A DNA stretch of 64,000 nucleotides from Delphinus delphis (Eukaryota; Chordata; Mammalia; Artiodactyla; Delphinidae), in contig NC_082684.1 in assembly GCF_949987515.2 (NCBI RefSeq), forward strand, positions 52,790,006 to 52,854,005, read 5' to 3'. The notes beneath the pieces are model-generated. The model was not told the origin of the DNA. It searched no databases and saw only the letters and a list, made by a program, of their open reading frames with translations. The position numbers and the translations under genes are program-made. Position 1 is the first letter of the stretch; each line of letters begins with the position of its first letter. This document shows, in pieces, positions 1 through 64,000 of the stretch.

Positions 1-393
1 CACACACACAGAGCTCCTTTTCAAATGTTTATAAACTTACTGGTTCAATGCACTTAAGCAAATCTCTGTCCAATCATTGGCTACTCACTAAACTAAGCAG
101 AAACTTCAATGACTACACATGACAAAGAGTACAGACTTTCTAGAAGTATTCTAGAAGATTCATTAAACAGCAGCAACAAAAAAACTGTCAGGATGGGGAT
201 CTTATTTATTAAATTGTAGTATCAACAACAAAAAGGATGGCCCATATACAGGTTTAAAAAATTCAAAAGAAACCATCCCTGAGGAAGCTCAGATGATGAA
301 CTCCCCCCTCCCCACCCCCCCAATAAAAACCCTTTAAACCAGCTATTAATAATATATTCACCAAGCTAAAACTATTATATAAAAACTAAAATG
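1..393. other. Window edge, no recognised gene
   Basis: Opens with the end of a (CA)n tract (bases 1-11) and continues as AT-rich DNA with a C-rich stretch near 305-320. No element or coding frame is recognisable. Confidence 0.5.
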
Positions 394-410
394 AAAAATT
401 CACTAGTGGG

Positions 411-733
411 GGGCTTCCCTGGTGGCGCAGTGGTTAAGAATCCGCCTGCCAATGCAGGGGACAAGGGTTTGATCCCTGGTCCGGGGAGATCCCACATGCT
501 GCAGAGCAAATAAGCCAATGCACCACAACTACTGAGCCTACACTCTAGAGCCCGTGAGCCACAACTACTGAGCCTGCATGCTCTAAGGCCTGTGCTCCAC
601 AACAAGAGAAGCCACTGCAATGAGAAGCCCGTGCACCGCAACAAAGAGTAGCCCCTGCTCACCACAACTAGAGAAAGCCCACATGCAGCAATGAAGACTG
701 AATGCAGCCAATAAATAAATAAATTTATTTTAA
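411..733 (+). mobile_element. CHR-family tRNA-derived SINE, long older form
   Basis: A Pol III-type SINE, non-autonomous and moved by L1 proteins. It begins GGGCTTCCCTGGTGGCGCAG, which contains the A-box-like TGGCGCAGTGG, and a tRNA-like head runs to about 500. The longer tail has 'ACAACTACTGAGCC' repeats and ends in an (AAAT)n tract. Target-site duplications AAAAATTCACTAGTGGGG lie at about 394-411 and 734-751, so both ends are complete. Internal divergence makes it older than the short CHR copies elsewhere in the window. The minus-strand open frame across it is not a gene. Confidence 0.9.
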
Positions 734-1167
734 AAAAATTCACTAGTGGGGCTCAACAGCAGATTTGAGCTGGCAGAAGAAGTGTAAATTCAAAGATAGA
801 TAAATTGAGATTATCCAGTCTGAAGAATAGAAAGAAGAAAGAAAAATGAGCAGAGCCTCAGAAACCTGTGAGACACCATCAAGTGTTCTAAGATGTACAT
901 AATAGGAATCCTATAAGGAGAGGAGAAAGGGCCAGGAAGAATGTTTGAAGAAGTGATGGCTAAAACTCCCCAAATTTGATGAAAAATGTTAATCTACATA
1001 CCAATTCCAAGTAGGATAAACTCAAAGAATTCCATACCAACACACATTATAGTTATACTGTCAAAAGCCAAAGACAAAGAGGGAATCTTAAATATACCAA
1101 GAGAAAGCACCTCATAATACATGCAAGGGATTCCCAGTAAGACTTTCAGCTGCCTTGATTAGGAAGC

Positions 1168-1398
1168 ATGGAGGCCAGAAGAGAGTGGAATGACATATTC
1201 AAAGTACTGAAAGAAAAAAATTGTCAACCAAGAATTCTATATCCAGACAAACTATCCTTTAAAATTAAGGAGAAATTAAGATATCCCCAGAAAAACAAAC
1301 TGAGAGAATTTGTCAACAGTAGACATGCTCTGCAAAATAAAGTACAAAGTCCTAACCCAAATCCACATGTAGAAATAAAGAGCACAGAAAAACAATAA
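1168..1398 (+). pseudogene. L1 ORF1p C-terminal remnant
   Basis: A 76-codon open remnant of the L1 nucleic-acid-binding protein. The order MEARREW-NDIFKVLKEKN-CQPRILYP-DKLSFKIKEK-LR is the conserved C-terminal domain. The young L1 at 56.1 kb in this window shows the same order (QARREWQDIFKVMKEKNLQPRLLY). The upstream part is frameshifted, so no functional protein is expected. Confidence 0.75.
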
Positions 1399-2334
1399 CT
1401 GCATACATGCATAAAAAAGACAGGAAGAACATGTTTTTGTTTATAACTATTCTCCTATTTGATTTAAAAGACAAAAGTGTAAAGCAATAGTTTTAAAACT
1501 TTGTTGATGGGTTTATAATATATGAAGTTGTAACTTGTATGACAGTTTTAGCACAAAGCAGGGGAGGGGCAAACAGAGCTATATTGGAGCAAAATTTTTT
1601 CATACTTTGAAATTGAGTTGGTATTAGTCCTAACTAGATGGTTTTAGATTAAGATGTTAATTACATACCCCAAGGCAACTACTGAGAAAATCATTCAAAA
1701 AATATAAAGAACATCAAAGGAATTAAAATTGTATACTAGATAATATCTAGTTAGCACAAAAGTAGAGAATAATGGAAGAATTGAGGAAGAAAATGACATA
1801 AGGTGTATAAAAACAAAAAGTATAATGATAGACATAAGCTCAATCTTATTGTTAATTACATTGAATGTAAATTGATTACAGATCTCAATCAAAATTAAAA
1901 ATCAAAAAATAAACCACAAAGGAAATTGGAAAATACTGAGATGAATGAAATGAAGACACCACATACCAAAATGTACTTGATGCTGCTAAAGCAGTACTTA
2001 TAGCTGTAAATAACTATATTAAAAAAGAAGATATCCTTAAATCAATAACCTTTTACCTAAGAAACCAGAAAAAAAAAAAAGGGCAAACTAAATGGAGAGC
2101 AATCAGAAGGAAGGAAAAAATAAAGGTTAGAATGGAAACAAATGAATCAGGGAATGGAAAAACACTAGAGAACATCAACAAAACTAAAAATTGCTTCTTT
2201 TAAAAGATCCAAAATTGCCAAACCTATAGCTAGAATGACCAAGGAAAACAAGAGGAGACTCAAATTACTAAAGCAAGGAATGAAACAACGGACATCACTA
2301 TTGACTTTGTAGAAATTAAAAGGTTTATCAGGAA

Positions 2335-2830
2335 ATACTATTGCATCATATATCTTTGGCTACTGTCTTTATCACAAATATAGTGCCCAAAACAACACAG
2401 ACTTATTATTTTATAGTTCTTTAGTTCCAAAGTCTGAAATGACTCTCACTGGGTTAAAAGCAAGGTATCAGCCAGGCTGCATTCCTTTCTGGAGGCTTTA
2501 GGGGAGTACCGGTTTCCTTGCTCTTTCTAGCTTCTATAGGGTGCCCACATCTCTTTGTGGCCCTCTTCCTTCTCCTCTTCCTGTGATGGACATATTCTCA
2601 TTTCACATCAGTCTGACCTCTTCTTTTGCCTTCCTATTCCATGCTTAAGGACCCTAGTGATTACATTGGGCCCTCCTGGATAATCCAGAATACTCTCCCT
2701 ATTTTAAGGTCAGCTGGTTAGCAACTTTTATTTCTTCTGCTACCTTAATTTCCCTTTGCCATTCAAGGTAAAATATTCACAGGTTCACAGGTTCGTGGGC
2801 ATCTTTGGAGGGCTGTTATTCTGCCTACCA
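2335..2830 (-). mobile_element. MaLR-type LTR (MLT1-like) nested in the old L1
   Basis: L1 ORF2 similarity stops near 2335 and restarts near 2835. The sequence between looks like an antisense mammalian MaLR LTR: AACAACACAGACTTATTATTT, then TTCTGGAGGCTTTAGGGGAG, then CCTCTTCCTTCTCCTCTTCC, then ATTACATTGGGCCC and a CTGCCTACC end. It is too diverged for exact ends or a target-site duplication. The nesting shows that it entered after the L1. Confidence 0.5.
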
Positions 2831-2941
2831 AAATGATAAAACTAGATGCCCAAAGAAGTAGATAACCTAGATGAAATCGAAAAAATCCCTATAAAGATAC
2901 AAACTACTGAAACTGACTTTAGAAGAAATAGAAAAACCTGA

Positions 2942-2965
2942 ATATATATATATATTATATATAAC
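2942..2965. repeat. (AT)n microsatellite
   Basis: A short imperfect TA dinucleotide run inside the old L1. Confidence 0.7.
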
Positions 2966-3110
2966 AAGTAAATAGATTTTTACTTTTGGTAAGAATTTTT
3001 AAAATTCCAACAAAAGAAAGCCTAGGTACACATAGCTTCATTGGTGATCTACCAAACTTCTAAATGAGAATTAATAATATTCCTTCACAAATTCTTTCCC
3101 TATCCCCCCC

Positions 3111-3134
3111 ACCACACACACACACACACACACA
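3111..3134. repeat. (CA)n microsatellite
   Basis: About 11 CA units after a C-rich tract, inside the old L1 fragment. Confidence 0.8.
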
Positions 3135-3445
3135 AAAAGAGTAGGAAATACTTTCCAACTTATTTTCTGAGGTCAGTGTTACCTGAAGCCAAAACTGGAT
3201 AGACATCACAATAAAATTAAAGGCCAATATCTCTTATGAGTATAGATGAAAAAAATCAACAAAATGCTGGCAAACCAAATCAAGAAGCATTTATGAAAGA
3301 TTATACAGCATGACAAATGGGATTTATCACAGGAGTTTAAGGTTGATTCAACATCTGAAAATCAATCAATGTTAGTAAACAACAAAAAATTACATGATCA
3401 TTTCAATAAATACATGAAAGTATTTGACAAAATCCATAACGTTTT

Positions 3446-4845
3446 AAAATTCAGGTAAACAGAAGGAGAGAGAGGGCAGTAAACTTTAAAGGAGTAAAAG
3501 AATCATAGATAAGTCCTGTGAGAACTGGAATGAAGGGAAGAAACAGAGAGAAAAAATATAAGTGAGGGAGCATAGTTTGATCATTTTATTTCATGTGAAA
3601 AAATACAACTTTCTTTAAATACAGATACATTGCTTCGAATTGATTGATTGCTGGTATTATCAAATTAAAACTATATAATTATCCAATTTATGTACATAAG
3701 TGCTTTTCCTCCTCCGAAGTTTGCATGACATTCTAACCCAAGCCAGATCTGAGTTAGGTCTGTGCTGATTCTGTGATTAGAAAATATCAAAACTGCATAT
3801 TTTCAGCCTTGACCCTCTCAATCATGCGAGTTGGCCTGTGCCTGGCTAAAGTGTTCATGGTTTTCTCATTTGTTCAGCCCCATAGTAGTTTTTCAGCCTT
3901 TGTTGAATGGTTAAAAAATTGTCACAATATTTAAAATATGTGAACTTGATGCATCTGCTTCAACAATTTGATTGTTGCCTCTAAAACTCATATCCGAAGC
4001 TGTTATTTTTTTGTCAGTTCTAGCATAAAATGTTTTGAATATTTTTATCTTATTAGAGAATTTGACTTTTATAGGTTTTGTTCCCTAGTATCTAGAAACC
4101 TTAAGCTCCTAGAAATTCAAGAAAATATTATTGAAAGGTTCTTAGCCTTCTTTTCAGTGTATCAAAAGTACTAATAAAAGCCTACATTTACCTATCATAA
4201 GGCTACAAAGAATACCTAAGGAATCAAGATCATTTGTTTAAAAATAGATTCATGCAACGTGGAAATACAATGCTATAGTTAGATCCTGCTGAATAGAAGC
4301 CCTGACTGTATGTCTGCCTGTCTTTCTATCTATTTATATGTTAAAACTGGAAAGCTAATGTTGTTTCAAAATCAAATAAGTTGGTAAAAAAAAAAAAATC
4401 TCTTTAAGAAAAATCTGTCTTAAAAGGCAATATAGAAGTCGTAAACGAAAGGCTTCAGATAGTGCAATGCCTACCTCCTTAGGTTGGAGAAGATGTGGAA
4501 AAATATATCAATATGTAAATCAAATTTTATGTTTAAAGGAATGATTAGCACCTACTTTAAAAATTGACAAATATTCAGCATTATGAGTTTATTAATTAAT
4601 TTTAGATTGTCATGGCAAACTTATAAATAGTACATCTCAACTAGTATCTTTTGTTTGCATGTAGAGATTTCCAGGTGTGGTGTAGTTTTTGTTTGCCTGT
4701 GTCCAATGGTAATGAATAATTATCAAAAATGGTTCCCCAAATCTAGAAAGATAAATTTAAAATAAAAACATCATCATAAGTTAAAATAAAAACATCACCC
4801 AAAAATAGGTGATGAGAGTTAATGCTAGAAAATATTCTAAGCGTT
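3446..4845. other. Unique AT-rich DNA
   Basis: No transposable element, gene or RNA recognised. A 14-bp near-repeat (AAATAAAAACATCA) occurs twice at about 4758-4797. The longest frame, 3968-4174, is short and AT-driven, and I do not call it a gene. Confidence 0.5.
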
Positions 4846-4849
4846 TTTC

Positions 4850-4985
4850 TTTCCTTGTGAACTCAAGAAGTCATTACAGCCACTCTATTATCAAATGAGA
4901 TGGGAAGGACCAGAGAGGTAAAGGAGCATGCAGAGGCGTGCAGCTAGTAAGTGGCTGAACTGAGATTTGAATCCAGACAAGCAGG
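4850..4985 (+). mobile_element. MIR SINE fragment
   Basis: Carries the MIR signature in order: CAGAGAGGTAAAG, GCAGCTAGTAAGTGGCTGAACTG and GATTTGAATCCAGAC. This is an ancient mammalian tRNA-derived SINE with no visible ends. Confidence 0.7.
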
Positions 4986-5469
4986 CCTTCATTCATAATC
5001 ATTATAGTACACTGCAATTTTTTCTTTTCTTTCATTTAGACAAAACATCTCTCATTCCTCTTTCCTCTCAACTTTACCAACATCCCCAAAGTAAATGCAT
5101 TAAAAATAGGTTAAAAATGTATTCTTTTAGGAAAAGTATATCTAGATTTTATGGCATTAAAATTGTTGGAGGTTATTCACGTGCTTCCATTTTTTCCCTG
5201 TGTGGTATAACAGACACATAGTTAATGCTTACATTACTCAGATAGATGAGCAAGTTCAGACATTTTTTTAAGAAATATTATGGAAAGTTGGACTCAAATG
5301 TAGCAAGACTGATCTCTCGTTCTGCACATGAAAATTAATCTCATTATTACCATGGCTGTAGCAATAGTAGATTTTTAAAGGACACCACTGATTATAGCAG
5401 TATCTTTACATTTAGCTTCTGCAAAGAATTACGTTTGACATAGTTTTAAAGTATAAAATAATCTTGTTT
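4986..5469. other. Unique AT-rich DNA
   Basis: Nothing recognised on either strand. An 84-codon frame starting within the MIR and running to 5221 lacks any domain or repeat-free support. Confidence 0.45.
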
Positions 5470-5481
5470 AAAACTTGTTTA

Positions 5482-5833
5482 GGGACTTCCCTGGTGGCAC
5501 TGTGGTTAGGTGGTTAGCCAATGCAGGGGACACGGATTCGATCCCTCGCCCAGGAGGATCCCACATGCTCCAGAGAAGCTAAGCCCATGCACCACAACTA
5601 CTGAGCCTGCACTCTAGAGCCCATGAGCCACAACTACTGAGCCTGTGTGCTTCAACTACTGAAGCCCGCATGCCTGGGCCCCGTGTTCCACACAGAGAAG
5701 CCACCTCAATGAGAAGCCCACGCACTGCAGCGAAGAGTGGTCCCTGCTCGCCGCACCTAGCGAAAGCCTGCCTGTAGCAACAAAGACCCAATTCAGCCAA
5801 AAATAAATAATAAATAAATTAATTAATTAAAAA
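5482..5833 (+). mobile_element. CHR-family SINE, long older form
   Basis: Starts GGGACTTCCCTGGTGGCAC and has the tRNA-like head, the CACAACTACTGAGCC repeats and an (AATAA)n tail. Target-site duplications are AAAACTTGTTTA at 5470-5481 and AAAATTTGTTTA at 5834-5845, with one mismatch. The head carries substitutions and a small duplication (TTAGGTGGTTAG), so it is an older copy. Confidence 0.9.
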
Positions 5834-5845
5834 AAAATTTGTTTA

Positions 5846-6347
5846 AAAATCACCTTGCTTCTTTGAGACTGAAGACATTATTCATGGAAATGAGGTTACA
5901 TTGTTTGCATTATGTTATTATCCCATTTAAAGGACTATGAATGTGTGTGTGTACTTAATTTAAATAAATTTATTTGGCAGTATGGTTAATAGTAAGGTAT
6001 AAATTCTTTTTGTATTACTACTAAGATTATGAAATTTCCTTTAGAAAATATATACGACTATTAACAGTTTTTATTGTATGTATTCAGAGTGGTGATGAAA
6101 CAATTTTCTACAAAGAATAACCATTCTTTTAGATCTTTAGAGCTATTGATACCATCCACATATGTACCACAAATAAATTGAATTGAGGTTCTGTTTTGTT
6201 TGCTTGTTTGTTTTTAATCCCAGTGCTTTTGCTCTGCTCACATTTGCTCTATGACAAATAAAAATTTCTGAACTTGGAACTAAAGATGTGGTTTATAACC
6301 AAACTTGAACAAAGATTACTGGTCCACCTGATTATTTGACTAGTTTT
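5846..6347. other. Unique AT-rich DNA
   Basis: No element or gene recognised. Confidence 0.45.
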
Positions 6348-6362
6348 CTTATCATCATTCTT

Positions 6363-6683
6363 TTTTTTTTTTTTAAGAAGATGTTGGGGGTAGGAGTTTA
6401 TTAATTAATTAATTTATTTTTGGCTGTGTTGGGTCTTCGTTTCTGTGCAAGGGCTTTCTCTAGTTGTGGCAAGTGGGGGCCACTCTTCATCGCGGTGCGT
6501 GGGCCTCTCACTATGGCGGCCTCTCTTGTTGCGGAGCACAGGCTCCAGACGTGCAGGCTCAGTAGTTGTGGCTCACGGGCCTAGTTGCTCCGCGGCACGT
6601 GGGATCCTCACAGACCAGGGCTCGAACCCGTGTCCCTTGCATTAGCAGGCAGATTCTCAACCACTGCGCCACCAGGGAAGCCC
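6363..6683 (-). mobile_element. CHR-family SINE, long form, minus strand
   Basis: Poly-T at 6361-6374 is the reverse of the 3' tail, and the element ends ACCAGGGAAGCCCC, its 5' end reversed. Perfect target-site duplications CTTATCATCATTCTT flank it at 6348-6362 and 6684-6698. It lies tail-to-tail with the SINE at 5482. Confidence 0.92.
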
Positions 6684-6929
6684 CTTATCATCATTCTTAA
6701 ATGAATATATAAACATGTTTTTATTTAAAATAAGCCATATGCAAGATATTATAACATGTAAGGTAACTTAATTCTCAGACGTAAATCTTCATTTAAAAAG
6801 CACTAAGTTAATGTGTTTTCTCATTTTAAACCGCAGTGTGATTGTATATTTGTATTAATGGGCAGTAATAGCAACAGCATGTGATACTCGGTGGTTATTG
6901 CCTTCTCTCTTCAGTGCTAAATATTTTGG

Positions 6930-7080
6930 ATTTATCATATTTAATAATAACCATAGGTAAAGTAAGGGATATAATTTATATCCATTTACAAATACTCAAC
7001 TGATACTTACAGAATTTAACTAACTTGCTCACGGGCATACTAGGAGGAAGCACAGGGCCAGATTTTAAATCGAAGACTTC
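6930..7080 (+). mobile_element. Probable MIR fragment
   Basis: Weak MIR-like order: a TATCCATTTACAAAT region, then AACTTGCTCACGGGCATACTAG, then CACAGGGCCAGATTTTAAAT. Divergence is high. Confidence 0.45.
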
Positions 7081-7084
7081 TTTG

Positions 7085-7130
7085 ATTTAACCTCTGTATT
7101 TAACCTCTGTAGAACCTCTGTACTTAACCT
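7085..7130 (+). repeat. 13-bp tandem repeat, about 3.5 copies
   Basis: Unit ATTTAACCTCTGT at 7085-7097 and 7098-7110, then a partial AGAACCTCTGT and ACTTAACCT. It looks like a local slippage array. Confidence 0.8.
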
Positions 7131-7315
7131 ATTTTGAACTTTGAAAGAATTTCATAAAGCAATAACCAGCTTTCATGCTTTTACGTGGATAAACCTGGGA
7201 ATGTCAAGTAGTTGTGAAAATACTATTTCTGTATCAGCTACAGCCAGTTCATCTCCTACCATCCCACTTCCTTGGCATCGCTGATTCCCAACTCCTACTC
7301 TCCCCTCTTTGTATT

Positions 7316-7353
7316 CTCTCCAGGCCAAATCCTGGAGGATTTGGCCTGGAGAG
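7316..7353. repeat. Perfect 17-bp inverted repeat with 4-base loop
   Basis: Arm CTCTCCAGGCCAAATCC at 7316-7332, loop TGGA, and arm GGATTTGGCCTGGAGAG at 7337-7353. It can form a strong hairpin in DNA or RNA. Short open frames read across it on both strands, so each contains the same peptide (QAKS.RIWPGE), which explains them as a by-product of the symmetry. Confidence 0.9.
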
Positions 7354-7924
7354 CACCTGGGAAAAGAAAAGACGAAAGATGAGGTAGTAGAGGAGAGCAA
7401 ATTCCTAGAGTCTCCTCCTTCAGTCTTTGCTTCTTTGGGGCATCAACAAAGTGATACAAAGTGTAGGTACAAGGATGAAAAGGCAAAGGGCCAGTGTTCA
7501 GAGGTTTCACAACCTGTAATTAATGCGGCAGTTGCTGACTGCAGTTCTGTCCATGTTAACTACTGTCTTTTATTGCAGTCCTGCCCGTCTTCTATACTGA
7601 AATGCCTAAAATATACTGAACCCCGTTTTTCTCTAAGATGTAGCTGAGTCTTAATTCATTCTCTAATGTACAAAAGCCCACTACAAAATTTATCTATTAT
7701 TTAGCTTTCACTATCTTATAAAGAAAAAATAGGTTAGGACTAAAATGGAGCTGTTTTCTTCTAGAATCCCTTTAAGTAATTTGTGTGCGACACCTTCATT
7801 AAAAACGCTAGGGCCTAAGTATATGCTTCAGGAAAATATACCTTGAAGAGAATTTGCGGAAATAAGTGGTGCAGTTCCTCTGTGAGTTACAGAGGGTAAT
7901 CTTTTTTGAAATAAAAGTGAGAAT
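7354..7924. other. Unique DNA, no gene supported
   Basis: A 112-codon plus-strand frame (7309-7647) covers the hairpin and part of this stretch. It has no domain, repeat or splice context that would support coding. Confidence 0.4.
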
Positions 7925-7929
7925 TTAAC

Positions 7930-8095
7930 ATTAATTCATTCAGTTTACTGTGAGCCTAAAATGAACCAGATACCATTCTAGGCACTAGGTCTCAACGTGA
8001 ACAACGTTAAAGGCCTTGGCTTTATGGAGGTTCACTGAAGAAAAGAAAGAGGCTAACCCAGGAACTGGAGGAACCAAGAAACACTTTTGAGGTTT
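7930..8095 (-). mobile_element. L2 3'-end fragment, antisense
   Basis: The order ATTCATTCAGTTTACTG, then CAGATACCATTCTAGGCACTAGG, then GTGAACAACG is the reverse of the common L2 3' end (which runs ...CAGTGCCTAGAACAGTGCCTGGC...). The element is old and its ends are not defined. Confidence 0.6.
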
Positions 8096-8403
8096 TAAAG
8101 TAATCTGAAGCCCCAGACACACAGCCCCAGTTCTGGAGATCTCCTCCCCCGCTACTCTTCTGGGATATCCAGACCCCTTGTCAAAACCAAAGGGGCTTCC
8201 CTTTGTGGCTTTTATGAGTTTCCATTTCTAATGGAGACAGAGGAAAAGTTCTTCACATGTGTGGAATAAATGCTTGACATCCCAACTAAGGGCTTTGAAT
8301 TTGTCTTCCCATAGAAATGCGACAGTTCTCTTCATAGTCAATGGACGTTGCCGCCTGCTCCAATAATATTATGACTTAAGTAGATTCTGTGAGTCAACTG
8401 AGA

Positions 8404-8435
8404 TGTGTGTAGGTTTATATATAAACCTACACACA
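8404..8435. repeat. Perfect 32-bp palindrome
   Basis: Arms TGTGTGTAGGTTTA (8404-8417) and TAAACCTACACACA (8422-8435) around a self-complementary TATA, so all 32 bases pair symmetrically with no spacer. Confidence 0.92.
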
Positions 8436-8910
8436 CAAAGACATAACCTCACATAAATGAGTGCAGATATATTCCTATTACTCTTGGAAACATATATTCA
8501 GAAGCAAATATTACATAAAATTGGTCCACATTATTAATTGATGAATAATTGCATGTTCTGTGCTTCCTGATTGTGACCAGCTGACCTCGAGTGCTTTCTG
8601 CCAGGACTCTTCCCATCATACCCAGTTACATGGTGCTCTCAGACTGTGCCTTGTTAGTTTGCATTTCTTGTCTTTGCCAGATTGTCGTCCCTGTTAAAGC
8701 TCTATCATTTTGCCTGAACCATGTTTTCCAAGTTCATATTAAAAGGAACCTCCTATGTAAAATATTTCCCCCCACTATCTGTAACCTCCCCTCTTGTGAA
8801 TAATCATAAAATTCTGTTTGCATTTATTTCATGGTACAAATATACCATTTGGGGTAATAGTTTTGTTATTCTTTTAAATCCAGAATGCTCTCCATTTCAC
8901 CATCATACCA
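8436..8910. other. Unique DNA
   Basis: Two overlapping 70-residue frames (8591-8803 and 8721-8939) have no recognisable domain. Nothing else recognised. Confidence 0.4.
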
Positions 8911-8914
8911 GTTA

Positions 8915-9010
8915 TTTAAAGGCAAGGATTGAGTTTTAAATATCTGAATATTCCTTCAAAGTACCTAGCACAGATCACATACCTCGGTGAACACAGCTGG
9001 TTCATAAACT
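8915..9010 (+). mobile_element. Possible L2 3'-end fragment
   Basis: AGGCAAGGATTGAGTTTTAA followed by AAAGTACCTAGCACAGATCACATA recalls the L2 3' end. The match is weak. Confidence 0.35.
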
Positions 9011-12000
9011 GGGCTACCTTATTCTCAAACATCTCAGTAAACACATGATTCTTAAATTGTTCACAATGCGCTTGATGGACATGGCTTTCGAATCCTTCCC
9101 ACTATCTTCTTTATTTCTGTTTGTAGCACACTGCTGTATTTGAGACTGCTGCTGGGTTTTCATATTATCATTATTAAATAATCAGTGTAAGGATCCAAGC
9201 AGGTTGTCTTTTTCCCTTTGACTGTGACCGTGACAGAGTTGTTAAATGTCATTGATTGACACTGCAGATTTGAAATGTGTTTAAAGGTAGAAAGCTTTGT
9301 TGGCAGAAATTCACCTGTGTAAATAATACATCATAAGTAGCACCCTGCATAGTTTTCCTTGGCTTTTGGTGTGTATGGATAGACCTTTAATCTATGGTTT
9401 TCATTCTTGTTTACAATGTATATCAAATCATGAACATACTCCTTTTTGAAAAATAAAGTGTATCTAGCACATGATCCCTGCCCCTGTTCTAATCTTTTCT
9501 AATCTATAAAAACATGAGATGTTTTCAAACCAAATATGGAGTCTATCTGACCACAAAATGGAGATTTCTTTTTTAAATGAAAGTGTGTGTTGATGGGTTT
9601 TATGGTACGCAGTTTAAACTGCTTTCCAGCCATTAAATATGGACACTTAAATACATTTCGGGCTTAGCCATCAGCTTTTAGTGGCATCAGACTTTCTATT
9701 TTGTCCTTTTATTTGCACAAATATTATTAAACACAGCCAACAGTGACAGAATTAATTCATTGATATGAAACTCATTTGTCACAGAATTTGACAGATTTTT
9801 ACAATACCAATATGAGGCTAGGAGTTTTCATTTCAATACTGAAACTGGTGTTGCATAGATGAATAGTAAAAATGATTCTTTTCTGAAAAAAAATCAATTT
9901 TAGTTGGTACAGATCATATAGATCATTATTTTATACCCACTTTTCTTAGCACTGTTCTTTTGGTGAATTAGATCAAATTTAGAAAAGGTTGGTTTACCTT
10001 TAAAAATAAATCCAGCCTTAACCTGCATATCTCTGGTAACACAAAGTAGTTATAAGACCAGTTCTTTCATACTGGTCCTGTGTTGTGACTCTCATGGTAT
10101 CTTTATTTCTCTCTACAGATTTGATCCCCTTAGATAATCTTTGTATTCTCCAGTCAGATTGGCTGTGAGAACTGGTCTGATTAGCTTTGCTAATTAGAAT
10201 CGATGTAATCGTTTCACATTGTTCTTTTGGGCAATTAAAAAGCATGTGCAGGTTAGGAAGCAGGTATTTTATCACAGTTGTTAGTCCATGACTACAAGTT
10301 TGAAATATACAAATTGTACATTTTATATCTGGAAAGCAAGTTAAAGGCCTCTCTAACCTGCTAATGGTTTTGTAAAAATCAAAAGTGTTTAAACACTTAG
10401 TCTTATAACTGTTTAATCCTGAACACAATTAAATTTTTGATAACTGTTATTTTCTCACTGGTGATATTAACCCTAGCATTTAGTCTATGACATACTTTCT
10501 AATCTTTATATTTCAAATATCTGGACATTATCTTTAGTTCTTTTGAATATGTTTGCTATTAGAACTTTATATGAACTAATCGCAAACCTTCAAGATATTA
10601 GTGTGGAGTAGTAGAGAAGTTTGGCCAAATGTTTCACTGGTAAATATAATGAAAAGATACTGGGTTAAAGGAAATTAATCAGGTTTGTTTACCACAAGTG
10701 TCCTCAGAGCCTTTATATGTTAATGTACTTTGAGATACATGCAGAGAGGGTTCATAGGCTACCCTCCCCCTTTTTTTCCTTAGAAAATCTCACTGGACTA
10801 GTGCTGGTCTATATTCACTTTGCTGAATTATATTTTAGTGCTTGATATCTTACACAGCATCTTTCAAACACATATCCCTTGATGAGTTATAGAGTTTTTT
10901 GGAGTCTGATGGCTAGATTGGTTGATTTATGACAGTAACTCTAGGAGTGTGCATGAGAAAACTCAAGATATTTTTGAATCATATGAGTAAATTCATTTGA
11001 AGTGGCAAGAATAAGGGTCATTAACTTATTAACCGTGGGGAAAAGCTGGAAAACTGATAATGTCACCTGCTCAGAAGTTATATTCCATTCACTGTTTTGG
11101 ACCATGCCTATGTCCTTAACTCCTTTAAATTAGAGTATTAACAATTTAACCAACTTCCCCTTGTTTCAGGGTTCCTGCTTACTCTCTGCTTGACCGTCTT
11201 TAGGCATTAAGGGTTAATAATAATTACCCACGACACCGTGAGATGTGTGCCTGAGGTGATTTGTTACACTTTCATAATTGAAATTATTAATTATATTATT
11301 TTCTACGTCTTATGTTTTTCTACTCTCTATTCTTGTTAAAAGTGTGTATGCATTACTTTGTATAACCTGAGAAATGAAACACATTCATAGATCTATTTTC
11401 TAATTCAACACAAAGTCTACCACATCTTTGCATTAACCAGTTATCGATATTTAGAAATTAGTTGATAATACAAAATAGAAGAGAAATAAATTAGAATTTT
11501 TACAACATTTTAGAAATTTAGTGTCAAAAATTTTTAATCGAATTGATTTGTTTTTATTACAGTTGACTTGTGGATAGATAGTTTTTCTTAAATTTTTTTA
11601 CCAATACAAATTTACTGTTTTACCTAAATGATGGTATTATGTCCTTGACCTAGGAATGATTTTTAAACGCTATCCCTCTTTAAACTATACTGTAGTCTAA
11701 AGGCTAAAGTAAGTGTTGACTCTGAATTTACCGGTAAGAACATGAAATATTGCCAAGGTTAAAGGAAAGCTGAAAGAACATCAGCTAGGCTAGCTGTAGT
11801 CAATCTCTGACTTCCCTTGTGTGCTAGAAGACTAATCAAATGTGCTTCCTAGAGGTTTTTACAAAACCGATGGAGAGTTTGCTACCCACACATCTTTTCA
11901 GAAATAAACATGAGTTTTTAAATGTCTGTTAAGGGCATCATAAAAAGAGATTATCCTTTTCATGAACTATCAGGGGGAAATAAGTACTTTGTTGGAAATA

Positions 12001-12185
12001 AATATTTTGTCTATAAAATACGCTGTCCTCTCAATTATTTACTAGGACCATGTAGTCACAGAACCATGGAACACACAAGTAGTGCTTTAAGACTATGGAA
12101 TCCATTCTTTTGCCTCCAAGAGATACTTGGTAACAAAATAATTATTCCTTTCTTAGTCTTCCTCTTTCTTTTCCTCCTTCTCCTC
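9011..12185. other. Long repeat-free unique stretch
   Basis: About 3.2 kb in which I recognise no SINE, LINE, LTR or DNA transposon. It is AT-rich and contains no supported gene. The longest frame, 10428 down to 10018 (136 codons on the minus strand), opens on TTG rather than ATG and has no recognised domain. Absence of repeats in a repeat-rich window is compatible with selective constraint but does not prove it. Confidence 0.5.
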
Positions 12186-12186
12186 C

Positions 12187-12187
12187 C

Positions 12188-12239
<52 letters not shown>
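12187..12239 (+). repeat. (CT)n microsatellite
   Basis: About 25 uninterrupted CT units after a TCCTCC-rich lead-in. It accounts for the Ser-Leu and Arg-Glu repeat peptides encoded on the two strands here. Confidence 0.97.
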
Positions 12240-12242
<3 letters not shown>

Positions 12243-13205
12243 TGACCAAGGAAAGTAGATAATAACACATTGAGAGAATAGCTCAGTAAATAAAAATATT
12301 CTATGCTGAAAGGAGGTTATAGTGCTGGAATTTGGCTTCTTTTAGAAGACAAGCCTTGTGTGAGTCTCCCTGTTAAGCAGAGATGGATTCAGGCTGCTCA
12401 GGGGAAGCGCAGCCAGAGGCCTGGGGTATTGGAAAGTGATAGAAAAATTTCAGAAAAAGTGGTGTGTTTTCAAATGAAACTCAAATACTATGAGAAAATT
12501 AGGGGTTGGAGTTGTAGAAATTGATCCAAGTTCTCATAAATATCAAGAGCTAGAGCTATAAATTCAATTCTTTTTTTTTTAAATTCCAAAACAGATGGTC
12601 CTTCTGAAAATTTACTATGTGTAGGCAGAAAAGACTGAAAGAATAAAGGAAATAAAGAGGACAGAGGGAAGAGATGTCTTTATGGGGGCAAAGTTTACTT
12701 GATAAGAGAGATGACTGAAACATTAGGGCTGAGCATAAGTACCAGAAACATGAATTTAGAAATTAAACATGGAATTTCCATAGTATAGCAGTGAGGGAAA
12801 ATCATGTGATTCCTGGCTACCGTGGCTGCCTTCTGCCTCCAGACATATTTTGTTTGTTTAGCAAAAGTGTTTTGGTTTTATTTTTGGTTTCTTTTTGTTC
12901 TTAAATTGAATCATTACCTACATTTACAAACTAGGAGATTATACCCAAAAGTCTTTATTTCCTGCCACTTTTGAAAAGTCTTAAATTGGCAAGGCTTAGT
13001 CTTATTCCTGTGTGGCCACAATTTTCAGTAGAGATGATGAACAGCTAACTCCCTTCAGACAGGACATGCATTCTTCCCTTCATCCAGGGACTCACCGCAG
13101 CCTGCTTCAGACACTTACATTCCTTGCTTGGCATATGTAGGCATTTGAATTTTTAAATTTTGAAAGAGTGAGTAATGATCTGATCTTACGTTATAGAATA
13201 AAAGT
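12240..13205. other. Unique DNA
   Basis: No gene or clear transposon. A 73-codon frame (12303-12524) is unsupported. Confidence 0.4.
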
Positions 13206-13209
13206 CATT

Positions 13210-13600
13210 CCACATGTATTTATTAATTACCAGGCATGCGTCGGGTGCTGATCTAGGACCTAAAATATAGTGCAGTGAAGAAACCACAAAAGTTCCTCCA
13301 TGGAGATTCTATTCTAACGTAGATGGCAGCAATAGCTAGTATAATCAGCTAAAATATATAGTGTGTTGGTGATAAGTGCTAAGGAGAAAATAAAGCTGGA
13401 AAGGGGACAGGAAGTATCACTGGGTTACTATTTTAGACAAAGTAGTTAGGGAAAGTCTTATTGAGAAGGTGACATTTGTGTAAGAGCCTAAAGAAAACAA
13501 TCGCTGTGACTCTGAGGGAAGAGTGTTCCAGGCAGAGAAAAGAAATCAAGGACAGATGCCAGAATGGATTTGCTAGTGTTAAAGGAACATTAAAGAGGCC
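13210..13600 (-). mobile_element. L2 fragment, antisense
   Basis: Long antisense L2 3' region. In order: TTATTAATTACCAGGCATG, then GGTGATAAGTGCTAAGGAGA, AAGCTGGAAAGGGGACAGG, GAGAAGGTGACATTTGTG and GTGTTCCAGGCAGAG. It is followed by a G-rich run at 13604-13628. Confidence 0.65.
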
Positions 13601-13689
13601 AGTGGGGGGCAGGGCGAGGGGGGGGGGCGTTGCACTGAGTGAACCAATAACAGCAGTAACAAGGGTTTGGATCTGAAATGCCTTATAAA

Positions 13690-13985
13690 TTGTTAGCAGT
13701 CCAACTTTCATCTGAATATGAACTGTATGTCCATAAATATTAGGCCCTAAAGGAGTTGCGTTTATGCCAAACTTGCTCTGAGCTACAAATATTCCCCAAT
13801 TCTCTGAAATAAAAGTAATGGTACCCGGTGCTCTTTACCTAGATACTCCATTGCAATAGATTGCTTGGAAGAAAGGATGCAGGTTGGAACAATAGATAAG
13901 AGAATCAGAGTGGTTAGATGCTAATCCTGAGCCTCTTTTGATTGTTGAGTAATGTTCCAGTTATTCATTCATTGCCTCTCAGCTT
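13690..13985. other. Unique DNA
   Basis: Nothing recognised. Confidence 0.35.
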
Positions 13986-14700
13986 CAAATCCACCCTTCA
14001 TTACCTGCTCGGCTATAGTGGAGTTAGATCCTTTAAGCATTTTTCCTTTGCAGTAAACGCAAAATTAAGCTTTGTCAGTAGAGGGTGCTAAAGCAACATA
14101 GCAGAAGGAAGAGTGTTTCCCTTACTGGTTCTGGTGTGAATCTGTTTTGCTTCTTGCTTTCAGTGCAAGAATGCTGGTGTAGGAACATAACAGTGGTACC
14201 CTGCTTCAACCCTACACCCAGAGCATGCAGTTTGACGCACCAGCTTGCTGTAGCTCTCCCAGTGGGATACTGTATATAGTAGTTCTCTTGCTGCTCTGCT
14301 GGTGAGCAGGCTCTAATACCCTGACTCCTTCAGTATGCCCACCTGCCAGCCTTGGCCAGCCTGCACCCCAAAAGATATTTCCTGCTTGCCTAGCAACTGT
14401 AGACCAGCTCTGGCCTGGACAACTCAGCGAACTTCTCCAATTAGACCTAATTCCAGACTTAGAGAGGTCTCCTCACCTGTCCAAGCTGTACCTTCCTCAG
14501 GTACTCTCCCTCAGCTCTAGAGTTTTCTCTTGAGCTCTCATTACATCTTTATATTGAACTTATACTTAATAACTCCTTGTTATTTAATAATTTAAATATC
14601 ATTTAATTTGTATTTACTCTATATCATAATTCTTGGTATTAACTTTTGCCTGTTCAAATCATAGTATGGTTTCTGACCTGATTGGACCCTGAATGATACA
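13985..14700. other. Probable ancient interspersed repeat, family not named
   Basis: GC-richer than its surroundings, with a pyrimidine-rich, LTR-like texture. It ends TTTCTGACCTGATTGGACCCTGAATGATACA, here noted only in pieces: CTGATTGGACCCTGA then ATGATACA, an ending I associate with old mammalian LTR-type repeats. Two short frames (14085-14279 and 14335-14520) are unsupported. Confidence 0.35.
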
Positions 14701-15002
14701 GGTGGTAGAGCAAAATATTAATTCTGAAACTTACAGACGCATGTTTATTTTTTCAGTACTCTCAGGGACGCATCAAGTCGAAAAAGTCAACCAAAGCATT
14801 ACTTGACTTGCAGTTATCAGAGAACTCAAGAGTGAGACTAGCATGACAGGTGGGGTAAGAGAGCCAACTGACAGAGGTGCGAAGCACTCTTGACTAGCAA
14901 AGTGAACTTAATAAGGAATAGAAAGATATGGCTTAATTCAGGGACATGCATATTTATTCAGCAGTTTTTACACGCAAAGCAACTGTGTCACTTGCTCTAA
15001 AA
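14701..15002. other. Unique DNA
   Basis: Nothing recognised. Confidence 0.35.
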
Positions 15003-15016
15003 CTTACAGTGATTTT

Positions 15017-15237
15017 GTTCTTTTGTTCTTTTTTTTTTTTTTTTTGTGGTACGCGGGCCTCTCACTGTTGTGGCCTCTCCCCTTGCGGAGCACAGGCTCC
15101 GGATGCACAGGCTCAGCGGCCATGGCTCACGGGCCCAGCCGCTCCTCGGCATGTGGGATCCTCCCGGACTGGAGCACGAACCTGTGTCCCCTGCATCGGC
15201 AGGCGGACTCTCAACCACTGCGCCACCAGGGAAGCCC
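15017..15237 (-). mobile_element. CHR SINE, short form, minus strand
   Basis: Poly-T at about 15029-15045, then GTGGTACGCGGGCCTCTCAC, ending CACCAGGGAAGCCC. Perfect target-site duplications CTTACAGTGATTTT lie at 15003-15016 and 15238-15251. Several overlapping 70-155 codon frames here are SINE translation, not genes. Confidence 0.95.
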
Positions 15238-15251
15238 CTTACAGTGATTTT

Positions 15252-17385
15252 ATTCACTATATATATTTGTTGAGCAACAGTTAAGTGCTGGCACCAGATA
15301 ACTTCTGGGTAGTTCCTAGGATAACCACATAGAATAGACAGGGAATTTCTACCTTTCGAGTAACTTAGAGTCCTATGTGGAGGGAGGGGTCGGGGGAGAC
15401 AGGGAGGGAGGGAGGGAGAGAACATGGGTGGAGAGGGGTGGGGAAGAAACACACACTCACACACACAGAGTCACATCATGATGTGATAAGACTTGTGATG
15501 GGGGTGATAGAGAAGTAATAGAAGGGTCAAGTATATCAGTCATGGAGAGGTAGAGATGTTTTCAGTGCGAGCAACCTTTCAGTTAAGGACTCCAGTCTAT
15601 AGATATTGCATTGTTATCTTTACGTATAACACTAAATCTCCATAAGTTAATTTCTGAGACCACTTAGTCTCATTACAAGACTTAGACAGTTTGACCTACC
15701 ACTTACTGTTCTTGAACAATAATTTACTGAATCACCTGGTAGTCGAATAATGAAGTCAACTTCTTAGATGCTACTCAACACTCATGGAATAATTTGCTGG
15801 CCAGATTCTGCTAATTAGAGGAAAATAATTAATTTACAAATTGGAAATACCATGCTAATCACAAGCAGTCAAACTTTAATAAAACATTAGGGCAGGAAAA
15901 GCACCCAATAATTTTATTTCATCAATAAGCCATGTATATCCAGGGCATACATTTACATATGGTTAAAATGTGTTAGCACAGATTCAAAACAGCATACCTT
16001 TGTTTAAGTACTGCCTCTTTTAAATAATTAGGACTTAAACCCACCAACATTGTAATTTAAATTGCAAATAGAAAAACACAGAGGATCTATTTATCTGAAT
16101 CTGTATGGTCTTAAACATCAGTGCTGGTAACAGTGCTTTTCATTTAACAGTATTTTTTTCCTATCAGATAAATAATACATTAGGATATAAAACTGCCCAC
16201 CTGTGCTGTACATGTTTATTATTCATTATGTTTTCTTGTTTGGTTCCGAAATATTTATTGGTATGAACTCATCGAATTGTTTTATCTTTCAGGAGTACGT
16301 TGAAATCTTAATTCTGTTCTTTTGAGACTCAGTGAACCCTGGAATTAATATGGTAGCTGAAATAGGGGAAAGTTTAAACCACACTTCTTTGGCACAGGAT
16401 CAATGGATCTGTTCCACTGTAAACAAATGTTGGTTCAGTCAAATTAGCCATCTGTCTCTGATGAATTTAAACAGTAATGTGACACATTTTAGTACTGTAA
16501 CAAGCTTTTGCTTATTTTTAAGTTTTTACAGTGAGAAGGTATCAGTGGATAATAGTAGGCTCCAGGTTTCCTCTTCAGAGGAATTCTTGAATTGCACTGT
16601 AGCATCCCTCTTCCATATCAACAGCTGTTGCAATTTGTTACAGCTGCACATTTGAAGGAACTTTCATTTCTAGATTCTACAGTTCTTAAATTCTTCCTTA
16701 AATTCTTCTACAGTCACTTGACCTCTTTTCAAAGTCTTTTCTTTGTGGGTTGACCAATTTAGTCTGCCATTCTTCCTTGGAGTGGTCTATAAGCTTTAAC
16801 TACGTGCTTAGAGTTAGTGCCATACTTAACTTTCGAATAGACAAAGAAGGTGTCTGCTTCTTTTGTTATATGACTAACTTTGGGGCAAGATCATATATTT
16901 AGGGGAATTAGATCACTGAAATGCCTTGATGGCCAAGCTATACGGAATATTCATGCTGAGCTGTCAATATTGTTGGTGGTGTAAAAAAAAGCCTTTTACT
17001 TCTTACAAAGAAGTTATTAGTAATTCTAGATTGTCTTGCTGGAAATTTTTCACATTATTACGTACTCTCAATTATATCTCACAATGGTATGGATATATTC
17101 TGGTGTTTATTCTTCACCACTGTTTCAACTGGTATGATTATTGACTAGTGTGATCAACTAGTTAATGGAGTACTTGTGAACTCTCAGTCTGAGTAATAGA
17201 ACACTTGGAAACTCCCATTTGCTTTAGCAATATAAAGCTCACAAGAACTTTCATACTTCCCAATAGACATAAGACAATTATTACTTCTTCGTGTGTGCTG
17301 ATGTTGACATCACATCTGTACACACAATGCCCAAGGCTATAGATGTGCTCTATAAATATTGGACCAACAGCTGGAGGGGAAACAT
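15252..17385. other. Unique DNA with a GGGA-rich tract
   Basis: A purine-rich (GGGA)n tract lies at 15379-15422, followed by a short CA run near 15450. The rest has no recognisable element. A 107-codon frame at 16332-16655 has no recognised domain. Confidence 0.45.
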
Positions 17386-17387
17386 AT

Positions 17388-17725
17388 GTCTTAGTTCATT
17401 CAGGCTGCTATGACAAAATACCATAGATTGTGTGAATGGGAAACAAAAGAAATTTATTTCTCATAGTTCTGTAGGCTAGGAAGTCCAAGATCAAGGCCCC
17501 AGCAGATTTGGTGTCTGGTGAGGACCTGCTTCCTGGTTCATAGCCAGCTGTCTTTTGCTGTTTCCTCACACGGTGGAAGGGGCAAGGAAGCTCTCTAGGG
17601 TCTCTTTCATAAGGGCACTAATCCCATTCATGACCCTCATCACCTAATCACCTTCAAATACCAAGACATTGGGGATTAGGTTTCAACATACGAATTTGGG
17701 GGAACACAAACATTCAGTCTATGGA
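17388..17725 (-). mobile_element. MLT1 (MaLR/ERVL) solo LTR, antisense
   Basis: A clear antisense MLT1. It runs TTCAGGCTGCTATGACAAAA, ATTTATTTCTCATAGTTCTG, GGAAGTCCAAGATCAAGG, GGAAGGGGCAAGGAAGCTCT, ATAAGGGCACTAATCCCATT, GGGGATTAGGTTTCAACATA and CAAACATTCAGTCTATGG in the expected order. It is a nearly complete solo LTR with no internal sequence. Confidence 0.85.
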
Positions 17726-17794
17726 GACATTTAAATTTGTTTTAATAATGCATTTGTATGTATTTTATTTGGTAATTTTTATTTGCTTAACTGT

Positions 17795-18020
17795 TTTTGT
17801 GGTAGGTTAAAGTATGGCCCCTAATTCTCCACCGTGCCCTATGTCCAAGCCCTCGCCCTTTGTCTTGTGTCTTTGTAGTTCTTCCAACTAGAGTTAGAAA
17901 TCCATTTCCTGATTTGGGTTTAGCCAAGTTATATGCTTGGATCAATGGGATGTTAACAGAGCTTGGGAGTGGTTTGTTATGCATTATTTTTGTGGCTAAA
18001 ATTTTGACTGACACCGTAGC
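17795..18020 (+). other. Possible ancient repeat, family not named
   Basis: Starts GTAGGTTAAAGTATGGCCCC and contains CCAAGTTATATGCTTGGATC, which resemble old mammalian LTR or DNA repeats. I cannot assign it. Confidence 0.3.
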
Positions 18021-18187
18021 TTTTATTGTGTATATGCATTGACTTTAGAACTATTGTTTTGGAAGTTAAAGAATACGAAAAATTTCAGTCGACATCTATT
18101 TCATGTTTACTTGTCCTCTTTTTTTGTCTGTGAGTTATTTATATAGGACATAACCATTCCTAAGACCCATAATCTCCCTCTATTATT

Positions 18188-18401
18188 ATTATTTTTTTTT
18201 TATTTTTTTTGCAGTACACGGGCTTTCACTGCTGTGGCCTCTGCCGTTGCGGAGCACAGGCTCCAGACGCGCAGGCTCAGCGGCCATGGCTCACGGGCCC
18301 AGCCTCTCGGCGGCCTGTGGGATCTTCCCGGACCAGGGCACGAACCCATGTCCCCTGCATCGGCAGGCGGACTCTCGACCACTGCGCCACCAGGGAAGCC
18401 C
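18188..18401 (-). mobile_element. CHR SINE, short form, minus strand
   Basis: Broken poly-T tail, then GCAGTACACGGGCTTTCACT, ending CACCAGGGAAGCCC. Perfect target-site duplications CTCCCTCTATTATT lie at 18174-18187 and 18402-18415. Confidence 0.95.
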
Positions 18402-18415
18402 CTCCCTCTATTATT

Positions 18416-19295
18416 TTGTCTGTCACTATTTTACTGAAATCCACTCCTCAACTCAGAGCCACTGCTTCTACCTCCTTTGTAACCCAGAGCTGACTAAACC
18501 CTTTCCTATTGTCTGGGTGATAACTGCAAACTCCTCACAATGACCGCCAACTCCCTTACAAAATCTTTCAAAACAGCCCTTTCCCCTGCCTGCTAATGTA
18601 AGACAGGACATTACTTCCATTCCAGTTAAACTGTTTGCACTTGACTTAACTTTCCAAAGTCAGGAGTTAACCTTTAGAAACTAATAAGTTCCTGACTTAC
18701 ATCTGCATGCCCAAGAGAGGAAAACAAAATGGCTCCTACCAGAACAAAGAATCTGCCATAAATAGGATTTTCTGTTTCTATTATTAGAAACACTAGAAGC
18801 AAATACCGTCCGTTTTAGATATAGAAGTTTTATCTTTATTATTAGTTTTTGTGTACTCTTTTATTGAGTTGGTCAGTCAGGTGTGGCTACAAGAGGAGAC
18901 TGAGGAGAGACTCAGGAAAAATCTAAGTGTGTTATACTCACAGGTCTTAGATATGGGAGGAAGAACACATAGTTCAAGGCCATGTGGAAGAACACCAGGA
19001 TGGTCAGGAGTCAGCAGATGGGAGCAGGGGAGTGCTTAGGCCAATGGCCTTGTTTGGGGTTTCCCTAGGAAAGGCAAGTCAGGGCAGGGTACACAGTTTA
19101 GGATTGGCTAGTTTGAATAATTTTGGTGGGCTTTGGGCTCTACAGCTGTTCTCTGGTTGTTGGTACTGGCCCTGGGGTGATTAAGACAAAGGAATACTGC
19201 CTCCTGGAGAGAACAGGCCCCATAGAGGAGATGTGTTTGCATATCAAAGGTCTGCTCTTAGCTGGGCCCTTTGCTGTCTCTAAGAAATATCCACC
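18416..19295. other. Mostly unique DNA
   Basis: The first 250 bases have a weak L2-like texture (TGATAACTGCAAACTCCTC; CCCTGCCTGCTAATG). Two unsupported short frames occur at 18851-19184. Confidence 0.35.
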
Positions 19296-19308
19296 AAAGG
19301 AGGGGCAG

Positions 19309-19496
19309 GGCTTCCCAGGTGGTGCAGTGGTTGAGAGTCCGCCTGCCGATGCAGGGGACACGGGTTAGTTCCCCAGTCTGGGAGGATCCCACATGCCGCG
19401 GAGCGGCTAGGCCCGTGAGCCATGCCGCTGAGCCTGCGCGTCCAGAGCCTGTGCTCTGCAAGGGGAGAGGCCACAACAGTGAGAGGTCCGCGTACC

Positions 19497-19524
<28 letters not shown>
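19309..19524 (+). mobile_element. CHR SINE, short form
   Basis: Begins GGCTTCCCAGGTGGTGCAGTGG and ends in about 29 A's. Target-site duplications are AAAGGAGGGGCAG (19296-19308) and AAAGGAGGGACAG (19525-19537), with one mismatch. The B-box area is altered (GGTTAGTTCC instead of GGTTCGTGCC), so it is probably transcriptionally weak. Confidence 0.93.
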
Positions 19525-19529
<5 letters not shown>

Positions 19530-19537
19530 AGGGACAG

Positions 19538-20690
19538 TCTCTCCCAGGCAGAAAGATTTCAAAAAATCAACTTCATATTATACAGAAAAATTTTAAAAAT
19601 ACACACACATACACTCAACAATACACTAGTTGTCAAGTCTTCAGGAATAAGAAGGTCCAGTGGCAGTGCATCCTATTACCTGAAAGAAATTGTGTAAGTG
19701 ACATAAATGGACTTTACATTACTGCTTTTTAATTTTTTCATTTTGCTAGATACGAACAAAAATATGGCGTGAATCAATGTTCAACACCTGGCAGTCCTAA
19801 TGATGACAGATAGACTGTGAAGAAACAAAAATGAAAACGTGTTGTCATATGAATGTGGTTATCTGGCACATAACTTTTCACAATTCAGTTTCTAATTTTG
19901 AGACACAGTTTATGTTTCCTTAGGCTCTACCTGAGTGGCTTTCACAAAAGGCTGCAAGAAGCACAGTAGTATTGTGTTCTTTGAGTTCTGTCCAAACAGA
20001 TCTGTGAGACATTCAGGCCCTTTAGTTTCTCTCCAGGTAGTTGGGGAGTTCCTGGGGAAGCTCTACATTATATGCTTCACTGTGGTCCTCTCATCTATCA
20101 CCTGCTGTCTGACTTTTTCGACCTTTCCTGCTATTGGTGCCTAATATATTCTCCCAGAGTCCTCAGACCTGGTTCAGTGTTCTTATCAAAACAACCTGTG
20201 CCCATGAAGCTACTATATTTGCTGGTGCCAAAGCTGTCAGATTCAAAGCCAGCACTTTTCCTTGCTACTTGCTTTTTTATTGAAGCCACCAGCCTCCCAC
20301 TCACTGCACCTCCACCCTGGGATTTATGTATGAGGACCTGAAGACTGGACCACAGATCAATCAGAGTGACAGATGTCTCCCTCACCTTAAAGCACTCTTA
20401 CCTCTTTAGTACTAGCTCACTGCCCTTGAATGTCTATTGAGCCTCACATCTCATCCATAAGATTTTTTTTCCCAGAAGTTTTATCTAACATGAAGCTCCC
20501 TAGGCATATCCAGACCCATTTGAATACTATGGTGAAAAGGTTTAGGCTGCTTAAACTAGGACTTCCTATGAAATATAAGGAATTTCTCCCAGTGATGAAT
20601 TTGACCATTCAGTTGTATTTACCATGACTAAAGGAATGTCAAATTGTACTTATTTGCTTTCTGTCTTTATTAATCAAGGAATAGAATAAT
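19538..20690. other. Unique DNA
   Basis: No element or gene supported. Frames at 19935-20144, 20072-20341 and 20430-20627 have no recognisable domain. Confidence 0.4.
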
Positions 20691-20694
20691 AATT

Positions 20695-20885
20695 AATGCT
20701 ATTTAACAAATAGATATTTGGGACCTACTATGTATCATGTCTTTTGCTGAATTCTGGAGTGAATAAAACAAGTGAGTTATTCTTCTAAATAAGTGTACAG
20801 TCTACTAAGGACATATATATTCATTAATAATACATTCAGGTGATAGGTAGAGGATATCAGGGCATAGGCAGCATAATGAGGTCAT
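20695..20885 (-). mobile_element. L2 3'-end fragment, antisense
   Basis: ACAAATAGATATTTGGGACCTACTATGTATCATG, seen as ACCTACTATGTATCATG, followed by GAGTGAATAAAACAAGTGAG matches the reversed L2 3' end. Old and diverged. Confidence 0.5.
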
Positions 20886-21240
20886 AATTCTCAGATATGC
20901 AAATTAGAACATAGGTATGGTAGTATATGCTTTTTAAAATTATATTCTAGATATGCAGTTGTGTTTTGACCATCCTCCCTGTGTTTGTAGAGGTGGAAAA
21001 AAATGGATGGACGGACACATACCCTTCGATTACTTTATTCCTCCGAGCATTTAACCGGGCCTTAGATAGATGCATTAAACCATTTGATCCAAACGTGTAT
21101 GTCAGGTTGGAATTATTATTGATCAATCAATAAATCCCAACACATGTATTAATAATCAACTTTTGGATTTTCTGCAGTGCTGGATATTGTGGGACTGAGG
21201 AGAAAGGACAGGAAGCAAGACGATCTGTCCTTAGAGTTTG
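20886..21240. other. Unique DNA
   Basis: Nothing recognised. Confidence 0.35.
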
Positions 21241-21690
21241 TCACCTGATGGGCCTAGTTTCGGACGTTTTTACTTTTCTTCCCAGCATCTATTTCCCCAT
21301 CTCTCCACCCGGTACCCTGATTTTCCTTTGAAGGATTCATCTGCCCCCATTGTAAGCCTTGTGTTATGGGAAGACTTGAAGCTTCCTCTGACTCAGTAGA
21401 GCCGTCTCTGATCTCAGTGATTCGTTTAGGGGTGTACATCTGACCTAAATCAGACCAAGAGAGAAGTAACCCCAGTATTTGTGTGGAAGCTGTCAGACAA
21501 GATGTTGTCTTCTGCCCTGGAGAGTGTGTTGTGAGGATTGGAGAACTGGAGCTGATGCAGCCATGCTGCTACCATGAGGGAAGGACATGATGCTGATTTA
21601 GTGGCCACGGTATGAAGGCTAAGATGTAACTCCTCCTGTAGAAGGTAGAAGAGGGAAGCACACTGAAATCTGCAGCACTGCTGTAAAGAC
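21241..21690 (+). other. Possible ancient interspersed repeat, family not named
   Basis: Contains TCAGACCAAGAGAGAAGTAA and GCAGCCATGCTGCTACCATG, resembling an old mammalian repeat with a 'gcagccatgctgccaccatg'-type motif. Assignment needs a library search. Confidence 0.35.
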
Positions 21691-21699
21691 TTTCTGTGA

Positions 21700-21795
21700 A
21701 GTTGGTGTTATTATTATCCACATTTTATAAGCAAGGGACTGAGGCTCAGATAAGTTGTTGCACACCTAATAATATTGTATTTATCTGATGGCTGT
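21700..21795 (+). mobile_element. MIR fragment
   Basis: GTGTTATTATTATCCACATT, then GGGACTGAGGCTCAGATAAG, then TTGCACACCTAAT, the conserved MIR core order. Confidence 0.6.
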
Positions 21796-22147
21796 CTAAA
21801 ATAGTTCAAACACTTTCCTTTCCCTTTTAATATGGGACTTTGTTAGTACTGGCTTTTGCAGGACAATGTGACATGTGCACATTTTGTGATCATACACCTT
21901 GTATCCTCATTTTGAGAGTGATCATATTTGAAGTTCTGCTGAAATAGAGGTACCAAACTCCCAATGTTACATCTTCTACCCTGGAACTCAGTGTTAATTT
22001 TCTAGGCAAATTTTAACCTCCTTTGGAAAATTAACTTTAGCCTGGAAACCTAATGGAATGTAGATTACATGGGTTTAATTAACTTATAATTCAGATAAGG
22101 AAACCTTTAAGGTGAATGCTAGAAGAAAATTATTCTTTGTTTTATTT
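21796..22147. other. Unique DNA
   Basis: Nothing recognised. Confidence 0.35.
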
Positions 22148-22159
22148 TACCTATCCTTT

Positions 22160-22362
22160 TTTTTTTTTTTGCGGCATGTGGGCCTCTCACTGTTGTGGCC
22201 TCTCCCGTTGCGGAGCACAGGCTCCGGACACGCAGGCTTAGCGGCCATGGCTCACGGGCCCAGCCGCTCCGCGGCATGTGTGATCTTCCCGGACCAGGGC
22301 ACGAACCCGTGTCCCCTGCATCGGCAGGCGGACTCTCAACCACTGCGCCACCAGGGAAGCCC
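22160..22362 (-). mobile_element. CHR SINE, short form, minus strand
   Basis: Poly-T then GCGGCATGTGGGCCTCTCAC, ending CACCAGGGAAGCCC. Perfect target-site duplications TACCTATCCTTT lie at 22148-22159 and 22363-22374. Confidence 0.95.
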
Positions 22363-22374
22363 TACCTATCCTTT

Positions 22375-24056
22375 CCAGTGCTGCTCCCTCATGTTTCCAA
22401 GTAGCAAAAATTCAAACTAAAGAAAATATGATTCCTGTGTGGAGAATGCTTGCAGTTGTGTAAATGTCATAGCCGTACACAGCCTGCAACTCCTTCTGTG
22501 CATCTGTACAATTGCTTTGAATGACAGGATTTCCAAAATAGAAAAGTCTCCAGCTGTGACACGCAAAACAACAGTTAGTCAAACACGTAGACTTACCTAC
22601 CGAAAAAGATTCTCTACCCAAGTAGAGTTCTAGCTGACCATTCTCAGTGTTTTTCGTGAAAGAAAAGAATTCAGAAATTCAGGTCAGGAGTTCAGAATGC
22701 TGGAACAGAGCTCTCTGTAAAAGGTCACTAAGAGTGTGGAAATGATGAAAAACGGGAGAAGAATTCTCCATTTTTCCTTTACAAAAATACAGCTTTTTTT
22801 CTTTTTTATTACTTAGTGAAATATTCTCTATAAATATGCAAATAATAAATGTTCATGGTAGATACTCCAAGAAACAATGGAGCTAATGTGCATCTCTGAT
22901 TTGTAGTTTTTTCAGGATGCTTATACGAAAAGGGGCTCGCTAATACGGTAAAGAGCTGTATTGCAGATGTAGTTTGTTATGAAAAAGTCCTTAAAATCTT
23001 TCTCACTGATACTCTAGGAGGTAATGATGTCTGCGCCTTGTCCAGAAAGCTTTATGAAACTGTTTCATGGAATACAGATAGTCTCTACCCAAGAGTGGAT
23101 GTTCAGATAGATAATTTTCTCTGTATAGTAGATGGATTGTCTTACAAAATAAAATCTATTGATAATCCTTATTCATGAACTTCCCAATTCGATGCAAAAA
23201 GACCATTTATTTTAGGCTAAGTAAAATTATAAAAAATTATTTGATTTAGTCAATTCAGTCTAAAAGCTAATCCATCTGAAAGAAAACCAGTCTTAACCGT
23301 CATTTCTATTACACAGATCATTAAAAAAATAACCTGGTTAAATGTAACTTTTAAACATTTGTTATACCGAATTTTGTTGGCATAATGTATCTATAATTTC
23401 AGTGAATGCTTATTTTCTAGTCTTATTACCTGAAAATCCGCTGGAAACCTACTCTCAGACAATTATAGAAGAGACCATGATTTCTGTCTTCAGTTGGAAG
23501 ATGGAAAGTTGCCACAAGTTTCCACGGACACTGACTGAAGAACTTCCATATTTGAGACCCGTAACAATATGGTTGTTTGATGGGAGCATATATTGTTCTG
23601 TAAACAGCTAGAGTATAAGTTCTAGTGGGCAGGAACAGTGTCTGTTTTGTTCACTGCAATATTCGGCTTGCTAAGCTTCCTGCTGTGCCCACAGTGAGCA
23701 CTGGTTAAATATTTATTGAATGAAAGCTTTGGAGGGCAGAGATGGAATTTAGCAGTGCTGTGTCTGGGCACAGGAGAAGGAACACTAGCCCACTTGGACA
23801 CAAACAGATAAGAAAAGGCCTGGCTTGGCAGCAGTTCTTGTAAAAAAGATGTGTTGGTTCTATTTGGCCTTGAGTTTAATGTGCACCTGCTCTGAAACGT
23901 GGGTACAAAAAAATGTCCGGGGTAATCATATGCTATATATCATAACATCCAAGGAAGGGATCTTATTTTGTTAACTTCATGTTCTCCTACCTGCCTTTTC
24001 AGTTTCTGCCTTCTGATTGTTTCTTGCCTTTAGTGGCTAAACATACCTAAGTCTCT
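22375..24056. other. Mostly unique DNA
   Basis: No gene recognised. A weak L2-like 3' end (GTGGGCAGGAACAGTGTCTG, then AAATATTTATTGAATGAAAG) lies at about 23615-23725. Frames at 22412-22633 and 23402-23611 are unsupported. Confidence 0.4.
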
Positions 24057-24600
24057 TTTTTTTTTTTTAACATCTTTATTGGAGTATAATTGCTTTACAA
24101 TGGTGTGTTAGTTTCTGCTTTATAACAAAGTGAATCAGTTATACACATACATATGTTCCCATATCTCTTCCCTCTTGCATCTCCCTCCCTCCCACCCTCC
24201 CTATCCCACCCCTCTAGGTGGTCACAAAGCACTGAGCTGATCTCCCTGTGCTATGTGGCTGCTTCCCACTAGCTATCTATTTTCCATTTGGTAGTGTATA
24301 TATGTCCATGCCACTCTCTCACTTTGTCCCAGCTTACCCTTCCCCCTCCCCATATCCTCAAGTCCATTCTCTAGTAGGTCTGTGTCTTTATTACCGTCTC
24401 GCCCCTAGGTTCTTCATTACCTTTTTTTTTTTCTTAGATTCCATATATATGTGTTAGCATATGGTATTTGTTTTTCTCTTTCTGACTTACTTCACTCTGT
24501 ATGACAGACTCTAGGTCCATCCACCTTATTACAAATAACTCAATTTTGTTTCTTTTTATGGCTGAGTAATATTCCATTGTATATATGTGCCACATCTTTA
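24057..24600 (-). mobile_element. 5'-truncated L1, 3' end only, minus strand
   Basis: Poly-T, then the L1 3'UTR and the last part of ORF2. The readable ORF2 C-terminus, reading down from 24600 to 24434, is WHIYTMEYYSAIKRNKIELF then [20 protein letters not shown], ending at an intact stop. It is the same family as the full-length L1 at 51.9-57.9 kb. I could not find a convincing target-site duplication. Confidence 0.9.
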
Positions 24601-25105
24601 TCTCTTGAGTTAAAACTAAATAACTTACCCACTGCTGTATCACTTTTCTTTCTGTCCTCAGCAAAGATCAAGGAGAATAATTGGTCACTGATGTCTTCCA
24701 TTTCTCCATTCTCACTTCCTCTTACCTCTGTGAAACCTGGCTTTGCCACGACTGCTTTACTCAAAGTATTTCCATTTAAGCCACCCATGCTGGTATTATG
24801 AGGGTCCAATGAAGAGGGTGTTTGTAAGAATCTTTGGTACATTTGAACCTTCTGCTCACGTCCTCTTTTTTGAAACTGTTCTCTTGCTCATGGAGAGTCT
24901 TCACAGTTTCCTCTTTTCTAACTACCCCAATCTCACTTCTCTCCAGCTTTTATACTTTAGCTCTTTCCAAGGTTCTTACCTCAGTTTTCAGTCCACTGAG
25001 TGTTTCATGGGCAAAGGCTTCAAGGATAATCCTTTCCACTGTTAGTATTTTTTACACATCCTATATGCTGATGGCTGCCTTTTTCTTTCTTTCCTATGTC
25101 AACTG
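24601..25105. other. Unique DNA
   Basis: Overlapping 74-100 codon frames on both strands, with no domain seen. Confidence 0.35.
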
Positions 25106-25109
25106 AAAA

Positions 25110-25640
25110 AAATGCACACCCTAAAAGTTGAGAGTTATGTTTTATTCGGCAGACTTTTCTGAGGATTTCAAGCCTGGACACAGCATCTCAGATAACACTG
25201 AGAAACTGCTCCAATGAGGCACGGTGGGAGAAAGGGGAGCTAGGATACAGAGGAGTTTTTGCAGTAAAAGACCACATAGTCGGAACATCAAAAGATTACT
25301 GTTAAAAGAAAACCAGATATCTCAAGTTAAGGAATTTAGCGCTTCCGTATGTATGGGAAGATGCAAGAGTCTGGGCTCACTGAAATCATACCTTTGATAT
25401 GTACCTCAGCTATCTGGGGCCAGTATCCTGTCTTCTCATCCTGAGTTTCCTAAGGGTGCACCGTTGGGGGTGGCTGCAGCGGCTGCCTGGTAGATGGACT
25501 TGGCAGTGGGCAGCCCATTTGTCTCCATCCTGAGTTCCCTCAGGGGTCACCATCTGGGTGGCTGTAATGTGATGGCTTGATGGCTGCAACGTCCTTTGTT
25601 TACTAGTATGGCTGGCAATATTTTCGTTTTCACCTACCTC
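25110..25640 (-). mobile_element. Probable LTR of an endogenous retrovirus-like element
   Basis: A GC-richer block with LTR-like texture. AAAGTTGAGAGTTATGTTTT (a reversed poly-A-signal region), TTTCAAGCCTGGACACAGC, AAAAGATTACTGTTAAAAG, GGGAAGATGCAAGAGTCTGG and ATCTGGGGCCAGTATCCTG are motifs I associate with an artiodactyl-wide LTR. Strand and ends are provisional, and no retroviral gene lies next to it. Confidence 0.45.
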
Positions 25641-26050
25641 CTACCTTTCCTTTCTCTCTTCCTTCCATCCCTCCTTGTTTTCTTTCTATGCATCTATCTA
25701 TAAAAGTCATGATGGATAGAGAATAAAACAGTGACTGTCTGCTGATGGGAATCAAGAGGTAGTTTCCAGTTTATTCATAGTTTTATTCCTTTTCTGATTT
25801 TTTTTTACAGTGAATGAGAATTACTGTTTTAATCAGAAGTAAAAAAAAATTATTTCTTATTAGAAACAAACAAATGAACAGTGAATTTGCTCAAGAATAA
25901 ATGCTTTCTTCAACACACCCACTATTACCTTATATACTTAACTTTACTCTCTGTGTTAAGTGAAGTTAAGGGTGGGGATCATATCTTAATTATCTTTGTA
26001 GATTGTTTAGCACTGTGCTTAGGATTTAGTAAATATTCAACAAACATTTT
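25641..26050. other. AT-rich DNA with a possible L2 end
   Basis: The 25965-26050 part (GTGGGGATCATATCTTAATT, then AGTAAATATTCAACAAACAT) resembles an L2 3' end. The rest is unassigned. Confidence 0.4.
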
Positions 26051-26059
26051 TGAACTATG

Positions 26060-27365
26060 ATAACCTCACTGCACCCTGCACAATTAAAATCACATATTCA
26101 AATCTTGATGACGGATGAAAATCCAAAGCAGACAGGACTTGGGCCAACGCCCTGGAGAAAAGGGACCACCATGGTGGTCTCAACAAATTATTCTAGTTTT
26201 CTGTTACAGAACCTGTCAATTTTCAGCAGAGGGAAGAGAGACCAAGGGAAAGTGTCAGCCAGGAGCTTGCAACAGACTTGCTGGGCTGGAGGGAGAAAAT
26301 TTAGTATTCAGGGCTACCGAGTAGATCAAGACATGAGGAAGAAACCTCTAAGAACTGAACCAGAAATAATATATGTGATTTCCTCTGAAAGCATTTTCCA
26401 GTTCTAAAACTATACATGTGCAGGGTGAAACTCCTAGAAATCAAGTAGAAACCTGTTCCCAGGAGACCAAAGAGCTTAGCAAAGATATCAACAGCCTGGT
26501 GGTCCTAGTGAGAGAGAAGTTAGAGTTCAGGGCCCAGCAAAGTGGAGTGGCCCTTGTCAATTTCACAGGCTTTCAGTCTTGATCCCAGAGGTACTATAAC
26601 CTAGGAATAAGGGCAAACTGGAAAAAAGACCAGCCCTAACAAAATCCAAAACCCACGCTTAACTGAATATGCCAATATTCTACCTGCCTTCCCGAATTTG
26701 GTTTGGAATAACATCAACCAGAGCCTTTGCAACAATATTTTATATATTATGTCTAGTAGTCATTTAAAATTACCTAGCATGCACAAAAGCAAGTTCAGAT
26801 AACTAAAAATAAAAACAAAATTTTATAGACAGAGACCCAGGGGATGTTTTAGATATTGGAGTTATCAGATAGGAACCTCTAAATAACTATGATTAATATT
26901 TTCAAGAAAATAGAAGAAAAAATGGAGAATTTTCCCAGAGAACTGGAATCTGAAAAAATGCAGTGACTGAAAATTAAGGATCCAGTGGATGGGTTAATCA
27001 CAGATTTGACATGTTGCAAGAGAGGATTAGTGAACTGGGAGATAAAATGACTTAAAAATATCTAGATTAAAGCTCAGAGAGGGAGAAGCCTGGAAAATGA
27101 GGAAGAGTATAAAAAAAGTGACATATGCCTAACATATATATATAATTTAGAGTTCTAGAAAGCGAGGGGCAAGAGAATGGGACAGAATCAGTGAAAATTT
27201 TCAAAAACTGGCAATTAAGCCACAGATCCCAAAATCTTCATACTCCAAGGAGGAAAATACAATGACAAACCACACCTAGGTGCCTTGCAAACTACTGCAA
27301 ACAAAAGAGGAAGAGAAAATCTTAAAAGCAGTGAAACTACATTTTAATTTTGTTCATTTTTGAGT
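26060..27365 (+). mobile_element. Old L1 5'UTR and ORF1 fragment
   Basis: The downstream half (26750-27365) follows L1 ORF1 order: ACCTAGCATGCACAAAAGC, then GGATTAGTGAACTGGGAGAT, then AACCACACCTAGGTGCCTTG and GAAAATCTTAAAAGCAGTG. The upstream half is consistent with an old L1 5'UTR, so the 116-codon frame at 26057-26407 is probably not a gene. All frames are broken in ORF1. An L1ME or HAL1-like type is likely. Confidence 0.6.
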
Positions 27366-27369
27366 TCCA

Positions 27370-27835
27370 CATGTATAGAAGGTGACTGATGAACTAGAAC
27401 ATATCCAGTGGCAAGTGTCCAGAGATCATAAAACACCTAGAGACTGGACCTGGAGACCAGGAAATAATAAAAAGGTAAAAGAAGTGGGAATGTTGAACCA
27501 GAAAAGAGTGAGTGAGACAATTATGGTAGTCTTAAAAATTTTGAAGTGTTGTCAGTATAAAAAGGCAACTTACTTGTTCTGTGTTATCCAGGGGACAGAG
27601 CTAAGATACAAGTTGAAAGGAAGCAATTTGTGACTCAGCATAGGAAAGTTTAATAAATATGCCTGAATGAAAATGACACAGTGAACTCCGGAACATTGGG
27701 AATTTTAAAAAACTGAGATTTCGATGACCAGGTTTCCAAGAGGTAGAAAGTATTTTTAAACTGAATGTGAGTTTAATGAGCTCTGCTGTAAGACTCCTTG
27801 CAACTCCAAGATTAAATGATTCTATAATGTGCATT
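27370..27835 (+). mobile_element. L3/CR1-type LINE 3' fragment
   Basis: Order typical of CR1-clade 3' ends: GAACATATCCAGTGGCAAGT, then TGGGAATGTTGAACCAGAAAAG, then ACTTGTTCTGTGTTATCC, ending CTCCTTGCAACTCCAAGATT and AATGATTCTATAAT. The closing 'GATTCTAT' is the CR1 hallmark. It is a very old element that abuts the L1 fragment. Confidence 0.55.
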
Positions 27836-27892
27836 CCAGTGAATGATTGTTGTATTTTCATGACCACCACTGATTTAAGAAGCTGTCCATTT

Positions 27893-28065
27893 AATCCTTA
27901 ACTCAGCAAATGTTAATGAGTACCCACTTCATGTAAGGCCCCATCACAGGCAGAGGAGCTACCAGGAGACATAAGACACAGTTTCTGGCATCATCTGGAT
28001 CGTGTACTTGAGAAAAGCCTATTCTGGAGAGTTTATATCTTATTCAGGTCACTATAACTTAATAC
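27893..28065 (-). mobile_element. Possible L2 fragment, antisense
   Basis: ACTCAGCAAATGTTAATGAG, then CACTTCATGTAAGGCCCC and CAGGAGACATAAGACACAG follow the reversed L2 3' end. Weak. Confidence 0.45.
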
Positions 28066-28953
28066 AAGGGAAGATAGGACATATATTATTAAAATGGAGC
28101 TGAATAGTATAAAAGAATAATTCATCTCCACTAGATGGGTATTTTATTCCTTTTTACAGAGGGGATTACACACAGTTTGTCAAACTGAACACAACTGCTA
28201 TAAATATAACCCTTTTCAGGACAACCAGGTGATCTTAGCATACTGTTGCTTCAAGGCTCTAGAAGGCATGCTTAGTACCTCAATATTGTTAAACAATCTT
28301 GTATTTCTTCAATGAACCCTAATTTCTGTATTGGTTGTTAATGTAATGATTCCAATTCTCTATCATGAAGTGATCAAATAAGTCTTTTTGTGGTGGTAGG
28401 AGAAAGATGTTATTAATAGTAATTTTTAAATGCATTTTCTGTGCCATTAAGTCAAAATCCTCTGCAATTATTTTCTACCTCAAACATTTTCTCCTACTTA
28501 AATCTAAAGGGATTGAGAATCTTTGATCCCATCATTTTAATAACCCAGGCTGAGGAGTTGGCTTACACTGTAGTCTATAATGATAATGACACATATCTTC
28601 AAAAACATACTTTTCATACCAAATTCTATTTTTAAAACTATATTCATAGTATAAAAGAGGTTTTACATTTTAAAAGCACCTTTTTAACTGGAGGGAAAAA
28701 AGGAAGGAAATACCACATATCTCAGGTCTTTTTTTAATCTGTCCTTGATTTGCCCTCAAGCATCACAGAAAAATATTGTCAGTTCCACTGCCAGAAGGTT
28801 GTTTTCTGGGGAAAATAAATGTTTCAACTGTGACATTGTGTTCCCATTTGATACACCTTTCAACTTGTAAGCTGCTGAAGAAAGAAATAGGGATATTTTG
28901 TTACAGTCACAAACTAAGGCAAAAGCAGCTTCTCATATGATGGGTAGCAAAAT
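28066..28953. other. Unique AT-rich DNA
   Basis: Nothing recognised. The frame at 28441-28635 is unsupported. Confidence 0.4.
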
Positions 28954-28963
28954 AAAAATGGAG

Positions 28964-29166
28964 GGCTTCCCTGGTGGCGCAGTGGTTGAGAGTCCGCCTG
29001 CCGATGCAGGGGACGCGGGTTCGTGCCCCGGTCCGGGAAGATCCCACATGCCGCGGAGCGGCTGGGCCCGTGAGCCATGGCCGCTGAGCCTGCGCGTCCG
29101 GAGCCTGTGCTCCGCAACAGGAGAGGCCACAACAGTGAGAGGCCCGCGTACCGGGAAAAAAAAAAA
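28964..29166 (+). mobile_element. CHR SINE, short form (first of three)
   Basis: Starts GGGCTTCCCTGGTGGCGCAG and ends ACCGGG plus 16 A's. Its own target-site duplications AAAAATGGAG match at 28954-28963 and 29167-29176. Diagnostic bases: CCGATGCAGG (A at 29004), GACGCGGG, GGGAAGATCC and CGCAACAGGAG. Confidence 0.95.
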
Positions 29167-29572
29167 AAAAATGGAGATGCCCTTTCATTGGGATCCTGTG
29201 CTGAAGGCTTAATGAACCTACGCATAGTCGAGCTGTAAGCCCACGTACAGGCAGGCACAGAAGCCTGGAATCTCTGTGGGGCAGGGTGTCTGGAGGTCAG
29301 AGCAGAGCGCAGGTGCACTTGCCTTTCCATCTCCCTGAATGGTCCTTCCCTGTAGTCATCCCTTCAAGTTTCATGTGAATTTAGGTCCAGAGAATCTGAA
29401 GATTTTATGGCCCAATTAGAGATGTAACCTCCCTGTGTTCCACATTTCAGCCTGTCATTTCTTTTGTCCACTTCAAATAGGAGATTATGTTTAAAGTGTA
29501 CTGATCTAAGGGCCTGCCTTCTCCAAATTGCTTTAAAATTAAAAAAAAATTAAAATTAAAATAATAGCCAGT

Positions 29573-29783
29573 GGGCTTCCCTGGGTGGCGCAGTGGTTGA
29601 GAGTCCGCCTGCCGATGCAGGGGACGCGGGTTCGTGCCCCGGTCCGGGAAGATCCCACATGCCGCGGAGCGGCTGGGCCCGTGAGCCATGGCCGCTGAGC
29701 CTGCGCGTCCGGAGCCTGTGCTCCGCAACAGGAGAGGCCACAACAGTGAGAGGCCCGCGTACCGGGAAAAAAAAAAAAAAAAA
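29573..29783 (+). mobile_element. Hybrid CHR SINE at the duplication junction
   Basis: The left flank (AATAATAGCCAGT, 29560-29572) and the extra G in CCCTGGGTGG match the third SINE. From CCGATGCAGG (A at 29615) to the right flank AAAAATGGAG (ending 29788) it matches the first SINE. Its two flanks do not match each other, so it has no target-site duplication of its own. The switch lies between about 29586 and 29614. Confidence 0.92.
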
Positions 29784-30184
29784 TGGAGATGCCCTTTCAT
29801 TGGGATCCTGTGCTGAAGGCTTAATGAACCTACGCATAGTCGAGCTGTAAGCCCACGTACAGGCAGGCACAGAAGCCTGGAATCTCTGTGGGGCAGGGTG
29901 TCTGGAGGTCAGAGCAGAGCGCAGGTGCACTTGCCTTTCCATCTCCCTGAATGGTCCTTCCCTGTAGTCATCCCTTCAAGTTTCATGTGAATTTAGGTCC
30001 AGAGAATCTGAAGATTTTATGGCCCAATTAGAGATGTAACCTCCCTGTGTTCCACATTTCAGCCTGTCATTTCTTTTGTCCACTTCAAATAGGAGATTAT
30101 GTTTAAAGTGTACTGATCTAAGGGCCTGCCTTCTCCAAATTGCTTTAAAATTAAAAAAAAATTAAAATTAAAATAATAGCCAGT

Positions 30185-30392
30185 GGGCTTCCCTGGGTGG
30201 CGCAGTGGTTGAGAGTCCGCCTGCCGGTGCAGGGGACACGGGTTCGTGCCCCGGTCCGGGAATATCCCACAAGCCGCGGAGCGGCTGGGCCCGTGAGCCA
30301 TGGCCGCTGAGCCTGCGCGTCCGGAGCCTGTGCCCCGCAACGGGAGAGGCCACAACAGTGAGAGGCCCGCGTACTGCAAAAAAAATAAATAA
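30185..30392 (+). mobile_element. CHR SINE, short form (third of three)
   Basis: Starts GGGCTTCCCTGGGTGGCGCA and ends GTACTGCAAAA plus (AAAT)n. Target-site duplications are AATAATAGCCAGT (30172-30184) and AATAATATTAGCCAGT (about 30392-30407). Diagnostic bases: CCGGTGCAGG (G at 30227), GACACGGG, GGGAATATCC, CACAAGCCGC and CGCAACGGGAG. Confidence 0.93.
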
Positions 30393-30407
30393 ATAATATT
30401 AGCCAGT

Positions 30408-31795
30408 AACTTAGGGTCAGTATCCATTAAATTATCTTCAACCCCTACTGTTTGTGTTACGCCCTACTGTACATCCCAAATTATTTTGTTGGTTCTGTTA
30501 GTGTAGGTTTCCCATTAATAAAATTGTATACAAGGGAGTGCTTTGTCATTCAAAACTGAATGAGCAAGATAAATGGACTTGATTGTATTTTCATTATATT
30601 TTTGGTCCTCTTTGGCCTTTGCTTAATAGGGCGGACAGGCTGTTTCTTATATCAGGAGCATGTCGTTAGTGTTTGATAACTCTATGAATGCATACAACAA
30701 TACCGATGAGCCAATGATTTCAAAGGGCAGCTTTAATTTGTTGATCTGGAGCTTGAAAATGTGGGTTATTTTGTGATTGAATAACATTCTTGAATGTTTA
30801 ATGCAGGGCTCCATTTACCTTGATTAGCTCAGCAATTCACTACACATTATTTCCAAAGATGCTAATCAATATTAAATCAAAATAGATAGAATTGCCTCTG
30901 AAATTATGAAGATTGCCTGAAAGTGTCAGTCTCTTTGAGAAATTGAAATTCTGGCATCTCAATGAATATAACCTCATTATGGAAGTACTATATAAGAATA
31001 ATGGGTTTGGGAAATATAAGCTGGGGTTAAATTTCTGAACATAATAGTTACTTTTAAATTAATTTAGCACTAGAATTATTTAATCAATTTCATTCCAATT
31101 GGAGGAAATAACCTGTGGTATTATTGTAGATCTCATTCCTTCCAGTTGATAAATTTGAAATTTAAAAATACTGTCTCATTAGTTATTTATTACCTCATTC
31201 ATTTCTTCTGGACTGTTCAAACATTACAATTTTAAATATTCTCCCTGATCCAATGGCAATGACACTGCTCAAAACTGCATCTATAAAGTTATTTAAAGCA
31301 GAAATAGAAGATAATTTCTTTAGTGAACATACCCAATTGAATATAGCATTTCTAATTATATTTAATTAAGTGTATATATATATACACACAAATATATTAA
31401 TGTATTTTGGATATTCAAATATTGGAATACAACATTACATTGTTTTTATTAACCTATGTAACACATTAAAGGCAGACATTTATACTTCAAGAGAAAATAA
31501 TTGGCTTGCCTATAGAAAGAAACTGAAATGCAAAGGCTTCTGACCACGGGTTTATATTAGTTCATGTGTTTTAGTTCAATGGAGTATTTAAAATAAGAGG
31601 GGAATAGAAAGGGAAAGTATGTTCCCATTGAAGATTCATTGAGGGGCTAAGATATTAAGAAGTAGAAGGAGAGGTTTATTTATCCAAAAAGGAAGTGTAA
31701 ACACGCATAGAGAGATAAAGTCCCAATCTTTTAAAACATGAAGGCATTCTGAAGAGTGGTTCTAGCATTTTGGAGATTGCAAAATCCCATTTCAA
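30408..31795. other. Repeat-free unique stretch, candidate conserved non-coding DNA
   Basis: About 1.4 kb with no transposon recognised. It is AT-rich, with many TAAT/ATTA cores. There is no coding frame of note. A short (TA)n palindrome (GTGTATATATATATACAC, 31370-31387) lies inside. Conservation is a guess from texture only. Confidence 0.4.
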
Positions 31796-31799
31796 ACTT

Positions 31800-32025
31800 G
31801 AGCTCCCTTCATTACTGTCCTTGGTCCTTTAGTTAAATTATTAAACTCTCTGAGCTTTAGTTTTTTCATCTATAAAGTGAGACTAATTACAGCTGCTGTA
31901 TAGTTTTCTCTTTTTTTGGAGGGGGGGTTCTTTTTTCCTTTTTGTAAGATAAAGGGTAGTGGAAAGATCAAGATGTAAAGAACTTAGCACTGTACCTGGT
32001 GGATGCTCTTGTTATAACTGCCCTT
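31800..32025 (+). mobile_element. MIR fragment
   Basis: TCCTTGGTCCTTTAGTTAAAT, then ACTCTCTGAGCTTTAGTTTT, TTCATCTATAAAGTGAGACT, and later AAGAACTTAGCACTGTACCT, GGTGGATGCTC. This is the full MIR order, with a G-rich and T-rich interruption near 31905-31945. Confidence 0.65.
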
Positions 32026-32168
32026 AGATGCATGAATTATAAATCAGGGAACTTTACAGAGTACACTGAGTAAGGCTGAAAAGAAAACATGTAAGAGCAT
32101 CAAGAAAAAATTCTACAAATTCAGTTTTTATTGCCTTATTCAATAACTGAATATTAAGAATGACAGTC

Positions 32169-32382
32169 GGGCTTCCCTGGTGGCGCAGTGGTTGCGAGTC
32201 CGCCTGCCGATGCAGGGGACACAGGTTCGTGCCCCGGTTCAGGAAGATCCCACATGCCGCGGAGCGGCTGGGCCCGTGAGCCATGGCCGCTGAGCCTGCG
32301 AGTCCGGAGCCTGTGCTCCGCAACAGGAGAGGCCACAACAGTGAGAGGCCTGCGTACCGCAAAAAAAAAAAAAAAAAAAAAA
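32169..32382 (+). mobile_element. CHR SINE, short form
   Basis: Starts GGGCTTCCCTGGTGGCGCAG and ends TACCGC plus about 24 A's. Perfect target-site duplications AAGAATGACAGTC lie at 32156-32168 and 32383-32395. Confidence 0.95.
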
Positions 32383-32395
32383 AAGAATGACAGTC

Positions 32396-34368
32396 ATTGA
32401 ACCGATGATTAAGATAACCCTGGAAGGAGGGAGCAAGTGTTTTCATGAAAAGATTGAGACTGGATTTGAGGGAGGTGGAAGATCAATTTTAGTTTCTGTG
32501 TATGTGTGTGTCTACAAAGTGGAAGTTATCTTTGTTAATTGCTATATCCATGACAGGTTTTGCCACCCTTGAGTTTAAATCAATGACAAAGTGTCAATGC
32601 TCTTCAATAAGCATTAGAAAAGAAATAAAACCCTGATGTGAGTTGCAATTCATTCTGTATTAAAATTATTTTACAAATTATTTTCCCTTAATTTTGGATG
32701 ACACAATTCCTATACTTTAGGAATGGTCAATAATTAGTTGTAATTTGGATTCATCTTTTAACTTGAGAGAAATTTATTTGAGACTTTCAAGTAATGAATC
32801 CAATAGTTGGGAATCATATTTCAAGGAGTGGTCACTGATTCCTGCAGTGTTCTGAAGTGTACATTCATTTCCAACATGTCAGGTGCTTAATTTAAAACAC
32901 TTACTGATTCTTGATTTTTGCTTGGCTGTGAGCTCATGTATTCTAATGGAGTTGTTAATAAAATGTCAGTTTTCTCCTGTTCTGTGTTCTGTATCTATTT
33001 TCTGACTACACTTACTTGTGATCTGCCATAGACAAAAAAAAGGCTAATATAATTTCTCACGGCTAGCAAACTACTTACACTTTAATGTCCATATTATAGG
33101 TTTTTGCATTAGAAAGTTCATATGGGTTCATAATATGTAGCTTTACTTAGCACTGATATCAGCCTCTTCTGGGAAATTAATCCCGTGAGTTGCTTCTAGT
33201 GTGCTAATAACAGCCACTGTGATTTGGACAATCATTTTCAGTGTTTTAAGATTTTAGACAGTGTTTTTGTGTTGTTATTCCTATTTTCAGATACCCTTGA
33301 GTGCATTGTGTTTAGCTAGTTTCTGAAAGAGCAAATTCATTGAGTTCAAAACGTATGGTGGCTTAAAAAAAGGAAAGGAAAATACCATTAAAAAGAGAAT
33401 AGTCCGCGATGAATGCAAATCCTTAGAAAGCTCTTAGTTACTACCAAGAATAAGTGAAGTAGGGTGACTTAATGGTGTGGTGCGTCACGGAGAACATGGC
33501 TTAGAGTTCTACACTTCAGAGTACCTGAGATCTGGAAGTAGCCTATCTAACAAACCAAATGCATAGGCATGGAGCTAGCCTTTGCCAAATCAGAAGTGAA
33601 TTTTTAAAAATTTGAGTTAGTTCCAGTATGGTTCTCCTTGTTCTCAAGCAGTGAATTCAGCTGAGTTAGTATCTGGCTTCATGGAGAGAGAGGAGAAGAG
33701 TCTCAAGAAGAGTAATGGCCTTCCAACTCAGTGCACTAATTTACCTGAGATAAATATTGGAGAGAGGAGGAAAGTTTGTTAGACTCTTGTTTCTCTTTTA
33801 ATTCCAGAAAAGAAGGGGGAAAGTTCTGAGTTGGAAATCACTGTGTCATAAACTGTACTTGCTTGGATACTCAAAGGTAAGAATGGCTGTGTACAGTATA
33901 AACTCATGATTTGCTTCCAGCTGACAGGATGACTTAGAAAAACATTGAGACAAAAGGACTTGGAAAGTAATCGGGAAGAGTAATGGGGGATAGAATACTT
34001 CCATTTCTCTTCTGACAAAATAAAATAAAATAAAATCTTGGGAGAACTTTTTTGCCATTTTTGTGCTTTCTTTTACAGCCCATTTTTCAAAGAAAACAAT
34101 CAACCATTTCGATTAAGCATTACATGTAAGTTCAAATTCTTTCCCTTAAAATGGAGTTGCAATTTAATTGCCCAAATGAGGAGTATTTTTAAAGTCACAC
34201 ATTGTACATAAAGTTGCAATTTTTAAAAAAATTTCATGAGAAAAGAAAAAAAATGAAACCTCAAAAACAGGTGGCCAAAAGTATTTCAACCTTCCATCTG
34301 AAGAAAACCTGCGAAGACTGAATCAAAAAACTAAATCAGCTTCTTAAATAAGAACATAGCTGTGAGTA
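32396..34368. other. Unique DNA
   Basis: No gene or clear element recognised. A short (AAAAT)n array occurs at 34016-34036. Short minus-strand frames at 33779-34103 have no domain. Confidence 0.4.
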
Positions 34369-34383
34369 AAATATAAAGTAGGG

Positions 34384-34575
34384 GGGCTTCCCTGGTGGTG
34401 CAGTGGTTGAGAGTCCGCCTGCCGATGCAGGGGACATGGGTTCGTGCCCCGGTCCGGGAAGATCCCACATGCCGCGGAGCGGCTGGGCCCGTGAGCCATG
34501 GCCGCTGAGCCTGCGCGTCCGGAGCCTGTGCTCCGCCAACCGGAGAGACCACAACAGTGAGAGGCCCACGTACCG

Positions 34576-34606
<31 letters not shown>
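34384..34606 (+). mobile_element. CHR SINE, short form
   Basis: Starts GGGCTTCCCTGGTGGTGCAG and ends CGTACCG plus 31 A's. The left flank ATAAAGTAGG (34372-34382) resembles the right flank ATATAGTAGG after the TA run, so a target-site duplication probably existed and was altered by microsatellite growth. The 3' end has CTCCGCCAACCGGAGAG, a small variant. Confidence 0.92.

Positions 34607-34628
<22 letters not shown>
34607..34628 (+). repeat. (TA)11 microsatellite at the SINE tail
   Basis: Eleven TA units directly follow the 31-base poly-A of the CHR SINE. Confidence 0.95.
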
Positions 34629-34629
34629 G

Positions 34630-35720
34630 TAGGTTAAGAACTAAAGATAAAATTGAACAAAATATTTTTAATCGATAGGGATCTTAAAACAATACTACTT
34701 ATTTTCTATGTTTTCGAGTATTCTACATAAAGATGAATATTTCATAAAGATACTCACTAATATTGCTAAAATAGGAAGCAAAATAGCACTAAAACATTTA
34801 GGTTTAATAGCTTTTTGTTTTTTAATAAAAAGAGGACATGTGGCTGCCAAAATAGGCAACAGTTAGAAAGTGAAAGCTGTAAAAATGATGATGACCTAGC
34901 ACTTACCTGGTTCTGTGCGTCTCCTGAATATATGTGTGGCAGCTCCCAGTGTCACCGGACCTTATATAAAGCAGACTGCCGCCATAGATGGCTTAGGGCT
35001 CTTGGGTAGGCATTTGTCCAATTACTGTAAGTGAGTTTCACATGTTAGTCCTCAGCTTTCCTTTTTTTTTAAAAAAAAGCTTCTCTATAGGGATACCTAA
35101 TGTAACAGAATATCAAATAGAAAATTAAAGCATGAAGCAGGTGTAAAATAACAGTACATTTTCTTGGCAAGTACACTGCTGCAAATTATCCGTTATAGTG
35201 TGTGATGTGTCCATCAGTAATAGAAAGCCTAAATAGTGTTTTGTTTTGTGCTAAACACTTAGTGTCCTATAATAGTTTGCGCCAATTTTTATATATATAT
35301 AAACATATATCTATGCATATATATAATTTTAGCATATATTTCCTCCAGAAATTATGTATTATTATATGTAAATATGTTAAAAATTATATGATTGTTTTCT
35401 TTTTATTCAAGGGAAATTTATCAAATCTCTTCTACCTCGATATCTGTGAAGTCTATTGACCTCACCACCGCCAGCTCACCCCCTACCCCAAAAAATTTAG
35501 TATGTTTTCATGGGTAGAATTTTCTGCCTCTAGAATTCTGAAGCATCATTTAGTCAGTTGCTGTGGAAGAATTATTTCTTAACCCACCTTGATAATATGC
35601 ATGTGCATACTCACTTATATCAGATACAGTATCTCCTTACTCTTTACTGGTCCAGCCACTTCCAAAGTATCTCCTTAGTTCAACTATGTAACGCCCCCTG
35701 ACACCCACCAAACACCCCCC
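34630..35720. other. Unique AT-rich DNA
   Basis: No gene supported. An A/T palindromic tract lies at 35061-35078 and TA-rich runs at 35288-35330. Frames at 34815-35009 and 35202-35459 are AT-driven. Confidence 0.4.
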
Positions 35721-35722
35721 CG

Positions 35723-35724
<2 letters not shown>

Positions 35725-35762
<38 letters not shown>
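35725..35762 (+). repeat. (CA)n microsatellite
   Basis: About 18 CA units preceded by a C-rich lead (CCCCCCCGCC). A likely length polymorphism. Confidence 0.95.
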
Positions 35763-35765
<3 letters not shown>

Positions 35766-36865
35766 CTATCTCCTCATCGTGGGCATTCATCACCTTAATT
35801 TTTTATACTGTTGGATTTAAAAAATAATAATAACTGAAAAGAAAAAAGTGAGGAAACTAAGACATGCAATACGTTGAGGACATCTTTTCTTTATACCAAA
35901 AATTTCCAGTTTTCTGGTTGAGGGCTAATAGTTTAGCAAATAGGGATCAATGAACTCACATAATCAGGTTATTAGACATTATTGTAATTTTCATGCATTC
36001 AAGTGTGTTATTCTTCATGTCTGAATGATATAATGTCTTCAATACCCTTATGTACAAATGTGTGAAATAACTGACAGTCAAAAGGTGTCTATGTACTGCT
36101 CAAGTTCATTGAGCTGATTCCACAGCAGAATCTAAATTAGAGTTCATTACCTCTATCTTTCTGGAATGGGCTAATTTTATACTGAATCATCTAATGTAGT
36201 GCATATAATATAAATTTAACATAATGTGAGTTTTTGATTCTCTCTGATTTGCATATTGCTTGTTTAAAATGAAAGAGTTAAGAAAAGTTAATATTTTTGA
36301 AAGGTATAACCTACTTTGTATGTATTTTGCTTTAAATATCCTGTTTTCTTCTCTCTTTTTATACCCTTGGGAGGAGTGTACAATGGCACACTAGTGTCTC
36401 TGCATTAACTTTTGCTGGAGGATGTATTTTGACATCATAATTTCCCTTCAGAGCTCTAGGGTGTTTTAAACTAGACTTCTCTCCATTTTAGTCATTGAAC
36501 GACTCCCACCTGCAGTCAGAGTTAAACTGTAAAAGTCAGGTGGAAGCATTTTTGGCAGGCATGATTTTTTTTTTCTCATGTACTTGTGAAAAAAAATTCA
36601 ACCTAAGATGCCTTTTATCTGACTGATATTTTCAGTCCAAAAGGAGGATAAATAGTCATATATGAAAACATTTGTTGATGTTTGTAAACGATTTGTTACT
36701 ATCACAACTACTCTGAGTCTCAATCTGTGATTCCTTCTGAAACAACTTCTGATTGTTTCTCTGCTGAATGTATTGCAGTAGGCAATTTTTTGGTAAATAT
36801 AATATCCATTATTTTTGTTCTTACGTGTAAGAATATATTTTCTGATCATTTTCTAGTTTGCTTCT
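35763..36865. other. Unique AT-rich DNA
   Basis: Nothing recognised. The minus-strand frame 36849-36598 has no domain. Confidence 0.4.
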
Positions 36866-36869
36866 GAAT

Positions 36870-37400
36870 TAGGAATCTTTCACTTGCACACGGTAGAAAA
36901 CCTAACCCAAATTGGCATAAAAAATAATTTGACTTATATATCTACAAAATAAGAGATTTTACTGACTTGAGGCACAGTTTGAACTAAATGTTTATGATGT
37001 CATCCAGATTTTGGCTTTTTTCTCTGTAATTCTCTAGCTGTGCACACACTGTGTGTAGGCATAATATTTAGGTCGGCTTTCCACATGATGGCCACAGAGG
37101 GGTCAAGCCTCATAACTTCACAGCATGAAGTCTGGAGAAAGACAAGGCATCTGTTCTGGTAGGTCCCCTAAAAAAGAGGGGGAACTGCTCTCCTGGCAGT
37201 CCCAGTAAATACCTCCTTATGGTTCATTGGTTTGATCATCCCTGAACCAAAGTCTGCAGCCCAGAGTATGGAATTTGCTATCTGGTTTAAGCAATGTGGC
37301 TTTCTGTACCTGAGGCTCAAGAGGCAGGGAATGAAGTGATGTGGATTAGCTGGAGGAAAGTCTGGGTGCTGTTGAAGAGAGATTAGTAGAGATTAGATAT
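36870..37400 (+). other. Possible ancient interspersed repeat, family not named
   Basis: GAAAACCTAACCCAAATTGGC, then TTGAGGCACAGTTTGAACTA, ATGATGGCCACAGAGGGG and GGTTTGATCATCCCTGAACC follow the order of a common old mammalian repeat ('...cccatccctgaaccaatcac...'). I cannot name the family. Confidence 0.4.
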
Positions 37401-37845
37401 TGAGGAGGCAATCAACAAATGTCTGCTCCAGGTCTATGCATAAAAGACCACTTCCTTTATAAAAAGAAGCATTGATTTGTTTTTAATGTCCTATGCACTA
37501 ATGGTTTTACTTGGCAAAGTGTAATGCAGAGGGAGGATTAGTAATAGGTATGAAGAATTGAAAATGCAAATGGGGGTCCACTGTGGCCATAAGCATCACC
37601 CATAAAAAAGCTTTGCATAAATGCAGTCAATGCATAGAAGAAGGTACTGAGTCTTTTGAATTGGGGTTAATGATTGAGCTGTGCTTATTTTCCATTATCT
37701 CTAGGAATGAAGGGTCTCTATCTGCATTTCAGAAAATTCTCTTTGATTTAGGTTCCTAACAGTGGAATTCAGGCAAATCAGCTTAGTAACTGGTTGTGGT
37801 TCTAAAATTTAATTGGTGGTTCAGAACTCAGAATGAACATGTAGA
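37401..37845. other. Unique DNA
   Basis: Nothing recognised. Confidence 0.35.
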
Positions 37846-37849
37846 TATT

Positions 37850-37995
37850 GATTCTGCACTGTTTTCAAGATGAGAAGACTGAGGTACAGAAAATTGGGCA
37901 GATTTGTCCAGGGTCACACAGTTAATAAGTGGCTGAAACAGTATTTACACCTGTGCAGTCTGTGCTGTTAATCACTGCATACACTGCCTTCCAGA
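37850..37995 (+). mobile_element. MIR fragment
   Basis: AAGATGAGAAGACTGAGGTA, then GTCCAGGGTCACACAGTTAA, TAAGTGGCTGAAACAG and TGTGCAGTCTGTGCTGTTAA. A strong MIR core and tail. Confidence 0.8.
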
Positions 37996-38275
37996 CTTTG
38001 TATACTTTTCTCCTAAAAAATATTGTGGAACTTGATGATTCACTCATGTTTCCAGACTTGCCCACCATGGCTTATTTATTTCTTCATGCAGCTGAAGCAT
38101 AATAATCTAAGGCTTGAAATTAACCCCTTCAAATGAGAGATTCCTCTCTGGTCTCTGTCTCAAGTACTTGTTGATGTTTGGCATTCAACCACTGAATATT
38201 CATTCTGTTATCAGTGTTGGGGGGGATTCCAAGAGTCAGGAAGCAATGCCCCACTGATCCCTATGCACATATAAA
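37996..38275. other. Unique DNA
   Basis: Nothing recognised. Confidence 0.35.
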
Positions 38276-38279
38276 CAGA

Positions 38280-38650
38280 AGATATTTCATCTCCCTGTTC
38301 TTGGCCTGCAGATATGTCATCACGTGACCCAAACTTGGCCCATCAGATGTGAACTTTACATCTTTGTGTGTGCAGGATGTTCACAGGTTATTCACCGTGG
38401 TGGTAACCAAATTGAGATTTCGACAGCACTGCTGAAAATTACTGGGATGATGCCAGGGCCGGCATCCTAAATATCCATGCCTGTGGCATCACTGTTCTGT
38501 ATAATCAATGGCCTAGCCCCTCATCCAGGCCTAATTCTCTTTTTCTATACAAGTTATGAGCCACCCTAAATCCTGAAATAAATTCCTTTCCTGCTCAAGC
38601 TAATTCACAATCACTTTCTAATTCTGACTGGCAGAACCACTTTTTCTGCT
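38280..38650 (+). other. Possible ancient interspersed repeat, family not named
   Basis: GTGACCCAAACTTGGCCCAT and CCTGAAATAAATTCCTTTCC followed by TGCTCAAGCTAATTC resemble the start and end of an old mammalian LTR-like repeat ('...ataaattccctttttgcttaagc...'). Confidence 0.4.
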
Positions 38651-39745
38651 CTCTGTTCTTCAACTAACCTTCTGTTTATTCAGTCGACTTTATAGGAAAA
38701 TACAAAATGGGCACAGATACAAAGGTAGAACTTTGCATATATGAAGAGATAAAGTATAGTTAATCTTTATTTCAGAGACAGCTATGCTTAGATTATCTAG
38801 AGAAATTCATCACAGGAGATGAAATGGACTGCTGGTCTCTTGCTGGTATCATAATAACTAGAGAGGTGAGAAAAAAGAAATAACTTGGGGAGAATTTTTA
38901 ACATTGTTGTGACCCCCTTGTAATCAAGAGTTTTGGCTGCTAAGGGGTATCTGAAAGTAGCAGAAAAAGAAATGAAGAGGAAAGATGACATAAGAGGAGG
39001 GAGGAAAGGATCTTTTAGTCGGGACTGTTATTCATAGGTGGTCATTCAATTATAAGGCAGAATTTACCTTATACAAGTATAAATTAAGTACCACCTGTAT
39101 AAAATGTAGTGCAAGGCATGGGATCTGACAGAAGTATACTGATGATAAAATTACAAGGTATTCTTCAGGACCCAGGACTGATGTTAATAGGTTTGTGGTC
39201 TTCTGGAAAAATCTCAAGAGTTTCCAGTGTTCTCATCTGTAAAACAAAGATTAGAGGCACCTATAGATTCCTCCTTCTCCAATCATCCTGGAAGACTCAG
39301 AAGAAAGAAAGAATTTCAGAAGTTAATTTTAGCCTAGGAGGACTTCTTGATCTAATTTTACTTGCCTCCTAAGCCCATGAGGAGCTCACAAATGAAGGAT
39401 GGCTTGTACATATCACGCTTCTCAGGAACTTGGAAGCATTACCAATCTCTCTTTTTAGACTTTGAAGAAAGAGGAACATTGTCTGAAGGGAAAAAAAACA
39501 TGTGTTAGGTGCAGTTTTCTCTTAACCTGGGGCAAATAATTAAAGTACTACTCCACCTTTCTGAAAAACAGAACAAACAATGTGGAATTTAGTAAAAAGT
39601 CTGTTAAGGTGCCCTAGCTAAAAATCAGAGCTCCCTGTTAAGTGGGCTGGTGGTTGCTTTGCTGTTAGCTTCTGAGTTGTACCTTCTTCTTCAGTGTCAC
39701 TACATTCTTCATGGTGTTTTAGCCTAATAGACTATTCCTAGAAAT
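38651..39745. other. Unique DNA
   Basis: No element named. Frames at 38797-38991 and 39109-39372 lack support. Confidence 0.4.
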
Positions 39746-39749
39746 CAAC

Positions 39750-39845
39750 AAGATTTGTTGAGTATTTACTGTATTTCACATATTACACATTATCTCAATA
39801 TAATCCAGTATAATCCAAAGGTGCTTAACAAAGAGGGAAGGTACA
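39750..39845 (-). mobile_element. Possible MIR fragment, antisense
   Basis: GTTGAGTATTTACTGTATTT, then CATATTACACATTATCTCAA and TAATCC. Weak MIR-like order. Confidence 0.4.
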
Positions 39846-42255
39846 AAATAAATGAATGTTAGTTGGTTTATGAGTTAGTGACTGTCTTAATTTGGACAAA
39901 TCATTTCATATTAATTTTTACAGCATTAGAAATGGAGGTCAATGAGTTTGTAACTCAGGACATATGGGATGCTAACCTAATGTGCTTTTCAGTTCTTTGA
40001 ATTTCAGACATTCTGCAGCAATCACTTACTTATGTATGGTTACTAGTCTTAGGCACAATATGCATTAGAACTCACATGCTAGGCAGTGTTTATGTTGCAA
40101 TTGATTCTGCTTTCGATTACTGAATGAAATGCTTATTTACCCATTCATTTTTTTAGACCCCCAAATTATCGCTGTATTTCTCTATGTGGGTAGAAGAAAG
40201 ATCACTAAATATACTAAGTAGGAATGGATTTAATGGTCTAACATTTTTTATATAAGGAACCCTAGAACAAAAATATTAAATTATCCCATGAGTTTATTAT
40301 AGTAATTGTTTTAGAAAATACCTTTCATTGTAAGCACATAAACTGTAATAATACTGTTTTGTTCGTTGCTGAATGGGCATGTAGAAAGTCCTCAATATGT
40401 ATCTGAAGAATTTAAGTGAATACTTCTCTTATATAATTTGTTAAATTTCCTATTTTCAATTAGCCAGCACATTCTCTCATCGCGATCTTAAGTAACACAG
40501 CTTTCTAAGAAATATTGTTTTTGTAAAATTCTTGCATTGTTTTAGATTTGTTTGAAGGAAATTCATATATTATAAACATTGACTGGATACAATAGAACAA
40601 GATAGAACAGTTCTTACTAAAATGTACATGAAATAAATTATATAATAATTAACTTTGGGAATATATAATATTATTAAAATTTTTCTTGAATGCCATTTAG
40701 TCAAATTTTTATGGCATTGTGTAGAAGCATAGCAGAATTTCAAAGTTCAGCTCTGAATTGTGCAATTTAGAAAAAAGGATATGTTACATAACTATGATAA
40801 CATGGGACATATTTTCTTCGCATTCTTTCATCCAACTCAAAGATGGCTGATACCCTCACAGTGAGAGAAAGCTATGTATTTTGAGTGGCTCTATAGGGAA
40901 TCTGCTGTATTAGAGACTGACATCAATAATTTCAACATTATGCTGTCATCTCTTAAGAAAATCATTGAACTGTGGATTTAAATGAGCATTTCACAGTTGA
41001 AGTACTGTTAAGTACGGACCTTGGCACAGACTATGATAGATTTATGATGTCAATAGAACAAGGCATCTCTTCATAAGTCATTCAAATCTTTGGCACTTGA
41101 AAGGTTGATACCATTTCAGTAAGTAAAGTGGAGAATCTGATTTATGGTTTTATAGTCCTATAATTTTAGGATCTCTTTGAATCTTTATGAGCAATTTTGA
41201 GCTATAGTTAGATTGAGATCATATTAAATGTTTATATCCAGTGAATTACTATATATTTTAATGACTATATATTTTAAATACTATATATTTTAATGAGCCA
41301 AACATTTTAATGACTTTTCTAATGCAGAAAAATCAGAAGACCAATTTTACAGTGGGTAAATTTACAAGTCAGCCTTTTTTTTTTTTTTCATCTGACATTC
41401 AATTTTGACTCATTGTTGGAGGTCAAAATCAGATTAAACAGAAAATATTTTTTATACTTTAATATTTTTATGTGTCCAAGTGTGTTACTGAATTTAGCAA
41501 GAAAATAAAGTGTTAAAACAATTGATATGCTGGGTTCCCTGGGCAGTTTTCAGTAACTCATGATGTCCCATGAAACAGTATCGCATACCAGCCCTATGAC
41601 CCTTGGCAAGGACTTCACTTAGCTGAGCCAGTTTTATTATTTGTGGGTTGTTGTGCTTATGTGTTCAACATGGCTAGAACATTTGGGGTATGTAGACCTG
41701 CAGGTGTTCATCCTAAAAATAATCTATTTCTTTGAGGAGAGACCTGATTATGTCTATTTCTGCAGACTTGGTCATCATTCCTTTTTCACTCTCTTCATGC
41801 TCTTCCTGTATACTCAGTACAATGAAGATAGACTTCCAGCTTGAACTGGCTGCTCCATCAGTTGCATTTTATTTCTGGTTTAAAAGTGTGTTTGTGGTCT
41901 GTGTAATTTCCTACCTTTCCTCTTTCTTTTCCATGTGTGCAATACCCAACAATTTTAAGAAATAAGTTGGCGGGAACATTTTTATTCTCAGGAAAATATG
42001 TGGCATGTTTAGGCCCATTAGAGTTGAAACCATCAAAAAAGGGCAAAAAAAAAAAACAAAAACACTCTTACATGTTAATTATTTGCACATTAAAGAAATT
42101 TTAAAAATATTTAGCCATTTAATAGATGATTTCTATATTGTAAATGGTTATATTTTTCTGTAAACATAATTAATGTTCACTTATGGTAAAGTCTTTCAAA
42201 ATTCAATTCTTTTTCTACCAGTAATGAGATTTCCTTTGGGCACAGTATAAATTGT
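39846..42255. other. Long unique AT-rich stretch
   Basis: No transposon recognised apart from the small tandem array at 41247. Frames at 41641-41965 are Cys/Phe-rich and have no domain. Confidence 0.45.
41247..41312 (+). repeat. Tandem array of ACTATATATTTTAA(TG) units
   Basis: Three copies of an approximately 17-19 bp unit (ACTATATATTTTAATG, then ACTATATATTTTAAAT, then ACTATATATTTTAATG), followed by a looser copy. Confidence 0.8.
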
Positions 42256-42261
42256 CTTCAT

Positions 42262-42785
42262 TCAGTCACTAATTCATTTTAATGAGATTTGTGTACTGAG
42301 GACCTTCTTTCTGCTTGGTATTACTCCAAAATCTGAAGACACACTAGTAAATGAAACATAGCCCTTACCTTCATGGAGTTAATGTATGTAGGTGGATTGG
42401 TAGATGCAAATCAAACCAATAAAAATTAGAGAAGTGTAGATAATGATATCTGTATAAAAGAATTAAGACTGGGCAGTGGAATAGAGACATCCGCTTTAGC
42501 TAAGCTAGTTAGGAAAGTCTGTGCCAAGAAGGTAACATGTGAGCTGAGATTCAAACTATGGGAAAAAAGAACTCACGTTCCAGACTGAGTAAATGGCAAG
42601 TGCAACGTCCCTCAGGCAGGAGTATATTGGAGGATGCCAGGACAGAAAGAAGGCATATTTGATGGAAGGTTAAATGTGATGAAGCCAGAGAGGCACGAGC
42701 CAGCTCCTGTAAGGACTTATGGGACAACCACAAGGAGTTTAGATTTTACTGCAGTACCAAGGGGAAGTCATTGGAAGGCTTCCCA
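42262..42785 (-). mobile_element. L2 fragment, antisense
   Basis: A long antisense L2 piece. Order: CTTCATGGAGTTAATGTATG, AGATAATGATATCTGTATAA, AGGTAACATGTGAGCTGAGA, AAATGGCAAGTGCAACGTCC and AAGTCATTGGAAGGCTTCC. Confidence 0.65.
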
Positions 42786-45700
42786 TTTGTCCTTACATTC
42801 CTTAGTGACATCAGTCTTTTATCTCACAAAGAAAAGGGGGAGGAGGAATAACTTAAGGAAACATGGTTATTTGAGGCTGTGCTGATTATGTCATATTTTT
42901 AAAAGAGACATTGAATTAGAAAGTGAAAATAAATGAAATGGCGCAGAAATCTCAAGCTAATATCAGGAAGGCTGAAGACCAAAACTAAGATGAGGTTTAT
43001 AAAATTGCTAACAAAAAGGACTTTTGGGGGGGTCTTATTTAGAGCAACAAGTTAAACAAGGGGAGCTCTTCCTCTCTGTCTCTCTCTCTGTGTACCTCTC
43101 TCCCATAATTTATTGACTCGCCCACTCTTGACATAAAGGGGCTCCCGGAACTTCCCTCTCCTGTGCTTTCACACTACTCTCCTTGAATGAGCTGATTCAC
43201 TCTTGTGGATCACCACTGTATTTATAATTCCTAAACTGATATTTTAACTCGTTCTTTTTAGTTCCAGAATAAATATTCCAAGGGTTTTACTGTGTATATT
43301 CACACCCAGCCCCACCCCACCCCATCCCAGCAAAGTCTCTTCTAACATTCTGTCTTTTTTGTACGACAGTCTACCCAGTTATTCAATGTCGACTAAATTC
43401 TGTCTCATCTAGACATTTCTATTTTTCTCAGCCCTCCTGTACAAATGGCAACTACTTTTTTACTTCTCATTTTTTTTGTCTAGCCCTCAATAACTCAACT
43501 TTTCTCATAGAAACCTATATATATCTGCAACCATCTCAACTCCTCCCCTGTAGGCTTGTAGGAAGCTGTGTCACATTTTGCCCAGACTATTACTTGTATG
43601 TGTGTGCGTTTGTCTTATTCCCACCTATATTGTGCAAGTCACAGTCTCTAAACCAAACACCAGATCTCAAATCCATATATAAATAACCACCCAAAACAAA
43701 CAATGAAACAACAACAAAATAAACTTCCTTGCCTCACTCTTGCTTAGAGACTTAGTTTTTATACCAACAATGAATGGAAATATGGGGAAGATCAATATCA
43801 TCCTTTTTTAGAAAATTCTATTTCTCATGCATAATAAAAAAATGTGAAAAATTACTGGTGGGAAGAGAATTGAGGCAATTGACAAATTAGAAAATACTTG
43901 GTTGGTACTAGTTAACTCTACATTACTCAGGTATTTTTAGGGGCATTAGTAAACCATTGCAAATGCCTACAATGTATTTATATTTAAAAAGAACAAAAAG
44001 TATAGTCCAACAATAATAATACTTATGTTAGATACCAGCATTGATTACTATGACTTATTAATTGGATGATTAATAGTACTTACAAAGAAATTCAACACCT
44101 GGAGCAGCATATAGGCACTAGGAATAAGAAATGCAACAGGACCTCAGTTTCTTATGTTGTTGTCATTGTTTTGTCTGTTTCTTTGTATTTCTGTTCTAAC
44201 TAGACCAGAAAAGCTGAAGTCCTTTTTTCAATAATAGTACATATGATATATTATTTATATTTAGACAGGTTACATAAAAAAATGACTTTTTAAATAATTT
44301 TGACTAATTTGGAGAAATAATGTCTAGATGATAAAATACATTAAGTTAATCTCATAAATGGGTTGTATGACTATACATGAAATCTTATTAATGAATGTAT
44401 CAATACATCACCCTAGAAGGAGGCCTCTAGTGGCATTCTACTGGGTTCAGTTTTCAATTTTGTCCTTTTAAAAATTTTTGTGTATTACTTTGAAAGGGAG
44501 ATGCATAGCATAATGATAAAACCCAAACACAAAGCAGTGATGAATAACCTGGGTATAGGATTGGGATGTACTTATTTTCTCAGCAGGTTAGAAGAATAGA
44601 ATGAATCATTCAAGGTGAAATTGAGTAAGAATTAATATAAAATCTTTTACTTAAATAAAAATTTAGCTGCACACATACAGACTAATAGCATATTTTTTAA
44701 AGACATGATAATTTTAAATGACTAACTTTGTTGTGTTGCTATTACTTACAGTTGTACAAGAAGGGCCCATAATAAGTTTTGAAGATAGCAAAACATTGAA
44801 CTAGTTTTAGCATAATGGTTTTATCATTATAGATAAGACTGCAGTTCCTGACTATTCTGCACTGATCAAATTCTCTTTAATTTTGTGATCCCTTCTAGAT
44901 ATCTGCAGAATATGGGCATATGAATTCCCAGAATGGTAAATGATCAGTATGGTAAAGGTAGTGCAAACAGCTATATCAGAGATGACTTAAGGAACTGGAA
45001 GTGGTTAGTTTGGAAAGAAGACTTACAGGAGACGTAACAGTTTTTGAATATTTGAATTGTAGTCATGTTGAAAAGGAATTATCTTTATATTGGAAGTCTT
45101 CTATAGAGGGTTGAAATGATTATACTACTATATCAGGAAGACTTCTGAACAAATAGAGCTATTGAAAACTTGGATTCTCTTTCACTGATGTCAGGAAGTA
45201 TGTGGTGATATTTAGATAGACGTAGGACTTGTCAAGAGAAGTGTAGAGAGATTCAAGCATGGGGATGAGTTGGGCTGCACTGGACTTGCAATCACTGTTT
45301 CAGTCACTGCTTCAGTTCTCAGATTCTCTATTGGAGTGGAGTAAAGAGCAACCTAGGCAATAAACTTAGAGATCTTAAGCCAAAATTTAATTTTATTCAG
45401 TTACTGACATAATCTCGGCAGCAAGAAAAATTTTGTATGAATTATTTAGACAGTTCTGAAAATGCGAGTATTATCTGGAAAGAAACCTTTAGGTATAAAG
45501 AAAAACATTAAGAGAATAATGCATTACCTTTATCACTAGGGAAAAGTTGAAATCACTGTTCAAAACCTTTCTTCTTCTGTCTGATAATCTATAGCTAACA
45601 TGTTATATCTACTTGAAAGGAACTTAAAATGAAAGGTTTATCAGCTCTGTCTTATTTAGGATCAAATATGGATCTGTGAAATCCTGTCCTCTTCCCTTTT

Positions 45701-45885
45701 CAGATCTGGCCTGTTTTGTACACTCTTTACATTTGGTGTTATACTGAGCTTATTTTCTCAACTTATCTTTGAGCAAATGGTTTCTAAACTGAAGTTTCAG
45801 TCCTGCTTTCTTGTTAGTTCTTCTTCTAAATTTTTAACTCATCATTGAATATATATTTTTTCATAAACTGTATTCATAATTCCCT
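42786..45885. other. Long unique AT-rich stretch
   Basis: About 3.1 kb with no gene or clear transposon. A short (CT)n tract lies at 43075-43092 and a C-rich (CCCAC)n tract at 43305-43328. Confidence 0.45.
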
Positions 45886-45891
45886 CATTTA

Positions 45892-46106
45892 GGGCTTCCT
45901 TGGTGGCGCAGTGGTTAAGAGTCCGCCTGCCGATGCAGGGGACGCAGGTTCGTGCCCCGGTCTGGGAAGATCCCACATGCTTTGGAGCGGCTAGGCCCGT
46001 GAGCCATAGCCGCTGAGCCTGCGCGTCCGGAGCCTGCTCTCCGCAACGGGGGAAAGGCCACAGCAGTGAAAGGCCCGCGTACCGCAAAAAAAAAAAAAAA
46101 AAAAAA
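45892..46106 (+). mobile_element. CHR SINE, short form
   Basis: Starts GGGCTTCCTTGGTGGCGCAG and ends TACCGC plus about 21 A's. No matching target-site duplication was found at the flanks, so flank decay or deletion is possible. The A in GTGGTTAAGAGTCC marks an older variant. Confidence 0.92.
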
Positions 46107-47065
46107 GAAAAACAAATCCTTTTCCTTATTCTGTGTTACCTAATTTGAAAGAAGCCCAATCTCCATTGTCTCCTAGGCTAATATCACAGCTAGATAATCT
46201 TCTATTACAACTGCAGTTCTATATTTTCTACAATTTACCTTTCTGTTCCCTCTTTTACATTCTCATATATGACATTAACTGATTTGATCTTGTCATCTAT
46301 TCTTACTTCAATACATTCAATGCACAACTTCCAATAAATTCTTCTCATCAAATTATAATGAAATAACTTGGAAAAGCACCATGGTAAGTGTGAAAAAAAT
46401 AAAGTTAGCTATCTTCTTTTCTCTTCTTCCTTCACCTAATAAAGACCATAAAAACAGAAAAAAGTTTAAACTCATCCTGGCGTTCAAAGACATAACATAA
46501 AGTCTGAATGTTAAACGTCTAGACTGGCTCTGCTCCAGGAAATCATCTAGGGACCAACCATTCTTCTCATGGCCCCATGTTTTAGAGTATTTTCTTCACA
46601 AGTGTTCTTGAACCCTATTCAAATGCCAGAAACATTTAGCCCATGAGAATGGGAAAGTGAGAGAAACAAAGAAAATTCAGGGCAAGCGATTTCATCTAAA
46701 GCAGAGAAAAGGGATTTGCATTCGTATGCCAAGACAAGAAGTTGGTCACATGGATACATCTGGCTGTAAGCAAGGTTGAGAAATATAGTTTCTAGATGGG
46801 TGGCCAAGGGAAAAATAGATTTTTGAGAGGACAATTAGCTGTGTCCTTCATCAGTTCTATTTTTCATATGTCTTTATTCTATATCTTATGCATCAGCTCC
46901 CATTCTGTGCCTTTGCTCTTCCTGGTCAGTCTATTTGGATGTGTTTTCTGACATCCAGACTCCATTTTCCCAAACACCTTATGTTGAAATACTACTTTCC
47001 CCCATAGAGAATATGTTGATCACTCCAGCCAAAGGTAGTCAGTCTACTGAACTCCAATAGTTTTT
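46107..47065. other. Unique DNA
   Basis: Nothing recognised. Confidence 0.4.
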
Positions 47066-47080
47066 TGTATGTACTCTCTC

Positions 47081-47729
47081 TTTTTTTTTTTACCAACCTT
47101 GCCTCTTTTTTTTTTAATAGATCTTTAAAATTGTAATTTTTAAAAGTGTAATTGCTTCACAATACTGTGTTAGTTTCTGTTGTACACCAAAGTGAATCAG
47201 CCATATGCATACATATATTCCCATATCCCCTCCCTCTTGAGCCTCCCTCCCACCCTTCTTATCCCACCCCTCTAGGTTGTCACAAAGCACCAAGCTGATC
47301 TCCCTGTGCTGTGCTGCTGCTTCCATTAGCTATCTATTTTACATTTGGTAGTGTATATATGTCGATGCTACTCTCACTTCACCCCAGCTTTCCCCTTCCC
47401 CCTGTTATGTGTCCTCAAGTCCATTCTCTATGTCTACGTCTTTATTCCTGCCCAGCCACTAGGTTCATCAGTACCATTTTGGTTTTTTTTAGATTCCATA
47501 TATATGCGTTAGCATATGGTATTTGTTTTTCTCTTTCTGACTTACTTCACTCTGTATGACAGACTCTAGGTCCATCCACCTCGCTACAAATAACTCAATT
47601 TCGTTTCTTTTTATGGCTGAGTAATATTCCATTGTATATATGTGCCATTCATCTGTCATTGGACATTTAGGTTGTTTCCATGTCCTGGCTATTGTAAATA
47701 GTGCTGCAATGAACATTGTGGTACATCTG
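47081..47729 (-). mobile_element. 5'-truncated L1, 3' end only, minus strand
   Basis: Two poly-T runs (47081-47090 and about 47106-47116) separated by the 15 bases TACCAACCTTGCCTC, then the L1 3'UTR and the ORF2 C-terminus ([18 protein letters not shown], then EWHIYTMEYYSAIKRNEIEL). Relative to the other copies it lacks about 12 bases just before WHIYTMEYY. Flanks TGTATGTACTCTCT (about 47066-47079) and TGTCTGTACTCTCT (about 47728-47741) are likely target-site duplications with one mismatch. Confidence 0.88.
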
Positions 47730-47743
47730 TCTGTACTCTCTTA

Positions 47744-48150
47744 TTTTATTAGTTATTCATGCACGTGCCTATCTCTCCTGAAAGCTACGTGTTCAAAGAT
47801 AATAGTACCTTTGACCTATTAATAATTTTCTCTCACTTCACTGAGAAGAGAGTGCTTTGTGTATCATTTCTACTCAATATTCATTCAATGAGTGCATGAG
47901 TAATGTGGTTATTGTTTTTCTAAACTTGGGTTCAAAAGAATGAAAAATAAGTAAACAAGACACATAGTGGAAGTATATAGAATAAATGAAGGTCTTGGCA
48001 GGGATTAAGAATTATTCAATGGATAAATGACTCTGAATTTGAATTATATTCCTTTATTAATTTTGTATTAATATCACAAGAGACTGCAATGCAATTTGAA
48101 ATTTGGAGTTTAATTGAAGATAAGGGCAGGATTAGTCTGCACTTTGCAAA
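47744..48150. other. Unique DNA
   Basis: Nothing recognised. Confidence 0.35.
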
Positions 48151-48154
48151 TAAT

Positions 48155-48180
48155 GGCAAAAATTCCTGGCAAAAATTCCT
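48155..48180 (+). repeat. 13-bp direct tandem duplication
   Basis: GGCAAAAATTCCT occurs twice head-to-tail (48155-48167 and 48168-48180). Confidence 0.9.
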
Positions 48181-48239
48181 AGCACTTTTTTTTTTTACTA
48201 ATATGGATTGTAATAACCTAGATAATTCACTTATATATG

Positions 48240-48345
48240 AGTTTATTCATTCAACACACACTTATTGTGTGCTTAATGACACAACAGGCATTATTCTAGG
48301 TCTGTAGATAAACCATGAAGAAAACAGATGCTATCCTTACTCTCC
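48240..48345 (-). mobile_element. L2 3'-end fragment, antisense
   Basis: TTTATTCATTCAACACACAC, then TTATTGTGTGCTTAATGACA and GGCATTATTCTAGGTCTGTA match the reversed L2 end. Confidence 0.55.
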
Positions 48346-48354
48346 ACCTCATCA

Positions 48355-48405
48355 TATTATAACATGATATGAAATATAATGTGATATGATATGATACAAT
48401 ATGAT
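48355..48405 (+). repeat. (ATGAT)n-like low-complexity array
   Basis: Imperfect repeats of ATATGATATG-type units with no further structure. Confidence 0.7.
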
Positions 48406-49190
48406 GGAGGAGAGAGGAGAGGGGCACTGGAGATATTTATATGTATATCCCCATTTTTGCTGTGAATATTATCAGAACCAGTGAGCAGTAGCAGTTTCCT
48501 AGCCTATAATTCAGTACTCAAAAATAATTTCCATGTCCAAAGAGTAATTTAGGAACTAACTATTAAAAAAAGAATTTTCAAAATGAAAATGTGAAAAGAT
48601 GAATCATTAGCCAGTTAAAACACCAGTCTTACAAGAGTTTGTTTACATTTTTTTAAAGAGTAATTTGATCCTTAGCCTTCCTTAACTTTTAACCTCAGAT
48701 GTATTTGATATTAATTTTATTATAGAGTAATCATTAGATATAATGTCACTCAGCTGTATGAAAGAGCATCATAAAGTTGCCTTGTACACTAAGTTATTAT
48801 GAAGATATTAGGGTTACACATTTTAACATCTTTTTTTTTTTTTTTTTTTAGTGCTAGGCTCTCTAAAGGATGAAAACCCTTATTTGGAAACAAAACCTAG
48901 AACTAAATATTCAAAAACTGGATGCAGGCCAACCACATTCCAAAAGAGAGTCACAGGTAGTGAAAAAGAAGAAGGTAAATAGGGCATTAAATGTCAGCAC
49001 CACTCAGCCATTTTCTGGAAAGTGTGTATTGGTATTAGCAGCCAGAGAGGAACAAAATAAAGGTATAAGAATCTAGGATAGGTTTGAGATAGTAGAGCAT
49101 AGTGTAGTGGGAGGGTGGTGACAATTAATTTTGCTAATCATATTTTTTAACTAGGGCTGCTTTTTACTAAGCTGCATAAATGTGGCTTTA
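48406..49190. other. Unique DNA
   Basis: A poly-T tract at 48831-48850 is not attached to a recognised element. The 68-codon frame at 48870-49076 is unsupported. Confidence 0.35.
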
Positions 49191-49204
49191 AAAAAATGTA
49201 TCTA

Positions 49205-49409
49205 GGGCTTCCCTGGTGGCGCAGTGGTTGAGAGTCCGCCTGCCAATGCAGGGGACACAGGTTCGTGCCCCGGTCCGGGAAGATCCCACGTGCCGCGGAG
49301 CGGCTGGGCCCGTGAGCCATGGCCGCTGAGCCTGCGCGTCTGGAGCCTGTGCTCCACAGCAGGAGAGGCCACAACAGTGAGAGGCCCGCATACCGCAAAA
49401 AAAAAAAAA
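49205..49409 (+). mobile_element. CHR SINE, short form
   Basis: Starts GGGCTTCCCTGGTGGCGCAG and ends TACCGC plus an A tail. Target-site duplications are AAAAAATGTATCTA (49191-49204) and AAAAAGATATCTA (about 49410-49422), with small differences. Confidence 0.93.
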
Positions 49410-49422
49410 AAAAAGATATCTA

Positions 49423-50265
49423 AAGCATATTTTTCTCTTTGACCCATTAGTTTTTCCTGAAACTAATTTTAGACATAGAACCCACCTGTCTACTATATTG
49501 ATTATCAGTAAATTTTAAAACAGCTTTATATTTCATATATTTAAAAAGGAGTAAACAATCAACCTCTTCTCACTGTAGCCCATGCTAAAATGTGGAGGAA
49601 TGTCAGGCGGCTAAGTCGCTTTGCAGGATGAATTTGAATCTCTGTACTTTAGAAGGGGCTTATGTTTTTTGTTTTTTTCCCCCTGAAGCACCCAGGAATG
49701 TTCTTAATATAATAGCATATATTTAGAAGAGTGTCTTTGATATTTAATATTTTATACTGGATTTATAAAATAGTAAAATTTTTGCACAGTATTTGTAAAA
49801 ACCTTTTTAAAAAGTGAGTTGTTACAGTGAGCTTATCAATACTATAAAAGGCATGAATTTGGGTATAAATCATCATCATCAAACTAATGAATGGCATTTC
49901 TCCAGCTAGATTTCTTGGTTTTGCACTTTGGTTCTATACACAAGTCCAAACGTAGTTCTGGAAGCCAGCCTTAATTTCACCTGTATGTTCATGTTTAATC
50001 TCAAACATTGATTTTATACTTTTATTTTATTCTAAGAAAATCTTTCTTATGGACCTTTTTAATCACACCAAATAAAGCAATATAATATGATTAACCCTAT
50101 GTACCCATAGCTCATCTTTAATAATTATGAATAATTTTCTAATCTTATTTCATGTCTTCTCTCAACATACAGTTTTGCTAGATAATTTTAGTGGAAATCT
50201 CACATCATGCCATTTCACGTGCAAATACTTCACAATGTATTTCCAACTAATAAAAAAATGTATAT
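49423..50265. other. Unique AT-rich DNA
   Basis: Nothing recognised. Confidence 0.4.
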
Positions 50266-50269
50266 GGTG

Positions 50270-50618
50270 TATTAATTTGCTAGGGCTGCTGTAACAGAGA
50301 ACCACAGACTGGGTGACTTAAGGAAACAGAAATGTATTGTCTCACAGTTCTGGAAACTAGAAGTCTGAAATCTCTTCTGGCTTGGAGATGGTCATCCTCT
50401 CCCTGTGTCTCTTTACATCACATTCTATGTGTATGAGTCTCAGTGTCCAAATTTTCCCCTTTATGACAGTCAGTCGTATTGGATTAGGGCCCACACTAGT
50501 GACCTAATTTTAACTTGATTGCCTCTGTAAAGACTTTCTCCAACTAAGTTCACATTCGGCTGTATTGGGGATTAGGGCCCTAACATGTCATTTTTGGGGG
50601 ACAAAATTCAACCATGGT
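50270..50618 (-). mobile_element. MLT1 (MaLR/ERVL) solo LTR, antisense
   Basis: GCTAGGGCTGCTGTAACAGA, CACAGACTGGGTGACTTAAG, TCTCACAGTTCTGGAAACTA, CTTCTGGCTTGGAGATGG, TATTGGATTAGGGCCC and GGGGATTAGGGCCCTAACAT, ending GGGGACAAAATTCAACCATG. This is the expected antisense MLT1 order from end to end. Confidence 0.85.
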
Positions 50619-50651
50619 AATTTATACTAGCAATGGTAATTTATACTAGCA
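50614..50651 (+). repeat. 19-bp tandem duplication at the MLT1 edge
   Basis: ATGGTAATTTATACTAGCA occurs twice in tandem (50614-50632 and 50633-50651) and overlaps the LTR boundary. Confidence 0.9.
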
Positions 50652-51848
50652 AAATCCTTAATAGTATCTAATACCCAGTTCCTATTCAGGTTTCCCATCA
50701 TTAACTCTAAAATATCTTTGTAGAGTTGATCTGTTCAAATCAAGAGCCAAACAATGTCCAAACATTACACTTATTTGTGATGTATTTTTAATATTATAAT
50801 GGACGCTATCTGTGCTCTTTTTTTGTAAATGTCATTGATTTACCAAGAAAGTGATTCATTTGTCCAGTAGAATGTTACCCATTTTGGATTTGATTGACTC
50901 ATTTCTCATGGTGTCTGTAACTTATTCTGCTATCACCTATTACATGTAAACTGGTAGTTATATCCAGAGGATCTATCATGTTCAAGTTCAGATTTTTTGA
51001 TATTATATCATGAAGCCCACTTTTAGTGATGCTAAAATTCATCAGTGGTTTCAGGGGTTGTTATCTTTATTTCTGCATTATAAATTCCCCATCAATATTT
51101 AATTTAGAAAAATTCACTGATGGTCATTACCTAGATCTGTTATTTATTAGGATTACAAAATAGCAATTTTCTAATTCTAAGTACACCTTTCATATTTTTA
51201 GCTGGAATCTTCAATAAAGAATTCTCTATTATGCAGGAAAACATGATAAATTCTTGATATTTTCCTTTTATTTACCAACTTTCATTATAATAAGCTGGTT
51301 CTAATAAACTTGAGTACACTTCGTTGGTTCTAGTAACGTTTCTTAGTGTCGTTTGAATATATGGAGTTTTAAATATTTGATGTGTTTTGATCAATTGTAG
51401 TTATGATTCCTTTTGATGATGAAATTAGTCTATCTTTAACCAGTAGAATCCCTCTGGCTTGACTCTGGCAACTTCCATCCTTCTCAGCACATGTCCCTGG
51501 CTCATCTTTTATATATCCTCCCCTCATCTGGAAATCAGCTATTTCTCCAAGAAGGTATGGTTCCTTTAATGGGAACTAGTATTCGGATAACACAAACTTG
51601 GTAGCAGATGTTGAATTTTGATTTTTAATGAAGTCTTATTTCATATATTCTGGATCAAATATCTAAGTTAGTATATATTCTCAGCTACCAGTTCTGATCT
51701 CTTTTAGTCTTAATTTTCTTACCTCAACAATAGAGTAGCAAAGACACCTAGTTACAATTGTAATACTATATATAGATACATATACTTATATATATTACAT
51801 ATATATTATGTATACTAAATAATCTCAGTTGGGAAGAAATTTCTGTTA
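50652..51848. other. Unique AT-rich DNA
   Basis: No element recognised. TA-rich microsatellite-like sequence lies at 51765-51815. Confidence 0.4.
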
Positions 51849-52240
51849 CTGATTTAGGCCTTTTTTTTTTTTTTACATGTTCATTGGAGTATAATTGGTT
51901 TACAATGGTGTGTTAGTTTCTGCTTCATAACAAAGTGAATCAGTTATACATATACATATGTTCCGATATCTCTTCCCTCTTGCGTCTCCCTCCCTCCCAC
52001 CCTCCCTATCCCACCCCTCTAGGTGGTCACAAAGCACCGAGCCGACCTCCCTGTGCTATGCGGCTGCTTCTCACTAGCCATCCATTTTACATTTGGTAGT
52101 GTATATATGTCCATGCCACTCTCTCACTTTGTCACAGCTTACCCTTCCTGCACCCCATATCCTCAAGTCCATTCTCTAGTAGGTCTGTGTCTTTATTCCT
52201 GTCTTACCCCTAGGTTCTTCATGACATTTTTACTTTTTTC

Positions 52241-55200
52241 TTAAATTCCATATATATGTGTTAGCATACGGTATTTGTCTTACTCTTTCTGATTACCTCA
52301 CTCTGTATGACAGACTCTAGGTCCATCCACCTCATTACAAATAGCTCAATTTCATTTCTTTCTATGGCTGAGTAATATTCCCTTGTATATATGTGCCATA
52401 ACTTCTTTATACATTCATCTGCTGATGAACACTTAGGTTGTTTCCATCTCCGGGCTATTGTAAATAGAGCTGCAATGAACATTTTGGTACATGACTCTTT
52501 TTGAGTTATGGTTTTCTCAGGGTATATGCCCAGTAGTGGGATTGCTGGGTCATATGGTAGTTCTATATTTAGTTTTTTAAGGAACCTCCATACTGTTCTC
52601 CATAGTGGCTGTACCAATTCACATTCCCACCAGCAGTGCAAGAGTGTTCCCTTTTCTCCACACCCTCTCCAGCATTTATTGTTTCTAGATTTTTTGATGA
52701 TGGCCATTCTGACTGGTGTGAGGTGATATCTCATTGTAGTTTTGATTTGCATTTCTCTAATGATTAATGAAGTTGAGCATTCTTTCATGTGTTTGTTGGC
52801 AGTCTGTATATCTTCTTTGGAGAAATGTCTATTTAGGTCTTCTGCCCATTTTTGGGATTTTTTGTTGTTGTTGTTATCGAGCTGCATGAGCAGCTTATAA
52901 ATTTTGGAGATTAATCCTTTGTCAGTTGCTTCATTTGCAAATATTTTCTCCCATTGTGACAGTTGTCTTTTGGTCTCGTTTATGGTTTCCTTTGCTGTGC
53001 AAAAGCTTTTAAGTTTCATTAGGTCCCATTTGTTTACTTTTGTTTTTATTTCCATTTCTCTAGGAGGTGGGTCAAAAAGGATCTTGCTGTGATTTATGTC
53101 ACAGAGTGTTCTGACTATATTTTCCTCTAAGAGTTTGATAGTTTCTGACCTTACATTTAGGTCTTTAATCCATTTTGAGCTCATTTTTGCGTATGGTGTT
53201 AGGGAGTGATCCAATCTCATACTTTTACATGTACCTGTCCAGTTTTCCCAACACCACTTATTTAAAAGGCTTTCCTTTCTCCACTGTACATTCCTGCCTC
53301 CTTTATCAAAGATGAGATGACCATATGTGCGTGGGTTTATCTCATGGCTTTCTATCCTGTTCCATTGATCTGTCTTTCTGTTTTTGTGCGAGTACCATAC
53401 TGTCTTGATTAATGTAGCTTTGTAGTATAGTCTGAAGTCAGGGAGCCTGATTCCTCCAGCTCCGTTTTTCCTTCTCAGGATTGCTTTGGCTATTTGGGGT
53501 CTTTTGTGTTTCCATACAAATTGTGAAAATTTTTGATCTAGTTCTGTGAAAAATGCCATTGGTAGTTTGATAGGGATTGCACTGAATCTGTAGATAGCTT
53601 TGGGAAGTAGAGTGATTTTCACAATGTTGATTCTTCCAATCCAAGAACATGGTATATTTCTCCATATATTTGTATCATCTTTAATTTCTTTCATCAGTGT
53701 CTTATAATTTTCTGCATACAGTTCTTTTGTCTCCCTAGGTAGGTTTATTCCTAGATAGTCTATTCTTTTTGTTGCAATGGTAAATGGGAGTGTTTTCTTG
53801 ATTTCACTTTCAGATTTTTCATCATTAGTGTATAGGAATGCCAGAGATTTCTGTGCATTAATTTTGTATCCTGCTACTTTACCAAATTCATTGATTATCT
53901 CAAGTAGTTTTCTGGTAGCATCTTTACGATTCTCTATGTATAGTATCATGTCATCTGCAAACAGTGAAAGCTTTACTTCTTCTTTTCCAACTTGGATTCC
54001 TTTTATTTCCTTTTCTTCTCTGATTGCTGTGGCTAAAATTTCCAAAACTATGTTGAATAAGGGTGGTGAGAGTGGGCAACCTTGTCTTGTTCCTGATCTT
54101 AGTGGAAATGGTTTCAGTTTTTCACCATTGAGGATGATGTTGGCTGTGGATTTGTCATATATGGCCTTTATTATGTTGAGGAAATTTCCTTCTATGCCTA
54201 CTTTCTGCAGGGTTTTTATCATAAATGGGTGTTGAATTTTGTCGAAAGCTTTCCCTGCATCTATTGAGATGATCATATGGTTTTTCTCCTTCAGTTTGTT
54301 AATATGGTGTATCACGTTGATTGATTAGCGTTTATTGAAGAATCCTTGCATTCTTGGAATAAACCCCACTTGATCATGGTGTATGATCCTTTTAATGTGC
54401 TGTTTGATTCTGTTTGCTAGTATTTTGTGAAGGTTTTTGCATCTATGTTCATCAGTGATATTGGCCTGTAGTTTTCTTTCTTTGTGACATCCTTATATGG
54501 TTTTGGTATCAAGGTGATGGTGGCCTCGTAGAATGAGTTGGAGAATGTTCCTCCCTCTGCTATATTTTGGAAGAGTTTGAGAAGGGTAGGTGTTAGCTCT
54601 TCTCTAAAAGTTTGATAGAATTCGCCTGTGAAGCCGTCTGGTTCTGGGCTTTTGTTTGATGGAAGACTTTTAATCACAGTTTCAATTTCAGTGCTTGTGA
54701 TTGGTCTGTTTATATTTTCTATTTCTCCCTGGTTCGGTCTCAGAAGGTTGTGCTTTTCTAAGAATTTGTCCATTTCTTCCAGGTTGTCCATTGTATTGGC
54801 ATAGAGTTGCTTGTAGTAATCTCTCATGATCTTTTGTATTTCTGCAATGTCAGTTGTTACTTCTCCTTTTACATTTCTAATTCTATTGATTTGAGTCTTC
54901 TCCCTTTTCTTCTTGATGAGTCTGGCTAATGGTTTATCAATTTTGTTTATTCCTCAAAGATCCAGCTTTTAGTTTTATTGATCTTTGCTATCGTTTCCTT
55001 CATTTCTTTTTCATTTATTTCTGATCTGATTTTTATATTTCTTTCCTTCTGCTAACTTTGGGGTTTTTTTGTTCTTCTTTCTCTAATTGCTTTAGGTGCA
55101 AGGTTAGGTTGTTTATTCGAGATGTATCCTGTTTCTTAAGGTAGGATTTTATTGCTATAAACTTCCCTCTTAGAACTGCTTTTGCTGCATCCCATAGGTT

Positions 55201-56050
55201 TTGGGTCATCGTGTCTCCATTGTCATTTGTTTCTAGGTATTTTTTGATTTCCTCTTTGATTTCTTCAGTGATCACTTCGTTATTAAGTAGTGTATTTTTT
55301 ATCCTCCATGTGTTTGTATTTTTTACAGAACTTTTCCTGTAATTGATATCTAGTCTCATAACGTTGTGGTCAGAAAAGATACTTGATACAATTTTAATTT
55401 TCTTAAATTTACCAAGGCTTGATTTGTGACCCAAGATATGATCTATCATGGAGAATGTTCCATGAGCACTTGAGAAAAATGTGTATTCTGTTGTTTTTGG
55501 ATGGAATGTCCTATAAATATCAATTAAGTCCGTCTTGTTTAATGTATAATTTAAAGCTTGTGTTTCCTTGTTTATTTTCATTTTGGATGATCTGTCCATT
55601 GGAGAAAGTGGGGTGTTAAAGTCCCCTACTATGAATGTGTTACCGTCGATTTCCCCTTTTATGGCTGTTAGTATTTGCCTTATGTATTGAGATGCTCCTA
55701 TGTTCGGTACATAAATTTTTGCAATTGTTATATCTTCTTCTTGGATTGATCCCTTGATCATTATGTAGTGTCCTTGTTTGTCTCTTCTAATAGTCTATTT
55801 TAAAGTCTATTTTGTCTGATATGAGAATTGCTATTCCAGCTTTCTTTTGGTTTCCATTTGCATGGAATATCATTTTCCATCCCCTTACTTTCAGTCTGTA
55901 TGTGTCTCTAGGTCTGGAGTGGGTCTCTTGTAAACAGCATATATATGGGTCTTGTTTTTGTATCCTTTCAGCCAATCTGTGTCTTTTGGTGGGAGCATTT
56001 AATCCATTTACATTTAAGGTAATTATCAATATGTATGTTCCTATTCCCAT
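52241..56050 (-). pseudogene. L1 ORF2 (endonuclease/reverse transcriptase), broken
   Basis: About 1270 codons in length, as expected for ORF2p. The endonuclease motifs TLNVNGLNAP, LQETH (Glu codon at 55925-55927), VGDFNTPLSPMDRS and SDHN are visible. The reverse-transcriptase motifs [26 protein letters not shown] and FADD (53950-53961) follow. The C-terminal cysteine motif [15 protein letters not shown] is at 52621-52674. Lesions: frameshift and stop near 55787-55800; one-base losses near 55035, 54951 and 54427; a TAA near 54325; and a one-base loss near 52290 that shifts the last residues and moves the stop to 52261. The longest intact stretch, 54315-52261, has 684 codons and opens on GTG. 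Confidence 0.95.
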
Positions 56051-56108
56051 TTTCTTAATTGTTTTGGGTTCGTTATTGTAGGTCTTTTCCTTCTCTTGTG
56101 CTTCTTGC

Positions 56109-57014
56109 CTAGAGAAGTTCCTTTAGCAGTTGTTGTAAAGCTGGTTTGGTGGTGCTGAACTCTCTCAGCTTTTGCTTGTCTGTAAAGGTTTTAATTTCTC
56201 CATCATATCTGAATGAGATCCTTGCTGTGTAGAGTAATCTTGGTTGCAGGTTTTTCTCCTTCATCACTTTAAATATGTCCTGCCACTCCCTTCTGGCTTG
56301 CAGAGTCTCTGCTGAATCATCAGCTGTTAACCTTATGGGGATTCCCTTGTGTGTTATTTGTTGTTTTTCCCTTGCTGCTTTTAATATGTTTTCTTTGTAT
56401 TTAATTTTTGACAGTTTGATTAATATGTGTCTTGGCATGTTTCTCCTTGGATTTATCCTGTATGGGACTCTCTGTGCTTCCTGGACTTGATTAACTATTT
56501 CCTTTCCCATATTAGGGAAGTTTTCAAGTATAATCTCTTCAAATATTTTCTCAGTCCCTTTCTTTCTCTCTTCTTCTGTAACCCCTATTATTCGAATGCT
56601 GGTGCATTTAATGTTGTCCCAGTGGTCTCTGAGACTGTCCTCAGTTCTTTTCATTATTTTTTCTTTATTTTGCTCTGCAGTAGTTATTTCCACTATTGTT
56701 TCTTCCAGGTCACTTATCTGTTCTTCTGCCTCAGTTATTCTGCTATTGATCCCATCTAGAGTATTTTTAATTTCATTTATTGTGTTGTTCATCGTTGCTT
56801 GTTTCATCTATAGTTCTTCTAGGTCCTTGTTAACTGTTTCTTGCATTTTGTCTGTTCTATTTCCAAGATTTTGGATCATCTTTACTATCATTATTCTGAA
56901 TTCTTTTTCAGGTAGACTGCCTATTTCCTCTTCATTTGTTAGGTCTGGTGGGTTTTTATCTTGCTCCTTCATCTGCTGTGTGTTTTTCTGTCTTCTCATT
57001 TTCTCAGTAGACAT
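56109..57014 (-). pseudogene. L1 ORF1 (nucleic-acid chaperone), one in-frame stop
   Basis: ORF1p binds L1 RNA and forms trimers. The start is at MSTEKMRRQKN (57014, or the second ATG at 56999). A coiled coil (ITEAEEQISDLEETIVEI), an RRM-like part (IRIIGVTEEERKKGTEKIFE) and the C-terminal domain (ARREWQDIFKVMKEKN...) follow. A single TAG at 56808-56810 splits the frame into about 67 and 232 codons. The codon after the stop is ATG. No other lesion is seen in ORF1. Confidence 0.95.
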
Positions 57015-57930
57015 CAGGGCGAGCCTGCGGTGGCAGAGGCCAGTGTGACATTGCACCAGCCTGAGGCACGCCGTGCGTTCTCCTGGGGAACTTGTCCCTG
57101 GATCCTGGGTCTTTGGCAGTGGCAGGGCTGCACAGGCTCCCCGGAAGGGGGTTGTGGATAGTGACCTGTGCTCGCACACAGGCTTCTTGGTGGCGGCAGC
57201 AGCAGCCTTAGCATCTCATGCCCGTCTCTGGGGTCCACGCTGTTAGCCGCGGCTCATGCCCGTCTCTGGAGCTCCTTTAAGCAGCGCTCTTAATCCCCTC
57301 TCCTCGCGCACCAGGAAACAAAGAGGGAAGAAAAAGTCTCTCGCCTCTTCAGCATGTCCAGACTTTTCCCCAGACTCTCTCCTGGCTAGAGGTGGTGCAC
57401 TAACTCCCTGCAGGCTGTGTTCACGCCGCCAACCCCAGTCCTCTCCCTGCGCTCCGACAGAAGCCCGAGCCTCAGCTCCCAGACCTGCCTGCCCTGGCGG
57501 GTGAGCAGACAAGCCTATCCGGCTGGCGAGTGCCGGTCGGCACCGATCCTCTGTGTGGGAATATCTGCGCTTTGCCCTCCGCACCCCTGTTGCTGTGCTC
57601 TCCTCCGTGGCTCCGAAGCTTTCCGCCTCTGCCACCCACAGTCTCCGCCAGTGGAGAGGCTTCCTAGTGTGTGGAAACCTTTCCTCCTTCACAGCTCCCT
57701 CCCACTGGTGCAGGTCCCGTCCCTATCCTTTTGTCTTTGTTTATTCTTTTTTTCTTTTGCCCTACCCAGGTACGTGGGGACTTGCTTGCCTTTTGGGAGG
57801 TCTGAGGTCTTCTGCCTGCATTTAGTAGGTGTTCTTTAGGAGTTGTTCCACGGGTAGATGTATTTCTGATGTATCTGTGGGCAGGAAGGTGATCTCCGTG
57901 TCTTACTCTTCTGCCATCTTCCCCGATCTC
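57015..57930 (-). promoter_or_regulatory. L1 5'UTR / internal promoter with YY1-like site
   Basis: The GC-rich, CpG-containing 5'UTR contrasts with the AT-rich surroundings. The first bases read GAGATCGGGGAAGATGGCAG. The AAGATGGC at 57913-57920 (about +11 to +18) matches the YY1 core and sits where L1 promoters carry YY1. Antisense frames exist (for example 57256-57504) but have no recognised product. Confidence 0.6.
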
Positions 57931-57945
57931 CTGATTTAGGCCTTT

Positions 57946-59971
57946 AAATGTTCCTTCAGTCACAGGATTAATTTAACTTTTGTGAAAACTTTTAGAAAAA
58001 CCAAGGAGTTCAGTCACTAAGAATATATGAGGAATTTGTGCAACATAGTTTTGCCCTAAATTCAAAATGGTATGAGTCTCAGACACATGTGTGGGGATTG
58101 CACATGTTTTTGTGTGTATTTTCTGAAGATCTGCAGATGATTTTTCGGTAGAAGTAGACAGGCAGATAAGAAAAAAAAAAAAAACCTTAAATACTTTTAG
58201 TGTTGATATAGTTTCCAACAATGTCTACCACTAAATTTCATATTTTCTTTCATCTTCAAGTTAAATATAGGCACATATTTCCCAGGGGTTATCTGGGCAA
58301 AGATAAATGCTAGGACACAAAACTAGAGAATGCACAGTTTTACTAGACTAAATTAGATCTGATTGAAAAAGAAAATCTATTTGTAAATCCTCAAGCATGG
58401 AATTTGCAGTGCCTATGAACTGTCTTTTCTCCGAAGGCAGAGCCTGGCTTGTCCTGATTTAGTAAGTAGAAAAACTCATCAAAAGATAAGTGTAGGTTCT
58501 GCTCCTGTTGTACCTTTTATTCCTCTCATTATTTTTGGAATAGCCAGTTTACAGTCATCTCTGCTGCTGGAAGCTATAGATGTATATGCTGATGGTGGTA
58601 GTGAGCTGTAGAAGAACTGCACTGTTAAGATTCTAGCAGTTCACATTAAAATAGATTAATTACCTACTTACAATTTGTAAAACACTCTCTTGTTCTAGAA
58701 GAATAGAGTTTATGTATACTGTGGCTATAGGTAGAAGGGCATTAATCTGATTGAATAGTTATAATTCTGTGTAAGTAGGAGAAGGGAAGACTATATTTGC
58801 CAATGTAATGAAAATAATTTTTCAGTGATTTTTCCAACAGTAAGAAATAGATATGCAAGACCTACATATAACAGGCAAAGCTCCCCTTGATACTTCCAGT
58901 ACTCTCACATTTGCAATGGACCTAAGATATCTCAATCTAGCAAAGACCAATCAGTGGGAAGAGAGCCAGGTTCATTTTATGCAACTTTGTTCCATTATAT
59001 TATGGATCAGCTCCAGCTGGAAAGATAAGGAAAAAATATGCCTAAATAATGAACACACACCTTTGGTTTTACAAATGGACTAGTTATTAGCTGTGCTGGA
59101 AAAATATGAACAATTAGCACATGATACAATGAAAAGGAGTCCTACAGAAGAGGAAATGTGCCAAATTGTTGAGTATTAAAATCATGGACGACTACTTCCC
59201 TGCTACATGATTCATAAACTGTGGTTTCATAAACTAAGAATGCTTGTGCCCTGACAATGATTAAGAAAACTTTCTTCTTTTTTTTAAGTTTTCAGACCAA
59301 AATAAGTACTGATACACAGGATGTTTGTATGCCAAAAACTGCTGAAATCCTTCCTGTTATGATTACATTTTCCCATCTTTCAATTCAAGTCTTGACATGT
59401 TTGTTTCTTGATATTTTTATATTGCCAAGCATTGGGTGTCTTTATTTCATATGCTTTGCTACTGTGGAAATACTAATTCCAGTGTATTTAATAATAATTT
59501 AAATAATGCCATTGTTTTATCCTGACTTAAGGGTGTATCTTAAATAGATCTTTTGTGAGTGAATTCCTGAAGAGAACTTTTGTTATGTTCCTTTTATGAA
59601 GTCCCGTTTCTCTTGTACCTACCATGGTGGGAAAGACATTGTGAGCACACATGTTAACTAACACTAGAGTATAAGGATGTGCATTCCTTCATAATAGCAC
59701 CAGTGTAACTTTGGAAATCAAGGTTTTCTATGTCTATATTGTTCCAGTAACAGCTTCATGGTAAAAAGAATTTGTCCTTTGCTCAGCATTTTGTTGTAGG
59801 AATATTATCTCAGTTAACAAGTTAGCAGCACATATAATTAGCGTTGATAAGAGGGAGTAACCGCTTCAGAATACTGCATGGAAATGAAGAGAATTACATG
59901 TAGCAAAGCGAGGTACATATAGGAGATGCTGGTATCTGGATATTGATAGAAAAGTCAGAGATTTACAGTTA
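57946..59971. other. Unique AT-rich DNA
   Basis: No transposon or gene recognised. The frames at 58853-59083 and 59257-59502 lack domains. Confidence 0.4.
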
Positions 59972-59973
59972 TA

Positions 59974-60162
59974 GTTGACTCTTAAACAACTCAGAGAATT
60001 AATCTGAATATAATTTATAGTCAGCCCTCCATATCCGTGGTTCCTTTGCGTCCTTGCATTCAACCAACCATGGACGCTGTAGCACTGTAGTATTTGCTAT
60101 TGAAAAATACCCGCGTATAAATCGACCTGAGCAGTTCAAACCTGCATTGTTCAAGGGTCAAC
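59974..60162. mobile_element. pogo/Tigger-type MITE
   Basis: Terminal inverted repeats GTTGACTCTTAAACAAC (59974-59990) and, reversed, GTTGACCCTTGAAC (from 60162), flanked by TA on both sides (59972-59973 and 60163-60164), the target duplication of Tc1/mariner-pogo transposons. The inside includes GTCAGCCCTCCATATCCGTGG, noted here as CAGCCCTCCATATCCGTGG, shared with Tigger-derived MER elements. There is no transposase, so it is non-autonomous and old. Confidence 0.75.
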
Positions 60163-60164
60163 TA

Positions 60165-60980
60165 CTTTAATCAGGTTTCCTGGTCAGTGGTCCTGTTTTC
60201 CTCTGTGCTCCTTCTGCTGTTTTGTTTCTCCCAAGTGAAGCTTGTTGAATAATTACTTAAATTTTGGAAAGAGCACCCAAAAGAGAACATTATAACTGAT
60301 TCTTAATTAAAGTAATATTTACCAGAACAGTAATATACAAAATGAATTACTGTGAATTACATTGTATTTTTCTATTAATTTACACCAACTCCAGACATAT
60401 TTGTCAGCAGTTGTGATTTATCTTGTTTCAGTACACTCTGACCTTGTAACTTTTTATAGCACTTCCAAATTTGCATACATCAGAAATTAATGGTAACAGA
60501 TACTTCTTAGATAATCACGATTTGAAGAGAATGTTCTGATTAAGTAATTATAAAAGGAAAAATATTCTAACAACACTAGTAATTTTACACTAATATCTTT
60601 ATTTTGAAATTAGAATTTTAATATCCTGTTGTTTTAATTGGCGTATACCCTATTCATGGAATATAAAGTCATTTTTAAACCCGTTATTAAATTGAAGCAC
60701 AGGTAAATGCAATGAATTATCCAAAATCCCTCGCCAAGTCAATGAATAATAGTGAGTGACTTGTTTAACTGAATCTCTGTATTGAAAGACTTGATATTGA
60801 GAATCTCAAGATTAGTCAAATCTTGTTTTTAATGAACAATTTTTAGGGTTGTTAAATTTATGAGACAAAAGTGACCTGTGAAAAAGATGATGCAAATTTC
60901 AAGCCTTCCATGTTACAGAGATTATATAATTAATTAAAGACGATATGCCAGTGTATTTAATTTCTAACTAAAATGCAAAT
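60165..60980. other. Unique AT-rich DNA
   Basis: Nothing recognised. Confidence 0.4.
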
Positions 60981-60990
60981 CAGTCTTCCT

Positions 60991-61204
60991 TTTTTTTTTT
61001 TTTTTTTTTGCGGTACGCGGGCCTCTCACTGTTGTGGCCTCTCCCGTTGCGGAGCACAGGCTCCAGATGCGCAGGATCAGCGGCCATGGCTCACGGGCCC
61101 AGCCGCTCCGCGGCATGTGGGATCCTCCCCGACCGGGGCACGAACCTCCCGGTCCCCTGCATCGGCAGGCGGACTCTCAACCACTGCGCCACCAAGGGAA
61201 GCCC
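60991..61204 (-). mobile_element. CHR SINE, short form, minus strand
   Basis: Poly-T (about 19), GCGGTACGCGGGCCTCTCAC, ending CACCAAGGGAAGCCC. Target-site duplications CAGTCTTCCT lie at 60981-60990 and 61205-61214. A local change to CGAACCTCCCGGTCCCC disturbs the region beside the B box. Confidence 0.95.
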
Positions 61205-61214
61205 CAGTCTTCCT

Positions 61215-61785
61215 CTTAAAATTACTTACATAAATTTTCTATCTCCATTTTTCCAAAATTAAAGTTAAAGTTATGTAAAAACTAAATAAGTTCTAAGGAT
61301 ATATTTGTTCTATTTGTGATACTAAAAATTCCTCTCAGCCATTCATTCATTTATTCATTTGGTTAAAAAATTTTTGGTCGAGTTATAAAATAATGGCAAA
61401 CAAATTATGAACACATTTAGTAAATAAATACAAAAAGAATCCTAATTAGTAAATGTACCAAGTATGTGAAGAGACGATTTACAAAAAATGCAAATATCAA
61501 ATAAACTTTGAAAAAATATGTAAGCACTGATTTTCAAAGAGAATAAAGGTAAAATTATAGTAAAGTAAGTTTTCAATCACCAAATTAACAAATGCTTAAA
61601 AAATGAAGTAACCCAGTGATTATGCAAGGACAACAAAATGGACATTTACATACACTGCCACTGAGAATGAAAATTTATCTACCCTCTTTGTAAAGCATCC
61701 AGAAATGGGGATCTGAAACAATGATATTTTCTGTGTCTTTCTATTGAATGATCACCATCCTCCTTACATGTACTGTAAGACTATT
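61215..61785. other. AT-rich DNA, possible old L1 3' fragment
   Basis: The 61560-61720 part (TACATACACTGCCACTGAGA, then CTTTGTAAAGCATCCAG) faintly resembles an old L1 3' region. Not secure. Confidence 0.3.
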
Positions 61786-61799
61786 AAAAATCTATGTTA

Positions 61800-61990
61800 G
61801 GGTCTTCCCTGGTGGCGCAGTGGTTGAGAGTCCGCGTGCCGATGCAGGAGACACGGGTTCGTGCCCTAGTCCGGGAAGATCCCACATGCCGCGGAGTGGC
61901 TGGGCCCATGAGCCATGACCGTTGAGCCTGCGCGTCCGGAGCCTGTGCTCCGCAAGGGGAGAGGCCACAACAGTGAGAGGCCTGCGTACC

Positions 61991-62016
<26 letters not shown>
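61800..62016 (+). mobile_element. CHR SINE, short form
   Basis: Starts GGGTCTTCCCTGGTGGCGCA and ends TACCGC plus about 29 A's. Target-site duplications are AAAAATCTATGTTA (61786-61799) and AAAAATCTACATTA (62017-62030), with two differences. Confidence 0.94.
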
Positions 62017-62024
<8 letters not shown>

Positions 62025-62039
62025 ACATTAATCATTTAA

Positions 62040-62220
62040 TCATCACAAATGCCATTCCACGATAGTAGGGATAGTAGTTCTTTTTCCATTTTGGAGATTT
62101 AAACAATGAGACTATGAGAAGTAGATAAAATTTCTCAAAACCATGAAGACGGTAAATAGGGGATATATAATTTGAAAATAGGATTGTCTGACTCCAGACT
62201 TGGTTGATTTGATTTGCCAG
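62040..62220 (+). mobile_element. MIR fragment
   Basis: CATTTTGGAGATTTAAACAATGAG, seen as GAGATTTAAACAATGAGAC, then AATTTCTCAAAACCATGAAG and GATTGTCTGACTCCAGACTT. MIR core order, quite diverged. Confidence 0.5.
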
Positions 62221-63635
62221 GCAATTATCTGTGGAGGATTTATAGATAAAGGCAAAACAACATGGTATCTAGTTTAACATAGCAATATTGCCAAATGTTT
62301 TTCTAAAGGTTTTGTTCTGGATTCTCTGAGGGAATGTAGCTTTGGCCATCAGCTACAGTTTCAAAACAGTAAGATAATCACCAGACTATGGTCATTATGG
62401 AGTGAGTTTCAGAAAAACTAAGTTTATGTAACACCCATTTCACAGATTTATATAAAACTCAATTATGTATGGTACACAGTGATCTGTATCTATACCTTTC
62501 TCTTGAATGGCTACTTGGTGCCTTCTTTCCAGAGCCTTGCAGATTATATTTAAAATTTTTAAATTATGAGTTCCATTGGATATATCATATGTATTGGTAA
62601 TAACAAAAAGAACCAATAATTTAAGTGTTATTATTAATAATCTATGGGATAGGAAAATATTCCAAGGTGGCATGTTAAAAATATTTGAGAGTTACTTTTT
62701 GAGATATATAATTAAATAACCAGATATTTAAAATCGATTTTAGATGATTTTAATATATCAGAGTTCCAGACACATTTTAATGTAAAAATATTTTATATAT
62801 CTATTAAAATCTTTCTGAGATGGAGAAATAATTGAATGTCATAAGTCTTCTATATTTGGTTTCCCATTACCTGAAAACATGGAGGTATTTATATTAAATA
62901 TTTCATAGATAGTTTAAAATGTCGAATTAACAAATGTAACTAAGTCACATTTATGAGAACTATCACTATATTACCTTGATTCTGGTGATAAAATATTAAA
63001 AGTGATACAGTAGTTTCAAAATTTGCATGAAGAATATAAAAAGCAATTAAAAGGTAAATGTCTGCAGTTTTAGAGAACATGAGAAAGTGAAACACAGTTT
63101 CTCTAGATTCTTGTAAAGTAAGTATTCAAGTTTTGGGTTTGATTCTTGTAAGATATAGCTGACTCACCTTGAATCATGAACTAAAAGACTGTTTGCATTG
63201 CTTACGTCTAGTATCATGAAGATAATAATTTTATTATTGCTAATATGATTCAGTAGGGTCTTGGATGTAGTTCAGAATTTTTTTTTTAAGTTTCCTGTAT
63301 GTTTTCAATAAATTTACTTATAGAAAAAGTTATATTCAATTCTTATTAAAAATAAGCTCAGACAACATGGTCTGAAATTGACCGTATTTTAACTTAACTA
63401 TAGGGATGACAAATCACTTAGAAGCTAACCTTTTTTGAATGACTGAACCCAGCCAGCCATAAATGATCTTTCCTTCCATCGAAGTACCAAAAATTTTCTC
63501 TGAATCTCTTTTACCATTTCTGTCCTGAATCATAATTTTGGACATATTTATCATGACTATTCATATTGTAAGCTCATTGAGAGCATATCTCTGTCTGATT
63601 AATGTTTATATTGTCTGAAGAACCAAGCTTGAACC
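62221..63635. other. Unique AT-rich DNA
   Basis: No gene recognised. A weak L2-like piece (GTAAGCTCATTGAGAGCATA) lies near 63568-63625. Confidence 0.35.
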
Positions 63636-63639
63636 CAGA

Positions 63640-64000
63640 AGTTAATGTGTCAGTCCTACAAGACTGCCACCCACATCAGATGCCATTTGAAAGTCCAGGT
63701 TGTTACCTGTACTTCTGACCTACTGGCTGTAAATCAGAGATTCCCGTGACCTCCTTGAGTTCAATTAATTTGATAGAGTGGCTCACAGAACTCAAAGGAA
63801 CATTTTCTTATTGGATTACTGGTTTATCATAAAAGGGTGTAACTCAGGAACAGCAAGATTGAAGATATGCATAAGGGAAAAGGACGTGGGGGGGGTGGGA
63901 TGCAGAGTTTCCATGCTCCCTCTGGGTGTGCCATTCTCTCTGAATCTCCATGTGTTCACCAACCTGGAAGCTCTCCAAACCATGTCCCTTTGGGGTTTTA
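63640..64000 (-). mobile_element. Probable ancient LTR, runs off the window end
   Basis: CAGAGATTCCCGTGACCTCC, GAGTGGCTCACAGAACTCAA, GGTTTATCATAAAAGGGTGT, CTGGGTGTGCCATTCTCTCT and ACCAACCTGGAAGCTCTCC follow the order of a common old mammalian ERVL-like LTR. The strand is provisional, and the element continues beyond base 64000. Confidence 0.5.

Follow-up and report, generated by a model that had tools for sequence, protein, structure and literature searches.

A probable 612-bp tandem duplication with a chimeric CHR-type SINE at its junction in Delphinus delphis

A stretch of 64,000 nucleotides of Delphinus delphis DNA (here, the window) contains a tandem array in which three same-strand SINEs alternate with two identical spacers, and in which the middle SINE begins like the third and continues like the first. 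The array very probably arose by tandem duplication, through a homology-guided exchange between the two direct-orientation elements at its ends, SINE 1 and SINE 3. It is a structural mutation of an ordinary kind, and nothing suggests a function for it. The elements are taken here to be CHR SINEs, a name that follows the preliminary description of the locus and not a library match.

RESULTS

Layout of the array

The array spans positions 28963 to 30397, with three CHR-type SINEs on the same strand and a spacer in each of the two intervals between them (Table 1). Coordinates and sequence both agree with the preliminary description of the locus, which reported a 612-bp tandem duplication whose SINEs alternate with two spacers of about 400 bases that look identical and whose copies differ by one base of poly-A. 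No substitutions separate the 611- and 612-bp repeat units, and their one difference is an inserted A in the poly-A tract, which has 16 A in SINE 1 and 17 in SINE 2. Exact matches run over 199 bp (28973-29171 against 29584-29782) and over 459 bp (29156-29614 against 29768-30226). A 381-base query from the spacer found two matches across the 2.66-Gb assembly, namely, the two array copies, both at 100% identity, which excludes chance as the source of the resemblance.

Table 1. Positions of the SINEs, spacers, repeat units, target-site duplications, and exchange interval in the window
Feature	Coordinates	Strand	Remarks
SINE 1 (CHR-type)	28963..29171	+	Poly-A 16; putative parent of the chimera's 3′ part
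SINE 2 (chimera)	29573..29783	+	5′ end SINE 3-type, rest SINE 1-type; poly-A 17; no target-site duplication
SINE 3 (CHR-type)	30185..30397	+	Putative parent of the chimera's 5′ part; end of A-rich tail approximate
Spacer, first copy	29172..29572	+	401 bp
Spacer, second copy	29784..30184	+	401 bp; identical to the first copy
Repeat unit, first copy	28975..29585	+	611 bp
Repeat unit, second copy	29586..30197	+	612 bp
SINE 1 left target-site duplication	28954..28963	+	AAAAATGGA(G)
SINE 1 right target-site duplication	29167..29176	+	
Copy of SINE 3 left flank	29560..29572	+	AATAATAGCCAGT; precedes the chimera
SINE 3 left target-site duplication	30172..30184	+	Exact core TAGCCAGT at 30177-30184
SINE 3 right target-site duplication	30392..30407	+	AATAATATTAGCCAGT; 3-base difference
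Exchange interval	29586..29614	+	After the SINE 3-type G run and before the first SINE 1-type base, 29615

Flanks and diagnostic bases of the middle SINE

The two outer SINEs have target-site duplications and a 3′ A-rich tail. SINE 1 is bordered on the left and right by AAAAATGGA(G), although the final G could instead be SINE sequence. For SINE 3, the two flanks share an exact TAGCCAGT, and the longer AATAATAGCCAGT differs by 3 bases at the right. SINE 2, as predicted for a recombinant, lacks a target-site duplication: its two flanks have one base in common, the left one being that of SINE 3 and the right one that of SINE 1.

The internal bases of SINE 2 change in the same order. Eight columns of a 192-column comparison separate SINE 1 from SINE 3, and SINE 2 is SINE 3-type at the 5′-most of these (1/8) and SINE 1-type at all the others (7/8), which places a single switch within 29586-29614. 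The SINE 3-type mark is one additional G, within the run at 29583-29585; the SINE 1-type columns span 29615 to 29763. The exchange interval measures 29 bp without the ambiguous G run and 31 bp if two shared Gs are counted; inside it is the A-box-like TGGCGCAGTGG. At most one switch occurs in 16 of the 256 possible column orders, and all eight columns fit one switch. Of the eight, a single column is located 5′ of the switch, so that side rests on this column together with the flank.

The preliminary description is borne out by these comparisons. It had given the outer SINEs matching target-site duplications, with that of SINE 3 rendered as “AATAATAGCCAGT-like” (a fair wording, given the 3-base difference), and the middle SINE the left flank of the third and the right flank of the first. 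It had also described an ordered change of diagnostic bases and a crossover within 29586-29614, limits that are exact when the ambiguous G run is excluded.

To judge how distinctive the marks are, SINEs 1 to 3 were set aside and 41 other CHRs, aligned over at least 170 bp, were collected; they lie in the window and in 19 sampled stretches of 10 kb each. The extra G was scored by direct motif count; the multiple alignment misplaced this G near the 5′ end (an artefact of columns 0-10). The extra-G motif CCCTGGGTGG was present in 0/41 of these elements and the plain motif CCCTGGTGG in 33/41, and the remaining 8/41 lacked both motifs; the extra G therefore looks private to SINE 3. The chimeric 58-mer, in which the extra G stands together with SINE 1-type bases, was found once in the 2.66-Gb assembly, and the rarity of the extra G is drawn from this count and the 41-element sample. 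Recurrent G slippage was considered as an origin of the SINE 3-type mark and is unsupported by the same two counts.

On the 3′ side, the SINE 1 base is the majority base among other CHRs at five of the seven columns, so agreement between SINE 2 and SINE 1 at those five is weak when taken alone. This side is carried by the flank, by the identical tail and spacer, and by two minority bases common to SINE 1 and SINE 2, a G at column 54 (10/41 other CHRs) and an A at column 158 (7/41). The swapped flanks and identical spacers are stronger evidence than the diagnostic columns.

Probable origin of the duplication

The swapped flanks, the missing target-site duplication, and the single ordered switch all fit one exchange between SINE 1 and SINE 3, which is the simplest account of the array. 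Under this account, the ancestral locus would have had one 401-base spacer between two direct-orientation CHR SINEs. The 5′ end of SINE 3 would have paired with the same place of SINE 1 on another molecule (the sister chromatid or the homologue), and an exchange inside 29586-29614 would have fused SINE 3 sequence on the left with SINE 1 sequence on the right. The expected product reads SINE 1, spacer, 3/1 chimera, spacer, SINE 3, and its reciprocal would carry a deletion and a single 1/3 chimera.

The agent of the exchange may have been replication-based template switching (of the MMBIR/FoSTeS type) or microhomology slippage inside the SINEs, and not meiotic unequal crossover. We put this variant of the homology-guided exchange at slightly under an even chance, which forms part of the high probability given to the exchange as a whole. 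The switch tract of 29 to 31 bp is short for classical NAHR, and the longest tract identical between SINE 1 and SINE 3 is 61 bp (192-column comparison). The switch itself is clean, lying at a homologous position with neither inserted bases nor further switches, an outcome that crossover also yields. PMC9675761 associates classical meiotic NAHR with an identical tract longer than about 100 bp; the tract in the array is too short, and the array is therefore not filed under that class. The same source gives a median of 15 bp for Alu events, against more than 100 bp expected for traditional NAHR, and reports that homologous TE-mediated rearrangements in human genomes had 17 bp of homology at the junction as a median; it regards most of the Alu events as RAD51-independent. 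Unequal crossover and template switching look the same from one product. The earlier proposal of recombination between two CHR SINEs thus stands as a class of mechanism but not as crossover specifically, since template switching gives the same product.

Assembly, independent insertion, and age

The lack of substitutions between the two units could also reflect an assembly artefact, in which the spacer was walked twice via the SINE 1/SINE 3 repeat cycle or allelic copies were joined in tandem. We consider such an artefact unlikely. A script applied to the inferred single-spacer locus indicates that SINE 1 and SINE 3 share k-mers in the switch tract only if k is at most 31. At k = 33, 41, 51, 55, and 61, their sole shared tract is the 61-bp one (SINE 1 bases 88-148), which the switch did not use, and at k = 62, 63, and 71 they share no k-mer. 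The poly-A lengths are also unequal between the units, and no additional single-spacer copy was found anywhere in the assembly. The window is free of N and lies inside a 178-Mb sequence of the 630-contig, 2.66-Gb assembly, and the 190 kb sampled outside it contain no other near-perfect tandem repeat. The artefact that the preliminary description had allowed for consequently looks less likely than first claimed, in view of the unused 61-bp tract and the unequal poly-A.

An origin by three separate SINE insertions, or by gene conversion that homogenised an older array, is scarcely credible even with CHR elements as frequent as 15 matches of at least 120 bp within the 64-kb window, given that SINE 2 lacks a target-site duplication, both of its flanks are copied from its neighbours, and identity extends over 611 bp, spacer included. 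The flanks and diagnostic bases rule out the middle SINE as an independent insertion.

Zero substitutions in 611 bp place the 95% upper bound on the age of the duplication at 2.5 My if a rate of 1.0 × 10^-9 substitutions per site per year is assumed, at 1.6 My for 1.5 × 10^-9, and at 1.1 My for 2.2 × 10^-9. The event had been called very recent; the absence of substitutions stands, but it translates only into a 95% upper age of about 1.1 to 2.5 My at assumed rates. This bound allows for polymorphism within the species. A more far-reaching proposal, in which the copy number of the locus segregates in the species, the reciprocal one-SINE deletion allele is also present, and CHR exchange prefers the A-box end in cetaceans, strikes us as unlikely.

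Genomic setting

The body of the CHR-type SINEs is about 190 bp long, and matches of at least 120 bp to SINE 1 numbered 53, that is, 38 in 190 kb outside the window in addition to those inside it. The 190 kb correspond to 19 of 20 fetched stretches, the twentieth being part of the window; two of the sampled stretches include N runs of 62 and 77 bases. CHR density in the window (15 per 64 kb, or 14 without the chimera) is similar to that elsewhere (38 per 190 kb). Across 28500-31000, which includes the array, neither ARAGORN (0 genes) nor Rfam (0 matches at E values up to 0.1) found a tRNA or other RNA gene; these scans are aimed at curated families and tRNA genes, and a degenerate tRNA-derived SINE head may escape them.

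Neighbouring CHRs on the same strand, separated by less than 1.5 kb, form four pairs in the 190 kb outside the window (L022:9086-9445, L020:3285-3912, L016:8713-9316, and L021:503-1017). These pairs are possible exchange substrates, and no near-perfect duplication was seen in the stretches that contain them. The 190-kb sample as a whole has no same-strand repeat of at least 150 bp at 95% identity or more. Within the window, a repeat comparison limited to 20 kb returned the array and two SINE-to-SINE matches. In this small sample, suitable substrate is frequent and recent duplications seem to be rare.

In the open reading frame list of the window, no gene could be recognised at the locus. The list holds 33 stop-to-stop frames of at least 110 aa, several of which overlap SINEs, and the longest ones resemble LINE-1 by eye. 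Six successive stop-to-stop frames of up to 687 aa, resembling pieces of LINE-1 ORF2 and ORF1 by eye, lie on the minus strand at 52261-57215. Two dispersed direct repeats are possibly LINE-1 pieces, one of 300 nt at 93% identity (24055-24354 and 51860-52159) and one of 171 nt at 95% identity (24422-24592 and 47477-47647).

DISCUSSION

Duplications of this kind are well documented for Alu and have been reported across vertebrates; nothing in the mechanism is new. Across three human genomes, 543 of 5,297 structural variants were described as TE mediated, and duplications made up 33 of the 493 Alu or LINE-1 TE-mediated rearrangements analysed (PMC9675761). The dolphin array agrees with the homologous class of such rearrangements: one of its breakpoints falls in SINE 1 and the other in SINE 3, two elements of one class, it has a full-length chimera (SINE 2), and a homologous identical tract of 29 to 31 bp lies at the junction. 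As presented in that source, human Alu/Alu tandem duplications likewise involve a direct SINE pair, a full-length chimeric SINE at the novel junction, a switch in a short identical tract, and repeat units ranging from hundreds of bases up to kilobases. Unlike those duplications, the present one involves a CHR SINE, its 612-bp unit compares with 1,085 bp given for the TE-mediated duplications there, and it is known from one assembly and not as a difference between individuals.

A 2026 preprint (PMC13320814) describes SINE-mediated structural variants arising by ectopic recombination in more than 600 vertebrate species, with homology lengths that peak at Alu and tRNA element size. According to this preprint, cetaceans have raised SV-to-SNV ratios that come mainly from SINE/tRNA activity, later dampened in Delphinidae. 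That work deals mainly with insertions and deletions between haplotypes, whereas the present case is a single duplication, resolved together with its chimera, from one assembly. As far as the portion of PMC3389668 drawn on here goes, the tandem repeats overlapping TEs in human offer no closer parallel. No CHR-mediated tandem duplication appears in the titles and abstract openings among the matches listed, mostly from the open literature.

The array offers a clean, apparently single-step case of SINE-guided duplication outside primates, in which a 29-base exchange interval can be seen along with the chimera and its two putative parents. Its near-perfect 612-bp repeat may again change copy number. 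It also bears on SINE-based phylogeny, where the middle SINE mimics an insertion and should not be scored. The cetacean CHR-1 and CHR-2 SINEs described in PMC3219603 are tRNA-related and, like the outer elements of the array, have flanking direct repeats, and they serve there as insertion markers; unlike those markers, the middle copy here did not arise by insertion, and scoring it as one would be misleading.
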